64,000 bases of DNA. Origin: Micromonospora sp. MW-13. Its GTDB lineage: Bacteria; Actinomycetota; Actinomycetes; Mycobacteriales; Micromonosporaceae. The translations under genes and the position numbers were made by a program. A model generated the notes under the pieces. The model did no database searches and had not been told where the DNA came from. It saw only the letters and a list, made by a program, of their open reading frames with translations. The stretch covers positions 1-64,000 of the forward strand of contig NZ_QKKX01000011.1 in assembly GCF_003434305.1 (NCBI RefSeq). The letters run 5' to 3'. Shown piece by piece: positions 1-64,000 of this stretch (the first letter of the stretch is position 1; each line of letters begins with the position of its first letter).

Positions 1-2
1 CG

Positions 3-155
3 CGCGCCGAGCGGGACCACCGTGGCGCGCTGGGCGGGCTGAGCCAGCTGGCCGGCGACGCGCCGTCGCCGGAGGCTGCCGACGGGGCGAGCGTCGCCTT
101 CGAGCACCGCGACCCGAAAACGGTCCGCCAGATCGGTGACGTCCGCCTCAGCTGA
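3..155 (+). CDS. C-terminal fragment of an unidentified protein
   Basis: The window opens inside a reading frame that runs 50 codons to a TGA at 153-155. The visible tail is rich in Ala, Asp and Arg and ends in a segment reading HRDPKTVRQIGDVRLS. Codon third positions are mostly G or C, as in the other real genes here. No domain can be recognised from so short a fragment. The start lies outside the window. The roughly 270 bases after it hold nothing I can assign. Confidence 0.4.
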   Translation, partial: RAERDHRGALGGLSQLAGDAPSPEAADGASVAFEHRDPKTVRQIGDVRLS

Positions 156-429
156 CCACCCAACGACGGCCACGCGGCCCTGGAGCAGGGCACCGGTGGG
201 ACGTGCACGTGGTGTTGGGTAGGGGTGTGCACGAGGGCGGCGGCCCGAGGCGGCGGCGCATGACGGACGGCGAAGCTGGGTATGGTGGGATGTGTCGGTG
301 TCGCCGGGCGCTTGCCCGTGATCGAGACACTGATCGGGCGCCGCCCTGAGCGCCGGGTCTGCGACGAGGTTGCCGGCACGAGACGCCGACGGCTTGATGG
401 GCTCCTCTTCCGAAGGACAGGACTACCGC

Positions 430-710
430 ATGGCATTGAAAGTTGTTGATCTACCGGGGTTGTTTCTCGCCGTGGCGAGCGCTGATGGGCCCGACGGTCC
501 GGGTGTGACATTCGACGGCAGCGAGGAAGCCATGCGGCGACTGCGCCATCCGTTCGCGGTGAAGCAGGCCCGGCCGGCGCCCTCGACGTCGACACCAGCG
601 AAGACCTCACCGAGGCGATCGCGACCGTCCTGACCCGCCACCGGGTGACGCGCCGGCAGCAGACCTGCTGCTTGCCCCGCTCCGCTGCCCGGGGAATCGC
701 AGAAACATGA
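430..710 (+). pseudogene. Small hypothetical gene, apparently frameshifted
   Basis: An ATG at 430 follows a GAAGGACAGG ribosome-binding-like sequence and opens a frame beginning MALKVVDLPGLFLAVASADG. Around 565-580 the protein-like character moves to another frame, which reads ALDVDTSEDLTEAIATVLTRHR and stops at 710. The original frame continues as a Ser/Pro/Arg-rich tail to 633. A single-base indel joining the two halves would give a protein of about 92 residues. This could be a decayed gene or a sequencing error. No family is recognised. Bases 711-856 hold nothing assignable. Confidence 0.35.
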
Positions 711-856
711 CGCCCGCGAACGCGATGACAAACCCAGTCGTGTCGTGACCGGGGAGAACGTCGTGCGCCGCCGCGCCGAGTAGGCCCAGTCGTCCATCCC
801 GGCAGGCTGACCCCGGGGACGATCCGGCCCGCGTGACGGGCCCGCCCCGCCGCGGC

Positions 857-1690
857 TCAGGCCTCGATGCCCCGCCGCGCGAGATCGGCCGCGATGCCGT
901 CCAGGACATGGGCGAGGCCCGAGGCGAACAGGGCGTCGAGGTCCCAGGCGGCGCCGCCCGCGCGCATCGCGGAGGCGAGCCGCGGGTACGCGCCGGGCTC
1001 GAAGAGCGGGCTGCGTTCGTGGGCCGAGGCGTGCGCCGTCCGCTGCGCGGTGCTTCCCGCCTGCCGTTCCGCCTCCACGTCGCTGACGTAGGTCAGCGCC
1101 ACACCCTGCACGTAGGTGGCGAACATGAACATGTACCGGAGTGCGTCGGCAGGTTCGAGGCCGAGTCCGTCGAAGGAGGAGAGGGCGCTCTCGCTGTCCG
1201 CCGCGAGTGCCGGGCTGAAGTGCGCGCGGGTCGTCACCAGAACCCTCGACAGGATCCACGGGTGGCGGTGGTACAGCTCCCAGTCGCGGTAGGCGGCTCG
1301 TTCGAGGCCGTGCCGCCAGTTCCGCGGCGGCGCGTCGGGCAGAGGGACGTCGGCTATCGCGGCCTCCACCATCAGGGTCACCAGATCGTCCTTGGACGCC
1401 ACGTGCCGGTACAGGGCCATGGTGCTCGCGCCGAGGTCCGTGGCGACCCGGCGCATCGACAGCGCGTCGAGCCCCTCCGCGTCCGCGATGTCGATGCCGG
1501 CCCGCACGATGCGCTCGACGGTGAGGTGGGGTGCGCTGTCGCCGTCCTTCGGGACGTCGACCGGCGCCTCCGTCCTACGCGCCCGGTAGGCCCGCGCTTG
1601 GCAGGCGCGGGAGCAGTAGCGCCGCGGCCGCCCCCGTTCCGCGGGCTCCAGCATCTTTCCGCAGGACGCGCAGGCCGACTGCTCCGACAT
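857..1690 (-). CDS. TetR/AcrR-family regulator with an N-terminal Cys-rich motif
   Basis: A predicted DNA-binding repressor of 277 residues. The start is the ATG at 1690, which has AAAGGAG seven bases upstream; a GTG 21 bases earlier has no such site. Residues 3-35 carry CxxC...CxxxC followed by an Arg-rich stretch, resembling a small zinc-binding knuckle. A typical TetR helix-turn-helix follows (about residues 55-100, with LGASTMALYRHVASKDDL), then an all-alpha ligand-binding half of the TetR_C_1 type. It is divergent from the MFS exporter at 1919, and two inverted repeats lie between them. By analogy with TetA/TetR pairs it probably represses that exporter. The Cys motif may add a metal or redox input; this is inference. 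Confidence 0.85.
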   Translation of the reverse strand: MSEQSACASCGKMLEPAERGRPRRYCSRACQARAYRARRTEAPVDVPKDGDSAPHLTVERIVRAGIDIADAEGLDALSMRRVATDLGASTMALYRHVASKDDLVTLMVEAAIADVPLPDAPPRNWRHGLERAAYRDWELYHRHPWILSRVLVTTRAHFSPALAADSESALSSFDGLGLEPADALRYMFMFATYVQGVALTYVSDVEAERQAGSTAQRTAHASAHERSPLFEPGAYPRLASAMRAGGAAWDLDALFASGLAHVLDGIAADLARRGIEA

Positions 1691-1708
1691 CACCACACTC
1701 CTTTTCGT

Positions 1709-1727
1709 CACACCTACCGAAGGTGTG
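1709..1727. promoter_or_regulatory. Inverted repeat upstream of the TetR gene
   Basis: CACACCT and AGGTGTG form a perfect 7-base inverted repeat with a 5-base spacer, just upstream of the regulator's ribosome-binding site. Position and symmetry suit an autoregulatory operator or a 5' UTR hairpin. Confidence 0.45.
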
Positions 1728-1838
1728 TCGAAATTCTATCCCGCCATCGGAGCGAACGCATCAAGCAGGGAAAGCCGCAGGTCAGAAATGCGTTTGCAGC
1801 CACTCGCCCACGTGTGCTTATCCTGTACGCAGCGGCCC

Positions 1839-1853
1839 GCGTACTAAGTACGC
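1839..1853. promoter_or_regulatory. 15-bp palindrome, candidate TetR operator
   Basis: GCGTACTAAGTACGC is a perfect 7-base inverted repeat around a single central base. It sits in the TetR/MFS divergent intergenic region, 66 to 80 bases upstream of the chosen exporter start. Its length and symmetry are typical of TetR-family operators, so it is the better operator candidate of the two repeats in this region. Confidence 0.5.
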
Positions 1854-1918
1854 ACCGAGTGACGGAATCCGTCCCGGCCGACATGCCACAGCCAGCCGAA
1901 AGAGCAGGAGCGAAGGAC

Positions 1919-3523
1919 TTGACCGAAGCGAGCAAGAGAGCCGGAACCAGACAATGGGTCGGGCTCGCCGTTCTGGTGGTGCCGTGCGTACTGGCGTCCA
2001 TGGACATGTCCGTCATGTTCGTCACGCTCCCGTCCCTGACGGCGGACCTTCAGCCGAGCAGCTCCCAACTGCTGTGGATCATGGACGCCTACGGCTTCCT
2101 GCTGGCCGGGCTGCTGATCACGATGGGCACCCTCGGTGACCAGATCGGACGGCGGCGGGTGCTGCTGACCGGGGCCACGGCCTTCGGTCTCGCCTCGGTC
2201 CTGACCGCCTACGCGTCCAGCCCCGAGATGCTGATCGCGACCCGCATGCTTATGGGCATCGCCGGAGCCTCGCTGGCCCCCTCCACCCTCTCCCTGATCC
2301 GGAACATGTTCCACGACGACCGGCAGCGGGCCACCGCCGTCGGGGTCTGGACGGCCGGCTTCGCGGGCGGCGCCATCGTCGGCCCCATCATCGGCGGCCT
2401 GCTGCTGGAGCACTTCTGGTGGGGCTCGGTCTTCCTGATCAACGTCCCCGTGATGTTCCTGCTGCTGGTCCTCGGGCCACTGCTGCTGCCCGAGTACCGC
2501 GACCCCAAGCCGGGCCGCTTCGACCTGCTCGGCGCCCTGCTGTCCCTGGTGGCCGTCCTCGCCGTGATCTACGGCATCAAGCTGACGGCGGAGCACGGCT
2601 TCGGGTGGACCCCGGCTGCCTGCATCGCCGCCGGACTCGCCGTGGGAGCACTGTTCATCCGCCGCCAACGCACGGCCGTGAACCCGATGATCGACCTCGC
2701 GCTGTTCCGCACCCGCCGGTTCAACGTGCCGCTGCTCATCGACGCACTGGCGACCTTCGCGATGGTCGGCTTCTCGCTGTTCAACTGGCAGTTCATGCAG
2801 CTCGTCCTGGGCATGAGCCCGTTCGAGTCGGCCCTGTGGTCGCTGCCCACGTTCCTCGTGATGCCCGTGGGTATCGCCCTGGCCACCGCGATGGCACCGC
2901 GTATCGGCAAGCCCAACGTGATGACCGCCGGGCTTCTGGTGGCAGCCGCCGGATACGTCGCGCTGTCCCTGATCCGGACCGACTCGGGCATCGTCTACCT
3001 GGTGAGCGCCCTGGCCGTGGTCTCCATCGGCATCGGCGGCGTAGCCGCCGTCGTCACCGAGGTGATCCTGTCCGCCGCGCCGCCGGAGCGAGCCGGGGCG
3101 GCCTCCGCCCTGGCGGAGACCTCCGCCGAGTTCGGCGGCGCGCTGGGCATCGCGGTCCTCGGCAGCATCGGCACCGCTGTCTACCGCTCGCAGATGGAGT
3201 CCCAGGCCCCCGCGGGCCTCACCGGCAAGGAGTTGGCGGCGGCGGAGGAGACCCTCGGTGGCGCCGTCGACACCGCTGCGGCCCTACCGGACCAGACCGC
3301 ACAGGCGCTGCGGAGCGTGGCCTTCGACGCCTTCACCCACGAGATGCGGATCGCCGCGGTGGTCAGCGCCGTCCTGACGGCGGGCGGGGCCATCCTGATC
3401 GCCACCGCGCTCCGCGCCGCACGCGACCGGCCCGGACCCGCCTCACCGGTCCCCGGGCAGACGGCACAGCACGGCAGCCGCGACCGGGCCGACGAACTGG
3501 CCGCCCCGACGCCCACGTCGTGA
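1919..3523 (+). CDS. MFS drug exporter, 14-TM QacA/SmvA type
   Basis: A predicted proton-driven multidrug exporter of the DHA2 family in the membrane. The frame shows about 14 hydrophobic segments. It has the motif A region (MGTLGDQIGRRRVLL), the motif C-like GxxxGPxxGG turn, and the FWWGSVFLINVP stretch typical of QacA-like proteins. I chose the TTG at 1919 because AGGAG lies eight bases upstream; an ATG at 1883 and a GTG at 1859 are in-frame alternatives. It is divergent from the TetR gene at 857-1690, which probably represses it, and is followed by a strong hairpin. It closely resembles the exporter at 21696. The substrate is unknown. Confidence 0.85.
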   Translation: MTEASKRAGTRQWVGLAVLVVPCVLASMDMSVMFVTLPSLTADLQPSSSQLLWIMDAYGFLLAGLLITMGTLGDQIGRRRVLLTGATAFGLASVLTAYASSPEMLIATRMLMGIAGASLAPSTLSLIRNMFHDDRQRATAVGVWTAGFAGGAIVGPIIGGLLLEHFWWGSVFLINVPVMFLLLVLGPLLLPEYRDPKPGRFDLLGALLSLVAVLAVIYGIKLTAEHGFGWTPAACIAAGLAVGALFIRRQRTAVNPMIDLALFRTRRFNVPLLIDALATFAMVGFSLFNWQFMQLVLGMSPFESALWSLPTFLVMPVGIALATAMAPRIGKPNVMTAGLLVAAAGYVALSLIRTDSGIVYLVSALAVVSIGIGGVAAVVTEVILSAAPPERAGAASALAETSAEFGGALGIAVLGSIGTAVYRSQMESQAPAGLTGKELAAAEETLGGAVDTAAALPDQTAQALRSVAFDAFTHEMRIAAVVSAVLTAGGAILIATALRAARDRPGPASPVPGQTAQHGSRDRADELAAPTPTS

Positions 3524-3546
3524 ACCCCGGTCCCGTGGGCCGTACC

Positions 3547-3583
3547 GGTGTAGCCGCGCCCTCTCCCGGGCTGCGGCTACACC
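3547..3583 (+). terminator. Hairpin after the MFS gene
   Basis: GGTGTAGCCGC and GCGGCTACACC form an 11-base perfect stem, with a further GCCC/GGGC pair inside. It begins 23 bases after the exporter stop. There is no T-tract, as is common for actinobacterial terminators. It may also serve the converging gene that ends at 3650. Confidence 0.65.
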
Positions 3584-3649
3584 GCCGGCGGCTCCACGTT
3601 CCGGCATGTGCGGTACGCACCCCGAATGCCGTAGGGCCGGCCGCGAGCT

Positions 3650-4177
3650 TCAGCCGCGACTGGCGTACAGGTACACGGTGACCACGTCGGGTGCGTCTAG
3701 GTTGAACAGGACCGATCGGCGCGTGCCGTCGGCGGTGGGTTGCTCCTCGACGATGCCGGAGACGGTCCTGGCGGTTTCGGGGTCCCACAGGCTGCCGCCG
3801 CCGACGTTGTGTTTCGCGTCGACCGCCCGAACCCCCGGTTCGGGAGCCGCCGTGAACTCTGCCTCAGCGATGAAGGCGTCAAGCGCAGTACGGGGTATGC
3901 GGATCTTCGCCGAAAGCAGGGTTTCCAGGCCGTTGCTGTAAGCGGCGGACAGCAACACGGCTCCGGGAGGCAGGGTCACGTGAGCGACAGCTTCCACCTG
4001 AGCCGCGCTGGCGACCTGCGGCCCTGACTGCACCGGGAGGGCATCCAGTTCGTCAATGTCGAAGACCAGCCCAGCCACACCGCACGCGATCAGCGACAGC
4101 ACCAAGCTGATGCACGCAAGTACGAATGCGCTGTTCCTGCGCCGTTTGCGGGCCTTCCGGGCAGCGGTCTCGATCAT
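3650..4177 (-). CDS. Hypothetical membrane-anchored protein
   Basis: A 175-residue protein with a basic N-terminus (KARKRRRNS), one hydrophobic segment at about residues 18-40, and a soluble region of about 130 residues predicted to face outward. The soluble part contains SAAYSNGLETLLSAKIRIP and ends in VTVYLYASRG, suggestive of a small beta-rich extracellular domain. No family is recognised. The ATG at 4177 is preferred because the membrane segment follows directly and the upstream frame only shadows the ArsR gene. It is divergent from the ArsR regulator at 4337, which may or may not control it. Confidence 0.6.
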   Translation of the reverse strand: MIETAARKARKRRRNSAFVLACISLVLSLIACGVAGLVFDIDELDALPVQSGPQVASAAQVEAVAHVTLPPGAVLLSAAYSNGLETLLSAKIRIPRTALDAFIAEAEFTAAPEPGVRAVDAKHNVGGGSLWDPETARTVSGIVEEQPTADGTRRSVLFNLDAPDVVTVYLYASRG

Positions 4178-4336
4178 GGCCAACACAGTAAGGCGCGCAC
4201 GCCCGTCGGCCACCTGTGGAGCCCTGAGGATCCATGCGAGCGGTCCGGCGATCGCCCGGAACACCCGATATGTGCATGGATGGGTGCTGCGGATGGCACG
4301 ATGGCAGTTGTGGGAAACAAATCGACTGGAACGGCT

Positions 4337-4678
4337 ATGCCCCAAATCTCGCCACTCGCCGGTGAGCCGATCAAACGTGCCGATGCCGAGCGGCTCGCGG
4401 GAGTCCTGAAGGCGTTCGCGGACCCTGCCCGGCTGCGGCTGCTCAGCCTGATCCAGTCGGCCCCGGAGGGCGAGGCGTCCGTCTCTGACCTGACTGCGCC
4501 GCTCGGCCTCTCGCAGCCCACGGTCAGTCACCACCTGCGTATCCTCACCGAGGCCGGCTTGCTGGAGCGGGAGAAGCGCGGGGTGTGGGCGTACTACCGG
4601 CTGGTGCCCAGTGCGATCGCGACGGTCGCAGATCTGCTGACCCCGCCACGCAAGCGATCAGCACGGCGAACCCGCTGA
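4337..4678 (+). CDS. ArsR-family winged-helix regulator
   Basis: A predicted DNA-binding repressor of 113 residues, the usual length for ArsR proteins. The winged helix is clear: LAGVLKAFADPARLRLLSLI, then the recognition helix LGLSQPTVSHHLRILTEAGLLE and the wing EKRGVWAYYRLV. There are no cysteines, so the classic ELCVCDL metal site is absent and any effector is not the usual thiol-bound metal. I chose the ATG at 4337, with GGA a few bases upstream; ATGs at 4301 and 4280 would add 12 or 19 residues. No obvious target gene follows it. The divergent membrane protein is the nearest candidate. Confidence 0.85.
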   Translation: MPQISPLAGEPIKRADAERLAGVLKAFADPARLRLLSLIQSAPEGEASVSDLTAPLGLSQPTVSHHLRILTEAGLLEREKRGVWAYYRLVPSAIATVADLLTPPRKRSARRTR

Positions 4679-5120
4679 CGCGTGACAATCTCACCGTCGT
4701 CAGCCCGTCGAGTAGCGCGGGACCGGCTGATACAGGGGCCGTACCCTGCGACGCTCGATCGGAGCCGGCTGTGGATCGAGTACGGCGGCGAGCTGCTCGA
4801 CGCGGAGGTGAGCGGCGGGTACCTGCAGGCCCGCGTACTCCTCGACGTTGCCGGCACGCTCCGGACGGAAGATCCACCCCACGCTCACCGGCTCCACTAG
4901 CAGCCGCACCCTGCGACGCGAGGCCCCGCCAGCCGGGCTGCCGTCGGGCCCTACCCGGGTGCACTCTCCCGCCACGCCGTGAACACCGCGAGGCGGCTCA
5001 CCCAGGTTCAGCTACGAGACCCAAAAAATCTCGGACGGTGATGTCGAGAACTGGTGACTGGCTCCGTCCCCGTGGTGAACGCGACCATGATGGGTCGCAC
5101 CAGCATCGAGGAGAACCACG
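4679..5120. other. Stretch without a confident gene
   Basis: Two overlapping frames compete here. One on the plus strand (GTG 4682 to 4900) contains RLWIEYGGELLDAEVSGG. One on the minus strand (4975 to 4700) contains VSVGWIFRPERAGNVEEYAG. Both have G/C-rich third positions, neither has a convincing ribosome-binding site, and I recognise no family in either. A decayed gene is possible. The last 100 bases carry the promoter region and GAGGAG leader of the following YCII gene. Confidence 0.4.
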
Positions 5121-5528
5121 ATGGCCAAGTATTTGCTGCTCAAGCATTACCGCGGCGCTCCGGCTCCGGTCAACGACGTGCCCATGGACCAGTGGACGCC
5201 GGAGGAGATCTCGGCGCACGTGCAGTACATGAACGACTTCGCGGCCCGGCTCGAGGGGACCGGCGAGTTCGTCGACGGTCAGGCGCTCGCCGCCGAGGGG
5301 ATGTTCGTCCGGTACGACGGCGAGGGTCGCCCGCCGGTCACCGACGGCCCGTTCGCCGAGACCAAGGACCTCATCGCCGGCTGGATGGTGATCGACGTCG
5401 ACAGCTACGAGCGCGCCATCGAGCTCGCCGGGGAGCTGTCGGCCGCCCCTGGCGCGGGCGGGAAGCCGATCCACGAGTGGCTCGAGGTGCGCCCGTTCCT
5501 GGCTGCGCCGCCCACCATCACGCAGTGA
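5121..5528 (+). CDS. YCII-related (DGPF) protein
   Basis: A 135-residue protein of the YCII/DGPF family, a dimeric ferredoxin-like alpha-beta fold. The hallmark segment VTDGPFAETKDLIAGWMVIDVDSYERAIELA is present at about residues 73-103, including the DGPF tetrapeptide. The ATG at 5121 has GAGGAG upstream. The stop overlaps the GTG of the next gene by four bases, so the two are translationally coupled. The neighbour is an ECF42-type sigma factor, and DGPF genes are the known genomic partner of that group. The biochemical role of DGPF proteins is not established. Confidence 0.9.
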   Translation: MAKYLLLKHYRGAPAPVNDVPMDQWTPEEISAHVQYMNDFAARLEGTGEFVDGQALAAEGMFVRYDGEGRPPVTDGPFAETKDLIAGWMVIDVDSYERAIELAGELSAAPGAGGKPIHEWLEVRPFLAAPPTITQ

Positions 5529-6682
5529 CTGCTCAGGTGGACGAGGCCCTGCTCCGGAGCCTCACGCCGAGCGTGCTCGGGATCCTCGTCCGCCGCGGAG
5601 CCGACTTCGCGGCGGCCGAGGACGCCGTGCAGGACGCGCTGGTCGAGGCGGTCCGCGTCTGGCCGGCCGACCCACCGCGGGATGCGAAGGGTTGGCTGGT
5701 CAGCGTGGCCTGGCGTCGGTTCCTCGACGCGACCCGGTCCGACGCCGCCCGCCGCCGGCGTGAGGACCTCGTCGACGAGGAGCCGGCGCCCGGGCCCGCG
5801 CCCGCGGTGGACGACACGCTCCAGCTCTACTTCCTGTGCGCCCACCCGTCGCTGACGCCGTCGTCCGCGGTCGCGCTCACGTTGCGCGCCGTCGGCGGGC
5901 TGACCACCCGCCAGATCGCCCAGGCATACCTGGTGCCCGAGGCGACCATGGCGCAGCGCATCAGCCGGGCCAAGCGCACCGTCTCCGGCGTGCGGTTCGA
6001 CCAGCCCGGCGACGTCGCCACCGTGCTGCGCGTCCTCTACCTGGTCTTCAACGAGGGCTACTCCGGCGACGTCGACCTCGCCGCCGAGGCCATCCGGCTC
6101 ACCCGGCAGCTCGCGGCCACGATCGACCACCCCGAGGTGGCCGGGCTGCTCGCCCTCATGCTGCTCCACCACGCCCGGCGCGCCACCCGGACCGCGCCCG
6201 ACGGCAGCCTGGTGCCGCTCGCCGAGCAGGACCGCAGCCGATGGGACACCACGTCGATCGCCGAAGGTGTCGAGATCCTACAGGCGGCCCTCGCCCGCGA
6301 CCGGCTGGGCGAGTTCCAGGCCCAGGCCGCCATCGCGGCACTCCACGCAGACGCGCCCACCGCCGAGGAGACCGACTGGATCCAGATCGTCGAGTGGTAC
6401 GACGAACTCGCACGCCTGACCGACAGCCCGATCGTCCGGCTCAACCGCGCGGTGGCCATCGGCGAGGCCGACGGACCGCGCGCCGGCCTGGCGGCGCTCG
6501 CGGCGCTGAACGACTCACTGCCCCGCCACACCGCGGTGGCGGCACACCTCCACGAACGCGACGGCGACCTGGCGACAGCGACACGGCTGTACGCCGAGGC
6601 GGCCCAGAAGGCACCCAACCTCGCCGAACGCGACCACCTGACCCGCCAGGCCGCCCGGCTCAACGCCCGCAGGTATCGCTGA
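5525..6682 (+). CDS. ECF42-type RNA polymerase sigma factor
   Basis: A 385-residue extracytoplasmic-function sigma factor, twice the usual ECF length. Region 2 (about residues 10-75, with AAEDAVQDALVEAVRVWP) and region 4 (about 110-165, with LTTRQIAQAYLVPEATMAQRISRAKR) are followed by a helical C-terminal extension. The extension begins with YLVFNEGYSGDVDLAAEAIRL and looks TPR-like. This layout, with a preceding DGPF gene, defines group ECF42, which has no dedicated anti-sigma factor; the extension is thought to control activity. The GTG at 5525 overlaps the upstream stop. Its likely targets are DGPF-type genes, including its own operon. Confidence 0.9.
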   Translation: MTAQVDEALLRSLTPSVLGILVRRGADFAAAEDAVQDALVEAVRVWPADPPRDAKGWLVSVAWRRFLDATRSDAARRRREDLVDEEPAPGPAPAVDDTLQLYFLCAHPSLTPSSAVALTLRAVGGLTTRQIAQAYLVPEATMAQRISRAKRTVSGVRFDQPGDVATVLRVLYLVFNEGYSGDVDLAAEAIRLTRQLAATIDHPEVAGLLALMLLHHARRATRTAPDGSLVPLAEQDRSRWDTTSIAEGVEILQAALARDRLGEFQAQAAIAALHADAPTAEETDWIQIVEWYDELARLTDSPIVRLNRAVAIGEADGPRAGLAALAALNDSLPRHTAVAAHLHERDGDLATATRLYAEAAQKAPNLAERDHLTRQAARLNARRYR

Positions 6683-6819
6683 CGGGTCGCGCTCAGACCT
6701 ACCCGCAGAACCTGGCGCGGCCCCATGGGCAGAGCGGTATCGCGCGGCGGTGGGCGGGGGCGGGGCACTTGCCGGTGTGCAAGGGTCGCGGATCGGTCGG
6801 GGCCGGGTAGCCTCCCCGC

Positions 6820-7335
6820 ATGGGCGACGACAGGCAGCTCCATGAACGGGATGGCGGCGCGCGCGGGCCTGCCACCTTCGAGCTGGCGCTGATGTCGCAG
6901 GATTTCACCGCCGCCACGGTCACCGAGGTGCGGCACGCGGTCGAGGCGCTGGTGTCCGCGGCGGGGATGCCCGAGGGCGCCGGCTACAATTTCGTTCTCG
7001 CCGTGCACGAGCTGGTCGCCAACGCGGTGCGCCACGGCGGCGGCCACGGGCACGTCGAGCTGCGCCGCCGGGACGACGTTCTGGTCTGCGAGGTCAGCGA
7101 CCAGGGTGCCGCCGCTGGCAGCATGCAGGTGCGGCTACCGGCGGCAGATGTGGCCGGGGGGCGAGGGCTGTGGCTGGCCGACGAGCTGACCGGCGGCCTG
7201 ACGCTGAACCGCCGGCCCGACGGCATGACCGCCTCGGTCACCGCCTACCTGTCGCGCCGCGCCATGCCCCGGGCAGAACGCGTGGACGCGAGCGAGGCAC
7301 ACCTCACCGAGCCGGCGGAGGACGACGAGAAGTGA
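6820..7335 (+). CDS. Anti-sigma-factor-type HATPase (RsbW/SpoIIAB-like)
   Basis: A 171-residue GHKL ATPase domain protein. The N box ELVANAVRHGGG, the EVSDQG segment and the GGRGLWLADEL lid region are visible in order between about residues 60 and 130. Such proteins act as serine kinases or anti-sigma factors in partner-switching systems. The ATG at 6820 has no strong ribosome-binding site. Its stop overlaps the GTG of the STAS gene by four bases, giving a kinase/antagonist pair. No sigma factor gene of the SigB type is adjacent, so the regulated sigma factor must lie elsewhere. Confidence 0.8.
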   Translation: MGDDRQLHERDGGARGPATFELALMSQDFTAATVTEVRHAVEALVSAAGMPEGAGYNFVLAVHELVANAVRHGGGHGHVELRRRDDVLVCEVSDQGAAAGSMQVRLPAADVAGGRGLWLADELTGGLTLNRRPDGMTASVTAYLSRRAMPRAERVDASEAHLTEPAEDDEK

Positions 7336-7655
7336 TTCCCATCCCCACCTGGCAACACCACGTCCGCGTCGAGCACGACCGCAGTGTCCTCACGCTGTCC
7401 GGGGAGATCGACGTGAACGCCGCCGCACGACTGCTGGATCTCCTCACAGCGACGATCAACACCGCCGAGCTGGTCGAGGTCGACGTCCACGCGGTGGAGT
7501 TCATCGACTCGACCGTCATCAGCGCCCTGATCACCGCCCGGAACACGGCGACGGCGGTGGGCCGCCGACTCGTTCTGGTCAACGCCACGGGCCGGGTCCG
7601 CCGTATTCTCCAGATCACCGGCGTGCTCGACAGTCTATTGCCCGGCAGTAGCTGA
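7332..7655 (+). CDS. STAS-domain anti-anti-sigma factor
   Basis: A 107-residue single STAS domain (SpoIIAA/RsbV-like). The phosphorylatable serine lies in FIDSTVISAL at about residue 60, after the beta strands LTLSGEIDVNAA and LVEVDVHAVEF. The GTG start overlaps the stop of the HATPase gene, so the pair is co-translated. The expected role is to bind the unphosphorylated form of that HATPase's partner complex and release a sigma factor; the HATPase would phosphorylate the serine. This is inferred from the families. Confidence 0.85.
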   Translation: MIPIPTWQHHVRVEHDRSVLTLSGEIDVNAAARLLDLLTATINTAELVEVDVHAVEFIDSTVISALITARNTATAVGRRLVLVNATGRVRRILQITGVLDSLLPGSS

Positions 7656-7662
7656 AACCCGG

Positions 7663-7725
7663 GGCCCGCACCTCCCGCCGCGCCAAGCCCGTGACAGCGG
7701 CATGACAGGTGGATCGGTGCGGGCC
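7663..7725. terminator. Possible hairpin between convergent genes
   Basis: GGCCCGCACC at 7663-7672 and GGTGCGGGCC at 7716-7725 are perfect 10-base complements separated by 43 bases. They lie between the converging STAS and membrane-protein genes. The loop is long, so this is only a candidate bidirectional terminator. Confidence 0.35.
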
Positions 7726-7750
7726 GGTGGCATCGTGACGGGGGTGGGTC

Positions 7751-8812
7751 CTACCCGGTCGGTGTGGTGGGCGCTTGGCCGTCGGCAGGGATCGGTGGAA
7801 GCCGGCGCAGCGCTCGGATGGCTCGTCCGGCCAGCGGTAGGGCCACGGCCAGGACGGCGATGGCTTCCGTCACCGCGATTGTGCCGAGTGCGGTGCGTTG
7901 TGCCTGGCCGATGTAGTCGGGCAGAGTCACGAGTCGTAGGGCGAGGGTGGTCGCGGCGAGCAGGGTGAGCGCCAGCGACCACGGCAGCGTGGAAGCTGAC
8001 TGCCGGGATGCTCGCCCGGCTAGGCGGACCGCGATGGCGGCGGTGACCATGACGCAGGACAGGCCGGGCCAGTCCAGCAGCCTCGGTGCCTGACTCGTGG
8101 CCTGGATGGCGAACAGCGGCAGGGGGACAAGCAGGATGCCGATCGGTATCGCGAGGAGCCACGGGCGGCGCGGCACGGGTGGGGCGTCGCGGTGAAACGC
8201 CGCCATGGCGAGTACCAGGAGAATGTCGATGAGCCGCACGGCCCAGGGCGTCACTGACAGTGGTACGTCATTGGTGGCCTGTTCCACGGCGGTGGTGACG
8301 GCGGGTGGCACGATGGCGAGCAGGGCGACCGCCTGGGCCACGCGGCGGTGTCCGAGAACGAGCGCGAGGTAGGCAGGGAGCCAGGCGTAGCCGGCCAGGT
8401 TCCACGCGGTGTGCCAGATACCCGACGGCGGCGTGAGCGCCCATGCGGGTGCGGGTGCCGGCAACCAGGCGATCTTCCCGGACAGCCAGAGTGTGACGGC
8501 GATGCTGGCGGTGACCATGACGGCGTGGGTCAGCATCGCCATCAGGGTCGCCAGTCGCACGGCCTGTCCCCAGGCGTAGGAGCGGGCTGGCGCCTGGGAG
8601 CCGCCGAGACGCAACCGGACGGCCAGGGACACGATGCTGGCGACCTCCGCCAGGCCTGGCCGGCCGTAGTCTGCGGCGTACTCGGCGGTTTCCGGGTCGT
8701 CGTCGTCCATGCTCTCCAGGAAGGCGGCGACCATGTCGTCTTCCCATTCCTGTCGATAGCCGGCGGGCAGCAGCCGCAACACGAGGCGGTAGCGCTCTTC
8801 GAGCCGGCTCAT
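7751..8812 (-). CDS. Hypothetical multi-span membrane protein, PadR partner
   Basis: A 353-residue protein. It starts with a soluble amphipathic segment (RYRLVLRLLPAGYRQEWEDDMVAAFLESM) resembling the permease-prefix domain found beside PadR regulators. Seven or eight hydrophobic segments follow through the rest of the protein. Its start overlaps the PadR stop by four bases. This arrangement, PadR then a membrane protein with this prefix, is common in actinobacteria and usually indicates that the regulator controls its own operon. Transport or signalling function is unknown; no ABC or MFS motif is visible. Confidence 0.7.
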   Translation of the reverse strand: MSRLEERYRLVLRLLPAGYRQEWEDDMVAAFLESMDDDDPETAEYAADYGRPGLAEVASIVSLAVRLRLGGSQAPARSYAWGQAVRLATLMAMLTHAVMVTASIAVTLWLSGKIAWLPAPAPAWALTPPSGIWHTAWNLAGYAWLPAYLALVLGHRRVAQAVALLAIVPPAVTTAVEQATNDVPLSVTPWAVRLIDILLVLAMAAFHRDAPPVPRRPWLLAIPIGILLVPLPLFAIQATSQAPRLLDWPGLSCVMVTAAIAVRLAGRASRQSASTLPWSLALTLLAATTLALRLVTLPDYIGQAQRTALGTIAVTEAIAVLAVALPLAGRAIRALRRLPPIPADGQAPTTPTG

Positions 8813-9159
8813 GATGGCACCGGCCCCGTGATCGGGTTCCGCTGATCACGCAGCCGGGTCGAGGCGAGACGCGCGTTCGCGGCCAGCCGTTCAGCCTCCA
8901 CGGCGAGGGCCTCGCGGCCCCGCTCGGTCAATCGGTAGTACCGGCGTAACCGCCCTTGCCATACCTCCTCGCGGTCCAGCTCGACCAAGCCGTCGCCGAC
9001 GAGCCGGTCCAAAGTCCCGTACAGGGAGCCGATCTTCAGCCGCACCCGCCCCCGCGACAGCTCCGCCACGTCCGCCACGATCCCGTAGCCGTGGCGCGGA
9101 GCGTCGACCAGCGCGGTGAGGATGAAGAAGGCTGGTTCCGTCATCACCCGAGAACTCAT
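8809..9159 (-). CDS. PadR-family transcriptional regulator
   Basis: A 116-residue winged-helix regulator of the short PadR subfamily. The DNA-binding half shows AFFILTALVDAPRHGYGIVADV and the recognition region LKIGSLYGTLDRLVGDGLVE, then the wing WQGRLRRYYRLTERG. A short C-terminal dimerisation helix (ALAVEAERLAANARLA) follows. The ATG lies only six bases from a TATATT element, suggesting a leaderless transcript. It is co-translated with the membrane protein at 7751-8812, which it probably represses. The effector is unknown. Confidence 0.9.
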   Translation of the reverse strand: MSSRVMTEPAFFILTALVDAPRHGYGIVADVAELSRGRVRLKIGSLYGTLDRLVGDGLVELDREEVWQGRLRRYYRLTERGREALAVEAERLAANARLASTRLRDQRNPITGPVPS

Positions 9160-9165
9160 CCACCC

Positions 9166-9190
9166 AATATAATGGACGCCAGGATATCCT
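9166..9190 (-). promoter_or_regulatory. Candidate leaderless promoter and palindrome for the padR operon
   Basis: On the minus strand TATATT (9171 to 9166) ends six bases before the PadR ATG, so transcription would begin at or next to the start codon. A perfect palindrome AGGATATCCT lies at 9181-9190, just upstream of that -10-like element. It is well placed as a PadR operator. No clear -35 hexamer at 17-18 bases is visible. Confidence 0.45.
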
Positions 9191-9263
9191 GTGTGTCAGG
9201 ATCTGGATCGTAGACAGAGTTCACCAGGCGTCGCACCCGCCGAGTCGACGAGAAGGAGTCATC

Positions 9264-9490
9264 ATGGGCGACGGTGACGCGGCGGACGCCGCAGACCTGG
9301 GCGGGCCGGACTTCGCTCCCGCGATACCCGCGGCGGAGAGCAGCATCGTCGGCGCCCCACCCCCCAGCCGGACCATCGTCCTCGGTCCCGGATACAGCGG
9401 CCACGTCGTCCTTGGGCGGAGCCGAAGCGGTCCGCGTCCGTCCAGGCAGGGTTACCCAGCGCCAACCGCAGCCGTGGCCGTCCCTTTGAC
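9264..9490 (+). pseudogene. Possible gene remnant after a good ribosome-binding site
   Basis: GAAGGAG precedes an ATG at 9264 by seven bases. The frame includes RTIVLGPGYSGHVVLG, reminiscent of the N-terminal dinucleotide-binding strand and loop of FAD-dependent oxidoreductases. The flanking Pro/Arg/Ser-rich sequence is not protein-like, and the frame simply runs into the 3' end of the convergent rifamycin phosphotransferase gene. A truncated oxidoreductase is one reading; chance is the other. Confidence 0.25.
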
Positions 9491-9548
9491 CATGCCCGGC
9501 GCAACTGGTTCAACCGAAGCTACGAACAGCCTTCCCGGTCGTGGTCAA

Positions 9549-12146
9549 TCAAGACAGGATCTCGACGTACCCGTCGGTTCCGTGCACGCGAATCCGCTGC
9601 CCATCCCGAATCAGCTTGGTCGCATGCTCCACACCGACGACGGCGGGCAAGCCGTACTCCCGGGCGACCACCGCCCCGTGGGTCATGAGGCCGCCGACCT
9701 CCGTCACCAACCCCTCGACCGCGACGAACAGGGGTGACCAGCTCGGGTCGGTGTAGGCGGTGACCAGGATGTCGCCCGGTTCGAGATCGGTCTCGGCCAG
9801 GTCCAGGATGACGCGGGCTCGCCCCTCGACGGTCCCGCCGGAAACCGGGAGGCCGACCAGCGCGCCGGTCGGCACATCGTCGCGTCGGTACGCCCCGGCG
9901 ATGCCCTCACCTTCCGAGGTGAGCACCCGGGGCGGTGTGAGCGCCTGATACGACCTGAACGCCTCCTTCCGCCGGCGGATGAGCTGATCATCCGCCTGGT
10001 GCGTGCGCGCGACGTCGTGAAGCTCCTGAAACGTGAGGTAGAAGATGTCTTCCCTCTCCCGAAGCACGTTGTCGCGCACGAGGCGCTCGGCCTCTTCCAG
10101 CAGGGCCTGCTTGTAGACGAAGTAGCGGCTGACAATGGCGTACTTCGGGTACTCCCGGTACCCGATGAAGGTTCGGACTCGATCGATCATCCGCTTGGTC
10201 TCTTCGGCTTTCCGCTCCCCGTCCGGCAGGGCTCGCAGGCGTTCCAGGACGTCCTGCTCCTTCCTTTCCGCCTTCTGGCGCCCCTGCTCGAAGCGCCGCT
10301 TGCCGGCGCCCGGCTCGAAGTTCCTGATGTTGTCGAGGATGACGGGCACGAGCGCGGTGGGGCGTTCGCTCCAGCGCGGCCTCGTGATGTCGATCTCGCC
10401 GACGCAGCGCATGCCGTACCTGTCGAGGTAGGCCCGGATGGCGTCCCGCGCTTCCCGGCCGCCCGGGAGCTTGGCCAGCTCGTCCAGGAAGCCCTCGTCC
10501 TCGACCTTCTGCAGGAAGGCCACCACCTCGGGATGCGGGCGGATGACGTCGGCGACGTCGAGGAGCGCCAGCCCCATCTCCGACGTGACGTTGTGGGGCG
10601 CGGACAACGTGAGGGTGTCGGCCGCGTTCTTCTCGCCCAGCCACGCCTGCAGTTGCTCGTTGAGCCACCACGAGGCCTCCATCCCCGCCATGATCACCTG
10701 CATGCTCCGCGGCTCCCCCACGGCCCGCTTGTGCTCCTGGAAGGCCGCCAAGAGGAAGTCGAACCGCGCCGGCCCCGATGTCGTCTGGATGTCGCGCTGC
10801 AAGGTGGCGATGGACGCCCGGCTGCGTTCGATCAGGTCGGTGACGATGGCCGGATCGGTCTCGATCGGGGCGGGCGCGCCGCCAGCGGGCGGCCCTGCTG
10901 GACCCTCATCGGGGAGCGACGGAATGAAGTCGCCGCGGTCGATGACGGTCTCCAGCGCGTCCCTGACCAGCGGATCGCCTCTTCCCATGACAGCGAGCAG
11001 GCCGGCGCGGCTCGCAGGCGATGCCAGGCGCCGGGTGACGTCGACGAACAGCCTTCCACCGGCGTCGTACATCGGCGCGAGGGCCGTCAGCTGCCACACG
11101 GAGAGCCCCAGCGGCTTCATGGGGTCGGTCATCATCTGCTGATGACCGACGGAGACGTAGACGTGGTTCTCTCCGTCGCCGGTCTCGGGGACGGGGAACA
11201 GCGTGGTGATCGGCCGACTCTGGACGATCTGGAAGTCATCGTCGACCAGGCACCATTCGATGTCCTGGGGGTGGCCGAAGTGGGCTTCGATCCGCCGGCC
11301 CAGCCGCACCAGCCGCACGACCTGGGCATCCGTCAGCGCCGGCTGGTCCTGCTGCTCCGAGTCGATCGCCTGTTCTCTCGTCCCGCCACCCGGCAGGGCG
11401 TGGACGGCAAGCCGCTTGGTGGCGACCGCCTTGTCGATGATCTCGCTGTCCCGCACCTTGTAGGCGTCCGCGTTCACCCGCCCGGAGACCAGAGCCTCGC
11501 CGAGGCCGAAGCTGGCCTCCACGGAGGCGACCTTTCGGTTGGACGTGACGGGATCGGCCGTGAACAGGACGCCGGCCACCTGCGGGAAGACCATCTTCTG
11601 CACGACGACGGCCATGTAGACCGTGCGGTGGTCGATGCCGTTCCGCTGACGGTAGGTCACGGCGCGCTCGGTGAAGAGCGAGGCCCAGCACCGGCTGACG
11701 TGCTGGAGGATCGCCGCCAGCCCCATGACGTTCAGGTACGTGTCCTGCTGGCCTGCGAAGGAGGCCGTCGGCAGGTCCTCGGCCGTCGCGCTGGATCGGA
11801 CGGCGTAGGCAGCTCGCGCACCGAGCCCGGTGAGAGCCCGGGTGATCGCCGCAGCCACATCGTCGGGGAGGACGATCCCTTCGATGGTCCGGCGGATCTC
11901 CGCGCTGAGCGTGCCGATCGCCTCCCGGTCGTCCGGGTGCAGGCGCGACAGCTGATCGAGCTGATCGTCGATCCACGGCGCCTCGGCCATGATCCGCCGG
12001 AAGGCGTCCGTCGTCACGCAGAAGCCAGCCGGCACCCGGATGCCGTCGATCCGCGACAACGCCCCCAGGTGCGCGCCCTTGCCGCCAACCGTCGCGCCCT
12101 GCGTCTCGTCGACCTCTTGGAGACCTAACACGTACTGCTCGATCAC
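9549..12146 (-). CDS. rph: Rifamycin-inactivating phosphotransferase
   Basis: A 865-residue, three-domain enzyme that inactivates rifamycins by transferring the beta phosphate of ATP to the drug. The N-terminal ATP-grasp domain (about residues 1-315) shows TVGGKGAHLGALSRI and AYAVRSSATAEDLPTASFAGQQDT. The middle drug-binding region spans about 320-750. The C-terminal swivelling domain carries the phospho-histidine in GGLMTHGAVVAREYGLPA (His823 by my count). Length and order match the Listeria and actinomycete Rph enzymes rather than PEP synthase. The GTG at 12146 has GGAGG upstream; longer in-frame starts run into the regulatory region. A rifampin-associated element lies about 120-140 bases upstream. 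Confidence 0.93.
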   Translation of the reverse strand: MIEQYVLGLQEVDETQGATVGGKGAHLGALSRIDGIRVPAGFCVTTDAFRRIMAEAPWIDDQLDQLSRLHPDDREAIGTLSAEIRRTIEGIVLPDDVAAAITRALTGLGARAAYAVRSSATAEDLPTASFAGQQDTYLNVMGLAAILQHVSRCWASLFTERAVTYRQRNGIDHRTVYMAVVVQKMVFPQVAGVLFTADPVTSNRKVASVEASFGLGEALVSGRVNADAYKVRDSEIIDKAVATKRLAVHALPGGGTREQAIDSEQQDQPALTDAQVVRLVRLGRRIEAHFGHPQDIEWCLVDDDFQIVQSRPITTLFPVPETGDGENHVYVSVGHQQMMTDPMKPLGLSVWQLTALAPMYDAGGRLFVDVTRRLASPASRAGLLAVMGRGDPLVRDALETVIDRGDFIPSLPDEGPAGPPAGGAPAPIETDPAIVTDLIERSRASIATLQRDIQTTSGPARFDFLLAAFQEHKRAVGEPRSMQVIMAGMEASWWLNEQLQAWLGEKNAADTLTLSAPHNVTSEMGLALLDVADVIRPHPEVVAFLQKVEDEGFLDELAKLPGGREARDAIRAYLDRYGMRCVGEIDITRPRWSERPTALVPVILDNIRNFEPGAGKRRFEQGRQKAERKEQDVLERLRALPDGERKAEETKRMIDRVRTFIGYREYPKYAIVSRYFVYKQALLEEAERLVRDNVLREREDIFYLTFQELHDVARTHQADDQLIRRRKEAFRSYQALTPPRVLTSEGEGIAGAYRRDDVPTGALVGLPVSGGTVEGRARVILDLAETDLEPGDILVTAYTDPSWSPLFVAVEGLVTEVGGLMTHGAVVAREYGLPAVVGVEHATKLIRDGQRIRVHGTDGYVEILS

Positions 12147-12251
12147 TGCGATACCTCCGAGGCGGCCGTCGTCCACTGCACTTCGCTGACCGGGTGGATC
12201 ACCACGTCGTGCCCCAATTCTTCGTCCATTCTTGGATCCGGCCGACGATTC

Positions 12252-12283
12252 TGCGGCAAGACCCGGGTCTTGCCGCAAGCCCC
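12252..12283 (-). promoter_or_regulatory. Rifampin-associated element (RAE) with overlapping second half-copy
   Basis: Read on the minus strand, 12283 to 12265 is GGGGCTTGCGGCAAGACCC. From memory this differs at one position from the 19-base actinobacterial RAE found upstream of rifamycin-resistance genes. A degenerate copy in the opposite orientation overlaps it, producing a 26-base perfect palindrome at 12252-12277 (TGCGGCAAGACCC and its complement). A TATATC hexamer lies at 12298-12293, just upstream for the minus strand. The element predicts induction of rph by rifamycins. Confidence 0.8.
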
Positions 12284-12354
12284 CCAGTGCGATATAAGTT
12301 AAAGTGGGACCGATACATATGTTGTTGAACCATGCCGCGCCGTAGGCCGCCACC

Positions 12355-12404
12355 TCGTCTGAGGTGAAGTCGACATCGGTCGTCTGAGGTGAGGTCGACA
12401 TCGG
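12355..12404. repeat. 25-bp tandem duplication in a decayed reading frame
   Basis: Bases 12355-12379 and 12380-12404 are two adjacent 25-base units that differ at one position. On the minus strand, removing one unit restores a protein-like frame: LAPCFAEEVTRQDPLVCALLERAADVD joined to FTSDEVAAYGAAWFNN. The duplication length is not a multiple of three, so it would have broken such a gene. No family is recognised. Confidence 0.5.
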
Positions 12405-12655
12405 CGGCCCGTTCCAACAGCGCGCAGACCAGGGGATCCTGCCTGGTGACCTCTTCGGCGAAGCAAGGCGCCAACGGCCGGCCCAGACCTCGCGGGCCCA
12501 GACCTCGCGTTCTGTACTCCAGCCGGAGCTGGTGGAGTCGGTGCCCCCGCACCCTCCGTCACCACCGCATGTGAGACAGAGCCGAGATCAGGACACTCCC
12601 CCACCGGAGCAGGCGACCGGTCCGGGGGCGCCGGGCCGCTCAGGCGGCGGCGACC

Positions 12656-12688
12656 GGTGCCGGGTCGGGGGTGACCCGACCCGGCACC
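12656..12688 (-). terminator. Hairpin after the propeller/DUF1080 gene
   Basis: GGTGCCGGGTCGGG and CCCGACCCGGCACC form a perfect 14-base stem with a 5-base loop. It lies 15 bases beyond the stop of the minus-strand gene that ends at 12703. There is no T-tract. Confidence 0.75.
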
Positions 12689-12702
12689 GTCCGGTGCGCC
12701 GC

Positions 12703-15693
12703 TCAGGCGAGCGGCTCAATCCAGATGTTGCGGTACTGCACGGTGTTCTGGTGGTCCTGGAGACGGATCGACCCCGTCGCGGGGCCTTCGGGGATGTTTC
12801 CGCCGGTCGGGCCGGTGATGGCGACGTCGTCCTGGACGAGCACACCGTTCCAGACCACCGTCACCCGGGCATTTTCGATCTTGGTGCCGGTGCTGTCGTA
12901 GCGGGCAGCGCGGTACTCGATGTCGTAGGTCTGCCACGTCTCGGGTGGTGTCGCGGCGTTGACGTCGGGCGCCTTCTGCAGGTAGATGGCGCCGGCCTCG
13001 TTGGTGTCCAGCGTTGGGTCGCCGTACGAGTCCAGCACCTGGATCTCGTACCGCTCCTGGAGGTAGACCCCGCTGTTGCCGCGGGCCTGGCCGGTGACCT
13101 CCGGCGGCAGCAGCGGCACCTTGAACTCGACGTGCAGCCGGAAGTCGCCGAACGCCTGCTTGGTGCGCAGGTCGCCGTTGCGGACCTCCATCGCCCCGCC
13201 CTCGACCTTCGCCCAGCTCGCCGTGCGGCCGTCGGTGTGCTGCCACTCGGAGAGGTCGACCCCGTCGAACAGGACGATTCGCTCACCGGTCTTGCGCACC
13301 GTGATGAGGTCCAGGTTGACGTGCCCGGTGTCGGGCGCGTCGACCCGGTACTCGATCGCGTTGACGCCGCGGCGCAGCGTGAGCAGCTCCGTCTTGGTGG
13401 CCCACTGCTTCCAGGTGATCGTCGAGGGCAGAACGGTCTGCTTCACCTTGCGGCCGTTGACGTAGATGCTGATCGTCTTGTCGCCCTGGAACGGGTTGGG
13501 GCCGTTGCTGTAGCGGAGCCCGACCTCGTACTCACCGGCCTTGGTCACCTCGACGTGGACGGTGGTGGAGGTGTTCAGCGAGCCGAAACCGTCGACAAAG
13601 CCCACGCCGGAGAAGCCGGCGTGCTCGGTGTCGATGGTCGCAGAGCCCTTCCGGTGCCCCTCCTCGGCCTCGTAGAAGATCCGGTCCGGCTGGGCACCGG
13701 GAATCTCGTTGAGCGTGTACCACGCCTCGGTGTTCCACAGTTCCTCGCCGTTGGCCGCCGTGAACGGGCGCGGCGAGCGCAGGTGCACGACCCGGTCGCG
13801 CTTGAGGCCGGGGACCGTCAGCGTCACCTTCTTGCGGTCGGCGGAGACCTTCACCCCGGTGACGGTCAACTGCTCCTCGTCCACCTTGGGGCCGCCGTAC
13901 GCCGGGGTCGGCGCGTACCGCCACTGTTCCAGGCGGTAGCTCTGCGCGATGTTCTGGATCGTCGCGGTGGAGAGCGGCCGGGTGTACTCGATCGTGAAGC
14001 CCTGCTTGGTGACGGTCATCGACCTCATGTCGAACGTGTTGGCGCCGTTCGGGGTCAGCTTCTGCAGGCCGTGATTGAGCTTGCCGGCCTGGCCCCAGTT
14101 GCCGCCGGCGCCCAGGCCGCCGACGTAGACGGCGCCGTCGGGCCCGATGGAGACCTCGTTGACGCCGGCCTCGAGCCCCTGGGTGTGGCGGAACACCGCG
14201 CCCTGCTGCACGCCGTCCACCTCCTCGAGGTACGCCCGCTGTAGGCCGCCGTAGGTGACGTCACCGATCAGCAACTGCCCGCGGAACGGCCCCTTCTTGA
14301 GCAGCACCGGCGTGCTCGGCGAGTTGGCGATCTCGTTCTGCGGCAGCCAGAGCACCGGCTTGGCCACCGGGTTGTCGTCGAACGGGCCGGCGGGGTTGGT
14401 GTAGTGGTTGAAGAACTTGTCCTGCTCGATGCGGACCAGCTTGGACGCGGGCAGCCAGCCGCCCTGGTTGTCGGTCACGTAGAGGGCATCGTCCGGACCC
14501 CAGCCGATGCCGTTGGGCGTGCGCAGGCCGCCGGCGACGTAGCTGACCTTGCCGGTGCGCTTGTTCACCACGATGCTGGTGCCCCGGTTCGGCGCCGGCT
14601 GCGGGTTGGTGGTGGCGCCGCCGAAGTCGATCGCCACCGAAAGGTTGAGGTAGAAGTTGCCGCCCTTGTAGAGCAGGCCGAACGCGAACTCGTGGAAGTT
14701 GCCGCCGAACGGCCAGGTGGCCACGTTGCGGTACTCGTCGGCGACCTCGTCACCGTCGGTGTCGCGCAGCTCGGTCAGCTCGTGCTTCTGTGAGACGTAG
14801 ATGGTGCCGTCGACGACCGCGACGCCCATCGGCTCCTTGAGCCCACTGGCGACCCTCTTGTACGTGACCTGGTCGGGACTCGTCGCCCCGGTCACGTTGT
14901 CCAGGATGTACACCTCACCCTGTAGCTGGTCGGTTTCACCCCAGGTGGAGATGACCAGCCGGCCGTCGGCGGTCCACGCCATCCCGGACACCTGTGGCTC
15001 GAAGCCGGCGGGCCGCAGGTCGGTGAGGGTGTAGTTGGGGTTGACCGAGTCCAGCGGGAGCCCGTCTCCCGGAGCGTCGGACACCCCCTGGCAGGCCTTG
15101 AATCCGGGCGCGGTGACCCGGACGACGCCGGCGTCCGTGCTCAGCATCGAGTTGGGCACCACGGTGAAGCTCGTCTCGCCCGGCGGCTGCCACGAGAGGG
15201 TGAGCTGCTGGCCGCCGCCGGCTTCGAAGTACTCCACGCGCAGCGCGTGGTAGCCCTTGGTCAGCGTGACCGCACCGTCCTTCGAGGTGGCGCCGTGCGG
15301 CCCGTCGTGGTCGACCACCAGCGCGTCGTCGATGTAGAGCCGGGAGCCGTCGTCGCTGGTCAACCGAAAGGTGTACGCACCCGCGGCCGGGATGTTGATG
15401 TTGCCGAGGGCGTGGGTGACGAAGTTGTCCTCGAAGCCGAAGTCAGCCGCGGTGCGCCAGTCGATGACCGGCATCAGCTTGTCGACGTTCGGGGTCTGGC
15501 CGGGCTTGAGCGTGCAGATCGTGCTCAGCGGCACCCGCACGTCGTACGTGCGCAGCGTGACACCGGGCTCCTGGGGCGGCAGGTCCGCCGCGTGGACGGC
15601 GCCGGGCGCCAGCCCGACGGCGACCGGGGGCGCGACGAGGACGGCACTGAGGAGTGCGACGAGACGTCTCGCGCGCGAGGGGGGACGGGGCAT
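12703..15693 (-). CDS. Secreted PA14 / beta-propeller / DUF1080 multidomain protein
   Basis: A 996-residue exported protein, probably acting on sugars or glycans outside the cell. A Sec signal peptide occupies about residues 1-35 (RARRLVALLSAVLVAP, cleavage near AVHA). A PA14-like domain follows (FRLTSDDGSRLYIDDALVVDHDG, about 85-185). Next is a sorbosone-dehydrogenase-like beta-propeller (about 210-590; LRTPNGIGWGPDDALYVTDN). Then comes a CBM6/35-type carbohydrate-binding module (about 670-800; YEAEEGHRKGSATI). The C-terminal DUF1080 jelly roll (about 800-996; LFDGVDLSEWQHTDGRTASW) is the fold of 3-keto-glycoside hydrolases. The start at 15693 has GGAGG upstream. It stands alone. Catalytic activity is inferred from the folds. 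Confidence 0.8.
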   Translation of the reverse strand: MPRPPSRARRLVALLSAVLVAPPVAVGLAPGAVHAADLPPQEPGVTLRTYDVRVPLSTICTLKPGQTPNVDKLMPVIDWRTAADFGFEDNFVTHALGNINIPAAGAYTFRLTSDDGSRLYIDDALVVDHDGPHGATSKDGAVTLTKGYHALRVEYFEAGGGQQLTLSWQPPGETSFTVVPNSMLSTDAGVVRVTAPGFKACQGVSDAPGDGLPLDSVNPNYTLTDLRPAGFEPQVSGMAWTADGRLVISTWGETDQLQGEVYILDNVTGATSPDQVTYKRVASGLKEPMGVAVVDGTIYVSQKHELTELRDTDGDEVADEYRNVATWPFGGNFHEFAFGLLYKGGNFYLNLSVAIDFGGATTNPQPAPNRGTSIVVNKRTGKVSYVAGGLRTPNGIGWGPDDALYVTDNQGGWLPASKLVRIEQDKFFNHYTNPAGPFDDNPVAKPVLWLPQNEIANSPSTPVLLKKGPFRGQLLIGDVTYGGLQRAYLEEVDGVQQGAVFRHTQGLEAGVNEVSIGPDGAVYVGGLGAGGNWGQAGKLNHGLQKLTPNGANTFDMRSMTVTKQGFTIEYTRPLSTATIQNIAQSYRLEQWRYAPTPAYGGPKVDEEQLTVTGVKVSADRKKVTLTVPGLKRDRVVHLRSPRPFTAANGEELWNTEAWYTLNEIPGAQPDRIFYEAEEGHRKGSATIDTEHAGFSGVGFVDGFGSLNTSTTVHVEVTKAGEYEVGLRYSNGPNPFQGDKTISIYVNGRKVKQTVLPSTITWKQWATKTELLTLRRGVNAIEYRVDAPDTGHVNLDLITVRKTGERIVLFDGVDLSEWQHTDGRTASWAKVEGGAMEVRNGDLRTKQAFGDFRLHVEFKVPLLPPEVTGQARGNSGVYLQERYEIQVLDSYGDPTLDTNEAGAIYLQKAPDVNAATPPETWQTYDIEYRAARYDSTGTKIENARVTVVWNGVLVQDDVAITGPTGGNIPEGPATGSIRLQDHQNTVQYRNIWIEPLA

Positions 15694-16056
15694 CGATCCT
15701 CCAGGGACGGGGGTCGGGACGTTCCCACGATCGACACGCGCCGAGGGTGCCTGCCCGGCGTAGCGCTGAACTTCGATCATGGGTCAGGAGACATCATCGA
15801 CCACATTCGTCGCGATAACCAGATCTTCCGACCAACCAAACGCAACTTTTGTCGATACCTGCGAAAGTTCGGGTGCGGCGGTGACGATCGGCCACCCCTC
15901 GCCGGGGCGACCCAGCAGTGGATGGTGTGCCAGGATCGCGGCCGAGGAGCGAGTCCCCCCAGGTCTCTCCCAGCAGGCCCGCCTCGCTCGCTGGCTGCGA
16001 GGTCATTCCCTGAGGACCGCGGGTCTGCCCGATCCGAGGGCCGATAAGGTCATGCG
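15694..16056. other. Intergenic promoter region
   Basis: This holds the leader and presumed promoter of the propeller gene (GGAGG just above its ATG) and, on the other strand, that of the methyltransferase at 16057. An AT-richer patch lies at about 15795-15865. I see no further gene or clear repeat here. Confidence 0.5.
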
Positions 16057-16665
16057 GTGAACCTGGAACAGGTCCGGCAGGCATATGCGTCCGTCGCAGA
16101 GCTCTACATCGGCCTGTTCGGTACAAGCCAGCAGGTACACGCCGACGACCTCGCCTTCATCGGGCGACATCTGGCGGGCCGACCTGGCCCGGTGCTCGAT
16201 CTGGGCTGCGGGCCCGGCCATATCACCGGTTACCTTCGCTCGCTCGGCGTCGACGCAACGGGAATCGACATGGTCCCCGAGTTCATCGCCCATGCGCAGG
16301 CGGCCCACCCGAGCGGCAGGTACCAACTCGGGTCGATAGACAACCTCGCCGTTGCCAACCACTCCATCGCCGGCATCCTGGCCTGGTACTCGTTGATCCA
16401 TCTCTCGCCGCAGAATCTCGACGGCGTGCTCGCTGAGTTCCGGCGAGCAATGGCCCCGGCCGGAACGTTAGTGCTTGGTCTCTTCGACGGCGACGAGGTC
16501 GCCGCCTTCGACCACAAGGTCGTGACCGCCTATCGCTGGCCCGTCGACGAGCTCTCCGAGCGACTGACGCGAGCCGGCTTCACGGAGGTTGAGCGCCTGC
16601 AGCGACCCAGCGAAGGCACTCATCGGCCGCACGCCGCCATCGCGGCAATCGCAACCGAAGGGTGA
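16057..16665 (+). CDS. SAM-dependent methyltransferase, class I
   Basis: A 202-residue Rossmann methyltransferase. Motif I is VLDLGCGPGHITGYL (about residues 46-60), the acidic residue after strand 2 is in GIDMVPEF, and the post-II region GRYQLGSIDNLAVANHSIAGILAWYSLIHL is typical of the Methyltransf_11/25 families. The GTG at 16057 fits the family N-terminus. A TTA leucine codon at 16468-16470 makes it a candidate for bldA-type developmental control. It is convergent with the copper operon and not clearly linked to any neighbour. Substrate unknown. Confidence 0.85.
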   Translation: MNLEQVRQAYASVAELYIGLFGTSQQVHADDLAFIGRHLAGRPGPVLDLGCGPGHITGYLRSLGVDATGIDMVPEFIAHAQAAHPSGRYQLGSIDNLAVANHSIAGILAWYSLIHLSPQNLDGVLAEFRRAMAPAGTLVLGLFDGDEVAAFDHKVVTAYRWPVDELSERLTRAGFTEVERLQRPSEGTHRPHAAIAAIATEG

Positions 16666-16826
16666 GCTCAGCCGGCGAGCTGCGTGGGCTCGTCGGCCGC
16701 CGGTGTGGACGACCTGACGGTGTGGTCGGCGTCGCCAGGGTCACTCGGGTTCCTGTGACCGGCGCTGTCGATGCCGTCGTCGGCGCGCCTGCGGTGGACA
16801 CCGTCGACGGCACGATCGGCCTGACC

Positions 16827-18941
16827 TCATCGTGGGCGGTCCGGGCGGCGGTCGCTTTCGCGGGCGGCGTCGCGAAGGAAGGTGTTGTAACGGGCGAGGT
16901 CGTCGGGCGTGCCGGTGGCGTCGGCGCGGTCGGCGGCCCGGTCGAGGCGGGCCTGTTCGCGTTCGTCGGCGCGGATCCATTGCCGGACAAGGACGATCAT
17001 GACGACGGCGGCGGGCAGCTCGCCGAAGGCCCAGGCGATGCCGGCGCCGAGGTGCTGGTCGTCGAGTAGCGGTGCGGCCCAGTCAGGATGCACGGCGAGG
17101 TACCAGTCGGGAGCGATGACGGTGGTGCTCTGCATGAGGATCAGGCCGAAGAAGCCGTGCGCCATCATCGACGCCAGGTGGATGATCACCAGCAGGGGTG
17201 GGGCGAGTCTGGGCCGTCCGGGGTCGACGCCGATGAGGACCCAGAACAGCAGGTAGCCGGCGAGGACGAAGTGGGTGAGCATGGCCAGGTGCCCGAGGTG
17301 GGAGCGCATCAGGGTGCCGAGCAGGTCGCTGAAGTAGAGCCCGAAGAGGCTGCCGGTGTAGATGGCGAGGGCGACCAGCGGGTGGGTCAGGATCCTGGCC
17401 GGTCGGCTGTGCAGGGCGAGCAGCAGCCATTCCCGGGCACCGCGCATCTGCGGGTCGGCCGGTCGGCGCAGGGTCCGTAGCGCGAGGGTGATCGGGGCGC
17501 CGCCGACGAGCAGGATCGGTACCAGCATCGACAGCACCATGTGCTGCACCATGTGTGCGCTGAACAGCACGTAGGCGTAGCGGGCGATCCCGAGGTTGGT
17601 GATCGCGGCGAGCAGCAGCATGCCGGCCAGCCAGCTCGCGGTCCGGGTCGCCGGCCAGTGGTGCCCGGCCCGCCGCATGCGTGCCACGCCAGTGAGGTAA
17701 GCGAGGACGCCGAGGGTGACGAGGGTCAGGAAGAACATGTCCGGTAGCGGTTGGCCGATCGCTCGGGTGGCGGCTGGCGCGGCGGGCATCGCGAAGCCGA
17801 GCAGTTCGGTGAGCGGGTCGGCGTCGAGCGGGTCGTCCGGGATCGGGGTGGGGCTGCGGGAGAGGGCGACCGCGAGTCCGACGGCGGCGGCGAAGACCAC
17901 CAGTTCCGCGGCGGCGAACCGGGTGAATGCCCCGCGCTGGCCTGCTCGCAGGGCGGGAAGCGTGTGCCGCCGGTGTCTCGCGCCGAGCGCGCCGAGGGCG
18001 AGCAGTGCGGCGAGTTTGCCGCAGAGCAGCCAACCGTAGCGGGACTGCCATAGCTGGTCGACTGTGCCGAGGCGTACGGCGGCGCTGGCCAGGCCGCTGA
18101 TCGCGACGGCGGTGCAGCAGCCCAGGGCGAGGCGGCTGTACCGGGTGGCGGTGTCCGCGAGCAGGCGGCTGCGGCGCATCATCAATAGGGCGGCGAGTCC
18201 ACCGACCCAGATGCCGGCGGCGAGGATGTGCAGGGCGAGGCTGGTTACCGCAATCTGGTGGTTGCCGGATCCGGCGGCGTGTCCGGTGAATGCCGGTGGT
18301 AGCAGTGCGGCCATCGCGAGCAGCGCGACCGTGGCGGCCAGCCAGCGGGACACCCCGGCCCGCGACAGCACCGCCGCCGCCAGGGCGAGCCCGGCTTGCA
18401 GTAGCAGTGCCTGACCTTGGGGGATGGAGGCCGCGAAGCTGACGACGGTGGCGCTACCCAGGTTGTTCAGCGGTTGTCCGAGCAGGTCTGACACCGTGAG
18501 GACGATCAGGACGGTGGCGGTCAGCGCCCAGCCGGCCGCGGTCACGGTGCTCCGGCGCAGCAGTTGGTAACCACGGGCGCAGACCGTCGGCCCGTCTCCG
18601 GGAAGCAGGAACGCGGCGGTCATCGTCATGCCGACCGTCAGCGTGGCCAAGGTGTCGAGCAGGAGCCGAAACACCGGCAACGCCCACATGACGCCCGGGC
18701 CGGGGTCGGGCAGGCCGGGGATGGCCGTGGCCAGGGCGCCACCAGCGCGCAGTGCGACCAGCAGCACGACGACCGCGACAACGCCGACGACGCCGGTCAA
18801 CCACCAAGGGAAAGGGGCCATCGACCGACGGACGTCAGCTCGGCCACGGGGAGGAGCTTCCGCGACGGCTACCGGAGGCGGGGTGCCCTGTCCGGTCTCG
18901 CCCTCGATCGGGCGCCGGTGTCGGGCATCGGTTTCGGACAT
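16827..18941 (-). CDS. CopD copper-transport / CtaG oxidase-assembly fusion protein
   Basis: A 704-residue polytopic membrane protein that fuses two copper-related domains. After a cytoplasmic N-terminus, the first half (about residues 45-370) is CopD-like, with LALHILAAGIWVGGLAALLMMRR typical of that family. The second half (about 390-670) is caa3-type CtaG-like, with YVLFSAHMVQHMVLSMLVPILLVGGAPITL and LASMMAHGFFGLILM, whose His and Met residues suit copper binding. Such fusions are known in actinobacteria. The ATG at 18941 has AAGG upstream. It follows copC, DyP and PCuAC genes in the same direction. The likely role is copper uptake and delivery to cytochrome c oxidase. Confidence 0.88.
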   Translation of the reverse strand: MSETDARHRRPIEGETGQGTPPPVAVAEAPPRGRADVRRSMAPFPWWLTGVVGVVAVVVLLVALRAGGALATAIPGLPDPGPGVMWALPVFRLLLDTLATLTVGMTMTAAFLLPGDGPTVCARGYQLLRRSTVTAAGWALTATVLIVLTVSDLLGQPLNNLGSATVVSFAASIPQGQALLLQAGLALAAAVLSRAGVSRWLAATVALLAMAALLPPAFTGHAAGSGNHQIAVTSLALHILAAGIWVGGLAALLMMRRSRLLADTATRYSRLALGCCTAVAISGLASAAVRLGTVDQLWQSRYGWLLCGKLAALLALGALGARHRRHTLPALRAGQRGAFTRFAAAELVVFAAAVGLAVALSRSPTPIPDDPLDADPLTELLGFAMPAAPAATRAIGQPLPDMFFLTLVTLGVLAYLTGVARMRRAGHHWPATRTASWLAGMLLLAAITNLGIARYAYVLFSAHMVQHMVLSMLVPILLVGGAPITLALRTLRRPADPQMRGAREWLLLALHSRPARILTHPLVALAIYTGSLFGLYFSDLLGTLMRSHLGHLAMLTHFVLAGYLLFWVLIGVDPGRPRLAPPLLVIIHLASMMAHGFFGLILMQSTTVIAPDWYLAVHPDWAAPLLDDQHLGAGIAWAFGELPAAVVMIVLVRQWIRADEREQARLDRAADRADATGTPDDLARYNTFLRDAARESDRRPDRPR

Positions 18942-19023
18942 TCGTTTGACCTTGATCTCGGGCTGGACCAGCGCGTCGGCTGCCGGTCGGATCGGTGCGC
19001 CCAGCGGCCCTGGCGGGATCTTC

Positions 19024-19605
19024 TTATCGGCGGATCCGGCGACGCCACCACATCGCACCGGCTGTCGTGACGAGCCCGACCAATACCGCCGCGCCGATGA
19101 ACACGCCGGCACCCGAGCCGTTCTCCTTCGCCGCAGCGGCGGCGGGGGCCTCTGGACTGGTTGTGGCGGCGCCGGACGGTACGGGTACAGCGGTTGGGTT
19201 CGTGCTGGACCGAGGATCAGCCACCGCGAAGGCGTAGGAGCCCTGAACAGGGTGACCATCGGCGGAGACGACCCGGTAGGCGACGGTGTAGGTGCCATTG
19301 CCCAGTGGCGCGGTGAGGGTGACCGTGCCACGAGTTTCGGCCACCACGGGTGCTCCCGTACCGACGCGTTGGTTGCCGGCGTCGGTGACCACGATGGTGG
19401 TGAAGGTGGGATTCAGCCGTTCGGTGAATTCCAGTGCGATCTCCGTCGGCGCGACGTTCAGGGTGGCGTCGCGGGCAGGGTCGGCGGAGCGGAGGCTGTT
19501 GTGGGCCTGGGCCGGTGTGGGCACGCCGAGGACGACCAGGACGGCAGCCAGGGCCGCGAGGCTCAGCCGGGCCATGGCGGAGACTCGGCGCGACGGTACG
19601 GACAT
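19024..19605 (-). CDS. copC: CopC-family copper-binding protein
   Basis: A 193-residue exported copper carrier. A signal peptide of about 34 residues ends in PTPAQA, and the mature protein would begin HNSLRSADPA; the N-terminal His is the characteristic CopC copper ligand. Further ligand positions fit VSADGHPVQGSYAF. The cupredoxin-like beta barrel (about 35-130) is followed by an Ala/Pro linker and a C-terminal membrane anchor ending in WWRRRIRR. It sits between the DyP peroxidase and CopD-CtaG genes, and probably hands copper to the latter. Confidence 0.92.
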   Translation of the reverse strand: MSVPSRRVSAMARLSLAALAAVLVVLGVPTPAQAHNSLRSADPARDATLNVAPTEIALEFTERLNPTFTTIVVTDAGNQRVGTGAPVVAETRGTVTLTAPLGNGTYTVAYRVVSADGHPVQGSYAFAVADPRSSTNPTAVPVPSGAATTSPEAPAAAAAKENGSGAGVFIGAAVLVGLVTTAGAMWWRRRIRR

Positions 19606-19657
19606 GGCAGGTGTCTCCAGGTCGGCGGGAGTAGGTCGGGAGCTGTGCGTACGTGAT

Positions 19658-20878
19658 CTAACCGAGGAGTTGTTGGCCGATCCACCCTCCGGGCGGGCAG
19701 CCGGGCGGGATGGCGAAGACGGCGGAACCGATCGGCGTGGTCCACTCGTTGAGCAGGTCCCGCTCGGCGAGCCGCCGTTGAATGGGTAGGAACTGTTCGG
19801 TGATGTCGGCCTGATAGGAGGCGAAGATCAGCCCGCTGTCGGCGGTGCCGTCGGCTGCCGGGGCCTCGTCGTAGTTGTAGGGCCGGCGCAGGATTCGCTG
19901 CCGGTCCTCGGTCACGTGCGCCCGGCTCAGGTGGGAGAAGTCGGGGATCACCGTCAGGCCCGCCCCGTTGACTGCGGCGAAGTCCGGCGGGTCGTGCTCG
20001 GCCTGTCCGGTCAGCGGTGCTCCGGTGTCCAGCCGTCGGCCGACGGCCAGTTCTCGGTCGGTGCGGCCGAGCAGGTCCCACTTCTCCAGGTCCATGCGGA
20101 TCCGGCGTAGTACCAGGGTGCTGCCGTTGCGTAGCCAGGGCGCTTCATCCGTGCTCCAGACGGCGGTGTCGAGGGCGGGCGTGCCGGGTCGCGGGTTGGC
20201 GGTGCCGTCGAGCTGGCCGAAGAGGTTCCGCTGGGTCGGGTTCCCCTGCTGGGTACCGTGGCTGCGACGGAAGCCCCGCTGCACCCATCGGACGGTGGCG
20301 AACGGGCGGCTGTCCTTGATCAGCATTCGTTGGGCGTGGGCGACGGTGACCGGATCGTCGGCGCAGATCTGCAGCAGCAGGTCCCCGCCGGACCAGGCCG
20401 GCTGGAGCCGGTCGACGGCGAACGGCGGTAGCTCGGCCACCGACGGCGGCCGGCGGTCGGCCAGCCCGGCCGCCCGGTACAGGCCGGGCCCGAACCCGAA
20501 TGTCACGGTCAGCCGGGCCGGTAGGACGGCGAGTTCGGCCTCGGTGTCGGCCAGCGCCGGCTGCCCCTGGGTGAGCCGGGCGGCGTCGTCGCTGAGCAGG
20601 CGCAGCATCCGGCCCAGCACCGCCCGGTCCGGGTCCGGCCGGAGGGTGAACGCGACGAAGCACGCGTGTGCCTGCGCGGCGGTGGAGACTCCGGCCTGCC
20701 GGGTGCCGTGAAACGGCTCGACGAGCGTCCCGACGGTGGTGGCTGTGGCCGCGGCTGAGTGGTCCCGGGTTGCCACCGTCGCGGCCACCGCGCCGGCCAG
20801 GGCCCCGGAGGCTGTCAGGGCACCACCGGTGAGCAGGCCTCGTCTGCTCACCGGCCGGCCGGTGCCACGGCCGGTCAC
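19658..20878 (-). CDS. Tat-exported DyP-type heme peroxidase
   Basis: A 406-residue dye-decolorising peroxidase of the EfeB/DtpA type. The N-terminus carries a twin-arginine signal (SRRGLLTGGALTASGALAG). The GXXDG motif is FGQLDGTANPRP at about residues 218-229. The proximal heme His lies in the segment HLSRAHVTEDRQRILRRPYNYD, and IRMDLEKWDLL is typical of the family. Its start overlaps the PCuAC stop by four bases. In Streptomyces lividans, DtpA works with extracellular copper chaperones in morphogenesis; this operon suggests a similar partnership. Confidence 0.92.
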   Translation of the reverse strand: MTGRGTGRPVSRRGLLTGGALTASGALAGAVAATVATRDHSAAATATTVGTLVEPFHGTRQAGVSTAAQAHACFVAFTLRPDPDRAVLGRMLRLLSDDAARLTQGQPALADTEAELAVLPARLTVTFGFGPGLYRAAGLADRRPPSVAELPPFAVDRLQPAWSGGDLLLQICADDPVTVAHAQRMLIKDSRPFATVRWVQRGFRRSHGTQQGNPTQRNLFGQLDGTANPRPGTPALDTAVWSTDEAPWLRNGSTLVLRRIRMDLEKWDLLGRTDRELAVGRRLDTGAPLTGQAEHDPPDFAAVNGAGLTVIPDFSHLSRAHVTEDRQRILRRPYNYDEAPAADGTADSGLIFASYQADITEQFLPIQRRLAERDLLNEWTTPIGSAVFAIPPGCPPGGWIGQQLLG

Positions 20879-21447
20879 GTCGCCGGGCTCATGCTCATGC
20901 TCGGGTGGCCGGGATCGTAGCTCTCTCCCGCGCCGGTGAATGGCTTGGCGACCGCCGAGAACTGGAGGGTCTTCCCATCGGCAAAGGTCAGGGTGAACGT
21001 CAGCTCGTCACCGGCTTTGACCGGGGCGGTGACGTTCAGCAACATCAGGTGGTCGCCGCCGGGCTCCAGAACGTGACTGCCCTTGGCCTTGACGACGATC
21101 CCGCCAACCTTGGGCTGCATGACCATTCTGCCGTCTTTCATGGTCATCTCGTGCAGCTCCATCGGTGACACCGGCGTACTCGCGCTCACCACGGTGATGT
21201 CGGTGTCGCTGTTGTTGACCAGAGTGCCGAAGGCAGCCGTCATCCCCCTGTCGGCCGCCTTCACCCACGGGTCTCGCACCGTGATCGGACCGGCCGGGGT
21301 GGTCGCTGCCGAACTGGGACCGGCGCCCGGCGCGGGGTCCGACGACCCGCACCCGGCCGAACCGAGGACCACCGCGGCGACGGTGGCCATGAGGGTCGTC
21401 AACGCCGCCGGGCGCCGTCGCGGTCCCGGTGTGGCGGCTGTACGCAT
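20875..21447 (-). CDS. PCuAC-type copper chaperone lipoprotein
   Basis: A 190-residue periplasmic/extracellular Cu(I) chaperone. The lipobox is LGSAGC at about residue 33. The PCuAC fold begins at ITVRDPWVKAADRGMTAAFGTLVN. The copper motif H(M)-x-M...H-x-M is present: MELHEMTMKDGRMVMQP, then SHVLEPGGDHLMLL. It is the first gene of the operon PCuAC, DyP, CopC, CopD-CtaG, and probably supplies copper to the CuA site of oxidase or to partners in the operon. A His/Met-rich tail (DPGHPSMSMSPAT) may bind more copper. Confidence 0.92.
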   Translation of the reverse strand: MRTAATPGPRRRPAALTTLMATVAAVVLGSAGCGSSDPAPGAGPSSAATTPAGPITVRDPWVKAADRGMTAAFGTLVNNSDTDITVVSASTPVSPMELHEMTMKDGRMVMQPKVGGIVVKAKGSHVLEPGGDHLMLLNVTAPVKAGDELTFTLTFADGKTLQFSAVAKPFTGAGESYDPGHPSMSMSPAT

Positions 21448-21663
21448 TGAAGTTGCCTCCGAGGATGTTGTGCTGCTGTCGGGTTGGTCGCACCCAGGAC
21501 GCAGTTAGTTCCTACGCCTCGTAGTAATTCCCAGGCGCAGGCCGATGGCAGACACGATCCGTCGAACGTCGGCGACCGGCCCGCCGGCGGTGCGTCGGCA
21601 ACCAGTCCGGGAGGTAGCTGCCGGCAGGTAGCTTCCGGCGGGTTTCGCAGCGCGGACTGGGAA

Positions 21664-21687
21664 ACTGTACGGACTGGTCGGTATAGT
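21664..21687 (+). promoter_or_regulatory. TetR-type operator overlapping the -10 of the second MFS gene
   Basis: ACTGTACGGAC and GTCGGTATAGT are 11-base arms around a 2-base centre and match as an inverted repeat at nine of eleven positions. The last six bases, TATAGT (21682-21687), look like a -10 hexamer. They lie eight bases before the MFS ATG, so the transcript would be leaderless or nearly so. A repressor bound here would block the promoter directly. The TetR gene at 23254 is the obvious candidate. Confidence 0.6.
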
Positions 21688-21695
21688 CACTCGCC

Positions 21696-23207
21696 ATGAG
21701 TGCGGGTAAGCGGCCGGTCATGGATGCCCAGGTCATGTCGGAGGGGCGTCGGTGGGCGGCGTTGGGGGTACTGGTCGCCGCAGTGCTGCTGCTGGCGATC
21801 GACGGCACGGTGCTCTACCTGGCGGTGCCGTCACTGACCCGCGATCTGGCCCCGACCGCGACGCAGATCCTGTGGATCGGGGACATCTACTCGCTGGCCC
21901 TGGCGGGGTTGCTCGTCACGATGGGCACGCTCGCGGACCGGGTCGGCCGCAAGCGGCTGCTGCTGATCGGTACGACGGCGTTCGGCCTGGCCTCACTGCT
22001 GGCGGCCTTCTCGACCAGCGCGGAGCTGTTGATCGCCGCTCGGCTACTGCTGGGCGTGGCCGGGGCGACCATCATGCCGTCGACGTTGTCGATCATCCGG
22101 AACATGTTCGCCGATCCGCGCCAGCGCACCCGGGCCATCGCGGTCTGGTCGGCGGCTGGCGGCGGCGGGATCGCGCTCGGGCCGCTGGTCGGCGGCGCGC
22201 TGCTGGAACGGTTCTGGTGGGGCTCGGTGTTCCTGATCAACGTACCAATCATGGTTGCGCTCCTGGTCACCGGCATCATCCTGCTGCCGGAGTCCCGCGA
22301 CCCCAACCCCGGACGCTTCGACCTGCTCTCCGCGGGGTTGTCGATGGCCACGATCGTGCCCCTGGTCTACGCGGTCAAGCACGCGGTCAGCGACGGACTC
22401 GACGCGATCACCCTCGGCTGTCTCCTGGCCGGCCTGGTGCTGGGCGTGCTCTTCGTGCGCCGGCAGCGACACCTGACCGCGCCGTTGATCGACGTGGGCC
22501 TGTTCCGCAATCCGGCGTTCAGCGGTGCCGTGTTGGCGAACTTCATCGCGATTTTCGCGTTGACCGGCTTGCTCTTCTTCTTCTCCCAGTACCTGCAACT
22601 CGCCCGCGGTTTCAGCCCACTGCGGGCCGGGCTGGCCGAGATGCCCGCGACGATCGCCTCCATCCTCGTCGTCGGTCTCGTCGGGGTGGCGATCACCCGG
22701 CTCGGCCGTGGTCGAGCGATCGCCGCCGGGCTGGGGCTGACCGCCGTCGGGCTGCTACTGGTCGCGGCCGCCGAAGGGGCCGAACACTATCTCTGGCTCG
22801 GTCTCGCGCTCGTGCCGGTCGGGCTCGGTGTCGGGCTGGCGATGACGCTCACCACCGACGTGGTGGTCTCCGCGGTACCGCCCCGCAAGGCCGGCGCGGC
22901 GTCGGCGATCTCCGAGACCGCCTACGAGCTTGGTGTGGCGCTCGGTATCGCCATTCTCGGATCGGTGGTGACGCTCGCCTACCGGGCGTTCGTCGCCATC
23001 CCCGAGGAACTGCCCGGCACGGTGCAGGACCGGATCAGGGACTCCCTCGCCTCGGCGCTGAGCGTGGTCGAACCGGGTTCGGACCTGGCGCACGCGGCAC
23101 GGGAGGCGTTCGTCCACGCCATGCAGATCACCTCGGTGGCCGCCGCGATCCTTGCCGCCATCGCCGCCATCGCCGCTTGGCGTACCATCCCGTCAACGCG
23201 AGACTGA
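21696..23207 (+). CDS. MFS drug exporter, 14-TM QacA/SmvA type
   Basis: A 503-residue predicted proton antiporter with about 14 membrane segments. It shares motif A (MGTLADRVGRKRLLL), the FWWGSVFLINVPIM stretch and the ETAYELGVALGIAILGS region with the exporter at 1919, so the two are clear family paralogues. The ATG at 21696 sits directly behind a TATAGT element embedded in a TetR-type palindrome. The TetR gene follows 46 bases downstream in the same direction. Because the next operon is a peptide biosynthetic locus, this exporter may secrete its product. That link is by position only. Confidence 0.87.
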   Translation: MSAGKRPVMDAQVMSEGRRWAALGVLVAAVLLLAIDGTVLYLAVPSLTRDLAPTATQILWIGDIYSLALAGLLVTMGTLADRVGRKRLLLIGTTAFGLASLLAAFSTSAELLIAARLLLGVAGATIMPSTLSIIRNMFADPRQRTRAIAVWSAAGGGGIALGPLVGGALLERFWWGSVFLINVPIMVALLVTGIILLPESRDPNPGRFDLLSAGLSMATIVPLVYAVKHAVSDGLDAITLGCLLAGLVLGVLFVRRQRHLTAPLIDVGLFRNPAFSGAVLANFIAIFALTGLLFFFSQYLQLARGFSPLRAGLAEMPATIASILVVGLVGVAITRLGRGRAIAAGLGLTAVGLLLVAAAEGAEHYLWLGLALVPVGLGVGLAMTLTTDVVVSAVPPRKAGAASAISETAYELGVALGIAILGSVVTLAYRAFVAIPEELPGTVQDRIRDSLASALSVVEPGSDLAHAAREAFVHAMQITSVAAAILAAIAAIAAWRTIPSTRD

Positions 23208-23253
23208 CCCGGATTTCCTGAGGGCACGCGGGCGGGGAGAGGGAGGGACGACG

Positions 23254-23835
23254 GTGGGCCGTAAGGCCGGACGCTCACCCGGCGAGACGCGCCGGCTCCT
23301 GCTCGACGCGGCCGGGGCGATAATCCGTACCCGGGGTGTCTCGGCGACGCTGGACGACATCGCCCAGCAGGCCGGCGTCTCCAAGGGCGGGCTTGTCTAC
23401 CACTTCGCCAGCAAGGAAGATCTGATCCGCGCCCTGGCCGATGATCTACTGCAGACCTTCCGGAACGCGGTCGAGTCCGCGTTGGATCCGGCCGACACCG
23501 CGCCGGGGCGACTCACCCGGGCCTATGTGCGCGCCTGTCTGGACACCTCGCAGGACGAGCGGGTGCTGCTGGAGACCATCGCCCTGCTCGCTCAGTTGAT
23601 CACGATACCCGCCGTCGCGGAGCTGGCCCGCGCCGATGCCGAACGCTGGGACCGGGAACTGCGGGCCGACGGTCTGCCGGAGGAGATTCTCGCGCTGGTC
23701 GTCTCCGCCGCCGATGGTGCCGTCAACGCGCCCCTGTGGGGAACCCTGACCCGAACCGCGAACCTGCGGCGTCTCGAAGACCAGCTCATCCGACTCACCC
23801 TCTCGGACTGCGCCCCGCCATCGTCCGGCGGCTGA
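23254..23835 (+). CDS. TetR-family regulator of the adjacent exporter
   Basis: A 193-residue regulator with the N-terminal helix-turn-helix clearly visible: ATLDDIAQQAGVSKGGLVYHFASKEDLIRAL. The C-terminal half resembles the TetR_C_33-like ligand-binding domain of QacR/SmvR-type regulators. The GTG at 23254 has GGGAGGG six bases upstream. It lies 46 bases downstream of the exporter it probably represses through the operator at 21664-21687, forming a self-limiting operon. The roughly 290 bases after it hold no gene I can support and lead into the P450 promoter region. Confidence 0.9.
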   Translation: MGRKAGRSPGETRRLLLDAAGAIIRTRGVSATLDDIAQQAGVSKGGLVYHFASKEDLIRALADDLLQTFRNAVESALDPADTAPGRLTRAYVRACLDTSQDERVLLETIALLAQLITIPAVAELARADAERWDRELRADGLPEEILALVVSAADGAVNAPLWGTLTRTANLRRLEDQLIRLTLSDCAPPSSGG

Positions 23836-24122
23836 GACCGACCACGCGGTCGCGGTGCCCCAGACGCGCGCCTGGAGTGGCACGTCGTAGGTGACCCCGG
23901 CAACGCCCCGTCGTATCCGCGCAGCACCTCGGCGTTGCGGCGGGCCTACGGGTAGCCGGCCCCGCCGTCGGTACGCCACGATGCCACCGTAGCTGTCCAC
24001 AAGCGCCGGTTTCCGGACCTTCCATCGACAGACGTCATGTGATTGAATGCCGATACCGGCAGAAAGACCATCGGCGGTACGCGCCCACAAGGCGCATGCC
24101 TACGCCTGAGGGGTGCGCGGAT

Positions 24123-25295
24123 ATGACGCTGCCTGAAATTGACATGGACGATCCGCTCGGTCCCCTGTTACGGCAGATGGATCTGCGCGACCCATATTCG
24201 GTCTACGCCCGGCTGCGCGCACGGGAACCGATTTTCTACTACGAGCCGCTGCAATCCTGGATGCTCACCCGCCACGCCGACTGCACCGCCGTCCTACGGG
24301 ACAGCGCCCGGTTCGGCGCCGACTGGCGACGGGTGGGCGAACAGGTTCCGCCACAGGCGGTCAGCGTGCAGACCCTCGATCCGCCGGAGCACACGGCGAT
24401 CCGCCGGCTGCTCATGGAGGCGACCCGGCTGGTCGACACCCCGGCCGCGGCGCGGCTGGTGGCCGGGCGCACCCGGGCCCTGCTCGGCCGGCTCGCCGAG
24501 CGTGATCGCTTCGACTTCGTCGGCGAGGTGGCCGAGCCCCTCGCCGCCGGTACGATCACCGACCTGCTCGGCGTGCCCGAGCTGGACCTCGCCTGGTTCG
24601 TGCCGGTCGCCAACCGGATCGCCGACGGCATGGACGCCGGCCTCTGGCCCGAGCTGGGCCCGCCGGCGATGGGCGCCCGGGCGGAGCTGGCGGCGTACAC
24701 CGGGACCTGGCTGACCGATCCGCCCGACGCCGGGGTGATCGCCCATGTCGCGCGGCACGCCGACGACGCCGGCGTCGACCGCACCGTGGTGGCCAACAGC
24801 CTGCGGGTCCTGCTGCACGCCGGCTTCGAGTCGGCCAGCCGGCTGCTCGGCCTCGCCGTCGCGGTCCTGCTCGCCGAGCCCGGCCGGGCGGAGTCGTTCC
24901 GCCACGCCGAACCGGATGCCGCCGTCGACGAACTCGTCCGGCTCAGCTCACCGGTGCAGGCCACGGCACGCGCCTGCGTGACCGACAGCCGGTTCGGCGA
25001 GGTGCGGATCCGGGCCGGCGAGGCGGTGACCCTGCTGCTGGGCGCCGCCAATCGGGACCCCGAGCGCTTTCCCGACCCGAACGCCTGGCGGCCGGACCGC
25101 AGACCCAACCCGCACCTGGGGTTCGGCCGGGGCGCGCACTCCTGCCTCGGGTCGCCGTTCGCCACACTGCAGGCCCGGATCCTCAGCACCGTCCTCACGA
25201 CGGAGTACCCACATGCCCGGTTGCTCGCCGAGCCGGCGTACCGGCGCAACCTCACCCTGCGTGGCCTCGACCGTCTGGAAATCGCCCTGCGATAG
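24123..25295 (+). CDS. Cytochrome P450 (A), first gene of the pentapeptide locus
   Basis: A 390-residue soluble bacterial P450. The K-helix ExxR is E270-R273, and the heme loop FGRGAHSCLG holds Cys341. The I-helix reads AGFESAS at 233-239, lacking the usual acid-alcohol (E/D-T) pair. Such changes are common in P450s that couple aromatic side chains rather than hydroxylate. Leu16 uses TTA (24168-24170), implying bldA-dependent translation. The ATG at 24123 has GAGGGG ten bases upstream; an ATG at 24096 is an alternative. It ends 45 bases before the MRYWH gene. It is a candidate for the cross-linking enzyme, as in biarylitide clusters where a P450 is the only modifying enzyme. Confidence 0.9.
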   Translation: MTLPEIDMDDPLGPLLRQMDLRDPYSVYARLRAREPIFYYEPLQSWMLTRHADCTAVLRDSARFGADWRRVGEQVPPQAVSVQTLDPPEHTAIRRLLMEATRLVDTPAAARLVAGRTRALLGRLAERDRFDFVGEVAEPLAAGTITDLLGVPELDLAWFVPVANRIADGMDAGLWPELGPPAMGARAELAAYTGTWLTDPPDAGVIAHVARHADDAGVDRTVVANSLRVLLHAGFESASRLLGLAVAVLLAEPGRAESFRHAEPDAAVDELVRLSSPVQATARACVTDSRFGEVRIRAGEAVTLLLGAANRDPERFPDPNAWRPDRRPNPHLGFGRGAHSCLGSPFATLQARILSTVLTTEYPHARLLAEPAYRRNLTLRGLDRLEIALR

Positions 25296-25340
25296 CCGGT
25301 CGCGGTCGCATTCCCGATCGATGACGAAGGGAGGGACGAC

Positions 25341-25358
25341 ATGCGTTACTGGCACTGA
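25341..25358 (+). CDS. 18-base precursor gene for the pentapeptide MRYWH (biarylitide-like RiPP)
   Basis: ATG CGT TAC TGG CAC TGA encodes Met-Arg-Tyr-Trp-His and stops. An excellent ribosome-binding site, AAGGGAGG (25327-25334), lies six bases upstream, matching the best in this window. Biarylitides are made from pentapeptides such as MRYYH and MRYLH encoded by 18-base genes, with a P450 joining Tyr to His; MRYWH fits MRYxH exactly. The gene lies between two P450 genes and is followed by a stem-loop. The predicted core is Tyr-Trp-His after removal of Met-Arg. A competing 15-codon frame from the ATG at 25321 lacks a ribosome-binding site. The match is seen directly; the product is inference. 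Confidence 0.85.
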   Translation: MRYWH

Positions 25359-25385
25359 GTCAAATTGAAGTGAGAGGCAGTGTTC

Positions 25386-25421
25386 GTCGGGCACCCGGAC
25401 GATGTTCCGAAGGTGCCCGAC
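25386..25421 (+). terminator. Stem-loop between precursor and methyltransferase genes
   Basis: GTCGGGCACC (25386-25395) and GGTGCCCGAC (25412-25421) form a perfect 10-base stem, extended inside by CGGA/TCCG. It starts 28 bases after the MRYWH stop and has no T-tract. A leaky terminator or RNA-stabilising hairpin here would let the precursor be made in excess over the enzymes, as often seen in RiPP operons. Confidence 0.6.
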
Positions 25422-25470
25422 GGGCACTGTCCTGGCCGGAAAGAATGTACTCGACCAGGAGGACACGAAC

Positions 25471-26223
25471 ATGCGAGGCCCGGATCCGTACGCGTTCGCA
25501 GCCGGTTACTACGATCTATTCCGGGCGAAGCTCGGCGACGAGGCGCTCCCCTCGGTGTCGTTCTTCACGGAGTTCGCCCCGTCCGACGGATATGCGCTGG
25601 AGATTGGACCCGGCACCGGGCGCGCGACGCTGGCCGTGGCGGCGAAAGTGGCCGGCTTGGTCTGCCTCGAACGGTCCGCGACGATGCGCGCGGTGCTGCT
25701 GGCGAAGCTGGCCGAACGGCCGCACCTGCAGGCGCGGGTCACCGTGCTCGATGTCGCTGTGCCGCCGTTCCGGCTCGACCGTCGGTTCGACTACGCGTAC
25801 TTCGGCGGCGTGCTGGAGCACATCCGGCCGGCCGACCGGCCGCACCTGTTCCGCGCCGTCGCCGACCACCTCGCCGACGGTGGCCTGCTGGCCATGGACA
25901 TGGTGCTCAGGCAACCGGCACCGGACTTCCCGGAGCGGGTCGTCGACGAGGTCACCGTCGGCGAGTGCCGGTACGAGCTCGCCGCCGCCGCCACCGCGCT
26001 CGGCCCGGACGAGTCGCAGCTCACCTACATCTACCGCACGTTCCATGAAGACCGGCTGCTCGCCACGGAGAAGGTCGAGCGCCGACACAACATGCACCGG
26101 CCGGAGCCGGTGCTGGCCGACCTGGCCGCTGCCGGGCTGGCGCCTGCCCCGGGGCTGGTGTTCGCCGGAGTCTCCGCCGAGGACCCCGGTGGGGTCGTCG
26201 TGCGCAAGGAGGCGTCGGCGTGA
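25471..26223 (+). CDS. SAM-dependent methyltransferase of the pentapeptide locus
   Basis: A 250-residue class I methyltransferase. Motif I is ALEIGPGTGRATLAVA (about residues 46-60), the strand-2 acid lies in CLERSATMRA, and YAYFGGVLEHIRPADRPHLFRAVADHLADGGLLAMDMVLR covers motifs II and III. The ATG at 25471 has AGGAGG eight bases upstream. Its stop overlaps the GTG of the dioxygenase gene. In this operon the likely target is the MRYWH-derived peptide (N-terminus, His or Trp nitrogen, or C-terminus), but no substrate can be read from the sequence. Minimal biarylitide clusters lack such a gene. Confidence 0.88.
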   Translation: MRGPDPYAFAAGYYDLFRAKLGDEALPSVSFFTEFAPSDGYALEIGPGTGRATLAVAAKVAGLVCLERSATMRAVLLAKLAERPHLQARVTVLDVAVPPFRLDRRFDYAYFGGVLEHIRPADRPHLFRAVADHLADGGLLAMDMVLRQPAPDFPERVVDEVTVGECRYELAAAATALGPDESQLTYIYRTFHEDRLLATEKVERRHNMHRPEPVLADLAAAGLAPAPGLVFAGVSAEDPGGVVVRKEASA

Positions 26224-27230
26224 ACCGCGTCCGGGCGGCGAAATCGGCTCTCCCCGCCGTGGTGCCGCTGGACCGGCGGTACGACCCGGCACGCCTGGCC
26301 GACGAGGTACACGCGTTGCGGGACCACCGCTGGCGGGCGCAGCGCGCCTACAGCCAGGCCGGACTCGCCGCCCCGGTCGAGATCGACTGGCGAATCCTGC
26401 CGCTGCGCAGCCCGACCGGCGACCCGGGGCGTACCGATCCCGGCGGCGCGGGCCTCGATCCGTACCGGGACACCCCGCTGCTGGCCCGCTCGCCGTACCT
26501 GGCCGAGCTGCTCTCCACCATCCCGGCGCCGCTGCGCGCGGTCCGGCTGATGTCCCTCGGCCCCGGGGCGCAGGTGCACGAACACCGCGACGGCAAGTGC
26601 GGATACCCGTGGGGCGTGCTGCGGCTGCACGTACCGGTGATCACCAATCCCGGCGCGGAGCTGGTCATCGAGTCCACGCCGTACCACTGGGACGTGGGCC
26701 GCCTGTGGTTCGGCGACTTCGACCGGCCGCACTACGTGCGCAACACCGGACCCGAACCGCGCGTCCACCTGGTGATCGACTGCCTGGTGACCCGGTCGCT
26801 GCTGGACCTGTTCCCGGAGGCGTACCTGGACCGGCTGCCCTGGCCGGACGTCCTGCTGGCCACCGACCCGGTGCCGCTGCGGGCCGCCGACCTGGCCGGG
26901 CTGGGCTGCGAGTTCCCGGTGCCCGCCGACTTTTCGCGGTGGTCCGAGGAGGACCCGCTGGACGAGGCCCGGCCCGACGTGCCGGGCCGCATCGAGGTCG
27001 ACCAGGGACGGCCGGTCCTGGTGCTGGCGGGCGATCCGACGTTCGCGCTGGTGCACATCGGCCGGTCGGAGTTCCGGTTGGAAGGCTGGACGGAGGAGCG
27101 GACGCTCGTCGTCGACACCGCCTCGCCCCGCCCCAGCGTCCGGTTCCGGGTCCGGGACGGCCGCCTGCTCACCGAATGGGTTCGACCGGCGACCATCCGC
27201 CACGCCGTCAGCGAAGGAGCGCTCCCGTGA
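26220..27230 (+). CDS. Aspartyl/asparaginyl beta-hydroxylase-like 2-oxoglutarate dioxygenase
   Basis: A 336-residue protein with a cupin-type iron(II)/2-oxoglutarate domain in its first half. The ligands are H122-x-D124 in VHEHRDGKCGYPWG and H171 in DRPHYVRNTG. R181 in PRVHLVID suits 2-oxoglutarate binding. This is the Asp_Arg_Hydrox pattern; family members hydroxylate beta-carbons of Asp, Asn, Arg or His in peptides or carrier-bound amino acids. The C-terminal half (about 215-336) is not recognised, though its end, HIGRSEFRLEGWTEERTLVVD, resembles a small beta domain. GTG at 26220 overlaps the methyltransferase stop. Hydroxylation of the peptide's His or Trp is a reasonable guess. Confidence 0.85.
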   Translation: MNRVRAAKSALPAVVPLDRRYDPARLADEVHALRDHRWRAQRAYSQAGLAAPVEIDWRILPLRSPTGDPGRTDPGGAGLDPYRDTPLLARSPYLAELLSTIPAPLRAVRLMSLGPGAQVHEHRDGKCGYPWGVLRLHVPVITNPGAELVIESTPYHWDVGRLWFGDFDRPHYVRNTGPEPRVHLVIDCLVTRSLLDLFPEAYLDRLPWPDVLLATDPVPLRAADLAGLGCEFPVPADFSRWSEEDPLDEARPDVPGRIEVDQGRPVLVLAGDPTFALVHIGRSEFRLEGWTEERTLVVDTASPRPSVRFRVRDGRLLTEWVRPATIRHAVSEGALP

Positions 27231-28453
27231 CCGTCGCCCCCGCCAGGTTCGACATCCCGAAGGACTTCTCCCAGCAGGAGGATCCGTACGCCCTGCTGGA
27301 GGCGATCCGCGCGAGCGGACGGGTCCAGCAGGTCCGGTTGCGCGGTGCCGTGCCCGTCTGGCTGGTCACCGGGTACGCCGAGGCCGTCGCCGCGCTGAAC
27401 GACCCCCGGTTGAGCAACAGCCTCGAATACGGGGCCTCCGTCCTACCCGGCCCCGCCGAGCAGCGGCGGCGGGCGAACGTACTGGCCTGGAGCATGCTGT
27501 CGGTGGACCCGCCCGACCACACCCGGCTGCGGGGCGTCGTCGCGCGCGGCTTCACCGCCCGGCTGGTGGAGCAGCTCAAACCACAGATCCAGGAGCTCAC
27601 CGACGGGCTGCTCGACGCCGTGGCGCCCACCGGACGGGCCGACCTGGTCAACGACCTCGCCTTCCCGCTGCCCATCGCGGTGATCTGCCGGCTGCTCGGG
27701 GTCCCGTACCAGGACCACCGGCTGTTCCGCGGCTGGAGCGTCGGCCTGGCCATGCCACCCGCCGACCCGGACACGCTGCGCCGGGCGGACGCGGCCCGCG
27801 CCGAGATGACCCGCTACTTCGAGGAGCTGGTGCCCGCCAAGCGGGCCGAGCCGGGCGACGACCTGCTGTCGGCGCTCACCCAGGCGCACGCCGCGGAGCG
27901 GCTGACCGACACCGAGGTCGTCGCCATGGCGATCATGTTGCTGCTCTCCGGTCACGAGACCACGGTTTGCTTCATCGGCTCGGCGATCGTGGCCATGCTG
28001 CGCGACCCCGGTCTCGCCGACGCGGTGCGCCGGGACTCCGCGCTGCTGCCGCCCGCCATCGAGGAACTACTGCGGCTCAACGGTCCGGTGACCCGCGGCG
28101 TGGCCCGGTTCACCAAGGAGGAGGTGGAGTTCGGCGGGGTCCGGATCCCCGCGGGCGAGATGGTCGTGGTGTCGCTGGCCGCCGCCAACCGCGACCCGGC
28201 GCAGTTCCCGCGGCCGGAGGTGGTGGACCTGGCCCGCAACCGGAACCCGCACCTGAGCTTCGGGCACGGCATGCACCACTGCCTGGGCCAGGCGCTGGCC
28301 CGCCAGCAGGCCACCATCGCGCTCGGTACGGTGCTGCGCCGGCTGCCCGATCTCGCGCTGGCCAAGCCGCTGGAGGAGGTGCGGCGCTGGCCTGGCATGC
28401 TCCGGGGCCTGGACGAACTGCCGGTCAGCTTCACGCCCGTCGTCGCGTCCTGA
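27227..28453 (+). CDS. Cytochrome P450 (B), last gene of the pentapeptide locus
   Basis: A 408-residue P450 of the broad CYP107/CYP105-like actinobacterial group. The I-helix has the classic SGHETT (241-246), the K-helix ExxR is E280-R283, and the heme loop is FGHGMHHCLG with Cys352. It therefore looks like a normal oxygen-activating hydroxylase, unlike P450 A. The GTG at 27227 overlaps the dioxygenase stop, so the last three genes are translationally coupled. Two hairpins follow the stop. It may hydroxylate the cross-linked peptide, or itself be the cross-linker; sequence alone does not decide. Confidence 0.92.
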   Translation: MTVAPARFDIPKDFSQQEDPYALLEAIRASGRVQQVRLRGAVPVWLVTGYAEAVAALNDPRLSNSLEYGASVLPGPAEQRRRANVLAWSMLSVDPPDHTRLRGVVARGFTARLVEQLKPQIQELTDGLLDAVAPTGRADLVNDLAFPLPIAVICRLLGVPYQDHRLFRGWSVGLAMPPADPDTLRRADAARAEMTRYFEELVPAKRAEPGDDLLSALTQAHAAERLTDTEVVAMAIMLLLSGHETTVCFIGSAIVAMLRDPGLADAVRRDSALLPPAIEELLRLNGPVTRGVARFTKEEVEFGGVRIPAGEMVVVSLAAANRDPAQFPRPEVVDLARNRNPHLSFGHGMHHCLGQALARQQATIALGTVLRRLPDLALAKPLEEVRRWPGMLRGLDELPVSFTPVVAS

Positions 28454-28501
28454 GCCACGCCGGTAGGTCAAGCGACGTGGCGCGGTACCCGACGACCGGG
28501 T
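28454..28501 (+). terminator. Pair of hairpins ending the pentapeptide operon
   Basis: GCCACG/CGTGGC (28454-28459 and 28476-28481) and ACCCG/CGGGT (28487-28491 and 28497-28501) form two short consecutive stems directly after the P450 B stop. Individually weak, together they are a plausible terminator. Confidence 0.4.
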
Positions 28502-28543
28502 AAGGCAGTCACACAGCGATGTCTGGTGCGGCAGAATGCTGGT

Positions 28544-29275
28544 GTGAGCGCGGAGGAAGACGACGAGTTCGAGGAGGTTGCGAATGTCCTCCGAGGACAG
28601 ACGGCCGGTGACGCGGAACTTCGCCCGGCGCTCGAGGCTCGGCTCGGTCAGCCCGTTGTTGCCCTTACCTGCGGGTCCATGAACTCCGTGGCCGGCCACG
28701 GAGTCCCGGGCGTGGAGGTTCCGACCATAACCGCCTGGGTACGTGGCGCGGCACTCGACCATGAACGCCGCCTGCGGGCGGACGCGGTCTTCGATCAGAT
28801 CGTTGCCGAGTTTGGTCCGTGGCGGTGGCGGCAGTTCACGGCACGGGCGTTGCGGGTGGGGAACCTTCCAGGTTCGCGGGCCCGGCGCATCGCAGCACTT
28901 GGCTGCATCGAGTACACAACTGATCCGATTCTGGGCGGGCTGGGGTGCTTCGATGAGGAGGCCACGACCCGCGTCATGGCGGCGATACCGCAGGAGCGGT
29001 GGGACCAGTCCCGCGATGACTGGGGAGCCAGCGTCTGGACCGTCGCCGTGAACGCGGATCTTCACAGCGTCTCCGTGTTCGTCCACACTGCGGCTCAGGT
29101 CACGCAACTGCGGCAGACACCGCAATGGTACGAGTGGGAACGACAACTCCGCGCCCTCATCGCCGAAGAGGACGAGTTCGGGTCAACCAGGATCATCCCG
29201 GTCAACATCGCTCTCGAGAGCCGGGAAGCCTTCGAGTCCGACTGCCAAGGAAACTGGAGCTACTACTGGTACTGA
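28544..29275 (+). CDS. Hypothetical protein
   Basis: A 243-residue soluble protein of unknown function. It begins with an acidic segment (SAEEDDEFEEVANVLRGQ) and ends in the aromatic tail NWSYYWY. No signal peptide, membrane segment or catalytic motif is evident; the central region contains FGPWRWRQFTARALRVGNLPGSRARRIAALG. I chose the GTG at 28544; a GTG at 28526 would add six residues. Terminator-like hairpins separate it from the P450 B gene, so I do not place it in the peptide operon. The 200 bases after it hold nothing confident. Confidence 0.65.
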   Translation: MSAEEDDEFEEVANVLRGQTAGDAELRPALEARLGQPVVALTCGSMNSVAGHGVPGVEVPTITAWVRGAALDHERRLRADAVFDQIVAEFGPWRWRQFTARALRVGNLPGSRARRIAALGCIEYTTDPILGGLGCFDEEATTRVMAAIPQERWDQSRDDWGASVWTVAVNADLHSVSVFVHTAAQVTQLRQTPQWYEWERQLRALIAEEDEFGSTRIIPVNIALESREAFESDCQGNWSYYWY

Positions 29276-29479
29276 GGTTTCGCGCCGCGCCTGCGCTTGC
29301 GCTTGCGCAACCGACGGCCGCTGGTCGGGGAGCCAGCTTTAGCAACGGTCGTTCTTCTCAGCTGGTGGCGGCGAGTTGGTTGCGGGTGTGGGCGAGGCGG
29401 CGGGTCATGGTGTTGATCGCGGCCCAGCGGGCCATGCACCCCGACGCCGAGCCCCTCCCCTTCGTGGCCGAGCCTGCGC

Positions 29480-30535
29480 CTACCACATGTTCGCGCTGGT
29501 CAAAGCCGCCGCGACGACTCCGAACAGCAACGGGATCAGACAGCCGACGACCGCGGTTCCGCGCAGCCTCGTCCTCGCGAACAGCGTTGCTCTGCGCGAT
29601 CGACGCGCTTCGTCCGCGACTCGCCTGCCCGGCACGGCAGAACCGCCCTGTCGGTCCAGTTGCTCGTCCACCAGCGCGGCGAGGTCCTCGATCCACTCCC
29701 AGAATGCGGGAGCCGTGTTCGGCAGCGCCCAACGCGCGATGAAGAAGACGCGGCCGTCGACGATCTCGACGTCGCAGTTCCCCGCGAGCTCGACGAGCGT
29801 CTCCTGCACCGCGGGGGTGAGCAGCCTCCGGACGGCGTCGTCATCCTGCGGTGCGCAAAGAACCTGGAAATGCACGTCGAACGAGCCGCCCATCACCAGC
29901 GGCCGGTGCGATGGCGGTACCCCCCATGCGCACGACGGGACATCTCGCGCGGCGGTCACCAGCGTCATCGGCGGCAACGCTGTCCGCACGGTGAACATGA
30001 CGTAGCAGGCCGTGTGCGGCATGCGCGTCGACCCCGTCCAGGTGGAATAGGCGTAGTTCGCGACCTCGAACGGACGATGCGCAGTCCCGGTCACCAGATC
30101 ACCCGCGACCCGCAACGATCCGACGCGGAACAAAGCCGCCGGTCGAACCGGATCCTTCTCGACGGCTGTGTAGGACATCCCATTCGCCTCGGTGAAACGC
30201 CTCAGCCGGTACCAGCCGACCTCCGAGGCCCGACGACCCCGGACGACACCCCGGATCCGCATCACGGCGAGCGGAACCACCATGAGACCCGCGATCACCA
30301 CCGTCGTGGCATCGGCGCCGGGCGCACCGAACATAAGCTGCACCATCAGCACGCACAGGGCGGCCAACGCCCCCGCACCGACCACAAGTACGGCGCTCTG
30401 GAACACGATCCAACCTCCGGCCGCGGCCTCGCCGGAACGTCCGCCCTCGTGACGTACCAGTTCGCGGCCCTCCGCACGGGCGAGCGCAGGATCGACGGGG
30501 GCGCGAAGCGCGACGTCATCGAAGCGCGACGTCAT
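29480..30535 (-). CDS. Hypothetical membrane protein
   Basis: A 351-residue protein. Two hydrophobic segments near the N-terminus (about residues 40-90, WIVFQSAVLVVGAGALAALCVLM and VVIAGLMVVPLAVM) are followed by a cytosolic domain of about 200 residues and a C-terminal hydrophobic segment (VVGCLIPLLFGVVAAALT). No family recognised. The ATG at 30535 has GGAGGTGG upstream. A perfect 16-base tandem duplication (30505-30520 and 30521-30536) spans the first codons, so the start region has been shifted by a recent slippage event; the second copy is in another frame. Bases 30536-30924 hold no gene I can support. Confidence 0.6.
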   Translation of the reverse strand: MTSRFDDVALRAPVDPALARAEGRELVRHEGGRSGEAAAGGWIVFQSAVLVVGAGALAALCVLMVQLMFGAPGADATTVVIAGLMVVPLAVMRIRGVVRGRRASEVGWYRLRRFTEANGMSYTAVEKDPVRPAALFRVGSLRVAGDLVTGTAHRPFEVANYAYSTWTGSTRMPHTACYVMFTVRTALPPMTLVTAARDVPSCAWGVPPSHRPLVMGGSFDVHFQVLCAPQDDDAVRRLLTPAVQETLVELAGNCDVEIVDGRVFFIARWALPNTAPAFWEWIEDLAALVDEQLDRQGGSAVPGRRVADEARRSRRATLFARTRLRGTAVVGCLIPLLFGVVAAALTSANMW

Positions 30536-30924
30536 CAGACCACCTCCGCCACGGGTCCACGGCAAGATCCGTCGAGCTGCGTCAGCGTTCCGGCTGCCGT
30601 GACCCTCCTTCGATCAACGGCATCTGCACGGTGACCTGCCGCCCCGCCTGCACGGGCGTTCGCGAACAACCCCGCCATGGACCCCATCCCGGGCCCTCCC
30701 ATCAACGTCAACGGAGGATCCTCAACGACGAGGACACCGCTCAGGCAGGGCCACTCTAGACCGTCACGACCACCCCAACACCCAAAGAGGTGGGGCCAGT
30801 TACGACCCAGCCGGCAGCGGCACCGACGGGCGAGAAGTGCAGGAGATGGGGCGAGGGAGCTACCTCACAGCCGGCCCCGCCGCCGCCCGAGACGTGACCG
30901 GCGGCGGGATACGCTGCGGGACGG

Positions 30925-31112
30925 CGCTGGTTCGCCCGGCCGGACTCGGCCGAGCGTCGTAAGAGGGAACCCGGTGGAAGTCCGGGACTGCCCCGCAGCG
31001 GTGAGTGGGAACGACCGCCGTCATCAGCACTGGGCCACCGGCCCGGGAAGCGACGGCCAGTAGGAGACCGGTGACCCCGGTCCTGCCCACGAGTCCGAAG
31101 ACCTGCCCGTGC
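30925..31112 (+). ncRNA. Cobalamin (AdoCbl) riboswitch
   Basis: The conserved core elements appear in order and spacing. First come GGGAAcccGGTGgAAgTCC (30965-30982) and a GCCCCGCAgCgGTGA segment, then CACTGG...GGGAAG...GGCCAGTAGG (31028-31063). The closing block is CGAGTCCGAAGACCTGCC (31090-31107). These match the B12 box and the paired regions of class I cobalamin riboswitches. Downstream GC-rich sequence (about 31155-31175, GGCGGGTGACCCGCC) could form the expression hairpin. The first gene after it is a hot-dog thioesterase at 31249, an unusual target. Confidence 0.88.
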
Positions 31113-31248
31113 CGCGTACACAACCGTGTGCGCTGCCGTCGGCCTCGCGGGAGGGCTGGGCGGGTGACCCGCCGCGCCCCGACGCGGGCGGGCCCTCGAC
31201 AGCGTGTCCGTGTCTCGGCGGCGTGGGTTCGAGGGACGGACTACCGCT

Positions 31249-31761
31249 GTGCACGACACCACCATGACCGCCGGCCGACCGCCGTCGGCGTCGCACCTGA
31301 TCCTGTCGCAGATCATGGACCAGCACCACACCAACCTGATGGGCACCGTGCACGGAGGCCGGATACTCAACCTCATCGACTCCGTCGCCGGAGTGGTTGC
31401 CGCCCGGCACTCCGACGGGCCGGCGGTCACCGCCGCCATCGACGAGACCGCCTTCCTCCGTGCGGTCCGGGTCGGCGACGTCGTTCACGTCGATGCCCGG
31501 ATCACCTGGGCCGGTCGCAGCTCGATGGAGGTGGCGGTCAAGGTCACCGCCGACCGCTGGGACCGGGCGGTACCACCCACCGACGTGGCCACCGCCCACC
31601 TGGTCATGGTCGCCGTCGACGACGACGGTCAGCCGCGCACCGTGCCCCCGCTGCTACCCGAGACCGATGGCGACCGGTGCCGCTACCGCGAGGCGCAGAT
31701 CCGCCGGGAGCACCGGCTTGCCCTGCGGCGGGCGCTGCTCGACGGCGTCGAGGAGGGCTGA
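31249..31761 (+). CDS. Acyl-CoA thioesterase, hot-dog fold
   Basis: A 170-residue enzyme of the YciA/BACH-like hot-dog thioesterases, which hydrolyse acyl-CoA to free acid and CoA. The family signature is QIMDQHHTNLMGTVHGGRILNLIDSVAGVVAARHS, with the catalytic acid expected in the LIDSVAG helix. VVHVDARITWAGRSSMEVAVKVTAD continues the sheet. The GTG at 31249 has GGGACGG eight bases upstream; the ATG at 31264 lacks one. It is the first gene behind a cobalamin riboswitch, so B12 status should control it. A link to methylmalonyl- or propionyl-CoA overflow when B12-dependent mutase fails is a possibility. Confidence 0.87.
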   Translation: MHDTTMTAGRPPSASHLILSQIMDQHHTNLMGTVHGGRILNLIDSVAGVVAARHSDGPAVTAAIDETAFLRAVRVGDVVHVDARITWAGRSSMEVAVKVTADRWDRAVPPTDVATAHLVMVAVDDDGQPRTVPPLLPETDGDRCRYREAQIRREHRLALRRALLDGVEEG

Positions 31762-31867
31762 GGCGTGGTTGGACTGTCCGTGGCCGCGCTGGCCGGCCAT
31801 GTCGCCGCGATCGTCGTCCCGGCGGCACGGCGTGGTCCGCGCCGTCACTCCTGTGCATGACCGCGGG

Positions 31868-31906
31868 CGGGGTCCTCGTGGTCGGCGATCGGCGACGAGG
31901 ACCCCG
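31868..31906. terminator. Bidirectional terminator
   Basis: CGGGGTCCTCGT and ACGAGGACCCCG form a perfect 12-base stem with a 15-base loop. It lies between the thioesterase gene (plus strand, ends 31761) and a small minus-strand gene that ends at 31910, so it can serve both. Confidence 0.75.
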
Positions 31907-31909
31907 CGG

Positions 31910-32179
31910 TCAGATCCCGGCGGGTGGTGGTTGACCTGCGGTGACCGCGACGAGCAGGGACAGCTCCCGGACCAGGTCGTCCATGGACTGCCCGCTGCCG
32001 GCCCGGACCAGGCCGAGCGCGAGGTCAGCGAGCAGGTAGAAGCCAAGGGTCTTGGCCTGCTCGCCGGGGAACGCGGCGAGGAGTTCCTCGGCACCGGCGA
32101 GGTCACCGCGGTGGGTGGCCGCGATGACCCCGGCGGCGCGTTGGACCAGCTCCGCCGTGGCGGGGGTGGGTGCGCTCAC
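31910..32179 (-). CDS. Small hypothetical protein after superoxide dismutase
   Basis: An 89-residue, mostly helical protein (AELVQRAAGVIAATHRGDLAGAEELLAAFPGEQAKTLGFYLLADLALGLV) of unknown function. The GTG at 32179 begins five bases after the superoxide dismutase stop, so the two are almost certainly co-transcribed. No ribosome-binding site of its own is obvious, which suits translational coupling. No family is recognised. Confidence 0.6.
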   Translation of the reverse strand: MSAPTPATAELVQRAAGVIAATHRGDLAGAEELLAAFPGEQAKTLGFYLLADLALGLVRAGSGQSMDDLVRELSLLVAVTAGQPPPAGI

Positions 32180-32184
32180 CCGGG

Positions 32185-32799
32185 TCAGATCTTCGGGCTC
32201 GCGGCCTGGGCGGCGTCGAACCGGGCGATCACGTCCGGCCAGTTGACCAGGTTCCACAGCCGGTCCACGTAGTCCGGACGCACGTTCTTGTACTGCAGGT
32301 AGTAGGCGTGTTCCCAGGCGTCGAAGACCAGCAGCGGGGTGGAGCCCTGACCGACGTTGCCGTGGTGGTCGTACACCTGCTCCACGATCAGCCGCTGACC
32401 GAGCGGTTCCCAGGCCAGGACACCCCAGCCGGAGCCCTGCACGCCCTTCGTCGCCGCCGACAGCTGTCCGGCGAAGGCGTCGAAGGAGCCGAAGTGCTCG
32501 TCGATCGCCGCGGCGAGCTCGCCGTCGGGTCGGTCGCCGCCGTCCGGAGACAGGTTGTTCCAGAAGATCGAGTGCAGGACGTGTCCGGACAGGTTGAACG
32601 CGAACGTCTTCTCCAGGCCGACGAGCGTGCCGAAGTCGCCCTTGGCGCGGGCCTCGGCGAGCTGCTCAAGGCCGTCGTTGGCGCCCTTGACGTACGCGGC
32701 GTGGTGCTTGTCGTGGTGCAGCTCCAGGATCTGTCCGGACATGGCCGGCTCCAGGGCGCCGTAGTCGTAGGGCATGTCGGGCAGGGTGTAGACCGCCAT
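32185..32799 (-). CDS. Superoxide dismutase, Fe/Mn family
   Basis: A 204-residue cytosolic Fe/Mn superoxide dismutase. The four metal ligands lie in [13 protein letters not shown] (first His), [18 protein letters not shown] (second His) and [14 protein letters not shown] (Asp and third His). There is no signal peptide; the protein starts [17 protein letters not shown]. The ATG at 32799 has GGAGGA six bases upstream. Metal choice cannot be told with certainty from these motifs. A 6-base inverted repeat with 9-base spacing lies at 32834-32854 in its promoter, compatible with a Fur-family regulator such as Nur. Confidence 0.95.
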
Positions 32800-32833
32800 C
32801 AGGTGTCCTCCGATGATGTTGCCGCCATTTGGC

Positions 32834-32854
32834 TGTTGCCAGTATCTTGCAACA
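32834..32854. promoter_or_regulatory. Inverted repeat in the superoxide dismutase promoter
   Basis: TGTTGC and GCAACA are perfect complements separated by nine bases, 35 to 55 bases upstream of the superoxide dismutase start. The size and spacing resemble Fur-family operators; in Streptomyces, Nur represses an iron superoxide dismutase gene. The assignment is tentative. Confidence 0.4.
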
Positions 32855-32984
32855 AGAGCGGTCGTGTCATGGGGAGCGGGCATTGATCACATCGGAAAGC
32901 CGATCGGGTGACCGCGGCGATGGCACGGCCACGCGGCTCAGTTCGTCCACCGATCCGCCAACGCATCAGCGCCGGTTGACGTGG

Positions 32985-34355
32985 TCAAGGACGGAAATCC
33001 ACACAGTCCTTGCTGAGCGTTACCTCGCTGGTGGACCAGGCGAGCCTGCCGTCGATCATGGTGGCGACCACCCGGCATCCGAATCGGTGACCGGAGAAGG
33101 GCGTGTTGCGCGCGGGACTGGCCAGTCGGGTGGGATCGACCGTCCAGTCGGCTCCGGCGTCAACAAGACACAGGCTGGCCGGCATCCCTGGTTGGAGCGG
33201 GTCGGAGCCGACGCCGGTCCCCCCGATGGCCGCCGGCCGGATGGCCATCGCCTCGGCCAGCCCGCGCCAGGACATGAGTCCCGTACGCACCATGGTCTCC
33301 GCGACGACCGGCAGCGCGGTTTCCAGGCCGAGCATGCCGGGTGGGGCGTCGGACCATGGGCGGTTCTTGGCTGTCGGGGTGTGTGGCGCGTGATCGGTGG
33401 CGACCACGTCGATGATGCCCTCGGCGAGGGCGTCGCGCAGGGCCAGTACGTCCTGGATGTCCCGTAGCGGCGGGTTGACCTTGTAACGGGTGTCCCCGGT
33501 ACGGATCAGTTCGTCGGTGAGCAGGAGATGGTGTGGGGTGACCTCTGCGGTGACCGGCCAGCCCCGGGACTTGGCCCAGCGGATGATCTCCACGCTGCCA
33601 CGGGTCGAGACGTGGCAGATGTGCAGGGGTGTGTTGTCCGCGCCAGCGAGAACGCAGTCCCGAGCGATGATCACCTCTTCGGCCACATTCGGCCAGCCGG
33701 CCAGTGCCAACTCGCGGGCCGGTGCCCCGTCGTTGGCCTGAGCGCCCGGTGTCAGCGGTGACGACTGCGCGTGCTGGGCGATGAATCCACCCGCGTCGGC
33801 CGCCCGGCGAAGCGCCTGCCTCATCAGTGCGGGATCCTCCACGCACCGGCCGTCGTCGGAGAACATCCGGGTCTTGGCGTGCGAGGCAGCCATCGCCTCG
33901 ATCGGGGCGATGGTGACACCGGCGAGACCGAGGGTCACCGCGCCCACGGGTTGTACCCGGCAGTGGCCGGTGTGCTCGGCGATGACGGCGACGTGTTCCA
34001 CCTGTTCCGGGCCGTCGGCCACCGGATTGGTGTTCGCCATCGCGAACACGGTGGCGTACCCACCTTTGACCGCCGCCAGCGTGCCGGTGGCGATCGTCTC
34101 GGCGTCCTCGGTGCCCGGCTCCCGTAGGTGGGTGTGCAGATCCGTGAGGGCGGGCAGGACGATGAGACCGTGGCAGGCGATGTCGAGGACATCCGGTCCG
34201 GTGCCGATGTCGCCGCGTGCGGCGATCTTGCCATTTTCGATCAGCAGATCTATCGGGCGGTCGCCGTAGGGGCGTACGCCACGGAGCACCGTGCATGGCA
34301 GAAGCGGCTGCCGGGACAGTGGCCCTACCGAAACGTCCCAGCTCGGCTCAGCCAT
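32985..34355 (-). CDS. pyrC: Dihydroorotase, class I
   Basis: A 456-residue amidohydrolase that interconverts dihydroorotate and N-carbamoyl-L-aspartate. The metal-binding HxH is in DLHTHLREPG, further ligands are in FIAQHAQ and HICHVSTRGS, and the catalytic Asp is in VATDHAPHT. The MFSDDGRC segment is typical of bacterial class I PyrC. The ATG at 34355 overlaps the pyrK stop by eight bases. It is the last gene of a minus-strand operon that contains the other enzymes needed to convert orotate to aspartate, so it probably runs in the hydrolytic direction. Confidence 0.92.
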   Translation of the reverse strand: MAEPSWDVSVGPLSRQPLLPCTVLRGVRPYGDRPIDLLIENGKIAARGDIGTGPDVLDIACHGLIVLPALTDLHTHLREPGTEDAETIATGTLAAVKGGYATVFAMANTNPVADGPEQVEHVAVIAEHTGHCRVQPVGAVTLGLAGVTIAPIEAMAASHAKTRMFSDDGRCVEDPALMRQALRRAADAGGFIAQHAQSSPLTPGAQANDGAPARELALAGWPNVAEEVIIARDCVLAGADNTPLHICHVSTRGSVEIIRWAKSRGWPVTAEVTPHHLLLTDELIRTGDTRYKVNPPLRDIQDVLALRDALAEGIIDVVATDHAPHTPTAKNRPWSDAPPGMLGLETALPVVAETMVRTGLMSWRGLAEAMAIRPAAIGGTGVGSDPLQPGMPASLCLVDAGADWTVDPTRLASPARNTPFSGHRFGCRVVATMIDGRLAWSTSEVTLSKDCVDFRP

Positions 34356-35196
34356 GGCCGACGTTCCACCAGAAGACCGGCCCGTCGAGACAGACCAGGG
34401 GAGCTTCCCTGCCCTCTCCCCGTTGCCCGGACGAACATCCGTGGCAGTACCCCAGGCCACACGCCATGTGGGCTTCGACCGAAACCTGCACCTCGGCGCC
34501 CCACCGCCGGCCGAGTTCGGCGGCCAGGTCGACCAGTCGCTGTGAACCGCAGGTAAGGATGAGTTCCGGGGGGTTGTTGTCCAGCGTCGCGGTGAGCAGT
34601 GTGGCCAGGAAGTCGGGCTCACTGGTGGCGTCCTGGTCCGTGACCTGGTGGAGCTGCCCGGTTCCGCCCCGGCGAAGCACATCGACGCCGACCAGGGCCC
34701 CCGGGTGGCGGGCACTGACGACAGCCGTCGTCACGCCGCCCCGGGCGGTATTGGCTGCGGCGACCATGGTCAGCGAGCAGGTGCCGATTCCCCTGCCGAG
34801 CAACAGCACGTGGTTGCTGCCGGCAGTGAGGTGGAATCCCTGGCCCAGCGGCCCGGTCACGAGCATGGTCTCGCCAACGGCGAAGGTCGAGAGCTTTCGG
34901 GTGCCCCCTCCGAGAACCCCGTACACCACGTCGAGCGTGCCCGTTTCCGGTACCACGTCGTAGATTGCCATCGGACGGGGCAGGACGGGGCCGACCTCGT
35001 CGGTGCGCGCTGCGGTGAGCATGACGAACTGGCCGGCCTGGGCCCGGGTGGCGATGGTCGGGGCGTGCAGGCGCAGAAGGCGGTACCGGTCGCCGACCGG
35101 TTCATGGCGGAGCACCGGTGCGTGGTGCCAGGTGGGTCGGGGGCGGTGTGTCGGTGGCAGATCCAGCGGCACGAGGTGGCCCGCGGTGTTCAGCAC
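34348..35196 (-). CDS. pyrK: Dihydroorotate dehydrogenase electron-transfer subunit
   Basis: A 282-residue FAD and [2Fe-2S] protein that couples PyrD to NAD(H) in class 1B dihydroorotate dehydrogenase. The flavin-binding LPRPMAIYDV, the NAD region VLLLGRGIGTCSLTMVAAA and the cluster ligands MACGLGYCHGC...LVCLDGPVF (four Cys) are all present. The GTG at 35196 has GGAGG upstream and overlaps the hydrolase stop by seven bases. A PyrK partner means the dehydrogenase can use NAD(H), the form that allows reduction of orotate. Confidence 0.9.
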   Translation of the reverse strand: MLNTAGHLVPLDLPPTHRPRPTWHHAPVLRHEPVGDRYRLLRLHAPTIATRAQAGQFVMLTAARTDEVGPVLPRPMAIYDVVPETGTLDVVYGVLGGGTRKLSTFAVGETMLVTGPLGQGFHLTAGSNHVLLLGRGIGTCSLTMVAAANTARGGVTTAVVSARHPGALVGVDVLRRGGTGQLHQVTDQDATSEPDFLATLLTATLDNNPPELILTCGSQRLVDLAAELGRRWGAEVQVSVEAHMACGLGYCHGCSSGQRGEGREAPLVCLDGPVFWWNVGHG

Positions 35197-36485
35197 GTCG
35201 CCTCCGCCGTGGTTCCGGAGTCCAGCTCGCGGTCCAGGGCGAGGAGGCTGCGGGCGAGCAGGTCGGTACCGACGGCGAGATCCTCCACGCTGGTCCACTC
35301 GTCCGGGACGTGGCTCAGACCGTTCCGGCTCGGGACGAAGATCATTCCAGCCGGTACGACCTTGTTGATCATCTGGCTGTCGTGGCTGGCGCCGCTGGGG
35401 AGTACCCGGTACCTGGTGCCTGTGGTGGTGCAGACGTCGGCGATCTTGCGACGTAACCAGACCGGCAGCACGACCGGGGAGGTGTCGCCCAACGTCTCGA
35501 TGTCGAGGGTCAGTCCGCGCCGCTCGCAGATGCTCCGGGCACCGTTCATCAACTCGACCGCGGTCATTCGCTGTCGATCGCTGTCCACGTCGCGGATGTC
35601 GACGTACAGTCGGGCCGTGCCAGGGATGGTGGTGATCGATCCTGGCTCGAGCTCCAGCCGGCCGACCGTCGCCCGCGTACCGTGGTGTCGAGCGTCGGTG
35701 GCGATCTCCTCGGCGAGCAGCGTTATCTCGGCTGCGGCGGTCATGGCGTCGGCACGTTGGTGCATCGGGGTGCCCCCGGTGTGCGAGGCGCGTCCATGCA
35801 GGTCGAGCCGAAGACGGGTACTGCCGGAGATGAGTTCGACAATGCCCACCGGAATGGCCTGTGCTTCGAGCACGTTGCCCTGCTCGATGTGGAGTTCCAC
35901 GAATGCCGCCCAGTCGTCCGTGCTCCAGCGCGCCTCCGAGACACGATCCGGGTCGAGCCCCACCGACCGCATGGCGTCAGCAACGGACACACCACGCGTG
36001 TCCCGCAGGTCGGCCAGGTCCGGCGAGTCGAGTAGGCCTGCCGCGATCCGGCTGCCGGTACAGGCCTGGCCGAACCGGGCGCCCTCTTCGCCGGCGAACG
36101 CCACGAACCTGATCGGATGCGTGTGTCGCGCGTCGCTCTCCACCAGGATCCGGGCTACCTCCATCGCCGCTACCACGCCGGCGATGCCGTCGAACCGGCC
36201 GGCGTTCGGCACGGTGTCCAGGTGGGAGCCCGTACCGATGGCGCGGGCTGGCCCGCCCCCGGCTATCTCGGCGTAGCTGTTGCCTGCCGCGTCGGTCCAG
36301 GTATGTAGGCCGAGCGCACTGAGCTCGTCGGTGAACATGCGGTGCGCCCCGCGTTCTAGCGGGGTGTACGCGAGCCGGGTCACCCCGTGCGTGGTCTCGC
36401 TGTATCCGGCGAACTCCGTCAGCAGGTGGGTCAGCCGGCCGGTGTCAACCGGTGGCAGGCTGGTTTCCACCAGGGTCGGGCTCAT
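35190..36485 (-). CDS. M20 amidohydrolase (N-carbamoyl-L-amino-acid hydrolase family)
   Basis: A 431-residue zinc-dependent amidase related to allantoate amidohydrolase, beta-ureidopropionase and L-carbamoylases. Metal-binding motifs are GTGSHLDTVPNAGRFDGIAGV, AFAGEEGARFG and ELHIEQG; the dimerisation-domain GRASHTGGTPM supplies substrate contacts. The ATG at 36485 overlaps the upstream stop by four bases. Next to PyrC, the natural substrate would be N-carbamoyl-L-aspartate (ureidosuccinase activity), giving aspartate, CO2 and ammonia. Allantoate or 3-ureidopropionate cannot be ruled out from motifs alone. Confidence 0.85.
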   Translation of the reverse strand: MSPTLVETSLPPVDTGRLTHLLTEFAGYSETTHGVTRLAYTPLERGAHRMFTDELSALGLHTWTDAAGNSYAEIAGGGPARAIGTGSHLDTVPNAGRFDGIAGVVAAMEVARILVESDARHTHPIRFVAFAGEEGARFGQACTGSRIAAGLLDSPDLADLRDTRGVSVADAMRSVGLDPDRVSEARWSTDDWAAFVELHIEQGNVLEAQAIPVGIVELISGSTRLRLDLHGRASHTGGTPMHQRADAMTAAAEITLLAEEIATDARHHGTRATVGRLELEPGSITTIPGTARLYVDIRDVDSDRQRMTAVELMNGARSICERRGLTLDIETLGDTSPVVLPVWLRRKIADVCTTTGTRYRVLPSGASHDSQMINKVVPAGMIFVPSRNGLSHVPDEWTSVEDLAVGTDLLARSLLALDRELDSGTTAEATC

Positions 36486-36955
36486 CGTGGTGCGTCCGTC
36501 GTCGTGGTGACGGTGGCGACCGGGTTCCCGGCCGGACCGGGCAGTGCCGGTTCGGGGATGGGCAGGGCTGCCGCGACGGCCACCACGGTCACCTGATCGT
36601 TGGCGAGGAGGCGTTGCAGTGTCCGAAGCGGTGACAGGTCGGACCACGCCACGGCGAGAAGCGCGGCTCGCGATCCGGCGGTGGGATGCCGACTCAGCGA
36701 GAGCAGTCCTGATCCTTCGTAAACCCGTACCGCCGGGATGTCCAGTTCCCGGCATACCACATGGGTCAGCACGCAGTCGTCGATGTTGTCCCGCCCGACG
36801 ATGACATCGGGGTGCTGCGGCCGCAGCCGCTCGGCGAGCATCCGGCCGACGATTTCGACTGCGGCGGCGTCTGCGACACCGCCGTCTGCCGCCGCCCGTC
36901 GCAGTTCGTCGACGGCGGCGGCTAGTCGGTCCGGAGATGGTGGGTGGGTCGTCAT
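36482..36955 (-). CDS. Unrecognised small protein in the orotate operon
   Basis: A 157-residue protein. Its middle, VEIVGRMLAERLRPQHPDVIVGRDNIDDCVLTHVVCRELDIPAVRVYEG, has the strand-helix-strand rhythm of the hood and core of phosphoribosyltransferases. It lacks a recognisable PRPP-binding loop. Its stop overlaps the M20 hydrolase start and it follows the phosphoribosyltransferase-like gene by 67 bases. A regulatory or non-catalytic partner of that protein is possible. I do not assign an enzyme activity. Confidence 0.6.
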   Translation of the reverse strand: MTTHPPSPDRLAAAVDELRRAAADGGVADAAAVEIVGRMLAERLRPQHPDVIVGRDNIDDCVLTHVVCRELDIPAVRVYEGSGLLSLSRHPTAGSRAALLAVAWSDLSPLRTLQRLLANDQVTVVAVAAALPIPEPALPGPAGNPVATVTTTTDAPR

Positions 36956-37022
36956 CGCGGTCTCAGCTCCATTCGGGTAGGTGGTGTACGCGCGGGTTCG
37001 CGACGCGGGGCGCCCCGGTCTG

Positions 37023-37643
37023 TCAGGCTGTCGCCTGGCTGGCGTCCGTTCGGGCGCAGGGCCGCGCCTGGTCGGGTATCTGCAGGTCGAGCGGGGTGTA
37101 CAGGGCCTGGACGGGGCAGTCGGCGGCGGTATGGCTCCGGCCCCGGCTGCGGTCGACGGCGGCCAGTACGCCCGGCACGACCGCGCCGAGGTCACGCAGT
37201 GCGCGCACCGCGCCCGCGGTATGCGCACCAGACACGATCACGTCCTCGACGAGGACGACCCGCTCGCCGGCGTGCAGCTCGCCCTCGACCCGTGACCCGC
37301 CCCCCTCATCGAGGCTGCGGATCATGGCGAAGGGCAGCCCGGTCTCCAGGGACAGCGCGGTGACGAGCGGCATCACCTGTGTCCGGGCGGCCAGTCTGTC
37401 GGCGGTCGCGTCCACCAGATCCGCCAACAGGGCAGCCATCCGGCGGAGGATCGTCGGCCGGGTTTCGAACAGAACAACGTCGATGTACGTGTCGACAGGC
37501 TCACTCGCGTCGAGTATGAACTCGCCTGGTAGGCACGCTGCGGCGCGGAGGTCCCGCGCCAGCTCCGTCCAACGTTGGTGGCGGCTCTGGAATATGTTCC
37601 GCCGGTTGGTACCGGTGTCCACAGCGCTGTCAGCGCGGATCAT
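37023..37643 (-). CDS. Orotate-phosphoribosyltransferase-like protein
   Basis: A 206-residue type I phosphoribosyltransferase fold. The PRPP-binding loop is clear: VVLVEDVIVSGAHTAGAVRAL. The preceding hood region reads FAMIRSLDEGGGSRVEGELHAGE, where canonical PyrE proteins have an Arg-Lys-Glu and a flexible-loop Lys. Those lysines are absent, so normal OMP synthesis is doubtful. It could bind orotate or OMP as a sensor, or use a different pyrimidine. The ATG at 37643 overlaps the IclR gene end by 14 bases. Confidence 0.75.
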   Translation of the reverse strand: MIRADSAVDTGTNRRNIFQSRHQRWTELARDLRAAACLPGEFILDASEPVDTYIDVVLFETRPTILRRMAALLADLVDATADRLAARTQVMPLVTALSLETGLPFAMIRSLDEGGGSRVEGELHAGERVVLVEDVIVSGAHTAGAVRALRDLGAVVPGVLAAVDRSRGRSHTAADCPVQALYTPLDLQIPDQARPCARTDASQATA

Positions 37644-38475
37644 GGTCTTCCTCCGAGGCTGGTCGGTTCGGGCGTGGCTTGTCCGGCTGATCCATCTGCG
37701 GGACCGACGGTGACGACGGGAACCGGCTGATGTAGCCGAGTTCAGCGCTGAGCCGAGCTGCGGTGGTGAGCACGAGGTGGATCGCTCCTGCCCGGGCCAC
37801 GGGGTCGCGCATCCGGTCGGCGGCTGCGGCCAGGGTGAGGCTCGCGCAGGTTGTACCGATGGACGTCCGGATCGGCGCTGCTACGGCCCACACTCCGCGG
37901 TCCAGCTCGTCGTCGCACACGTCGTACCCGCGTGCCCGGACGATCGCCAGGTGTTCGATCACGGCATCGGGGGTGGCCGGGGTGTCCGAGGTGAAGGAAG
38001 TGAGCGGGCGGTCGGCGAGCAGCGCGCGGGCTGTACCGGTGTCCAGGTCGGCGAGGAGCGCCCGCGCGGAGGCGGCGGCGTGAAGGGGCATTTCCTGGCC
38101 GATCCGCACGAACAGGCGTAGCGGGTGCTTGCTCTCGATGAGCGAGATGCAGACCACCTGGCTGCCGACCAGTTCGGAGAGGAAGACCGTCTCGCCGGAC
38201 TCGGCCGCGGCTGCGACGACTGCGGGGTGTGGTGCGGTCAGGGTCGAGGTGAGCCGGTTGTTTTGTTCGGTCAGCTGCCGGGCGGCAGGTCCGAGGAAGT
38301 AACGTCGGTTGATCGGTGACCGGGTGACGAATTCCTGCTCGGTCAGGACGGCCAGCAACCGGTGGGCACTGCCCAGCGGGATGCCGAGCGTCGAGTGAAT
38401 ATCCCCGATGGTCATCCCGTCGCCGTGGTGGGCGATGGCGCGAAGTATTTCCAGGGCTCTGACAACCGGCTGCAC
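37630..38475 (-). CDS. IclR-family transcriptional regulator
   Basis: A 281-residue regulator. The N-terminal winged helix is at about residues 3-65 (ALEILRAIAHHGDGMTIGDIHSTLGIPLGSAHRLLAVL), and the GAF-like effector domain follows (about 75-250, with CDDELDRGVWAVAAPI typical of IclR). The C-terminus is an extra Pro/Arg-rich tail. The GTG at 38475 has AAGGAGAG upstream. Lying inside the operon between pyrD and the phosphoribosyltransferase gene, it probably controls the operon in response to a pathway compound; IclR proteins mostly regulate catabolic genes. Confidence 0.9.
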   Translation of the reverse strand: MQPVVRALEILRAIAHHGDGMTIGDIHSTLGIPLGSAHRLLAVLTEQEFVTRSPINRRYFLGPAARQLTEQNNRLTSTLTAPHPAVVAAAAESGETVFLSELVGSQVVCISLIESKHPLRLFVRIGQEMPLHAAASARALLADLDTGTARALLADRPLTSFTSDTPATPDAVIEHLAIVRARGYDVCDDELDRGVWAVAAPIRTSIGTTCASLTLAAAADRMRDPVARAGAIHLVLTTAARLSAELGYISRFPSSPSVPQMDQPDKPRPNRPASEEDHDPR

Positions 38476-38510
38476 GGTCTCTCCTTCGACAGGCGCTCGG
38501 GCGCGAAAGC

Positions 38511-39512
38511 TCAGACTCGTAACGAGCCGATGACGTCCGAAACGGTCATCGTGCCCGATGCGGCGAGCAGGGGTCCGAGGCCCCGGACGATCTGCGCCAT
38601 GGCGTACGGCCGGGTGAAGTTGGCGGTGCCGACCTGGATGGCGGTTGCCCCGGCGAGCAGGAACTCCAGCGCGTCCCGGGCGGTGGTGATGCCGCCACAG
38701 CCGATGACCGGGATGTCGACCGCCTGGGCGGCCTGCCAGACCAGGCGTAGCGCGATCGGTTTCACCGCCGGCCCGGAGAGCCCACCGACACCGTTGCCGA
38801 GTACGGCCGAGCGGTGGGTGACGTCCACGCTCATCGCCGGGAAGGTGTTGGCCACGGTGATGGCGGTGGCTCCGGCGTGCTCCGCGGCGCGGGCGATCTC
38901 TGCGATCGAGGTCACGTTCGGGGTGAGCTTGACGAACACCGGTACGTCCGAACGGGCGACCACTCCGGACACGACCCGCTCCACCGTGCTCGGATCGGTG
39001 CCGATGGCCAGGCCGCCATGCTCCAGATTGGGGCACGAGACGTTGACCTCGACCGCGGTGGCGCCGTGTCCGGCCAGTTGATCTGCCGCTGCCCAGTACT
39101 CCGCCACGGTGAGCCCGCCGATGCTGATGATGGTGGGCACGCTCGTCGCCAGGTACCGCGGAAGCACCTGTGCCCGGAACTCGGCGATGCCGGGACTCGG
39201 GATACCGACGCTGTTGAGCATCCCGTCGGCAGCCTCCGTGATCCGGTGTGCGGGGTTGCCCGACCGGACCGTGGCGAAGACGGTCTTGGTCACCAGGGCG
39301 CCCAACTCGTGCACCGGCAGCAGGGCGCCGAGTTCGGGGCCGAAGCAACCGGACGCCGGCATGACGGGATTGTTCAGCCTGATGTCACCCATCGTGACGG
39401 ACAGGTCGACCGCCACGGGGTCGCTGGTGGCCCAGAAGTGGTCTCTTGAGTCCGCCTCCGCCGTCGGAGCGACGGCAGCCTCGCCCATGGTGCCGGATGA
39501 GGCGCACAGCAT
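38511..39512 (-). CDS. pyrD: Dihydroorotate dehydrogenase, class 1B catalytic subunit
   Basis: A 333-residue FMN protein with a TIM-barrel fold. The active-site Cys is in EVNVSCPNLEHGG, and the FMN-binding segments are PVIGCGGITTARDALEFLLAGATAIQVGTANF. Cys as the base (not Ser) marks class 1, and the pyrK gene in the same operon marks class 1B. The ATG at 39512 has GGAGGA upstream; a GTG 12 bases earlier is possible. First gene of the minus-strand operon, behind a good promoter at 39557-39585. With PyrK it can reduce orotate to dihydroorotate with NADH, the direction needed for degradation. Confidence 0.92.
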   Translation of the reverse strand: MLCASSGTMGEAAVAPTAEADSRDHFWATSDPVAVDLSVTMGDIRLNNPVMPASGCFGPELGALLPVHELGALVTKTVFATVRSGNPAHRITEAADGMLNSVGIPSPGIAEFRAQVLPRYLATSVPTIISIGGLTVAEYWAAADQLAGHGATAVEVNVSCPNLEHGGLAIGTDPSTVERVVSGVVARSDVPVFVKLTPNVTSIAEIARAAEHAGATAITVANTFPAMSVDVTHRSAVLGNGVGGLSGPAVKPIALRLVWQAAQAVDIPVIGCGGITTARDALEFLLAGATAIQVGTANFTRPYAMAQIVRGLGPLLAASGTMTVSDVIGSLRV

Positions 39513-39556
39513 TGTTTCCTCCACGCGGATGAACGCCTTCCACTTGGGAAGAGCCG

Positions 39557-39585
39557 ACTATGCGCCATGGCTAGACGTTCGTCAA
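39557..39585 (-). promoter_or_regulatory. Sigma-70-type promoter of the pyrD operon
   Basis: On the minus strand TTGACG (39585-39580), a 17-base spacer and CATAGT (39562-39557) form a good vegetative promoter. It would start transcription about 38 bases before the pyrD ATG. CTTCC/GGAAG, an inverted repeat at 39537-39551, overlaps the expected start point and could bind the IclR regulator. Confidence 0.65.
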
Positions 39586-39886
39586 GGGCTGCCGGCGCTT
39601 GCTGCCGGCGCGGGGTGCGATGCGTTATGTCGAGCATTTATCCAGCTTGAGTGGCTGAGGCGGCTCCGCAGGGACCCCGCTTGGCAGCTCCGGACGGGAC
39701 CTGATGGCCTGCGCGGCCGGGGCACCCGCCGGGTGGGGTGCACCCCCGGACGGGCTCGTCGCATCGTCGACCTCAGATCCAAGGACTCCCCGGATTTCCG
39801 CGGAGGCGAAGCAGACCTTCGGCTCGATGAGGCAGCAGCGAGGCGCGCCGGGCCGCCTGAGACGTTGCCGCGGCGACACCAAATCA
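39586..39886. other. Intergenic spacer between divergent promoters
   Basis: This 300-base stretch separates the pyrD promoter from the lacI promoter. Frames across it are rich in Arg, Ser and Pro without protein-like pattern, and I see no further site or gene. Confidence 0.5.
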
Positions 39887-39887
39887 T

Positions 39888-39925
39888 CTACACGTGTTGA
39901 CTACACGTTGTGATGGACATATCTT
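39888..39925 (+). promoter_or_regulatory. Promoter and candidate operator of the LacI operon
   Basis: TTGACT (39897-39902), a 17-base spacer and TATCTT (39920-39925) form a strong vegetative promoter, about 28 bases above the lacI ATG. Two near-identical 13-base direct repeats, CTACACGTGTTGA and CTACACGTTGTGA (39888-39900, 39901-39913), cover the -35. The perfect palindrome ACACGTGT (39890-39897) lies within the first. This suits autorepression by the LacI protein. Confidence 0.7.
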
Positions 39926-39952
39926 CGGTTCCTCCTTCCCCCGGAGGTGCTG

Positions 39953-40960
39953 ATGAAGGTGACCCGAGCCGACGTGGCCAAGCGGGCACAGACATCCGCC
40001 GCAGTGGTCAGCTATGTGCTGAACGGCGGACCAAAACCCGTGGCCCCAGCGACCCGGGCCCGGGTCGAGGCGGCCATCCGGGAACTCGGCTACCGCCCGA
40101 ACCGGGTCGCCCAGGCGCTGCGTCGTACCCGCAGCGGGTTTCTCGGCCTGCTGATGCCGGACGGCGGCAACCCGTTCTTCGCCGAACTGGCGCATGCGAT
40201 CGAGACCGAAGCCGCGCGGCGCGGCAAGCTGCTCTTCCTGTTGCACTCCAACGGACGGGAGGAGGCGGAACGGCTCGCCGCCATGGGCGACGTGCGGGCT
40301 GAGGGGGTGTTGTGGGTGCCCCGTCACGAGAGCCCTTCGAACGCACTCGCGTTGGCTGACGCCCCGTGCCCGGTGGTCGTACTCGACCGCGTGCCGCCGG
40401 AGGCCACCAGCGGACACGACTCGGTCGCGGTGGATCACCACGAGGGCGCCCGTCTGGCCACCAGCCATCTGCTCGGGCACGGCTTCCGGCAGGTGTCGTG
40501 CCTGTCCGGCCCCGGCGAAACCGTCGTGGGACGGGAACGGGCCGCCGGCTGGCGGCAGGCACTACGGGACCACGACATCACCGCCGAAGCGTGGGAGGTG
40601 TCGTCGGACTTCACGCCGGACGGCGGACGGTTGGCCGGTGCCCAACTGCTCGACCGGTTGACACTGCCCGCCGCCGTCTTCGTCGCCTCGGACCGGCAGG
40701 CACTGGGCCTGCTGCGCGCCGTGCGCGACCGAGGGCTCGACGTGCCCCGCGACGTCGCCATCGTCTCCTTCGACGGGACCGACGTCAGCGCCTACACCAC
40801 ACCGCCGCTGTCCACCATGCGGCAGCCCCTGTCCCTGCTCGCCGCCGAGGCGCTGACCCTCATGGAGAAGCGCATACGCGATCCGTACCGACCGGCGAGG
40901 CACGTCAGCCTGCCCGCCGAGCCAATCTTCCGATCGAGTTGTGGATGTGAACAGAAATGA
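39953..40960 (+). CDS. LacI-family transcriptional regulator
   Basis: A 335-residue sugar- or nucleoside-responsive repressor. The HTH and hinge are TRADVAKRAQTSAAVVSYVLNGG and ATRARVEAAIRELGYRPNRVAQAL. The periplasmic-binding-like core (about 60-330) includes SVAVDHHEGARLATSHLLGHG and DVAIVSFDGTDVSAYTTPPLSTM. The ATG at 39953 has GGAGG upstream. Its stop overlaps the ABC ATPase start, so it is the first gene of the import/hydrolase operon, and probably responds to the imported nucleoside or its ribose. Confidence 0.92.
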   Translation: MKVTRADVAKRAQTSAAVVSYVLNGGPKPVAPATRARVEAAIRELGYRPNRVAQALRRTRSGFLGLLMPDGGNPFFAELAHAIETEAARRGKLLFLLHSNGREEAERLAAMGDVRAEGVLWVPRHESPSNALALADAPCPVVVLDRVPPEATSGHDSVAVDHHEGARLATSHLLGHGFRQVSCLSGPGETVVGRERAAGWRQALRDHDITAEAWEVSSDFTPDGGRLAGAQLLDRLTLPAAVFVASDRQALGLLRAVRDRGLDVPRDVAIVSFDGTDVSAYTTPPLSTMRQPLSLLAAEALTLMEKRIRDPYRPARHVSLPAEPIFRSSCGCEQK

Positions 40961-41763
40961 GTGCGCCAACCGGAAGTTCCGTCGACAATCAGACAGGCAC
41001 GGCGGCAGCCGTACCGGCCGGGACGCTGCTACGGATATCGGGCATCAACAAGGAATATCGATCCGAGCGCGGCAAGGTGGTGCACGCGCTGCACGATGTG
41101 TCGCTCGACGTGCGACAGGGTGAAATCCTGGCGATCATCGGCGCCTCGGGGTGCGGCAAGTCCACCCTGCTCCGGATCATGGCGGGCCTGGACACCGTCA
41201 CCTCCGGCAGAACGATCTGGTCGCGCCAGCCGACGCCGGGACGGGACATCGGCTACGTCTTCCAGGAGTCGGTGCTGCTGCCGTGGCGCACCGTCTTCCG
41301 CAACGCCGCCATCGCCCCCGAGACGTTGAAGATCCCGCGCCAGCAGTACGAGCCGCGGGTGCGCGAACTGTTGAGCCTGGTCGGCCTGACGGACTTCGCC
41401 GATGCGCTGCCGAGAGAACTGTCCGGCGGCATGCGCCAGCGGACCTCGATCGTCCGGGCCCTCGCGCACGATCCGGCGCTGCTGCTGATGGACGAGCCCT
41501 TCGGCGCGCTCGACCAGATCACGCGGGAGAAGCTGCACGATGACCTGCTCAGAATCTGGACCGCAACCGGCAAGACCATCGTCTTCGTCACGCACAGCGT
41601 CGACGAGGCGGCGTACCTCGCCGACCGGGTGGTCGTGCTGTCACCGCATCCCGGCCGGGTCCGCGCGGTCCACGACGTACCCCTGCCCCGGCCACGGAAC
41701 GCGGAGACCAAGCTCGACCCACGGTTCGCGGAGTTCCAGGCCATGCTACGGGGGGAGCTGTGA
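40957..41763 (+). CDS. ABC transporter ATPase, SsuB/TauB/ThiZ type
   Basis: A 268-residue ATP-binding subunit. Walker A is GASGCGKST, the Q-loop is in DIGYVFQESVLLPWRT, the signature is LSGGMRQR, Walker B is LLLMDEPFGALD, and the switch His is in VFVTHSVDEA. This subfamily energises import of sulfonates, nitrate, and pyrimidine- or riboflavin-type compounds. It is translationally coupled by 4-base overlaps to lacI upstream and the permease downstream. Confidence 0.93.
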   Translation: MSAPTGSSVDNQTGTAAAVPAGTLLRISGINKEYRSERGKVVHALHDVSLDVRQGEILAIIGASGCGKSTLLRIMAGLDTVTSGRTIWSRQPTPGRDIGYVFQESVLLPWRTVFRNAAIAPETLKIPRQQYEPRVRELLSLVGLTDFADALPRELSGGMRQRTSIVRALAHDPALLLMDEPFGALDQITREKLHDDLLRIWTATGKTIVFVTHSVDEAAYLADRVVVLSPHPGRVRAVHDVPLPRPRNAETKLDPRFAEFQAMLRGEL

Positions 41764-42611
41764 CGGCCCCCACCTCGGCGCCCGAATCGATGGTCGCCGC
41801 GCCGCGGGCCGAGACGGCGGGTACGGGGCGACGGCGGTCCCGCCGCCTGCCGATCGTGCTCAAGCCCTTCGTCGCGCTGCTCTACGTCCTCGTCATCGTG
41901 GCCGTCTGGGCCGGGTACCAGGAGGCGGCGGATGTCCCGCGATTCCTGTTGGCCAGCCCCGGTGAGGTCGGGGGGCAACTGGTGGACCTGGCGCGGGACG
42001 GAACGCTCTGGACCCATCTGGGCTACACCGTTCGCAACATCGGGCTCGGCTTCGCCATCGGGGCCGTGGTCGGTGCGCTGCTGGGAGTGCTCGTGTCCCG
42101 ATCACAGGTCGTGGACGCGATGATCTACCCGTTCCTGGTCGTCTTCCAGGCGATGCCGAAGATCGCTCTCGCCCCCATGTTCGTCCTCTGGTTCGGCCTC
42201 GGTCTGACCAGCCAACTCATTCTCATCGTGAGCCTGTCCTTCTTCCCGATCCTGGTCGGCACCGTGACCGGGCTCCGGCAGGTGAACTCCGGGTACCAGG
42301 ACCTGGCCACGACCATCGGGATGAAACCGGTCGCCAAGCTGTTCCGGATCGACATCCCGGCGGCGTCACCGTCGATCTTCGCCGCCGCGCGGGTTGCCGT
42401 GGTCGACGCCATGACCGGCGCCGTCGTCGCCGAGTGGATCTCGTCAAGCCAGGGACTCGGCTATCTCCTGGTGGAGGCCAACTCGTCGTACCAGGTGCCC
42501 ACCCTGATGGCCGCGATCGTGGTGATCATCGCCGTCGGAGTCGCCGTCTACCAACTGGTCACCTTCGTGGAGACCCGCGCCCTGTCCTGGCGCGACCCTG
42601 TCCCGGCCTGA
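41760..42611 (+). CDS. ABC transporter permease 1
   Basis: A 283-residue inner-membrane permease with about six hydrophobic segments and the BPD_transp_1 EAA loop region (GYQDLATTIGMKPVAKLFRIDIPAASPSIFAAARVA). It is similar to the second permease at 43702, so the importer probably uses a permease heterodimer. The GTG at 41760 overlaps the ATPase stop. It follows the SsuC/ThiX pattern. Confidence 0.9.
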   Translation: MTAPTSAPESMVAAPRAETAGTGRRRSRRLPIVLKPFVALLYVLVIVAVWAGYQEAADVPRFLLASPGEVGGQLVDLARDGTLWTHLGYTVRNIGLGFAIGAVVGALLGVLVSRSQVVDAMIYPFLVVFQAMPKIALAPMFVLWFGLGLTSQLILIVSLSFFPILVGTVTGLRQVNSGYQDLATTIGMKPVAKLFRIDIPAASPSIFAAARVAVVDAMTGAVVAEWISSSQGLGYLLVEANSSYQVPTLMAAIVVIIAVGVAVYQLVTFVETRALSWRDPVPA

Positions 42612-42673
42612 TTCCACGCCAACGCAATCGGGCTCTTTCCACCATTTCCCCCACCCTGATTCGAGGTAGCGCA

Positions 42674-43705
42674 ATGCGTCGCATCAACCGCAGATCCATC
42701 CTCGCCGGTGTCGTCGCCGGCGCCGTCGTCACGGTCACCGCTGGCTGCGGCGACGTCGAGCCCCCCGCGACAGGCGGCAAGGACGGCGGCACAACAAAGG
42801 TCAGCATCCAGATCGACGGCGCCGCCGCGCCCTACTACGCACCCCTGTACTGGGCGAAGGAGCAGGGCTACTTCGCCGACCAGAAACTTGACGTCGAGTT
42901 CCTGTACGCCGATGCCGCGACGATCACCAAGAACGTCGCTGCGGGCAACGTGCAGTTCGGCTTCCCGAACGCGGACACCGTCATCCAGGCCGTGGCCAAC
43001 GGAGTGCCCGACGTCGTGGTGCACACGACATACCAGCAGGGCATCGGTGCCCTGCTCACCATCGCCGACTCCGGTATCACCAGCCCCGCACAGCTGAAGG
43101 GCAAGACCGTCGCCGTGACCAGTCTCGGTTCGCCGAACTACGTGCAGTTGACGGCGATGGCCGCTTCAGCGGGCCTGGACGTGAAGAAGGACATGACCGT
43201 CAAGGTGGTCGGCACCGGGGCGATCGTCTCCGCCCTGCAGAACAAGGAAGTCGACGCGATCGTCTTCTCCCGGCTGCGCTACTACACCCTCAAGGCGGCG
43301 GGGGTTCAGGTGAACCAGATCCTGTCCAACGAGTACCTGCCCTCGTTCGGCAACGTGGTGATCGCCGGTCAGCAGTACGCCCAGAAGAATCCGCAGGTGG
43401 TCAAGGGATTCACCAGCGCACTGAACACGGCACTGCAGGATCTCATCGACGGCAAGCTGCCGGCTGCCGTCACGATGTCGGTCCAGAAGTACGCCCCCAG
43501 CTTCGCCGGTCAAGAGCAGACAGTGACCGAGGTGATGCAGGAGGTGTTCGCCAAGGAGCTGTGGCAGAGCGAGGCGACCAAGGCGAACGGGCTCGGCTAC
43601 GGCGACCCAGCGGCCTGGCAGAAGGCGGTGGACGCCCAGAAGCAGTACGGCCTGATCAAGGGCGACGTACGCGCGACGGACTTCGTGCAGAAGGCATCCT
43701 CGTGA
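42674..43705 (+). CDS. ABC transporter substrate-binding lipoprotein, NMT1/THI5-like
   Basis: A 343-residue lipoprotein. The signal peptide ends at a lipobox VTAGC (about residue 25). The mature domain shows the NMT1/SsuA-like opening PYYAPLYWAKEQGYFADQKLDVEF and GVPDVVVHTTYQQG. Relatives bind hydroxymethylpyrimidine, riboflavin, taurine or nitrate. In this operon the ligand is more likely a pyrimidine nucleoside or base. The ATG at 42674 lies 62 bases after the first permease gene; its stop overlaps the second permease start. Confidence 0.9.
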   Translation: MRRINRRSILAGVVAGAVVTVTAGCGDVEPPATGGKDGGTTKVSIQIDGAAAPYYAPLYWAKEQGYFADQKLDVEFLYADAATITKNVAAGNVQFGFPNADTVIQAVANGVPDVVVHTTYQQGIGALLTIADSGITSPAQLKGKTVAVTSLGSPNYVQLTAMAASAGLDVKKDMTVKVVGTGAIVSALQNKEVDAIVFSRLRYYTLKAAGVQVNQILSNEYLPSFGNVVIAGQQYAQKNPQVVKGFTSALNTALQDLIDGKLPAAVTMSVQKYAPSFAGQEQTVTEVMQEVFAKELWQSEATKANGLGYGDPAAWQKAVDAQKQYGLIKGDVRATDFVQKASS

Positions 43706-44481
43706 CCGAACGGCGACTCGGTCGGCTCCCCCGCACCCTGCTCGGTGCGACCTCGGTGGTGGCGTTCCTGCTGATCTGGCAGGGCTACGTCAAGGCCGCG
43801 GACGTTCCGGCGTACACCCTGCCGGGGCCGGTTGAGGTCGTGCGGTACGCCGGGCAGTTGCTCGCTGGCGATCAACTGCTCGTACACATCAGGGTGACCG
43901 CTGTCGAGCTGTTGCAGGGCGTTGCCATCGGGCTGACGGTGGGCGTACTCGCCGGAGTGATGGCGGCCCGCTGGCGTTGGCTGGAACGACTGGCAATGCC
44001 ACTACTGGTGCTGATCCAGATCACGCCGAAGATCGCGATCGCGCCGCTGCTGGTGCTGTGGCTCGGCCTGGGCGTGACGAGCAAGATCACACTGGTCGCC
44101 CTGGTCACCTTCTTCCCAGTGCTGGTCAACACGCTGGCCGGGCTGCGGGACATCGGCACGGCCTACCGGCACCTGTGTCAGGTGCTCGCCATGTCGGGAA
44201 CGCAGCGGTTCTTCCGGGTCGAGTTGCCGATGACACTTCCGCACATCGTCGTCGGGCTGCGGCTGGGTGCGCTGGCCGGCGTAACGGCTGCGGTCATCGG
44301 TGAGCTGATCGGTGCCCAGGCCGGACTCGGCTTCATGGTCGCTCAGGGCCAGGAAACCGACAACGTCCCGCAGTCCATGGTCGGGCTGCTGTTGCTGAGC
44401 CTGCTGGGCCTGCTCGCCTGGTCCGGCATCGGTACGGCCGCCAGCTGGTTGCGTTCCCGTTTCGGTGTCGCGGGTGCCTGA
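43702..44481 (+). CDS. ABC transporter permease 2
   Basis: A 259-residue permease with about six membrane segments and the EAA loop in GTAYRHLCQVLAMSGTQRFFRVELPMTLPHIVVGLRLG. GTG at 43702 overlaps the substrate-binding protein stop by four bases. Together with the permease at 41760 it would form the membrane channel of the importer. It is shorter and clearly diverged from permease 1. Confidence 0.9.
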   Translation: MTERRLGRLPRTLLGATSVVAFLLIWQGYVKAADVPAYTLPGPVEVVRYAGQLLAGDQLLVHIRVTAVELLQGVAIGLTVGVLAGVMAARWRWLERLAMPLLVLIQITPKIAIAPLLVLWLGLGVTSKITLVALVTFFPVLVNTLAGLRDIGTAYRHLCQVLAMSGTQRFFRVELPMTLPHIVVGLRLGALAGVTAAVIGELIGAQAGLGFMVAQGQETDNVPQSMVGLLLLSLLGLLAWSGIGTAASWLRSRFGVAGA

Positions 44482-44515
44482 GCAGGTATCGCCGCGTCCC
44501 GGCCACGGCGCTGCC

Positions 44516-45415
44516 ATGGCCGGGACGCGGCGACGGATCGTGGTCGACACCGACGGCGGCGTGGATGATCTGGTGGCGCTCGCCTGGCTACTCTGCCTGC
44601 CGGAGGTCGATGTCCCCGCGGTCATCGCGACCGGCGGAGCCCGCACTGTCGACGTCGTCGGAGCCGCGGTCACCCACGTCCTGAAGACGCTTGCCCCGGT
44701 CCGTCGACCGCTGCTGCTGCGGGGCGCCGAGGTGACGCCGGCGAGACGGACCTCGGTGCCGTCCGGAGTGCACCTGCACGGTGAGTACGGGCTCGGAACG
44801 CTCGTACCGCCGTGCGGACCCGAATTCGGCGGCGGGATGGATGACGAGGCGTTACCGCCACACACCGACTACCTCGTGCTCGGCCCGTGCACCACGGCGG
44901 CGCGGATCGCCAGCCAAGGCGGACACCGGCCCGGGGAAGCCTGGCTGACCGTCATGGGCGGGGCGTTCTCACTGCCCGGCGTGGTGCAGGGGGCCGAACC
45001 GAACTTCGCGCGGGATCCCCACGCGGCCCGGCTGCTGCTCACCAACCCGCCCGGCAAGGGCGTTCGGATCGTGCCGACCGACGTGACCACCCAGGCGAGG
45101 TGCCCGGACACCGCTGTCCGGTACGCGCTCGCTGGCGGGGAGGGTTGGCTCAGGTTGCGGGCACAACTGCTGGCGTACTACTGGTCCGCGGGGTCGGCCC
45201 GGTACTGCCACGACCTGGTCGCTGCGGCTGTCGCCGTCTGCCCGGGCATGGTGACGGCCGAGGTCGCGGCCGCAGTGACCGTCGACGAGAACGGTAGATC
45301 AAGCATGACCGCCGCAGCGGGCTCGGCGGTGCGGGTGGTACACGGTCTGCACGAGGCCCGGTGGCGGGCAGTCGCGCGGGGATGGGCATCGAACAGGGAG
45401 ATGGCAGCATGCTGA
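44516..45415 (+). CDS. Nucleoside hydrolase (IUNH family)
   Basis: A 299-residue hydrolase that splits a ribonucleoside into base and ribose. The calcium-binding signature is IVVDTDGGVDDLVALAWLL; further family marks are FARDPHAARLLL (usually NxxxDPxAA) and the C-terminal active-site His-Asp in ARYCHDLVAAAVAV. I chose the ATG at 44516, where the family similarity begins; GTGs at 44465 and 44474 are in-frame alternatives that overlap the permease. With the kinase downstream and orotate-processing genes on the other strand, orotidine is an attractive substrate, but specificity is not readable here. Confidence 0.88.
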   Translation: MAGTRRRIVVDTDGGVDDLVALAWLLCLPEVDVPAVIATGGARTVDVVGAAVTHVLKTLAPVRRPLLLRGAEVTPARRTSVPSGVHLHGEYGLGTLVPPCGPEFGGGMDDEALPPHTDYLVLGPCTTAARIASQGGHRPGEAWLTVMGGAFSLPGVVQGAEPNFARDPHAARLLLTNPPGKGVRIVPTDVTTQARCPDTAVRYALAGGEGWLRLRAQLLAYYWSAGSARYCHDLVAAAVAVCPGMVTAEVAAAVTVDENGRSSMTAAAGSAVRVVHGLHEARWRAVARGWASNREMAAC

Positions 45416-46359
45416 ACGAGCCGATGATCGCTGTGGTCGGCAGCGCCAACCTGGACCGGTTGGTGGTGACCGACAGGCTGCCCCGCCCCGGCGAGACGCT
45501 GACCGCGCGGGAGTACTGGGAAGGGGTCGGCGGGAAGGGCACGAACCAGGCGATGACGGTTGCCACGCTGGGGGCATCCGTCGCCTTCGTCGGCTGCGTG
45601 GGCGACGACGCCGCCGGTGACCTGGTCCGGCAGCGGCTTGCCGGACGGGGCGTGGACGTGTCCGGGATGATCGTCGTCGGTGGAACCCCTACCGGAACAG
45701 CCTTGATCACAGTGGATGGTCAGGGAGAGAACGTCATCGTGGTGAGCCCCGGGGCCAACGCCGCCCTCGACCCGGTCTGCATCGACCGCCAAAGCGGCGT
45801 GATCGGGGCGGCGGCCCTCACCCTGATGCAGTGTGAGGTCGGAATGCCCGCCCTGGAACGAGCCGCCGAACTGGCCGGCGGGTTGCTGGTCGTCAATCCC
45901 GCACCCGCGTGCCCGCTACCCGAGGCGCTCGCGCGTCGGGTGGACATCCTGGTGCCGAACCGCACCGAGCTGGCGCTCCTGGCCGGGACGCCCGTCCCCA
46001 GACGGTTGGACGATGTTACGGGCGCGGTGGGACGTCTCGGTCTCGCTGCCACCGTGGTGGTGACCCTCGGGGCGCAGGGCGCCCTGGTGGTCGAGCCCGA
46101 CGGCCAGGCCACACACGTGCCGGCGCTTCCGGTGCAGGCGATGGACACCACCGGCGCGGGGGACTGTTTCTGCGGAGCCCTCGCCACGGCACTGGTGGCA
46201 CGACCCGGTGAAACCGTCATCGAAGCAGCCCGCTGGGCGGTCGTGGCGGCGGCATTGTCGACCCGGGGAAGAGGCGCCCAGGGCGCCCTGCCGGTCAGCG
46301 CCGAGGTGTCCGACGCGATGGCCGGGCTGCGTGAGGTGCCGGTCGGTACGGGCGGTTGA
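45409..46359 (+). CDS. Ribokinase-like PfkB carbohydrate kinase
   Basis: A 316-residue sugar kinase. The N-terminal substrate motif is VGSANLDRLVVTDRLPRPGETL, then GGKGTNQAMTVATLG, a ribokinase signature. The C-terminal motif DTTGAGDCFCGALATAL holds the catalytic Asp. The expected reaction is ATP-dependent phosphorylation of ribose to ribose 5-phosphate. The ATG at 45409 has GGGAG upstream and overlaps the nucleoside hydrolase stop by seven bases, so the ribose released by that enzyme is its likely substrate. Last gene of the LacI operon. Confidence 0.92.
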   Translation: MLNEPMIAVVGSANLDRLVVTDRLPRPGETLTAREYWEGVGGKGTNQAMTVATLGASVAFVGCVGDDAAGDLVRQRLAGRGVDVSGMIVVGGTPTGTALITVDGQGENVIVVSPGANAALDPVCIDRQSGVIGAAALTLMQCEVGMPALERAAELAGGLLVVNPAPACPLPEALARRVDILVPNRTELALLAGTPVPRRLDDVTGAVGRLGLAATVVVTLGAQGALVVEPDGQATHVPALPVQAMDTTGAGDCFCGALATALVARPGETVIEAARWAVVAAALSTRGRGAQGALPVSAEVSDAMAGLREVPVGTGG

Positions 46360-46521
46360 CACCGTGACCGATCCCCTGACGGAACCACCAAACCATGATC
46401 GTTCTCAGCGCCAACCGCTGTTCCTGGATTCTCCACCCTCGGCTCCAGGCCGTCAGAGCCAGTCGCTGCGTGGCGTCCGGCCAGGCGGCCCGGTGGCGTC
46501 CGCAAGACGGATGAAGAAATA

Positions 46522-46536
46522 TGACACAAGGTGTCA
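46522..46536. promoter_or_regulatory. Palindrome upstream of the flavin-oxidase-like gene
   Basis: TGACACAAGGTGTCA is a perfect 6-base inverted repeat with a 3-base centre, 90 bases upstream of the start at 46626. It is a good operator candidate for a dimeric regulator that is not encoded nearby. The rest of 46360-46625 shows no gene. Confidence 0.45.
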
Positions 46537-46625
46537 GGTCTTGGGTCGAGCATGGTCTCACCGGCCGGCGTCGATGGTGGGCGTGGACCGGGCACCACGA
46601 TAGATACGGATAGACAGGGAGCTCC

Positions 46626-47156
46626 ATGCGCGAAACTCCAGAAGACCTCAGAGAGCTTCAGGACCTCCTCGACGCCTCCCTCTCCCGCTCCACCTCACAC
46701 CTCCGCTCGATCATCAACACCGAGAGCACACCGACCGCGGAGCAGCTCAGCCAGGTCCTCACCGGCATGTGCACCCTCGCCCTGTCCACCGTGACGGCGA
46801 AGGGCGAGCCGCGGATCAGCGGTGTGGATGGGCACTTCCTGCACGGAAAGTGGCACTTCGGCACGGCGCGCGGCGCCGCCAAGGCGCGCCACCTCGCGGC
46901 GCGGTCCGCCGTCAGCGCCGCGCACATGCGCGGTGAGGACCTGGGCGTGTTCACGCACGGCAAGGTGGAGATCCTCAACCCCCGGGACGGCGAGCCGGCC
47001 GCGGACTGGCCGGACCTGCTCGCGTACCTCAAGGACTTCTACGGCGACGACTTCTTCGACTGGGACAACGACGTGGTCTACTACCGGCTGCATCCGCACT
47101 GGATGACCGTCTACGCCCCCGACATCGCAAGGCTCACTGCGCCGTCCCAGTCCTGA
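46626..47156 (+). CDS. Pyridoxamine 5'-phosphate oxidase-like flavin protein
   Basis: A 176-residue split-barrel protein of the PPOX/FMN- or F420-binding superfamily. The core strands are MCTLALSTVTAKGEPRISGVDGHFLHGKWHFGTARGAAKARHLAARSAVSAAHM, typical of these small oxidoreductases. A helical N-terminus of about 40 residues precedes the barrel. The ATG at 46626 has GGGAG upstream. Whether it binds FMN or F420 and what it reduces cannot be told. It may form a stress-response unit with the UvrA-like gene that follows 200 bases later. Confidence 0.8.
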   Translation: MRETPEDLRELQDLLDASLSRSTSHLRSIINTESTPTAEQLSQVLTGMCTLALSTVTAKGEPRISGVDGHFLHGKWHFGTARGAAKARHLAARSAVSAAHMRGEDLGVFTHGKVEILNPRDGEPAADWPDLLAYLKDFYGDDFFDWDNDVVYYRLHPHWMTVYAPDIARLTAPSQS

Positions 47157-47354
47157 TCGGCAGCACGGGCCGCATCGGGACCGGCCACGTGATGAGAGAT
47201 CTGGTGAAGCGGCCGCTCAGCGCCATTGATGACGACCTGCCGCGTAGTGGCGTGATCGGTCTGGTCGGCATGGGTGGGGCCCCTCCGCCCATGTCCCGCT
47301 GCGTTGCGAGAGGGTGGACGAAGGTTGACTGCATTCGTATGGGATGTCGCGAGT

Positions 47355-49844
47355 ATGGGGCGCCAGACCATCGACGTGGTGGGGGCTCGTACCAACAATC
47401 TGCGGGACGTGTCCGTGAGGATCCCCAAGCAGCAGCTCGTCGCCTTCACCGGAGTGAGCGGCAGCGGCAAGACCTCGCTGGCCATCGATACCCTGCACAA
47501 CGAAGCCCAGCTGCGGTATCTGGAGGGACTTTCGCCGTTCGTACGGCAGTACATCACCCAGCGCAATCGGCCGAAGGTCGACCGCATCCTGGGACTCGGC
47601 GCGACGCTCGCGGTCGACCAGCGCCGTCTGAACCGCAACCCCCGCTCCACCGTCGCGACGATCACCGGCATCGACGGGCACCTGGGGCTGCTGTACTCGC
47701 GCCTTCCGGGGATCGGCGCAGACCCGGCAGCGGAGAGTGGGGACGGGCATCTGACGACCGCTCACTTCGACCGCAATACGCCGGAAGGGAGCTGTGCGAA
47801 CTGCCACGGGGTGGGCGGGCGCTGGCAGGCGCAGGAGGACCTGGTCATCACCCACCCGGAGCTTCCGCTCTTCGAGGGGGCCTCGCCCTGGTACGCGAAG
47901 TGGCGGTCGGGGGAGCACGCGTTCGTGCCGGCGCTTGCCGAGAAGCGGGACGTGGACCTCGGCCGGTCGTGGCAGTCGCTGCCTGAGGAGTTCCGTCATT
48001 GCGTGCTGTACGGCACGGGTGACGAGAAGATCGAGGCGACCGTCGACATGCCGAACAAGAATGAGACGGCCCTGATGACCTACACCTCGAGCCAGCCGCT
48101 GCGGGGCGCGCTCGCCGAGGTGGAGCGGGTGTTCGTGAACGCCCAGACGTCCAGTGCCAAGCAGCGCTACCTGCCGTACATGCGCAAGCAGCCCTGCGGC
48201 ACCTGCGGCGGCAGCGGGTACGACCAGTTGGCCCGGTCCGTGCGGCTCAGCGGGCTGACGTACCCCGACCTGCTCGAGGTGGAAGTACGGGAGGTGCGCA
48301 GCTGGGCAGAGCGCGTGGCGGACGACCTGGGCGCCCGGCAGCGCGAGGTGGGTGAGCCGCTGCTGCAGGACCTGGGCCGCAGGCTCGGAATCCTCGACCG
48401 GCTCGGCCTGGCCCATCTCCAGCTGTCCCGGAGCGCGGCGACGCTGTCCGCGGGTGAGTTGCAGCGGACCCGGCTCGCCGCGCAGCTCAGCACCGAGCTG
48501 AGCGGCATCATCTTCGTCCTAGACGAGCCCGGGACCGGGCTGCATCCGGCGGACAAGGCGCACCTGCTCGACATCGCCCTGGAGCTGCGCGAGGCTGGCA
48601 ACACGGTGCTCCTCGTCGAGCACGACCCTGAGCTGATCGCCCGGGCCGACTGGGTGATCGATATGGGGCCCGGCGCGGGCCGCTTCGGCGGTGAGGTCCT
48701 GGTGTCGGGGCCTCCCGCCGACGTGGCCGCCCACCCGAAGTCGCTGACCGGGCGCTATCTGGCCGGTGTGGGGCCGCGGCTGCACCGGACCCGCCGCCCG
48801 ACCGGGGACGACACCGGCTGGGTGGAGCTGCACGGCCTGCGTGCGCACAACGTGACCGCGGACCTGGTGAGTTTCCCCGCCGGTCGGCTCACCTGCCTGA
48901 CCGGGGTGAGCGGCAGCGGCAAGAGCAGCCTACTCGGCGCGCTCGGGGCGAGCGTGGAGGCCGCCCTGAACGGGACGGCGGCCGACACGGTGCGGGAGGT
49001 GACCGGCCTTGAGGGGTTCAGCTGGGTCGCCGTCGTCGATCAGGAACCGCTCGGGCGAACGCCGCGGTCCAACCCGGCTACGTACAGCAAGGCGTTCGAC
49101 ATCGTTCGCAAGCTGTTCGCCGAGACCGACGTGGCGCACGGGCGCGGGGTCAATGCCTCCTGGTTCAGCTTCAACACTGCGGGTGGCGGCCGCTGCGAGA
49201 CCTGCACCGGTTACGGCCGCAAGCTGGTCGACATGCACTTTCTGCCGGATGTGTGGGTGGTCTGCGACGCGTGCGAGGGTCGGCGCTACAAGCCGGAGGC
49301 CTTGGAAATCAGGTATCAGGGGTTGGCCATCGATCAGGTGCTGGAGCTGACCGTCGCCGAGGCCGTGGAGCAGTTCTCCGAGCCCCGGCAGCTCGCGGAG
49401 ACCCTGGGAGCCTTGAACCAGGTCGGGCTCGGCTATCTCCAACTCGGCCAGAGCGCCACAGAGTTGTCCGGCGGCGAGGCCCAGCGGCTGAAGCTGGCGT
49501 CCGCGATCCAGCGCGGCGCTGCGAGCCGCAAGGCCGGCCTCGTCGTTCTCGACGAGCCCGTCTCGGGCCTGCACCCGTCTGACATCCAGCGTGTGGTGGA
49601 CGCGCTCGATGTGTTGCTCGACTCGGGCAACACCGTCGTCGTGGCCGAACATGACATCCCCGTCGCCGCGTCGGCGGACTGGGTGATCGACCTGGGGCCG
49701 GGAGCCGGTCCGGACGGGGGTGCGGTGGTCGCGGAGGGCACCCCGGACGCCGTCGCGATGGCGGACACCCCGACCGCCGGTTTCTTCCGGCGGTACGCGG
49801 CGGGCCTGCCGCTCCTGGAGGTGCGGGAAGGCACGCGCTGCTGA
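47355..49844 (+). CDS. UvrA-like ABC protein, class II (drug-resistance type)
   Basis: A 829-residue tandem ABC protein, shorter than housekeeping UvrA (about 940-1000). Two Walker A motifs occur (GVSGSGKTSLAI, GVSGSGKSSLLG). The signature regions are ATLSAGELQRTRLAAQL and TELSGGEAQRLKLASAI, with Walker B in FVLDEPGTGLHP and VVLDEPVSGLHP. Zinc-binding Cys pairs remain (CANC, CGTC, CETC...CDAC). The missing length is in the UvrB-binding region, as in the DrrC-like proteins that protect antibiotic producers. The ATG at 47355 is where similarity begins; a TTG at 47325 is possible. It probably scans or clears drug-damaged DNA. Confidence 0.9.
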   Translation: MGRQTIDVVGARTNNLRDVSVRIPKQQLVAFTGVSGSGKTSLAIDTLHNEAQLRYLEGLSPFVRQYITQRNRPKVDRILGLGATLAVDQRRLNRNPRSTVATITGIDGHLGLLYSRLPGIGADPAAESGDGHLTTAHFDRNTPEGSCANCHGVGGRWQAQEDLVITHPELPLFEGASPWYAKWRSGEHAFVPALAEKRDVDLGRSWQSLPEEFRHCVLYGTGDEKIEATVDMPNKNETALMTYTSSQPLRGALAEVERVFVNAQTSSAKQRYLPYMRKQPCGTCGGSGYDQLARSVRLSGLTYPDLLEVEVREVRSWAERVADDLGARQREVGEPLLQDLGRRLGILDRLGLAHLQLSRSAATLSAGELQRTRLAAQLSTELSGIIFVLDEPGTGLHPADKAHLLDIALELREAGNTVLLVEHDPELIARADWVIDMGPGAGRFGGEVLVSGPPADVAAHPKSLTGRYLAGVGPRLHRTRRPTGDDTGWVELHGLRAHNVTADLVSFPAGRLTCLTGVSGSGKSSLLGALGASVEAALNGTAADTVREVTGLEGFSWVAVVDQEPLGRTPRSNPATYSKAFDIVRKLFAETDVAHGRGVNASWFSFNTAGGGRCETCTGYGRKLVDMHFLPDVWVVCDACEGRRYKPEALEIRYQGLAIDQVLELTVAEAVEQFSEPRQLAETLGALNQVGLGYLQLGQSATELSGGEAQRLKLASAIQRGAASRKAGLVVLDEPVSGLHPSDIQRVVDALDVLLDSGNTVVVAEHDIPVAASADWVIDLGPGAGPDGGAVVAEGTPDAVAMADTPTAGFFRRYAAGLPLLEVREGTRC

Positions 49845-49886
49845 GGGGCCCGGGGCGCGTCTTGCGTCACGTCCTGCACTGTCGTC

Positions 49887-49919
49887 CGTGCCCGCTCCGT
49901 CCGAGGAGGAGCGGGCACG
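49887..49919 (+). terminator. Terminator after the UvrA-like gene
   Basis: CGTGCCCGCTCC and GGAGCGGGCACG form a perfect 12-base stem with a 9-base loop, 42 bases after the stop. There is no T-tract. Confidence 0.8.
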
Positions 49920-50617
49920 CCTGAGATCGGTGCTGGAGCGGTGCGAGCTTCGGAGCTCACTACGCCGGAGCCACCGCGGCGTACGCGGCCGGCGCCCGCC
50001 CGGATGCGCTCAGGGCAGGGCCAGCTCGACCGCGCCGCGGCGGCCAGGTCGAGGACCGCATCGCCGTGCGGGCTGCGTACGGTCAGCCGTTGCCCGGCCG
50101 CCGCGACGAGCCGCGCCCGCAGGCCGTCGGGGGCCCAGGTCATTCGGCTCCCGATCGGCCGGGACGCCCGTCGTTCACAACGTTGATCGACTTTGTGTCG
50201 GTGACATGGCGGCCTCCGCCGCCCTCGAAGCCCCGTTGTCAGTGACCTGAAGTCGATCATCCCGCCCACCCCAGGACCAGCCACCCCGTTTCGCACGGAA
50301 TGTCCGTTTCGCGCTGCCGGCCCGTTGCTGGGTGTGACGGGCGGCATCCGGGTGGCGGAACACCGGCCGGGCCGGGGTGGTTACACATGGCGGACGATCG
50401 AGTAGCGCATGTGCCGCTGGGCTGCCCGAGGGCATCTCCCCCGGGATGGAATGCGGGCCGGCTGTCGGTCGTTACATCTGGACCCGGCGCCACCGGCACC
50501 CCCCGGTGCGCGTCCTTCCCCCCTTTTTCTGGTTTTCTTCGGGCGCCTCGACGTGGTGCTCACACGCCTGCCCTTCCCCGGGCCGGGTGTGTCGACCCCC
50601 GAATTGGAGTCACCCCC
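49920..50617. other. Long intergenic region before a secreted-protein gene
   Basis: A minus-strand frame starting at 50143 begins MTWAPDGLRARLVAAAGQ and looks protein-like for about 45 codons, then loses that character; it may be a small or decayed gene. From about 50450 to 50617 lies the long leader of the gene at 50618, with pyrimidine-rich runs (50510-50535). I looked for a c-di-AMP (ydaO) riboswitch, common before actinobacterial wall-hydrolase genes, and could not find its conserved blocks. Confidence 0.4.
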
Positions 50618-51226
50618 ATGAACCCGATCATGCGTAAGAGCGTTCTCGGTATCGCTGGTCTCGCGTTCGCCGGTGGTGTGTTCGCCGGTCCGGCCACCGC
50701 CCACGCCGCTCCGGCCGTCGAGTCGGCCCCGAAGGCGGTCGCCGTGCAGGCCGACAAGCCGGGCGTGGACAAGCCGGGCGTGGACAAGGGCAAGCTGATC
50801 CCGCACGGCGTGCGGGGCGAGCAGTCGCGTATCGCGCTTGACGGTGAGCAGACCGCCAACGTCAAGGCGATCATCGCCGCGACGAAGAAGGCCGGCCTGG
50901 ACGAGCGCGCCGCCGTCATCTCGGTCGGCACCGCGTTGCAGGAGTCGAAGCTGGAGAACCTGGGTCACCTGGGCGACCGCAACGACCACGACTCGCTGGG
51001 CCTGTTCCAGCAGCGCCCCTCCAGCGGCTGGGGTTCCCCGGAGCAGATCACCGACCCCGAGCACTCGACCCTGGCGTTCCTCAAGGGCCTCAAGCAGGTC
51101 GACGGGTGGCAGGACATGCCGCTGACCGAGGCCGCCCAGACGGTGCAGGTGTCGGCCTACCCCGACGCGTACGCCCAGTGGGAACAGCAGGCCGCCGACC
51201 TCGTCGCCGAACACTGGAACAGCTGA
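50618..51226 (+). CDS. Secreted transglycosylase-like protein
   Basis: A 202-residue exported protein. A signal peptide spans about residues 1-31 (VLGIAGLAFAGGVFAGPATAHAAP). A short lysine-rich linker repeats DKPGV twice. The C-terminal domain (about 85-200) resembles a goose-lysozyme/SLT-like fold used in actinobacterial wall hydrolases: AAVISVGTALQESKLENLG with a likely catalytic Glu, then DSLGLFQQRPSSGWGSPEQITDPEHSTLAFLKGL. It would cleave peptidoglycan during growth. The ATG at 50618 has GGAG upstream. Its long leader suggests post-transcriptional control. Confidence 0.8.
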   Translation: MNPIMRKSVLGIAGLAFAGGVFAGPATAHAAPAVESAPKAVAVQADKPGVDKPGVDKGKLIPHGVRGEQSRIALDGEQTANVKAIIAATKKAGLDERAAVISVGTALQESKLENLGHLGDRNDHDSLGLFQQRPSSGWGSPEQITDPEHSTLAFLKGLKQVDGWQDMPLTEAAQTVQVSAYPDAYAQWEQQAADLVAEHWNS

Positions 51227-51242
51227 CCCACCGAACAGCCAA

Positions 51243-51275
51243 CTGGCCGGGTCCCCGACGACGGGACCCGGCCAG
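51243..51275. terminator. Bidirectional terminator
   Basis: CTGGCCGGGTCCC and GGGACCCGGCCAG form a perfect 13-base stem with a 7-base loop. It lies between the convergent wall-hydrolase gene (ends 51226) and glycosyltransferase gene (ends 51303). Confidence 0.85.
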
Positions 51276-51302
51276 CGGCGCGTCCACCGCCGCCGGGCGC
51301 CG

Positions 51303-52022
51303 TCAGCGGCGGGGCCGGCGGGAGATCCCGGTCGCGGCCAGCAGCGCCGAGGCGGAGAACCGCAGCAGAGGCAGGTAGATCCGCACCGAGTCGGTGAGGG
51401 ACCCGAAGTGCGACGAGGCGTTGTCGCCGACGTACGTGGTGGCGATGGTCGCCTGCTCGATGGGCCGGCCGGCCCGGGCGGCGTACAGCAGGACGTTCAT
51501 CTCGTACTCGTACCGCTCGCCGGGGACCGTGAGCAGCCAGTCGAGCAGGCCGTGCGGGTACGCCCGCAGCCCGGTCTGGGTGTCCCGCACGGGGCAGCCC
51601 GTCGCGACGCGGAACAGCAGCCGGGTGAGGTCGTTGCCGGCCCTGCTGCGCACCGGCACCTCGCCGTCGAACCGCCGTACGCCCAGCACCATCACGCCGG
51701 CCTCCTCGACGCGCTTGGCGACGCGCAGGACGTCGGCGACCCCGTGCTGGCCGTCGGCGTCGGCGCACACCACGTCGTGGCCGGGGTACGCGCGCGTGAC
51801 GTGCCGGAACCCCGTCTTCAGGGCCACCCCCTTGCCCCGGTTCGTCGCGTGCCGCAGGACGGTGCAGCCGAACTCCCCCGCCGCGTCGAGGACCCGGGCC
51901 GACGCCGGGCCGCTGCCGTCGTCCACCACCACGACGTGGACGCCGGGTGCGGCGTCGCGCAACGCTGCGACGAACTCGGACAGCCGGGAACCCGGCTCGT
52001 ACACCGGGGCGAGGACGATCAC
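51303..52022 (-). CDS. Family 2 glycosyltransferase
   Basis: A 239-residue GT-A-fold glycosyltransferase of the DPM1/DPG-synthase type. The nucleotide-sugar site VVVVDDGSGPASARVL and the DxD-like DVVCADADGQHG motif are clear, followed by RDTQTGLRAYPHGLLDWLL, typical of polyprenyl-phosphate sugar transferases. No C-terminal membrane domain is present. The GTG at 52022 is chosen where family similarity starts. It is at the edge of the sulfotransferase/glycan region and may supply a lipid-linked sugar. Confidence 0.85.
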   Translation of the reverse strand: MIVLAPVYEPGSRLSEFVAALRDAAPGVHVVVVDDGSGPASARVLDAAGEFGCTVLRHATNRGKGVALKTGFRHVTRAYPGHDVVCADADGQHGVADVLRVAKRVEEAGVMVLGVRRFDGEVPVRSRAGNDLTRLLFRVATGCPVRDTQTGLRAYPHGLLDWLLTVPGERYEYEMNVLLYAARAGRPIEQATIATTYVGDNASSHFGSLTDSVRIYLPLLRFSASALLAATGISRRPRR

Positions 52023-52183
52023 CGCCGCCCACCCACGCCACGCCCGGGCGGGCCCGCACCCGTGCGCCCGCCCGAAGGACCGTCCATCCTGTCCACGTGA
52101 CCTCCTCGACGTCGCCGCGACCGTCGTCCTCGTCGAGGTCGATCCGGTGGCGTGGGAGCCTGTACCCCGTCGGCGGCCGTCCG

Positions 52184-52999
52184 TCACGTGCTCCGCCGGG
52201 GCGGTCTCGCCCGCCCGGCAGCCGGCCCAGGGTCGGGCACGGGCACGGCCGAGCCGGAGGCACCCGGACCGGGCCGGGGCGGGACGACGGCGCGATCTCC
52301 GCCCGCCGCGCCCCGGCGGCGGCGCGCCAGCCGGTCGACGCGGCGCATCGACGTCACCAGCCGGCGTTCCCGGCGCAGCAGGCCTGCCGGGTCGCGGGCC
52401 CCGAGGAACCACAGCCGGGACGCGATCCGAGCGGCCGGCTCGCGCCACCACCTCGGCAGCGCCTCCCCGCCGCAGGCGTGCACATCGAGCAGCGCGGGGC
52501 CGCGCAGTCCGAGGGTCCGGCGGGCGAGATACCTGATCCGGGGCAGGTGCCAGGTGTGCGAGACGATGCCCAGCGGGTGCCCCGGGCCGAAGGCGTGGCC
52601 GTCGAGCAGTCCGTCCTCGACGGTGTGCAGGAGGTTCTCCAGCGTGCTGCGCGAGCGGGTCTCGGCGCGCAACTCCGCGTGCCGGTCGAGGCCGGCGGCG
52701 AGCGCCTGGCGCAGCATCAGGTCGCCCTCCCGCCATCCCTCGGGCGGGGGATGCGCGCCCTCGGCGGCCTCCGCCCAGCCGCCGCTGAACACGATCCGGG
52801 GCGTCCGGCCCTGCCCGGCTGCGCGGGCGAAGGACGCCTCGTTCGCGGCGACGTAGTCAACCGCTGCCCGCACGCGGGCGATGCTGGCCGGGGTGAGCGC
52901 CCAGGTGTCCCCGGCGCGCAGCACGCCGCGTCCGAAGACCACGAGCACGGTGGCGGTCGGCGACGTGTGCCCTCCCCTCGGTGGCTTCTTCCGCGGCAA
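52184..52999 (-). CDS. DUF218 (YdcF/SanA-like) protein
   Basis: A 271-residue protein with a DUF218 core (about residues 18-180). The core opens VLVVFGRGVLRAGDTWALT and continues RIVFSGGWAEAAEG, AETRSRSTLENLLHT and PLGIVSHTWHLPRIRYLAR. The E-x-x-S-x-x-T-x-E-N type motif and SHxxHxPR are family hallmarks; members are linked to envelope carbohydrate and vancomycin sensitivity. The TTG at 52999 is the longest start; a GTG at 52948 is an alternative. The last 50 residues are Arg/Pro/Gly-rich. No membrane anchor is visible, unlike SanA. Confidence 0.75.
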   Translation of the reverse strand: MPRKKPPRGGHTSPTATVLVVFGRGVLRAGDTWALTPASIARVRAAVDYVAANEASFARAAGQGRTPRIVFSGGWAEAAEGAHPPPEGWREGDLMLRQALAAGLDRHAELRAETRSRSTLENLLHTVEDGLLDGHAFGPGHPLGIVSHTWHLPRIRYLARRTLGLRGPALLDVHACGGEALPRWWREPAARIASRLWFLGARDPAGLLRRERRLVTSMRRVDRLARRRRGAAGGDRAVVPPRPGPGASGSAVPVPDPGPAAGRARPPRRST

Positions 53000-53023
53000 G
53001 GGTAGCCAGGTGCGGGGCAGCGG

Positions 53024-53074
53024 GGCGGCCCGGCGATCGACGGTCCTCCGCGGAGGGTCGATCGCCGGGCCGCC
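53024..53074. terminator. Strong hairpin after the S15 peptidase gene
   Basis: Two 18-base perfectly complementary arms (53024-53041 and 53057-53074) enclose a 15-base loop that itself contains CCTCCGCGGAGG. It lies 40 bases past the stop of the gene at 53115, and 25 bases before the start of the DUF218 gene. Confidence 0.85.
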
Positions 53075-53114
53075 CTGGTGGCGAGCCGCGCCGGGCGGCC
53101 CGCCGGTCAGCCGG

Positions 53115-55010
53115 TCAGAGGCCGGCGGCGTGCGCGGCGGCGGTGCCGCCGACCACGGGCAGGACGATCTTGCTGCTCTTCAGCGCGACCTGGAGGTTCG
53201 CGGCGGTGGTGTCCGCCTGGCTGGAGTACTGCGGGTAGCTGGCCACGATGATCACGCCGATCCGGTGGCCGGGCTTGAAGACGTAGTCCTCCGGCAGCAG
53301 CGGGAAGCTGAAGTTGTACGACTCCCCCTGCACCAGCGGCACGGCGACGCGGATCGACTGCCGGTTCTGGGCGTCCATGATGCCCTTGGTGACCAGCTCG
53401 TAGTCGGCCGTGGCCACCCGCTTCGTCGTCTGCTTGTAGCAGCCGTCGTCCGTCGGGCTGCTCTCGCCCCAGCAGTCCTCCGTGGTCAGGGTGATGATTC
53501 CCTCGCCGGAGGCCCGGTGCGCGACCCGCTCGTCGGTGCCGTAGTCGACCAGGATCGCCCCGAGGTTGGTGTCGGTCTGGTCGGCGGAGGCCCGCAGTTG
53601 CACGGTCGGGGTGCCGGAGATGTGCAGCGGCGCGGTGAGCGGCGCGGAGAGGAAGGCCAGCCGGTTGGGCTGCACCACGTCCGGGTTGAGGATCATGGTG
53701 TTCTGGCTCTGCGTGCGGCTGTCCTGGAACGCCCCGGTCGCCGGCTTCGCGGTCGGCACCAGCCCGAGGCCGCCCGCACCGGTGGTGCCGGGCTGGAGGA
53801 ACACCTCGGTGTCGGCCTTGCCGGGGATCGGCCAGTCGGCGTGGGTCTCCCACACGTCGGCGGACCGCTCCAGGTCCACCCGCGGCTCGTCCATGATGCC
53901 GTTGGCGACGCCCTGGAGCCAGAAGTCGAACCACCGGTGCAGGGTCGACACCCACACCGCGCGGCGCGAGTCGAACGGGTCGACGTGGCCCTCCTGGGAC
54001 AGCCACAGCTTGCGCGGCACGTTGTTCTCCGCCAGGGCGTACCAGAACTTGCTGAAGTGGTCCGGCCGGACGTTGTCGTCGTTGAGGCCGTGGTAGAGCA
54101 GCACGCTGGCGGTGACGTTGGGGACCTTCTTGACGTAGCTGCGCTCGTTCCAGAAGGCCGTGTAGTCGCCGTGCTCGTCGCCGTCGGCGGCGGCCATCGC
54201 GTCGCGCACCGGCTTGCAGTACTCCCGGCGCTCGGGGTTGGTGACCGTGTTGGCCAGCGACGCCACGTAGCTGTTGCCCCGGGTGACCACGCCGTTGCTG
54301 CGCACGTAGTCGTAGTACTCGGTCGGGCCGCTGATGGGCACGACCGTGGTCAGGCCCTTCACGCCGGTCACCGCCGTGGCCATGGCCAGCGAGCCGTCGT
54401 ACGACTTGCCGATCATCCCCGTCTTGCCGTTGTGCCAGTCCGCCTTGACGATCTCACCGGCGGCGTTGCGGGCGGTGGCCCGGCCGTTGAGCCAGTTGAT
54501 GGCCTGCTTGGCGCTCAGGTTGTCCTGGTTGGCGTTGGTGGTCGGGCAGCCGGTGGAGTTGTTGGTGCCGACCATGTCCAGCAGGATGACCGCGTAGCCG
54601 CGCGGCACGAAGTAGTTGTCGTAGAACAGCGGCCACTTGTCCAGCAGCCCGTCGCCGTCGAGGTCCGCCTTGCACTCGGACTCGTTGCCCCGGCAGACCG
54701 TCGAGTAGTAGGGGCTGGCGTCCATCACCACGGGGGCCTTGAGCCCCTGCGCGGTGGCCGCCGGCCGCATCAGGTCGAACGCGATGATGTCGCGCAGACC
54801 GTCGTTGTCGCTGTCGAAGGTGGAGTCGATGAAGAGGCGTTCCCGGATGGCGTCGGCGTAGCCGAACACCGGCTGGGTGACGCCGTCCTGGACGACGATC
54901 GACGGCGGCCCGTCCGCCGCCAGCGCCTGCGGCGCCGCGCCGAGGGCGGCGAGCACCGTCGCGGACAGTACGGCCACGCCTGTGCGCCAGCGCGTTCCCA
55001 CTGTAGCCAT
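53115..55010 (-). CDS. Secreted Xaa-Pro dipeptidyl-peptidase (S15 family)
   Basis: A 631-residue exported serine peptidase. A signal peptide covers about residues 1-31 (VAVLSATVLAALGAAPQALA). The catalytic Ser is in MIGKSYDGSLAMA, the Asp in LNDDNVRPDHFSKF, and the His in LSQEGHVDPFDSR. The C-terminal X-Pro jelly-roll domain (about 400-620) ends in the Ala/Gly-rich tail. The protein resembles the Streptomyces Xaa-Pro dipeptidyl-peptidase and cocaine-esterase group. The ATG at 55010 has AAGGAGA upstream. It has its own terminator and may be unrelated to the flanking glycan genes. Confidence 0.9.
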   Translation of the reverse strand: MATVGTRWRTGVAVLSATVLAALGAAPQALAADGPPSIVVQDGVTQPVFGYADAIRERLFIDSTFDSDNDGLRDIIAFDLMRPAATAQGLKAPVVMDASPYYSTVCRGNESECKADLDGDGLLDKWPLFYDNYFVPRGYAVILLDMVGTNNSTGCPTTNANQDNLSAKQAINWLNGRATARNAAGEIVKADWHNGKTGMIGKSYDGSLAMATAVTGVKGLTTVVPISGPTEYYDYVRSNGVVTRGNSYVASLANTVTNPERREYCKPVRDAMAAADGDEHGDYTAFWNERSYVKKVPNVTASVLLYHGLNDDNVRPDHFSKFWYALAENNVPRKLWLSQEGHVDPFDSRRAVWVSTLHRWFDFWLQGVANGIMDEPRVDLERSADVWETHADWPIPGKADTEVFLQPGTTGAGGLGLVPTAKPATGAFQDSRTQSQNTMILNPDVVQPNRLAFLSAPLTAPLHISGTPTVQLRASADQTDTNLGAILVDYGTDERVAHRASGEGIITLTTEDCWGESSPTDDGCYKQTTKRVATADYELVTKGIMDAQNRQSIRVAVPLVQGESYNFSFPLLPEDYVFKPGHRIGVIIVASYPQYSSQADTTAANLQVALKSSKIVLPVVGGTAAAHAAGL

Positions 55011-55133
55011 GCAGTCTCCTTGAGGTCCGAGGCTGCGTACGCTACGAGCCGGTGCCCGGTGCCACCACCTGCACGTGTAGGAACTTCGCCGGGCGTGGTT
55101 CGACGGGTGCGACCCGCGCCGGGCGGGAAGCGG

Positions 55134-56045
55134 TCAGTCCCGGTAGCCCCACTGCCGCAGCGACTCGGCCAGGGCCCGCTCGACGGCCGCGAGCTGCTCA
55201 GGGCCCAGTTCGTCGTGGTACGCCGCCCGGCGCCCGGCGGGGAACTCGTACCGCCCGAAGCCCCGCTCGAACGCCGGCGTCCAGTCCAGCCCGAGGAAGT
55301 CGAGCATCCGGGCCACCTCGGCGCGGGGGTCGGCGAGCAGGTCCTCGTAGCGGACGTCCAGCCACTGGCCCGGCGGGTGCGCGGCCCGGGCGTCGGCGAA
55401 CGCCGCCATCAGCATCTTCCAGCCGAGCGCGGCGAGCACCGGGAAGGACCGGGCGGCCTCCTCCCACTCCCGGCGCAGGTCGGCCGGCAGCGGCCCGAGG
55501 TACCAGTTGTCGGGGCCGCGCCAGCCGTCCCACCAGCCCATCTGGAGCCAGGAGTTGGTGACGGCCCGGCCGTCGCGGACCACGTTGACCACCCGCAGCC
55601 CGGGGTAGGCCGCCCGGAGGAACCCGGTGCGCGGCCAGCCGGTGACGTGGTGCACCAGCAGCCGGGAGCGCTGCCGCCCGATCCGGGCGTCGAAGAAGGC
55701 GCGCAGCCGCCGTGCCACGTGCGGGGTGAGGTCGTCGGCGGTCAGGTCCCGGCACGGGCGGGAGAACCCGGCCAGCACGTGCCGGTCCAGCAGGTGGTAC
55801 GCCTCCGACGGGGCGACCCGCAGCCGGCCGCGTTCCAGCAGCCGGCGGCTGTGCCGCAGCGACGTCATGCCGGCCGGGCGCGGCGCCGACCGCCGGTACA
55901 GCGGCCCGTTGAACCGGCCGGTGAGGTTGAGCCGGGACAGCTTGTCGTCGACGCCGGAGACGAACCCCACGTCGGGATGCCGGGACAGCAGCTCCTGCAC
56001 GAGGGTCGAGCCGCACCGCCCGGTGCCCACCACCACGGCCAACAT
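55134..56045 (-). CDS. Sulfotransferase-family protein 1
   Basis: A 303-residue P-loop-like sulfotransferase. The 5'-phosphosulfate loop is VVVGTGRCGSTLVQELLSRHP at the extreme N-terminus, and the 3'-phosphate site is RVVNVVRDGRAVTNSWLQMGWW. WLDVRYEDLLADPRAEVARMLDFLGL is a typical family block. Such enzymes transfer sulfate from PAPS to a sugar or other hydroxyl. It lies four bases after the next sulfotransferase gene, in the same direction. The acceptor is unknown. Confidence 0.85.
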   Translation of the reverse strand: MLAVVVGTGRCGSTLVQELLSRHPDVGFVSGVDDKLSRLNLTGRFNGPLYRRSAPRPAGMTSLRHSRRLLERGRLRVAPSEAYHLLDRHVLAGFSRPCRDLTADDLTPHVARRLRAFFDARIGRQRSRLLVHHVTGWPRTGFLRAAYPGLRVVNVVRDGRAVTNSWLQMGWWDGWRGPDNWYLGPLPADLRREWEEAARSFPVLAALGWKMLMAAFADARAAHPPGQWLDVRYEDLLADPRAEVARMLDFLGLDWTPAFERGFGRYEFPAGRRAAYHDELGPEQLAAVERALAESLRQWGYRD

Positions 56046-56049
56046 GCCT

Positions 56050-57018
56050 TCAGTCCTCCTCGGGGGTGGCCGCCGCCGGGCCGCCCCGACGCCACGGGTA
56101 GCCGAAGCGGCGCAGCCCCGGCGCGGTCAGCGCGGTCACCACGGCGTACGACCACCGGGACAGCCCGCGCCGCCACTCGACGTCGGCGGTGATCGGCACC
56201 GGGCCGGTGCGGTGCCGCGACGGGTTGCCGGCCACCGAGTGGGTGGGCGCCAGCCGCACCGTCGCGGGACCGGTGAACGGGCCGGCTTCGGCACCGGTGG
56301 ACGGGCCGGCGCCGGCGAACGCGACGATCCGGCCCAGCGTCGCCTCCGGGTCGGCGGTCAGGTCCTCGTAGCGCACCCGCAGGTAGCGGCCCGGTTCGCC
56401 GGCCCACAGCCGGGCCGTCAGCGTGTTCCAGACCAGCCACAGCAGGGCCGCCTTCCACACCGGCGGCCGGCTCATCAGCCGCTGGTCGGCCTCGCCGTCG
56501 AGGCCCCGGCGACGCCGCCAGGAGAAGGCCGTGGCCCTCGGGTCGCGGACCAGGTGCAGCACCCGCAGCTCGACGCCGGGCAGTGCGCCGACCAGGGCCC
56601 CGTACGGCGGCAGCTTCGACGAGTCGACCACCACCCGTGCCCCGGCGTGCCGGGCGACGGCGGCGTACAGGCCGGCCAGCGCCGCGTCGTCGGGGTGCGC
56701 GGGCACGGCACGCCGGCCGCGCCGGTGGCGGCGCAGCAGCGCGGGCACGCCGCGCAGGCGCAGCCGGCCGCGCAGCCGGCCGGCGATCCCGCCGGCCCGG
56801 TCGACCGGCACGTCCCGGCGCACCGCACGCCACAGCGGACAGTCCCGGAACGGCAGGCCGCAGCCGCAGGGCCGGTTCTCCACCTCGCCGCGCTGCCACA
56901 GGTAGCGCAGCTCGCCGGCCGCGAAGAACCCGGCGTACTGGCCGAGGACGGTGGTGACCAGCGTGCTGCCGCTGCGTCCGCTGCCGGCCAGGTAGAGCAC
57001 CCGCACCGGGCGGGTCAC
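56050..57018 (-). CDS. Sulfotransferase-family protein 2
   Basis: A 322-residue sulfotransferase. It starts RVLYLAGSGRSGSTLVTTVLGQ, followed by a Cys-rich insert (NRPCGCGLPFRDCPLW) common in bacterial members, then VVVDSSKLPPYG, LHLVRDPRATAFSWRRRR and YLRVRYEDLTADPEATLGRIV. The GTG at 57018 overlaps the glycosyltransferase stop by four bases. The operon reads glycosyltransferase, sulfotransferase 2, sulfotransferase 1, so sulfation of the sugar added by the first enzyme is a fair guess. Confidence 0.87.
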   Translation of the reverse strand: MTRPVRVLYLAGSGRSGSTLVTTVLGQYAGFFAAGELRYLWQRGEVENRPCGCGLPFRDCPLWRAVRRDVPVDRAGGIAGRLRGRLRLRGVPALLRRHRRGRRAVPAHPDDAALAGLYAAVARHAGARVVVDSSKLPPYGALVGALPGVELRVLHLVRDPRATAFSWRRRRGLDGEADQRLMSRPPVWKAALLWLVWNTLTARLWAGEPGRYLRVRYEDLTADPEATLGRIVAFAGAGPSTGAEAGPFTGPATVRLAPTHSVAGNPSRHRTGPVPITADVEWRRGLSRWSYAVVTALTAPGLRRFGYPWRRGGPAAATPEED

Positions 57019-58259
57019 GCAGGCTCTCGCAGCGCCAGCGCCGCCGTCGCGTAGACCTCGCGCAGCCGGGCCAGGTGTGCCTGCGGCGAGAAGTCCCGTT
57101 CCACCCGGGCGCGCCCGGCCAGCCCCATCCCGTACGCCCGGGTTGGGTCGGCGAGGACACGGCCCAGCGCGGCGGCCAGCGCGGCGGGGTCGTCGGCGGC
57201 GACCACCTCGCCGTCCACGCCGGGGGTGACCAGCTCGGGCAGCCCGCCGAGGTCGGTGGCGACCACGGGCACGCCGCAGGCGAACGCCTCCAGCACGGCC
57301 ATCGGCTGGTTCTCGTTCCATCGCGACGGCACGGCCGCCACCGCCGCGGACCGGACCAGCTCGTGCAGCCGGGCCTTGTCCAGCCGGCCGTGGAACCGGA
57401 CCCGGCCCGGCGCGCGCCGCCGCGCCAGCTCGGTCAGCCCGGCGCGGGCCGGGCCGTCGCCGGCCACGTCGAGCGACACCTCGGGCGGCAGCAGGGCCAG
57501 CGCCTCGACCAGCACGTCGACGCCCTTCTCCGCCGACAGCCGGCCGGCGAAGACCACCGACCCGCCCGGGGCCGGCTTCACCCGCGTCGCGGCGACGTCG
57601 ACGAAGTGGGGCACCACGTGCATCCGGTCCGGGAAGACGCCCGCGCGGCGCATCACCCGCGCCAGGAATTGGCTGGGGCTGACGAACGCCTGCACCGGCC
57701 CGTACGCCCGGGTGCAGCGGTGCAGCCAGGACTCCACGGCCAGCAGGCCGCTGGCCGGCAGCGAGCCGTCCTTGCACCGGCGCCGGGCCGCCCGCAGCGG
57801 GCCGCCGGTGACGCAGGCGTCACACACCGCGCCCCGGTCCAGCATCTGGTAGCTGGGGCAGGCCAGCTTGTAGTCGTGCAGCGTCATCACGCAGGGCACC
57901 CGGGCGGCCCGCGCCGCGGCCAGCACCGACGGTGAGAGCTGGTGGTAGATGTTGTGCAGGTGGACCACGTCGGGCCGGAAGTCGTCGATCACCCGGGACA
58001 GGCCGCGCCGGCTGGCCGGGGACCAGATCATCCGGGCCGCCGCCGTCGCGCGCGGGCCGATCCCCGACGGCGCCGGGTCGAGCTCCACCAGCGGCGGGAA
58101 GTGCCGCGCGTACGGCAGCGGGGCGTCGTTGTCGGGGTGCGTCATGCCGTAGTACGCGACCTCGTCGCCCGCGCCCCGTTGCAGCGCGGCGACGTCGAGG
58201 AGGTAGCCCTCGGCGCCGCCGCGACGGTAGAGGAACTTGTTGACGTGGAGGACACGCAT
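57015..58259 (-). CDS. Family 4 glycosyltransferase
   Basis: A 414-residue GT-B-fold enzyme. The N-terminal half begins MRVLHVNKFLYRRGGAEGYLLDVA. The acceptor domain has DVVHLHNIYHQLSPSVL and a Cys-containing insert (CDACVTGGPLRAARRRC). The nucleotide-sugar domain has FAGRLSAEKGVDVLVEAL and RWNENQPMAVLEAFACGVPVVATDLGGLPE (the E-x7-E motif). The ATG at 58259 has GGAG upstream. First gene of the minus-strand operon with two sulfotransferases, divergent from the plus-strand sulfotransferase operon at 58499. Confidence 0.92.
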   Translation of the reverse strand: MRVLHVNKFLYRRGGAEGYLLDVAALQRGAGDEVAYYGMTHPDNDAPLPYARHFPPLVELDPAPSGIGPRATAAARMIWSPASRRGLSRVIDDFRPDVVHLHNIYHQLSPSVLAAARAARVPCVMTLHDYKLACPSYQMLDRGAVCDACVTGGPLRAARRRCKDGSLPASGLLAVESWLHRCTRAYGPVQAFVSPSQFLARVMRRAGVFPDRMHVVPHFVDVAATRVKPAPGGSVVFAGRLSAEKGVDVLVEALALLPPEVSLDVAGDGPARAGLTELARRRAPGRVRFHGRLDKARLHELVRSAAVAAVPSRWNENQPMAVLEAFACGVPVVATDLGGLPELVTPGVDGEVVAADDPAALAAALGRVLADPTRAYGMGLAGRARVERDFSPQAHLARLREVYATAALALREPA

Positions 58260-58498
58260 CGGCCTGCTCCAGGGGTGGCCTGCTGAGTGGCCGCTCAGGG
58301 GTGGGGGCAAGGGCGGGCACCGGGCAGCAGCGGTGGCCAGGGCCCCACGGTATGCAAATCGGGCGGACGAGTCCAGATCATGATCCCCAACTGACCACAC
58401 GGCCGATCCGGCGCTGGCCGCACGGCCACGTGGCCGGCCACGATGATCTGCCGGTAGCGTGTCCCCCGCCCCGACCCGTCAGGCCCGAGGAGGACCCG

Positions 58499-59434
58499 GT
58501 GGCCCACCAGGACGAACCCTCGACGTGGGCGTACACCGCCCGGCGGGTGGTGCGGCACCTGCGCTGGGCGCGCACCGAGGGGGTGCGGCGGCTCGTCGAG
58601 GAGGACCGGCTCGACCCCGTCCAGCGGGCCCGCACCGCGCTGGCGAAGTGGCGCTGGCGGCGGGCCCACCCGCAGCCGCCCGGCCGGGCGCTGCCGGTGT
58701 ACCTGGTCGGCCTGCAACGCTCCGGCACCAACATGCTGGCCCGGGGGCTGGACGCGGCGCCGTCGTTCGAGGTGCGCAACGAGAACGACCGGCAGGTGTT
58801 CCACCGCTTCCGGCTGCGCTCCGACGCGGTGCTCGCCGACGTCGTGCGGCGCAGCCGGCACCGGTACGTGCTGGTCAAGCCGCTGTGCGACACGCACCGG
58901 GTGGACGAGCTGCTCGGCCTGGCGGGCCTGCGTCCCGGCCGGGTGCTGTGGGCGTACCGGGACGTCGACGACCGGGCCCGCTCCGAGGTGGCGAAGTTCG
59001 GCGACGCCAACCTGCGGGCGCTGCGGGCGATCGCCGACGGCACGATCGGCGACCGGTGGCAGGGGCAGCGCCTGGACGGGCCGACCCGCGAGCTGATCGC
59101 CGGCTTCGACTACGACCGGATGACCCCGCACACCGCCGCCGCCCTGTTCTGGTACGTGCGCAACTCGCTGTTCTTCACCCTCGGCCTGGCCGACCGCGAC
59201 GACACGCTGCTCTGCTCGTACGACGCGCTGGTGGCCGACCCGGCCGCGTACACGCGGCGGCTGTGCGCGTTCCTCGACCTGCCGTACGACCCGGCGCTGC
59301 ACGCCCACATCGGAGCGCGCGCCCCGCGCCGGCCCCGGCTGGAGCTCGACGGCCGGGTGCGGGCGCTGTGCGCCGAGCTGGCCGGGCGGCTGGACGCGCG
59401 GGCCGGATCGGACCGGGCGGTGGGCCGTGGCTGA
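58499..59434 (+). CDS. Sulfotransferase-family protein 3
   Basis: A 311-residue sulfotransferase-like protein. The PAPS loop is LPVYLVGLQRSGTNMLARGLDAAP at about residues 60-83, and the second site is RVLWAYRDVDDRARSEVAKFG. The block LLCSYDALVADPAAYTRRLCAFLDLPYDP is a family feature. An N-terminal stretch of about 60 basic residues precedes the fold. GTG at 58499 has GAGGAGG six bases upstream. It is the first gene of a plus-strand operon and overlaps the next sulfotransferase by eight bases. Confidence 0.82.
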   Translation: MAHQDEPSTWAYTARRVVRHLRWARTEGVRRLVEEDRLDPVQRARTALAKWRWRRAHPQPPGRALPVYLVGLQRSGTNMLARGLDAAPSFEVRNENDRQVFHRFRLRSDAVLADVVRRSRHRYVLVKPLCDTHRVDELLGLAGLRPGRVLWAYRDVDDRARSEVAKFGDANLRALRAIADGTIGDRWQGQRLDGPTRELIAGFDYDRMTPHTAAALFWYVRNSLFFTLGLADRDDTLLCSYDALVADPAAYTRRLCAFLDLPYDPALHAHIGARAPRRPRLELDGRVRALCAELAGRLDARAGSDRAVGRG

Positions 59435-60311
59435 CCCGGACACCCGGCCGACCGCCGACGGCCCGCAGGTCCCGCCGGCCGGCGAGGCCCCGCACGTCCC
59501 GCCGGCCGCCGACGGCCCGCAGCCGGACCGGGCGGCCCCGGGCACCGGGCCCCGGGGGCCGATCTTCCTGGTCGGCTGCCAGCGGTCCGGGACGACGATG
59601 CTGCGCCTGGTGCTCGACTCGCACTCCCGGGTGTCCTGCGGCCCGGAGACCCGGTTCCTGGCCGACATGCAACGCATCGTCGGCCGGGACTGGGAGCGGC
59701 TGGCCCGCTTCGGGTTCCCCCGGGAGTACTGGCTGGGCCGCATCGCCGACTTCTTCGGCGGCATCCACGGCGACTACGCCCGGTCCCGGGGCAAGACCCG
59801 CTGGGCGGACAAGACGCCCCTGTACGCGCTGTCGATCGGTTTCCTCGCCGAGGTGTTCCCGGACGCGCAGTTCGTGCACGTCATCCGGGACGGCCGGGAC
59901 GTGGTCGTCTCCCACCGCAAGCGGTTCGGCTACTGGTCGGCGGTCAAGTGCGTGGTCAAGTGGCCCCGCTACATCCGCGTCGCCCGCGCCGCCGGCCGCC
60001 GGCTGCCCGCCGACCGGTACCACGAACTGCGCTACGAGGACACCGTCGGCGACCCGGAGAAGGCCATGCGGGCGCTGTTCGAGTTCCTCGGCGAACCCTG
60101 GGAGGCCGGAGTGCTCGACTACGGCGGCAAGCAGCACGACGTGGCGGGCAAGTACACCGCCGAGGCGGACCGCCGGCGGGCCGCCGCGCGCACCGACGCG
60201 GCCATCTACGGCTCGCGGGTCGGCACGTACCGGCGGGAGCTGGACCCGTTCCTGCGGGTGCTGGTCCGCGTCTTCTCCGGCGCGACGCTGCGCGAGCTGG
60301 GGTACCGGTGA
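59427..60311 (+). CDS. Sulfotransferase-family protein 4
   Basis: A 294-residue sulfotransferase. A Pro/Ala-rich N-terminal tail (about 40 residues) leads into PIFLVGCQRSGTTMLRLVLDSHS, the PAPS loop. The 3'-phosphate site is QFVHVIRDGRDVVVSHRKRFGYW, and YHELRYEDTVGDPEKAMRALFEFLGEPWE completes the fold. This is closest of the set to the Sulfotransfer_3/heparan-type bacterial enzymes. The GTG overlaps the previous gene, and its stop overlaps the following glycosidase-like gene by four bases. Confidence 0.87.
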   Translation: MADPDTRPTADGPQVPPAGEAPHVPPAADGPQPDRAAPGTGPRGPIFLVGCQRSGTTMLRLVLDSHSRVSCGPETRFLADMQRIVGRDWERLARFGFPREYWLGRIADFFGGIHGDYARSRGKTRWADKTPLYALSIGFLAEVFPDAQFVHVIRDGRDVVVSHRKRFGYWSAVKCVVKWPRYIRVARAAGRRLPADRYHELRYEDTVGDPEKAMRALFEFLGEPWEAGVLDYGGKQHDVAGKYTAEADRRRAAARTDAAIYGSRVGTYRRELDPFLRVLVRVFSGATLRELGYR

Positions 60312-61792
60312 CGCGCCGCCCGGGGCGGCGCGCCCCGCTGCTGGCCGGCGCGCTGGCGCTCGCCCTGGCCGCCGGGGCGGCCTGCTCGGACGCCCCCTCC
60401 CCCACGCCCCGGCCGACGCCGACGCCATCGGCGGCGGCGACCGGGCCGACGGCCGGGCCGGGACCGTCGGCGGCGCCGGGGGTGCGGAACCCGTTCGGCG
60501 CGCACTGGGACTGGTCGCGCCACGAGTCGTTCGTGCCGTACCTGAAGCAGCTCTCCGGCTCGGCGACCTACCACGAGCTGAGCTGGTGCGACATCGAGAA
60601 GAACCAGGGCAGCCCGGACTTCTCGGCGGTGGACCGGATCGCCCGCGAGAGCCGCGACCTCGGCATCACCCTGCACCTGAAGATCCGCACCGGGGTCTGC
60701 TGGGCCACCGGCGGCACCGCCCGGCACATTCGCGGTCAGGCGAACAAGACCGAGTCGGCGATGCCCCGGGACCTGGCCGTCTACCAGGGGTTCGTCCGGG
60801 ACGTGGTGCGCCGCTACGCGCCCTACGGGGTGCGGGAGTACGCGATCGAGAACGAGGTCAACGCGCCGCAGTACTGGGCCGGCAGCCCGGCGGACTACCG
60901 GCGGCTGGTCACCTCCGCCGCCGAGGCGGTCCGGTCGGCCGACCCGCAGGCGAGGGTGGTCGACTCCGGGATCAGCAGCGTGGCGTACGGGATGGGCATC
61001 GCCGACCGGCTGGTGCGCGCCGGCCGGCCGGACGAGGCCGTCGCCGCGTACCGGGCGTACTTCCCGCGCCGGGTCGGCACCCGGGGCCGGCAGATCCCGG
61101 CCGTGGACCGTCCGGAGCAGCTCCGGGCCGCCCTGGCCACCGAGCAGAACGCCCGCAACCTGGCCTTCCTCGCCGTCACCGAGGAACTGCTCGACGAGCG
61201 GGTCGTCGACGTGCGGCAGTTGCACTTCTACGAACACTTCGCCGGGGTGCCGGCGCTGCTGGACTACCTGCGGGAGCAGACCCCGGCCGGGGTGCCGGTC
61301 CAGGCGTGGGAGGTCGGCCAGTTCTGGCGCGACGGCGACGGTGACGCCGCCAGCCGGGCCGACGAGATGGTCAAGGCGGTCGTCCAGCTCGTGGCCGGCG
61401 GAGTCGAGCAGGTGCTCTGGCTGCCGCTGGCGTACAACCCGGGCAACCGGCAGGGCAGCGAGGTCCGCTACGGCCTGCTCGACCCCGACGGCACCGTACG
61501 GCCGGCCGGGGTGAAGCTGGCCGGGCTGGCGCTGGCGGCCCAGGACGCGACGGCGGAGCCGGTGACCGCGAAGGGGCTGACCGGGGTGGCGTTCCGGCGC
61601 GGTGAGCTGACCGTGCTGGTGCTCTGGTCGGGCTCCGGCCGGACCGTGTCGCTGCCGGCCGCGCCGGGCCTGGACAGCAGCCCGGTCGGCGCGGAGCCGC
61701 GACGGGTGGCCGGGACGGTCACCATCGGGGCGGAGCCGGTGCTGATCCGGTCCACCGGGGACCCCGCCGCGATCCTCGGCCCCGCCCGCTGA
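60308..61792 (+). CDS. Lipoprotein with a glycoside-hydrolase (clan A-like) barrel
   Basis: A 494-residue exported lipoprotein. The lipobox is AAGAAC at about residue 26, then a Pro/Thr/Ser-rich linker (about 27-60). The rest looks like a (beta/alpha)8 glycosidase: FGAHWDWSRHESFVPYLKQL, a probable acid/base Glu in YGVREYAIENEVNAPQYW and a probable nucleophile in VQAWEVGQFW. A C-terminal beta domain (about 410-494) follows. The pattern resembles GH39/GH5-type enzymes but I cannot fix the family. Coupled to two sulfotransferase genes, it may trim or remodel the sulfated glycan outside the cell. Confidence 0.72.
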   Translation: MTRRPGRRAPLLAGALALALAAGAACSDAPSPTPRPTPTPSAAATGPTAGPGPSAAPGVRNPFGAHWDWSRHESFVPYLKQLSGSATYHELSWCDIEKNQGSPDFSAVDRIARESRDLGITLHLKIRTGVCWATGGTARHIRGQANKTESAMPRDLAVYQGFVRDVVRRYAPYGVREYAIENEVNAPQYWAGSPADYRRLVTSAAEAVRSADPQARVVDSGISSVAYGMGIADRLVRAGRPDEAVAAYRAYFPRRVGTRGRQIPAVDRPEQLRAALATEQNARNLAFLAVTEELLDERVVDVRQLHFYEHFAGVPALLDYLREQTPAGVPVQAWEVGQFWRDGDGDAASRADEMVKAVVQLVAGGVEQVLWLPLAYNPGNRQGSEVRYGLLDPDGTVRPAGVKLAGLALAAQDATAEPVTAKGLTGVAFRRGELTVLVLWSGSGRTVSLPAAPGLDSSPVGAEPRRVAGTVTIGAEPVLIRSTGDPAAILGPAR

Positions 61793-61806
61793 CCAGCCCT
61801 TGCGGC

Positions 61807-61844
61807 CCGGCCCGCTGACCGGCGGGCACGGCACGGCGGGCCGG
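61807..61844. terminator. Terminator between convergent genes
   Basis: CCGGCCCGC (61807-61815) and GCGGGCCGG (61836-61844) form a perfect 9-base stem with a 20-base loop. It lies between the glycosidase-like gene (ends 61792) and the sulfotransferase gene (ends 61847). Confidence 0.6.
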
Positions 61845-61846
61845 CG

Positions 61847-62692
61847 TCACCAGGTGCGCGGCCAGCCGAGCAGCTCGGCGAGGCGGGCGTTGTGCGGGGC
61901 GAACCGGGCCGTCAGGTCGGCCCGCAGCTCGTCGGTGAGCTGGGTGGGCCCCCGCTCGGCCCGCCGGGTGTGCCGGGCGAAGGCGTCCGGCGTGAACGGC
62001 GCCAGCCCGAGGAAGCGCAGGATGCCGGCGTACGTCGCCGCCGGGTCGGCGTACAGGTCCTCGCTGCGCACCACGTGTAGCCGTTCCCGGGGCACGTGGG
62101 CGAACCACCGGTCGAGCTGCTCGGCGTAGCGGCCCCGGGCGGCGTACGAGTGGTCGCGCAGGGCCCGGTGGGCCGCCGGGGTGTCCGGCCCCCGGCGCAG
62201 CGCCGCCGCCAGCCGTCCCGGCTCGGCGGCGAGCGCGTCGGCGAAGGCCAGCGGCTCCCGGCCGAGCGAGCGGGTGTGCAGGTAGTGCGAGTAGGCCCGC
62301 TCGACGGGGTCGCGCAGCAGTGCCACGAACCGGGCCTCGGGCAGCAGCGCGGCCACCCGCGCCGGCACCTCGGGGTGGAACAGGTAGTAGGGGCTGGCCT
62401 CGAAGCTCTGCCGGCCGGGGGCGGCCGGCGGGAAGTGGGCCCGGTACCAGCGCTGTCCGCGTCCGGCGTGCAGGCTGAAGAACTGCAACTCCTTGCCGGT
62501 GGCGGCCCGCACCTCGGGATGCGCGGCGAGATAGTGGTGCAGCGACGTGGTGCCGCAGCGCTGCCCGCCGATGACGAGGAAGTCGGGCAGCGCGCCGACC
62601 GGGCCGGGCCGGGCAGCGCGGGCCCAGGCCCGCGTGCCGCGTACCGCCCGGCGCAGCCGGTCCACCGCGACCCGGCGGGACCCGGCGCTCAC
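61847..62692 (-). CDS. Sulfotransferase-family protein 5
   Basis: A 281-residue sulfotransferase. The PAPS loop is DFLVIGGQRCGTTSLHHYLAAHPEV, with ATGKELQFFSLHAGRGQRWYRAHFP after it, typical of heparan N-deacetylase/N-sulfotransferase-type domains. The 3'-phosphate site is RFVALLRDPVERAYSHYLH, and HVVRSEDLYADPAATYAGILRFLGL is present. The GTG at 62692 overlaps the flippase stop by four bases. Translational coupling to a polysaccharide flippase supports a sugar acceptor. Confidence 0.9.
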   Translation of the reverse strand: MSAGSRRVAVDRLRRAVRGTRAWARAARPGPVGALPDFLVIGGQRCGTTSLHHYLAAHPEVRAATGKELQFFSLHAGRGQRWYRAHFPPAAPGRQSFEASPYYLFHPEVPARVAALLPEARFVALLRDPVERAYSHYLHTRSLGREPLAFADALAAEPGRLAAALRRGPDTPAAHRALRDHSYAARGRYAEQLDRWFAHVPRERLHVVRSEDLYADPAATYAGILRFLGLAPFTPDAFARHTRRAERGPTQLTDELRADLTARFAPHNARLAELLGWPRTW

Positions 62693-64000
62693 CGGGCCAC
62701 CACGGTGCCGGCGGTCGGCGTGCCGCCGGTGGGCGTGCCGGGCGGGGGTGGCTTCGGGACGCCACGGCCGCGCCGGCGCACCAGGGCCCGCAGCACCATC
62801 AGGTCCTCCCGGCCGAGCCCCAGCGCCAGCACGACCGCCAGGTAGACCGTCACGATCGTCAGCAGGCCGACGCCGAGCCGCCACGGCCAGCCCGGCAGCA
62901 GCCAGCGCACCAGCAGCCCGGCGAGCAGCGCCGCCGCGCCGGCGGCGATCCCCTTGACCATGCCCACGGTGAACGGCAGCGCGCCCACCAACGCGCGGAC
63001 CTGGAGCACCCGGGCGACGTTGACCACGATCAGCGACACGCTCCACGCGAGCGCCGCGCCGACGATGCCGTACGCCGGGATGAGCCAGAGGTTGAGCAGC
63101 ATGTTGAGCACCAGGGCGGCCACGTTGTCGGCCATGTTGACCGCCACCCGGCCGGACATGTTCAGCACCGTGCCGCACGGGCCGGTCGCCGCGTTGACGA
63201 GTTGACCGAGGGCCAGGACCACGGTCACCGCCGCGCCGGCGGCGACCTCGCCGCCGAAGACCCGCAGCAGGTCGCCGGGCAGGACCAGCAACGCGACGAA
63301 GGCGGGCATGGACAACCGGACCACCCAGCCGGTGGCCACCGCGTACACCCGGCGGACGTCGGCCAGCTCCCCCCGGTGGTGCAGGTGCGCGATGTACGGG
63401 CCGAACGCGGCGTTGATCGGCGCGAGCACGAAGATCGCGACGGTGACCAGGCGGGTGGCCACGTTGTAGACGCCGATCTCCGGGTTGGCGAAGAAGCCGA
63501 GCAGCAGGGTGTCGACCCAGATCAGCCCGGTCGAGGACAGCGAGGACACCCAGCTCACGGTGGAGAAGCCGAAGAGCTGGCGGGGGCGGTACACCGGGCG
63601 GGCCGAGGGCACCCGCCGGACGAGGCGGCCCAACGCGACGAGGGCGAGCAGCGCGGCGGACCAGCCGGCGCCGACCAGCGCCCAGTAGGCCCCGGTCAGG
63701 CCCGCGCCGGTGGCCAGGGCGAGCGCGGTCAGCAGCAGCCGGGTGCCCGGCTCGTAGAGCTGGCCGATGAAGGTGAACGGGCGCTGGGTCCGCCAGCCCC
63801 GGGTCGCCGCGAGGGCGGCCTCGCAGATCGTCGAGGCGGGCAGGGTCAGCGCCACCAGCCGCAGGCCGGTGACCAGTCCGGGGTCGTGCAACCGGGCGGC
63901 CAGCCAGGGGGCCCCGAGCGCCAGCGCGACGGCGAGGACGACCGACGAGGCGGCGGAGATGGCCAACCCCAGCCGGACGGTGCCGCGTAGCGCCGGCGCG
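62689..64000 (-). CDS. Polysaccharide flippase (Wzx/MOP superfamily), truncated by window end
   Basis: The visible 437 codons of a polytopic membrane protein, open at the 5' side beyond base 64000. It shows about ten hydrophobic segments with the Polysacc_synt pattern: STGLIWVDTLLLGFFANPEIGVYNVATRLVTV, and LLNLWLIPAYGIVGAALAWSVSLIVVNVARVLQV near the C-terminal third. It would flip lipid-linked oligosaccharide units across the membrane. The tail ends in a Pro/Thr/Gly-rich stretch. Its coupling to sulfotransferase 5 ties the sulfotransferase genes to polysaccharide assembly. Confidence 0.88.
   Translation of the reverse strand, partial: APALRGTVRLGLAISAASSVVLAVALALGAPWLAARLHDPGLVTGLRLVALTLPASTICEAALAATRGWRTQRPFTFIGQLYEPGTRLLLTALALATGAGLTGAYWALVGAGWSAALLALVALGRLVRRVPSARPVYRPRQLFGFSTVSWVSSLSSTGLIWVDTLLLGFFANPEIGVYNVATRLVTVAIFVLAPINAAFGPYIAHLHHRGELADVRRVYAVATGWVVRLSMPAFVALLVLPGDLLRVFGGEVAAGAAVTVVLALGQLVNAATGPCGTVLNMSGRVAVNMADNVAALVLNMLLNLWLIPAYGIVGAALAWSVSLIVVNVARVLQVRALVGALPFTVGMVKGIAAGAAALLAGLLVRWLLPGWPWRLGVGLLTIVTVYLAVVLALGLGREDLMVLRALVRRRGRGVPKPPPPGTPTGGTPTAGTVVAR

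Follow-up and report, generated by a model that had tools for sequence, protein, structure and literature searches.

An 18-base MRYWH precursor gene in a probable five-gene biarylitide-type locus of Micromonospora sp. MW-13

Can a reading frame of 18 bases, lying between a cytochrome P450 gene and three further enzyme genes, be the precursor gene of a RiPP, and what would these enzymes make of its product? The question is raised by positions 24123–28453 of a 64,000-nucleotide stretch of Micromonospora sp. MW-13 DNA (the window). In our judgment this region is quite probably a five-gene biarylitide-type RiPP locus, in which P450 A probably cross-links the peptide and the other three enzymes would decorate the Tyr-Trp-His ring. 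The features are as follows.

24123–25295, + strand: P450 A, a BytO-type cross-linking P450 by sequence (390 aa from the ATG at 24123)
25327–25334, + strand: ribosome-binding site AAGGGAGG, with a spacer of 6 bases to the ATG
25341–25358, + strand: bytA-type precursor gene, MRYWH and stop, ATGCGTTACTGGCACTGA
25370–25436 (core 25376–25431), + strand: long hairpin directly 3′ of the precursor gene, 28 predicted pairs, no T run
25471–26223, + strand: SAM methyltransferase, predicted amine N-methyltransferase (Pfam Methyltransf_12/25)
26220–27230, + strand: Fe(II)/2-oxoglutarate hydroxylase (PF05118, Pfam Asp_Arg_Hydrox)
27227–28453, + strand: P450 B, predicted ordinary monooxygenase (Pfam P450)

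A sequence-only reading of this DNA had drawn attention to the MRYWH frame, to the strong ribosome-binding site six bases upstream of it and to its position between P450 A and an overlap-coupled methyltransferase-hydroxylase-P450 B series. All of these are present as described, on the same strand. The precursor codons are ATG CGT TAC TGG CAC TGA, and the combination that marks biarylitide loci, an 18-base gene that encodes an MxYx(H/Y/W) pentapeptide, has a ribosome site and lies close to a P450, is found at 25341–25358. Two gtga overlaps of 4 bases each (26220–26223 and 27227–27230) couple the methyltransferase, hydroxylase and P450 B genes. The bytA gene is not coupled by overlap; it lies 45 bases downstream of P450 A and 112 bases upstream of the methyltransferase. 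An alternative P450 A start, GTG at 24039, gives a protein of 418 aa. The five-gene set encodes no leader peptidase.

An MRYxH frame by itself says little, because the 7.09 Mb genome contains three such 18-base frames and one match to the reversed control pattern. The pattern M-[K/N/R/S/H/Q]-YWH-stop was found in 2 of 354 genomes of the family and its reversed control in 5 of 354, so that the frame alone is not enriched. Such frequencies favor a chance reading of MRYWH, with P450 A acting on something else. Position and conservation rule this out. Both true matches in the 354 genomes fall in the gap between P450 A and the methyltransferase, and simple arithmetic puts one chance match on the correct strand of this 175-base gap at a probability of ~1e-5. 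Of 80 related loci, five (L048, L049, L050, L051 and L118, the last from Actinomadura hibisca) contain all four enzyme genes, in the order P450 A, bytA, methyltransferase, hydroxylase, P450 B, and each of the five carries MKYWH with a ribosome site in the same gap. The earlier reading had staked its case on the frame persisting in relatives that keep the four enzymes, and it does persist. More broadly, a pentapeptide frame with aromatic residues at positions 3 and 5, a ribosome-like site, the strand of the P450 and a distance of at most 2 kb accompanies P450 A in 44 of 48 entries, the window included; L024, L025, L108 and L152 lack one by this rule. The MRYWH frame is taken as real because MKYWH is conserved in the same gap of all five four-enzyme loci, and the probability of a chance frame is close to negligible.

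The closest P450 A relatives of known structure are 22yx, 8spp/9duj (RufO) and, with a lower score, 8u2m (P450Blt), with E values from 6e-96 to 2e-76. The enzyme groups by sequence with the BytO/P450Blt/RufO P450s, which bears out the earlier assignment of the locus to the biarylitide type with a cross-linking P450. Its heme motif is FGRGAHSCLG and its I-helix reads HAGFES, where the His is residue 232. This His aligns with His235 of RufO (motif HAGFE), the counterpart of P450Blt His234; according to published work, His at that position goes with C–N linkers and Val or Leu with C–C linkers. Among the 48 P450 A entries (window included), the I-helix His is present in 25, all with YxH cores in which x is not Asp, Gln occupies the position in 12, all with YDH, and FSG or LAG occurs in six, of which five have YxY cores and one has no frame under the rule given above. 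His232 and this kinship make a Tyr3-carbon to His5-nitrogen bond the likely product of P450 A.

RufO belongs to the same P450 family and acts on the product of an 18-base gene, but it nitrates tyrosine (PMC12186263). P450 A might do the same, the pentapeptide then being a source of building blocks for another pathway. The match of P450 A to RufO (2.5e-92) is stronger than its match to the cross-linker P450Blt (1.7e-76), and the I-helix His is common to P450 A and RufO, so that the His alone does not exclude nitration. The two RufO nitration features that were checked are nonetheless absent from P450 A in an alignment read by eye: the residue after the I-helix Glu is Ser, as in P450Blt, where RufO has Val240, and Ala replaces RufO Asp169. 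The sister enzyme AchB cross-links, and the three tailoring genes fit a finished peptide. The Pfam scan revealed no nitric oxide synthase among seven window genes. Because the active-site residues differ from those of RufO, nitration is judged very unlikely, and cross-linking is the preferred function of P450 A.

The methyltransferase is a predicted amine N-methyltransferase. Its best sequence relatives of known structure are MtfA (3g2m, 5.5e-10) and CorZ (9sot, 7e-4), and the daptide_MTase profile matches it at 1.1e-16 with 61 bits, below the cut-off of 175. These relatives of known target all methylate amines, the homology being remote (E value of 7e-4 for CorZ). The enzyme could instead act on a side chain, the His imidazole, the Tyr oxygen or the Trp, rather than on the N-terminal amine. 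The class I fold is common to N-, O- and C-methyltransferases, and the structural neighbors of the predicted model (pLDDT 83; nearest KedS8, then TylM1, CypM and others) include several C-methyltransferases. Against the amine specificity of the best sequence relatives, side-chain methylation is an unlikely option that still carries some weight, and the N-terminal amine remains the preferred target.

In hydroxylases of the PF05118 family, the HxD...H residues are the iron ligands and an Arg binds 2-oxoglutarate. The window enzyme has His122-Asp124-His171 with intact iron ligands, Arg181 and His183. Counting duplicates and the window, the combination of these five residues is HDHRH in 90 of 92 rows and HEHRH in the other 2. 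The model (pLDDT 93) is nearest to 7v4o, proline hydroxylases and AspH, and the protein carries an added C-terminal part rich in β-strands. The family is wider than the biarylitides, as in 43 of the 80 loci the DNA examined contains no relative of P450 A that reaches 180 bits. Inferring the target from these other settings was abandoned; the gene contexts of 8 of the 43 are mixed, and no target follows. Across 160 genomes of the genus, the hydroxylase that ranks second to the window's own has 47% identity, and among 354 genomes of the family the only other hydroxylase and the only other P450 B of at least 60% identity are both in genome G342.

P450 B is nearest to TamI/PikC-type P450s and other hydroxylases. 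It contains an acid-alcohol pair (GHETT), which marks ordinary P450 monooxygenases. Homologs of at least 58% identity occur in 6 of the 48 P450 A entries, all six beside YWH precursors, an association that comes from one group of related loci and points to tryptophan or the YWH ring as the target. Eight of the 48 entries (L002, L019–L025) cover a flank of only ~1.5 kb, and absence in these therefore weighs little. Against a tie between P450 B and tryptophan stand the three MRYWY loci that lack P450 B, and three genomes of the family that encode P450 B relatives of 48–49% identity where neither a P450 A relative nor a pentapeptide frame lies within ~1.5 kb on each side. The restriction to YWH loci would also suit a second cross-linker that ties the tryptophan to the Tyr-His ring, giving a bicyclic tripeptide by an oxidation other than hydroxylation, and RiPP P450s often cross-link aromatic residues. 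However, P450 B has the monooxygenase pair GHETT where P450 A has HAGFES, and its closest relatives of known structure are TamI, PikC and other hydroxylases. A second cross-link thus appears improbable, and P450 B is read as a monooxygenase.

The locus belongs to a known kind because A. hibisca has an MKYWH locus with the same gene set and the A. hibisca P450 AchB forms the Tyr-carbon to His-nitrogen link on Nle-KYWH in vitro (PMC13417212). The A. hibisca locus (L118) shares with the window the gene order, all four enzymes, Trp at position 4 and the Tyr-x-His core. Its P450, presumably AchB, is 61% identical to P450 A, the comparison being with the L118 protein and not with AchB's own sequence. 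The A. hibisca I-helix reads HAGYTS in place of HAGFES, and all five MKYWH loci have Lys at position 2 where the window has Arg. PMC13417212 reports the cross-linking step for the MKYWH motif, and the word methyltransferase does not occur in its main text. The gene set in its MKYWH version recurs in five other actinobacteria.

MRYWY biarylitide loci, as in Stackebrandtia and Actinocatenispora rupis (AciB), share the Trp core, and three such loci encode methyltransferase and hydroxylase homologs of 50–57% identity. The MRYWY loci differ from the window in having Tyr at position 5 and a Tyr-Tyr C–C link (PMC13417212), in the order P450-methyltransferase-bytA-hydroxylase, and in lacking P450 B, with no homolog of at least 45% (38% in L068). 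The Saccharothrix variisporea sav cluster (MRYVH) likewise combines a biarylitide P450 with a predicted aspartyl/asparaginyl β-hydroxylase; it differs by an amidinotransferase and a C–C link, its account names no methyltransferase or second P450, and expression of the cloned cluster gave only unmodified cross-linked YVH (PMC13417212). Myxarylin, made with BytO and BytZ/CorZ, resembles the predicted product in its pentapeptide origin, C–N cross-link and tailoring methyltransferase, but its precursor is MNYLH, its accounts name no hydroxylase or second P450 (PMC12951456, PMC8708641), and CorZ is only remotely related to the window enzyme, as noted. The earlier reading had known of no characterized cluster with a Trp core plus a methyltransferase, an Asp-hydroxylase-like enzyme and two P450s. 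This stands for the methyltransferase-hydroxylase-P450 tailoring set as a whole, of which the literature searched holds no description; it does not stand for the parts, as AchB on Nle-KYWH and the hydroxylase-bearing sav cluster have been studied (PMC13417212). MRYWH itself was not found in the literature searched, and the supplementary tables of PMC13417212 may list similar clusters.

The closest proteins come from two Micromonospora species, and a plasmid search with 4.7 kb returned a single record, covering 1%. In the flanks of six full loci, the window and the others match only in the cluster genes and in one ABC-ATPase-like gene (27–39%). An MFS transporter and a TetR gene upstream of P450 A were therefore not taken as cluster parts, being without a match in the other loci. 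The shared gene set was taken from tblastn because a crude gene caller missed real frames (the hydroxylase in L048, L050, L051 and L118; P450 B in the window, L049 and L051). In a P450 A tree of 48 rows the window falls outside the MKYWH and MRYWY loci (support 99/89), and in a 14-row tree of three genes a grouping of the window with MKYWH is not rejected (p-AU 0.158). Parsimony supports MRYWH as the ancestor, which we infer and do not state more firmly because the single-gene trees disagree where the window joins.

The hairpin 3′ of the 18-base gene is an addition to the earlier reading. In the window it has −49.9 kcal/mol (z −6.7), and none of 200 shuffles was as low. Most loci have a strong hairpin immediately 3′ of the 18-base gene, and this holds in each of three gene arrangements. 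Among 44 loci, which include related ones and are not independent, z ≤ −2 was obtained for 35 windows downstream of bytA and for 6 upstream, a control that overlaps the P450 end where the P450 precedes bytA; it was preferred because random control windows are mostly coding. An ungapped stem counter (threshold score of at least 11) missed 7 of the 44: the window (score 8; bulged stem), L049, L053, L063, L064, L099 and L113. Four of the seven (the window, L053, L099 and L113) were picked up by the energy test. The other three, L049, L063 and L064, escaped it too, and inspection of the L049 sequence shows a stem of 13 pairs with a long loop. The supplementary figures listed for the myxarylin work include one in which the predicted bytA-bytO gap structure is placed beside a terminator hairpin (PMC12951456, PMC8708641).

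In the proposed pathway, the ribosome would make MRYWH, aided by the strong ribosome site and by the hairpin protecting or ending the short message. P450 A would join Tyr3 to His5 by a Tyr-carbon to His-nitrogen bond, a host peptidase would cut off Met-Arg, and the methyltransferase would methylate the freed tyrosine amine. The hydroxylase would introduce a single hydroxyl at a position that MxYxH and MxYxY cores share, and therefore not specific to residue 4, and P450 B would oxidize the tryptophan. The methylation, hydroxylation and second oxidation of the tripeptide are steps that we infer. The computed [M+H]+ values are 503.20 for the cross-linked tripeptide, 517.22 with a methyl group, 533.21 with one oxygen in addition and 549.21 with two.

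The chances are evenly balanced that these genes, the smallest known, are RNA cassettes of two parts, an 18-base frame and a long hairpin that in most cases begins 7–23 bases past the stop, kept whatever the gene order and setting the high, separate expression that five codons need, with the MRYWH cassette feeding the most elaborated biarylitide locus yet and MRYWH being the ancestral Trp core of the MKYWH (Tyr-His) and MRYWY (Tyr-Tyr) systems. The hairpin is a second signal for 18-base genes that annotation misses, and it raises the question of how a message of this length comes to be expressed. No biological role is known for biarylitides, and the bare cross-linked tripeptide that was isolated is suspected by the authors of PMC13417212 to be an intermediate. 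The MRYWH locus represents a new, more decorated branch of this known family, and its gene set offers a short route, open to experiment, to a finished biarylitide that carries a methyl group and two oxidations. The I-helix residue, the fourth and fifth residues of the precursor and the tailoring set are also linked, which makes the products of the family more predictable from sequence.

The gene order of the window was read from the nucleotide sequence and from Pfam assignments, and comprises the following features.

24123-25295, + strand: P450 A, the predicted BytO-type cross-linker, which stops 45 bases short of bytA
Six bases upstream of bytA, + strand: ribosome site AAGGGAGG, from the sequence
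25341-25358, + strand: bytA frame ATG CGT TAC TGG CAC TGA (MRYWH), from the sequence
25471-26223, + strand: methyltransferase, by Pfam
26220-27230, + strand: PF05118 hydroxylase, by Pfam
27227-28453, + strand: P450 B, by Pfam

The frame, site, neighbours and overlaps described in the sequence-only reading stand, with the refinement that bytA lies outside the overlapped run; two gtga overlaps couple the methyltransferase, hydroxylase and P450 B. Just 3' of the locus, a frame at 28526-29275 (+ strand) encodes a 249-residue product with a C-terminal aromatic tail (NWSYYWY) and no Pfam match.

MRYxH frames occur at three places in the 7.09 Mb genome and the reversed control pattern at one; M-[K/N/R/S/H/Q]-YWH is found in 2/354 family genomes and its reversed control in 5/354. 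Such frames are thus not rare by themselves, and the case for bytA rests on position and conservation. Both YWH family-genome matches sit in the gap between P450 A and the methyltransferase. Related loci were gathered by hydroxylase search, and among the best 80 of 130 all four enzymes occur together in five: Actinomadura rupiterrae, Rugosimonospora africana, A. harenae, A. oligospora and A. hibisca. Compared with the window's proteins, identity is 53-61% for P450 A, 61-67% for the methyltransferase, 61-66% for the hydroxylase and 59-60% for P450 B. The pentapeptide conservation expected beside homologues of the four enzymes was borne out, as all five full loci encode MKYWH, located 52-59 bases past the aligned P450 A end and equipped with a purine-rich ribosome site. 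The MRYWH locus is a real, functional-looking locus of biarylitide type.

The solved structures closest to P450 A are 22yx, then RufO (8spp, 9duj) and, lower down, P450Blt (8u2m). Among 48 distinct P450 A sequences, the window's included, 44 have an aromatic-3/aromatic-5 pentapeptide frame that lies no more than 2 kb from the P450 and on its strand; L024, L025, L108 and L152 have none by this rule, and MRYVH lies nearby on the opposite strand in L108. A six-residue I-helix stretch varies with the precursor core. His comes first in 25 sequences, all with a YxH core in which x is never Asp, and Gln in 12, all with YDH; FSG or LAG is found in six, five with YxY and the sixth (L152) frameless by the rule, and the remaining five carry VAG (two), NAS (two) or FST (one). 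In PMC12951456, Tyr-C/His-N links are associated with the I-helix His, and C-C links with Val or Leu at that site. The window's P450 A has this His, and Ser at the site of P450Blt Ser239 and of Val240 in the nitrating RufO; the Ser is informative because RufO also has the I-helix His. According to PMC13417212, AchB of A. hibisca, which is presumably the L118 P450, forms a bond between C6 of Tyr and N-tau of His on the substrate Nle-KYWH. From the His, the Ser and this precedent, the same bond is predicted for the window's P450 A. In L152 (MRHYY, opposite strand) and L162 (VRHYY), a frame with a ribosome-like site lies near a P450 A relative whose I-helix contains LAGLNT, a possible core with histidine at position 3 and tyrosine at position 5.

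The 48-sequence P450 A tree places the window as sister to MRYWY + MKYWH (support for the nine-member group 100/98, for the eight-member group 99/89). The placement is less certain in a combined 14-row tree of P450 A, methyltransferase and hydroxylase, where window + MKYWH is not rejected (p-AU 0.158), the test weakly rejects window + MRYWY (0.039), and support for MKYWH + MRYWY is 84/88; the three single-gene trees disagree on the window's position. Because the outside neighbours of the Trp-core loci encode MRYLH, MRYIH and MRYRH, we infer MRYWH as the most parsimonious start of both Trp-core branches (MKYWH and MRYWY).

Directly 3' of the window's bytA, a 28-pair stem is predicted (-49.9 kcal/mol, z -6.7, 0/200 shuffles as low). 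Folding energies were compared in 44 loci between the 70 bases after the last bytA copy and the 70 before the first. A z of -2 or lower was obtained for 35/44 downstream versus 6/44 upstream windows, and z was lower downstream in 40/44 loci. Ungapped stems scoring 11 or more occur in 37/44 downstream and 3/44 upstream windows, 10/220 shuffles and 5/220 random windows. The downstream signal (z of -2 or lower) is present in 22/28 loci with bytA before the P450, 11/12 with bytA just behind it and 2/4 where over a kilobase separates the two genes. Among six related loci with YLH or YIH cores, 7/20 consensus pairs are kept through two-sided changes in at least one sequence, which lends modest support, from few sequences, to conservation of the hairpin. 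Five loci (L064, L066, L071, L073, L074) carry tandem MRYLH genes behind the hydroxylase gene, spaced 59-70 bases, with a strong hairpin after the second copy and none such after the first. The myxarylin supplementary figures include, by title, a predicted bytA-bytO gap structure beside a terminator hairpin; the literature search found no statement that a bytA-adjacent structure is general. We infer that the hairpin may act in transcript ending or attenuation.

The window's genome has a second biarylitide locus (C44:106211-107501; L002, L165), which pairs MRYLH with a P450 that shares 42% identity with P450 A. A duplicated MRYLH lies ~40 kb away (C44:146233; L003) behind nearly identical upstream sequence, with no P450 match within 1.5 kb behind it. 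Three Streptomyces hydroxylase loci (L054, L055, L060; at about 3.6-9 kb), lacking a biarylitide-type P450, share the order putative regulator, MNRPPGP-containing product, putative transporter, hydroxylase; the pattern search gave no pentapeptide frame in them. P0089 (568 residues), among the hydroxylase relatives, has methyltransferase and PF05118 domains in one protein, which hints that the two enzymes act together. A TylF-type methyltransferase gene lies directly 5' of P450 A in L049 (816-1454; R. africana) and L118 (4994-5707; A. hibisca), and is absent from the window and the other three full loci.

The literature search found no published report of the precursor MRYWH and, in the papers it covered, no study of the chemistry of the methyltransferase-hydroxylase-P450 set. 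This set recurs across genomes. The five full loci represent three neighbourhoods, one common to three Actinomadura and all unlike that of the window, with L049 and L118 having one additional upstream gene in common, and the gene set therefore persists or moves as a unit.
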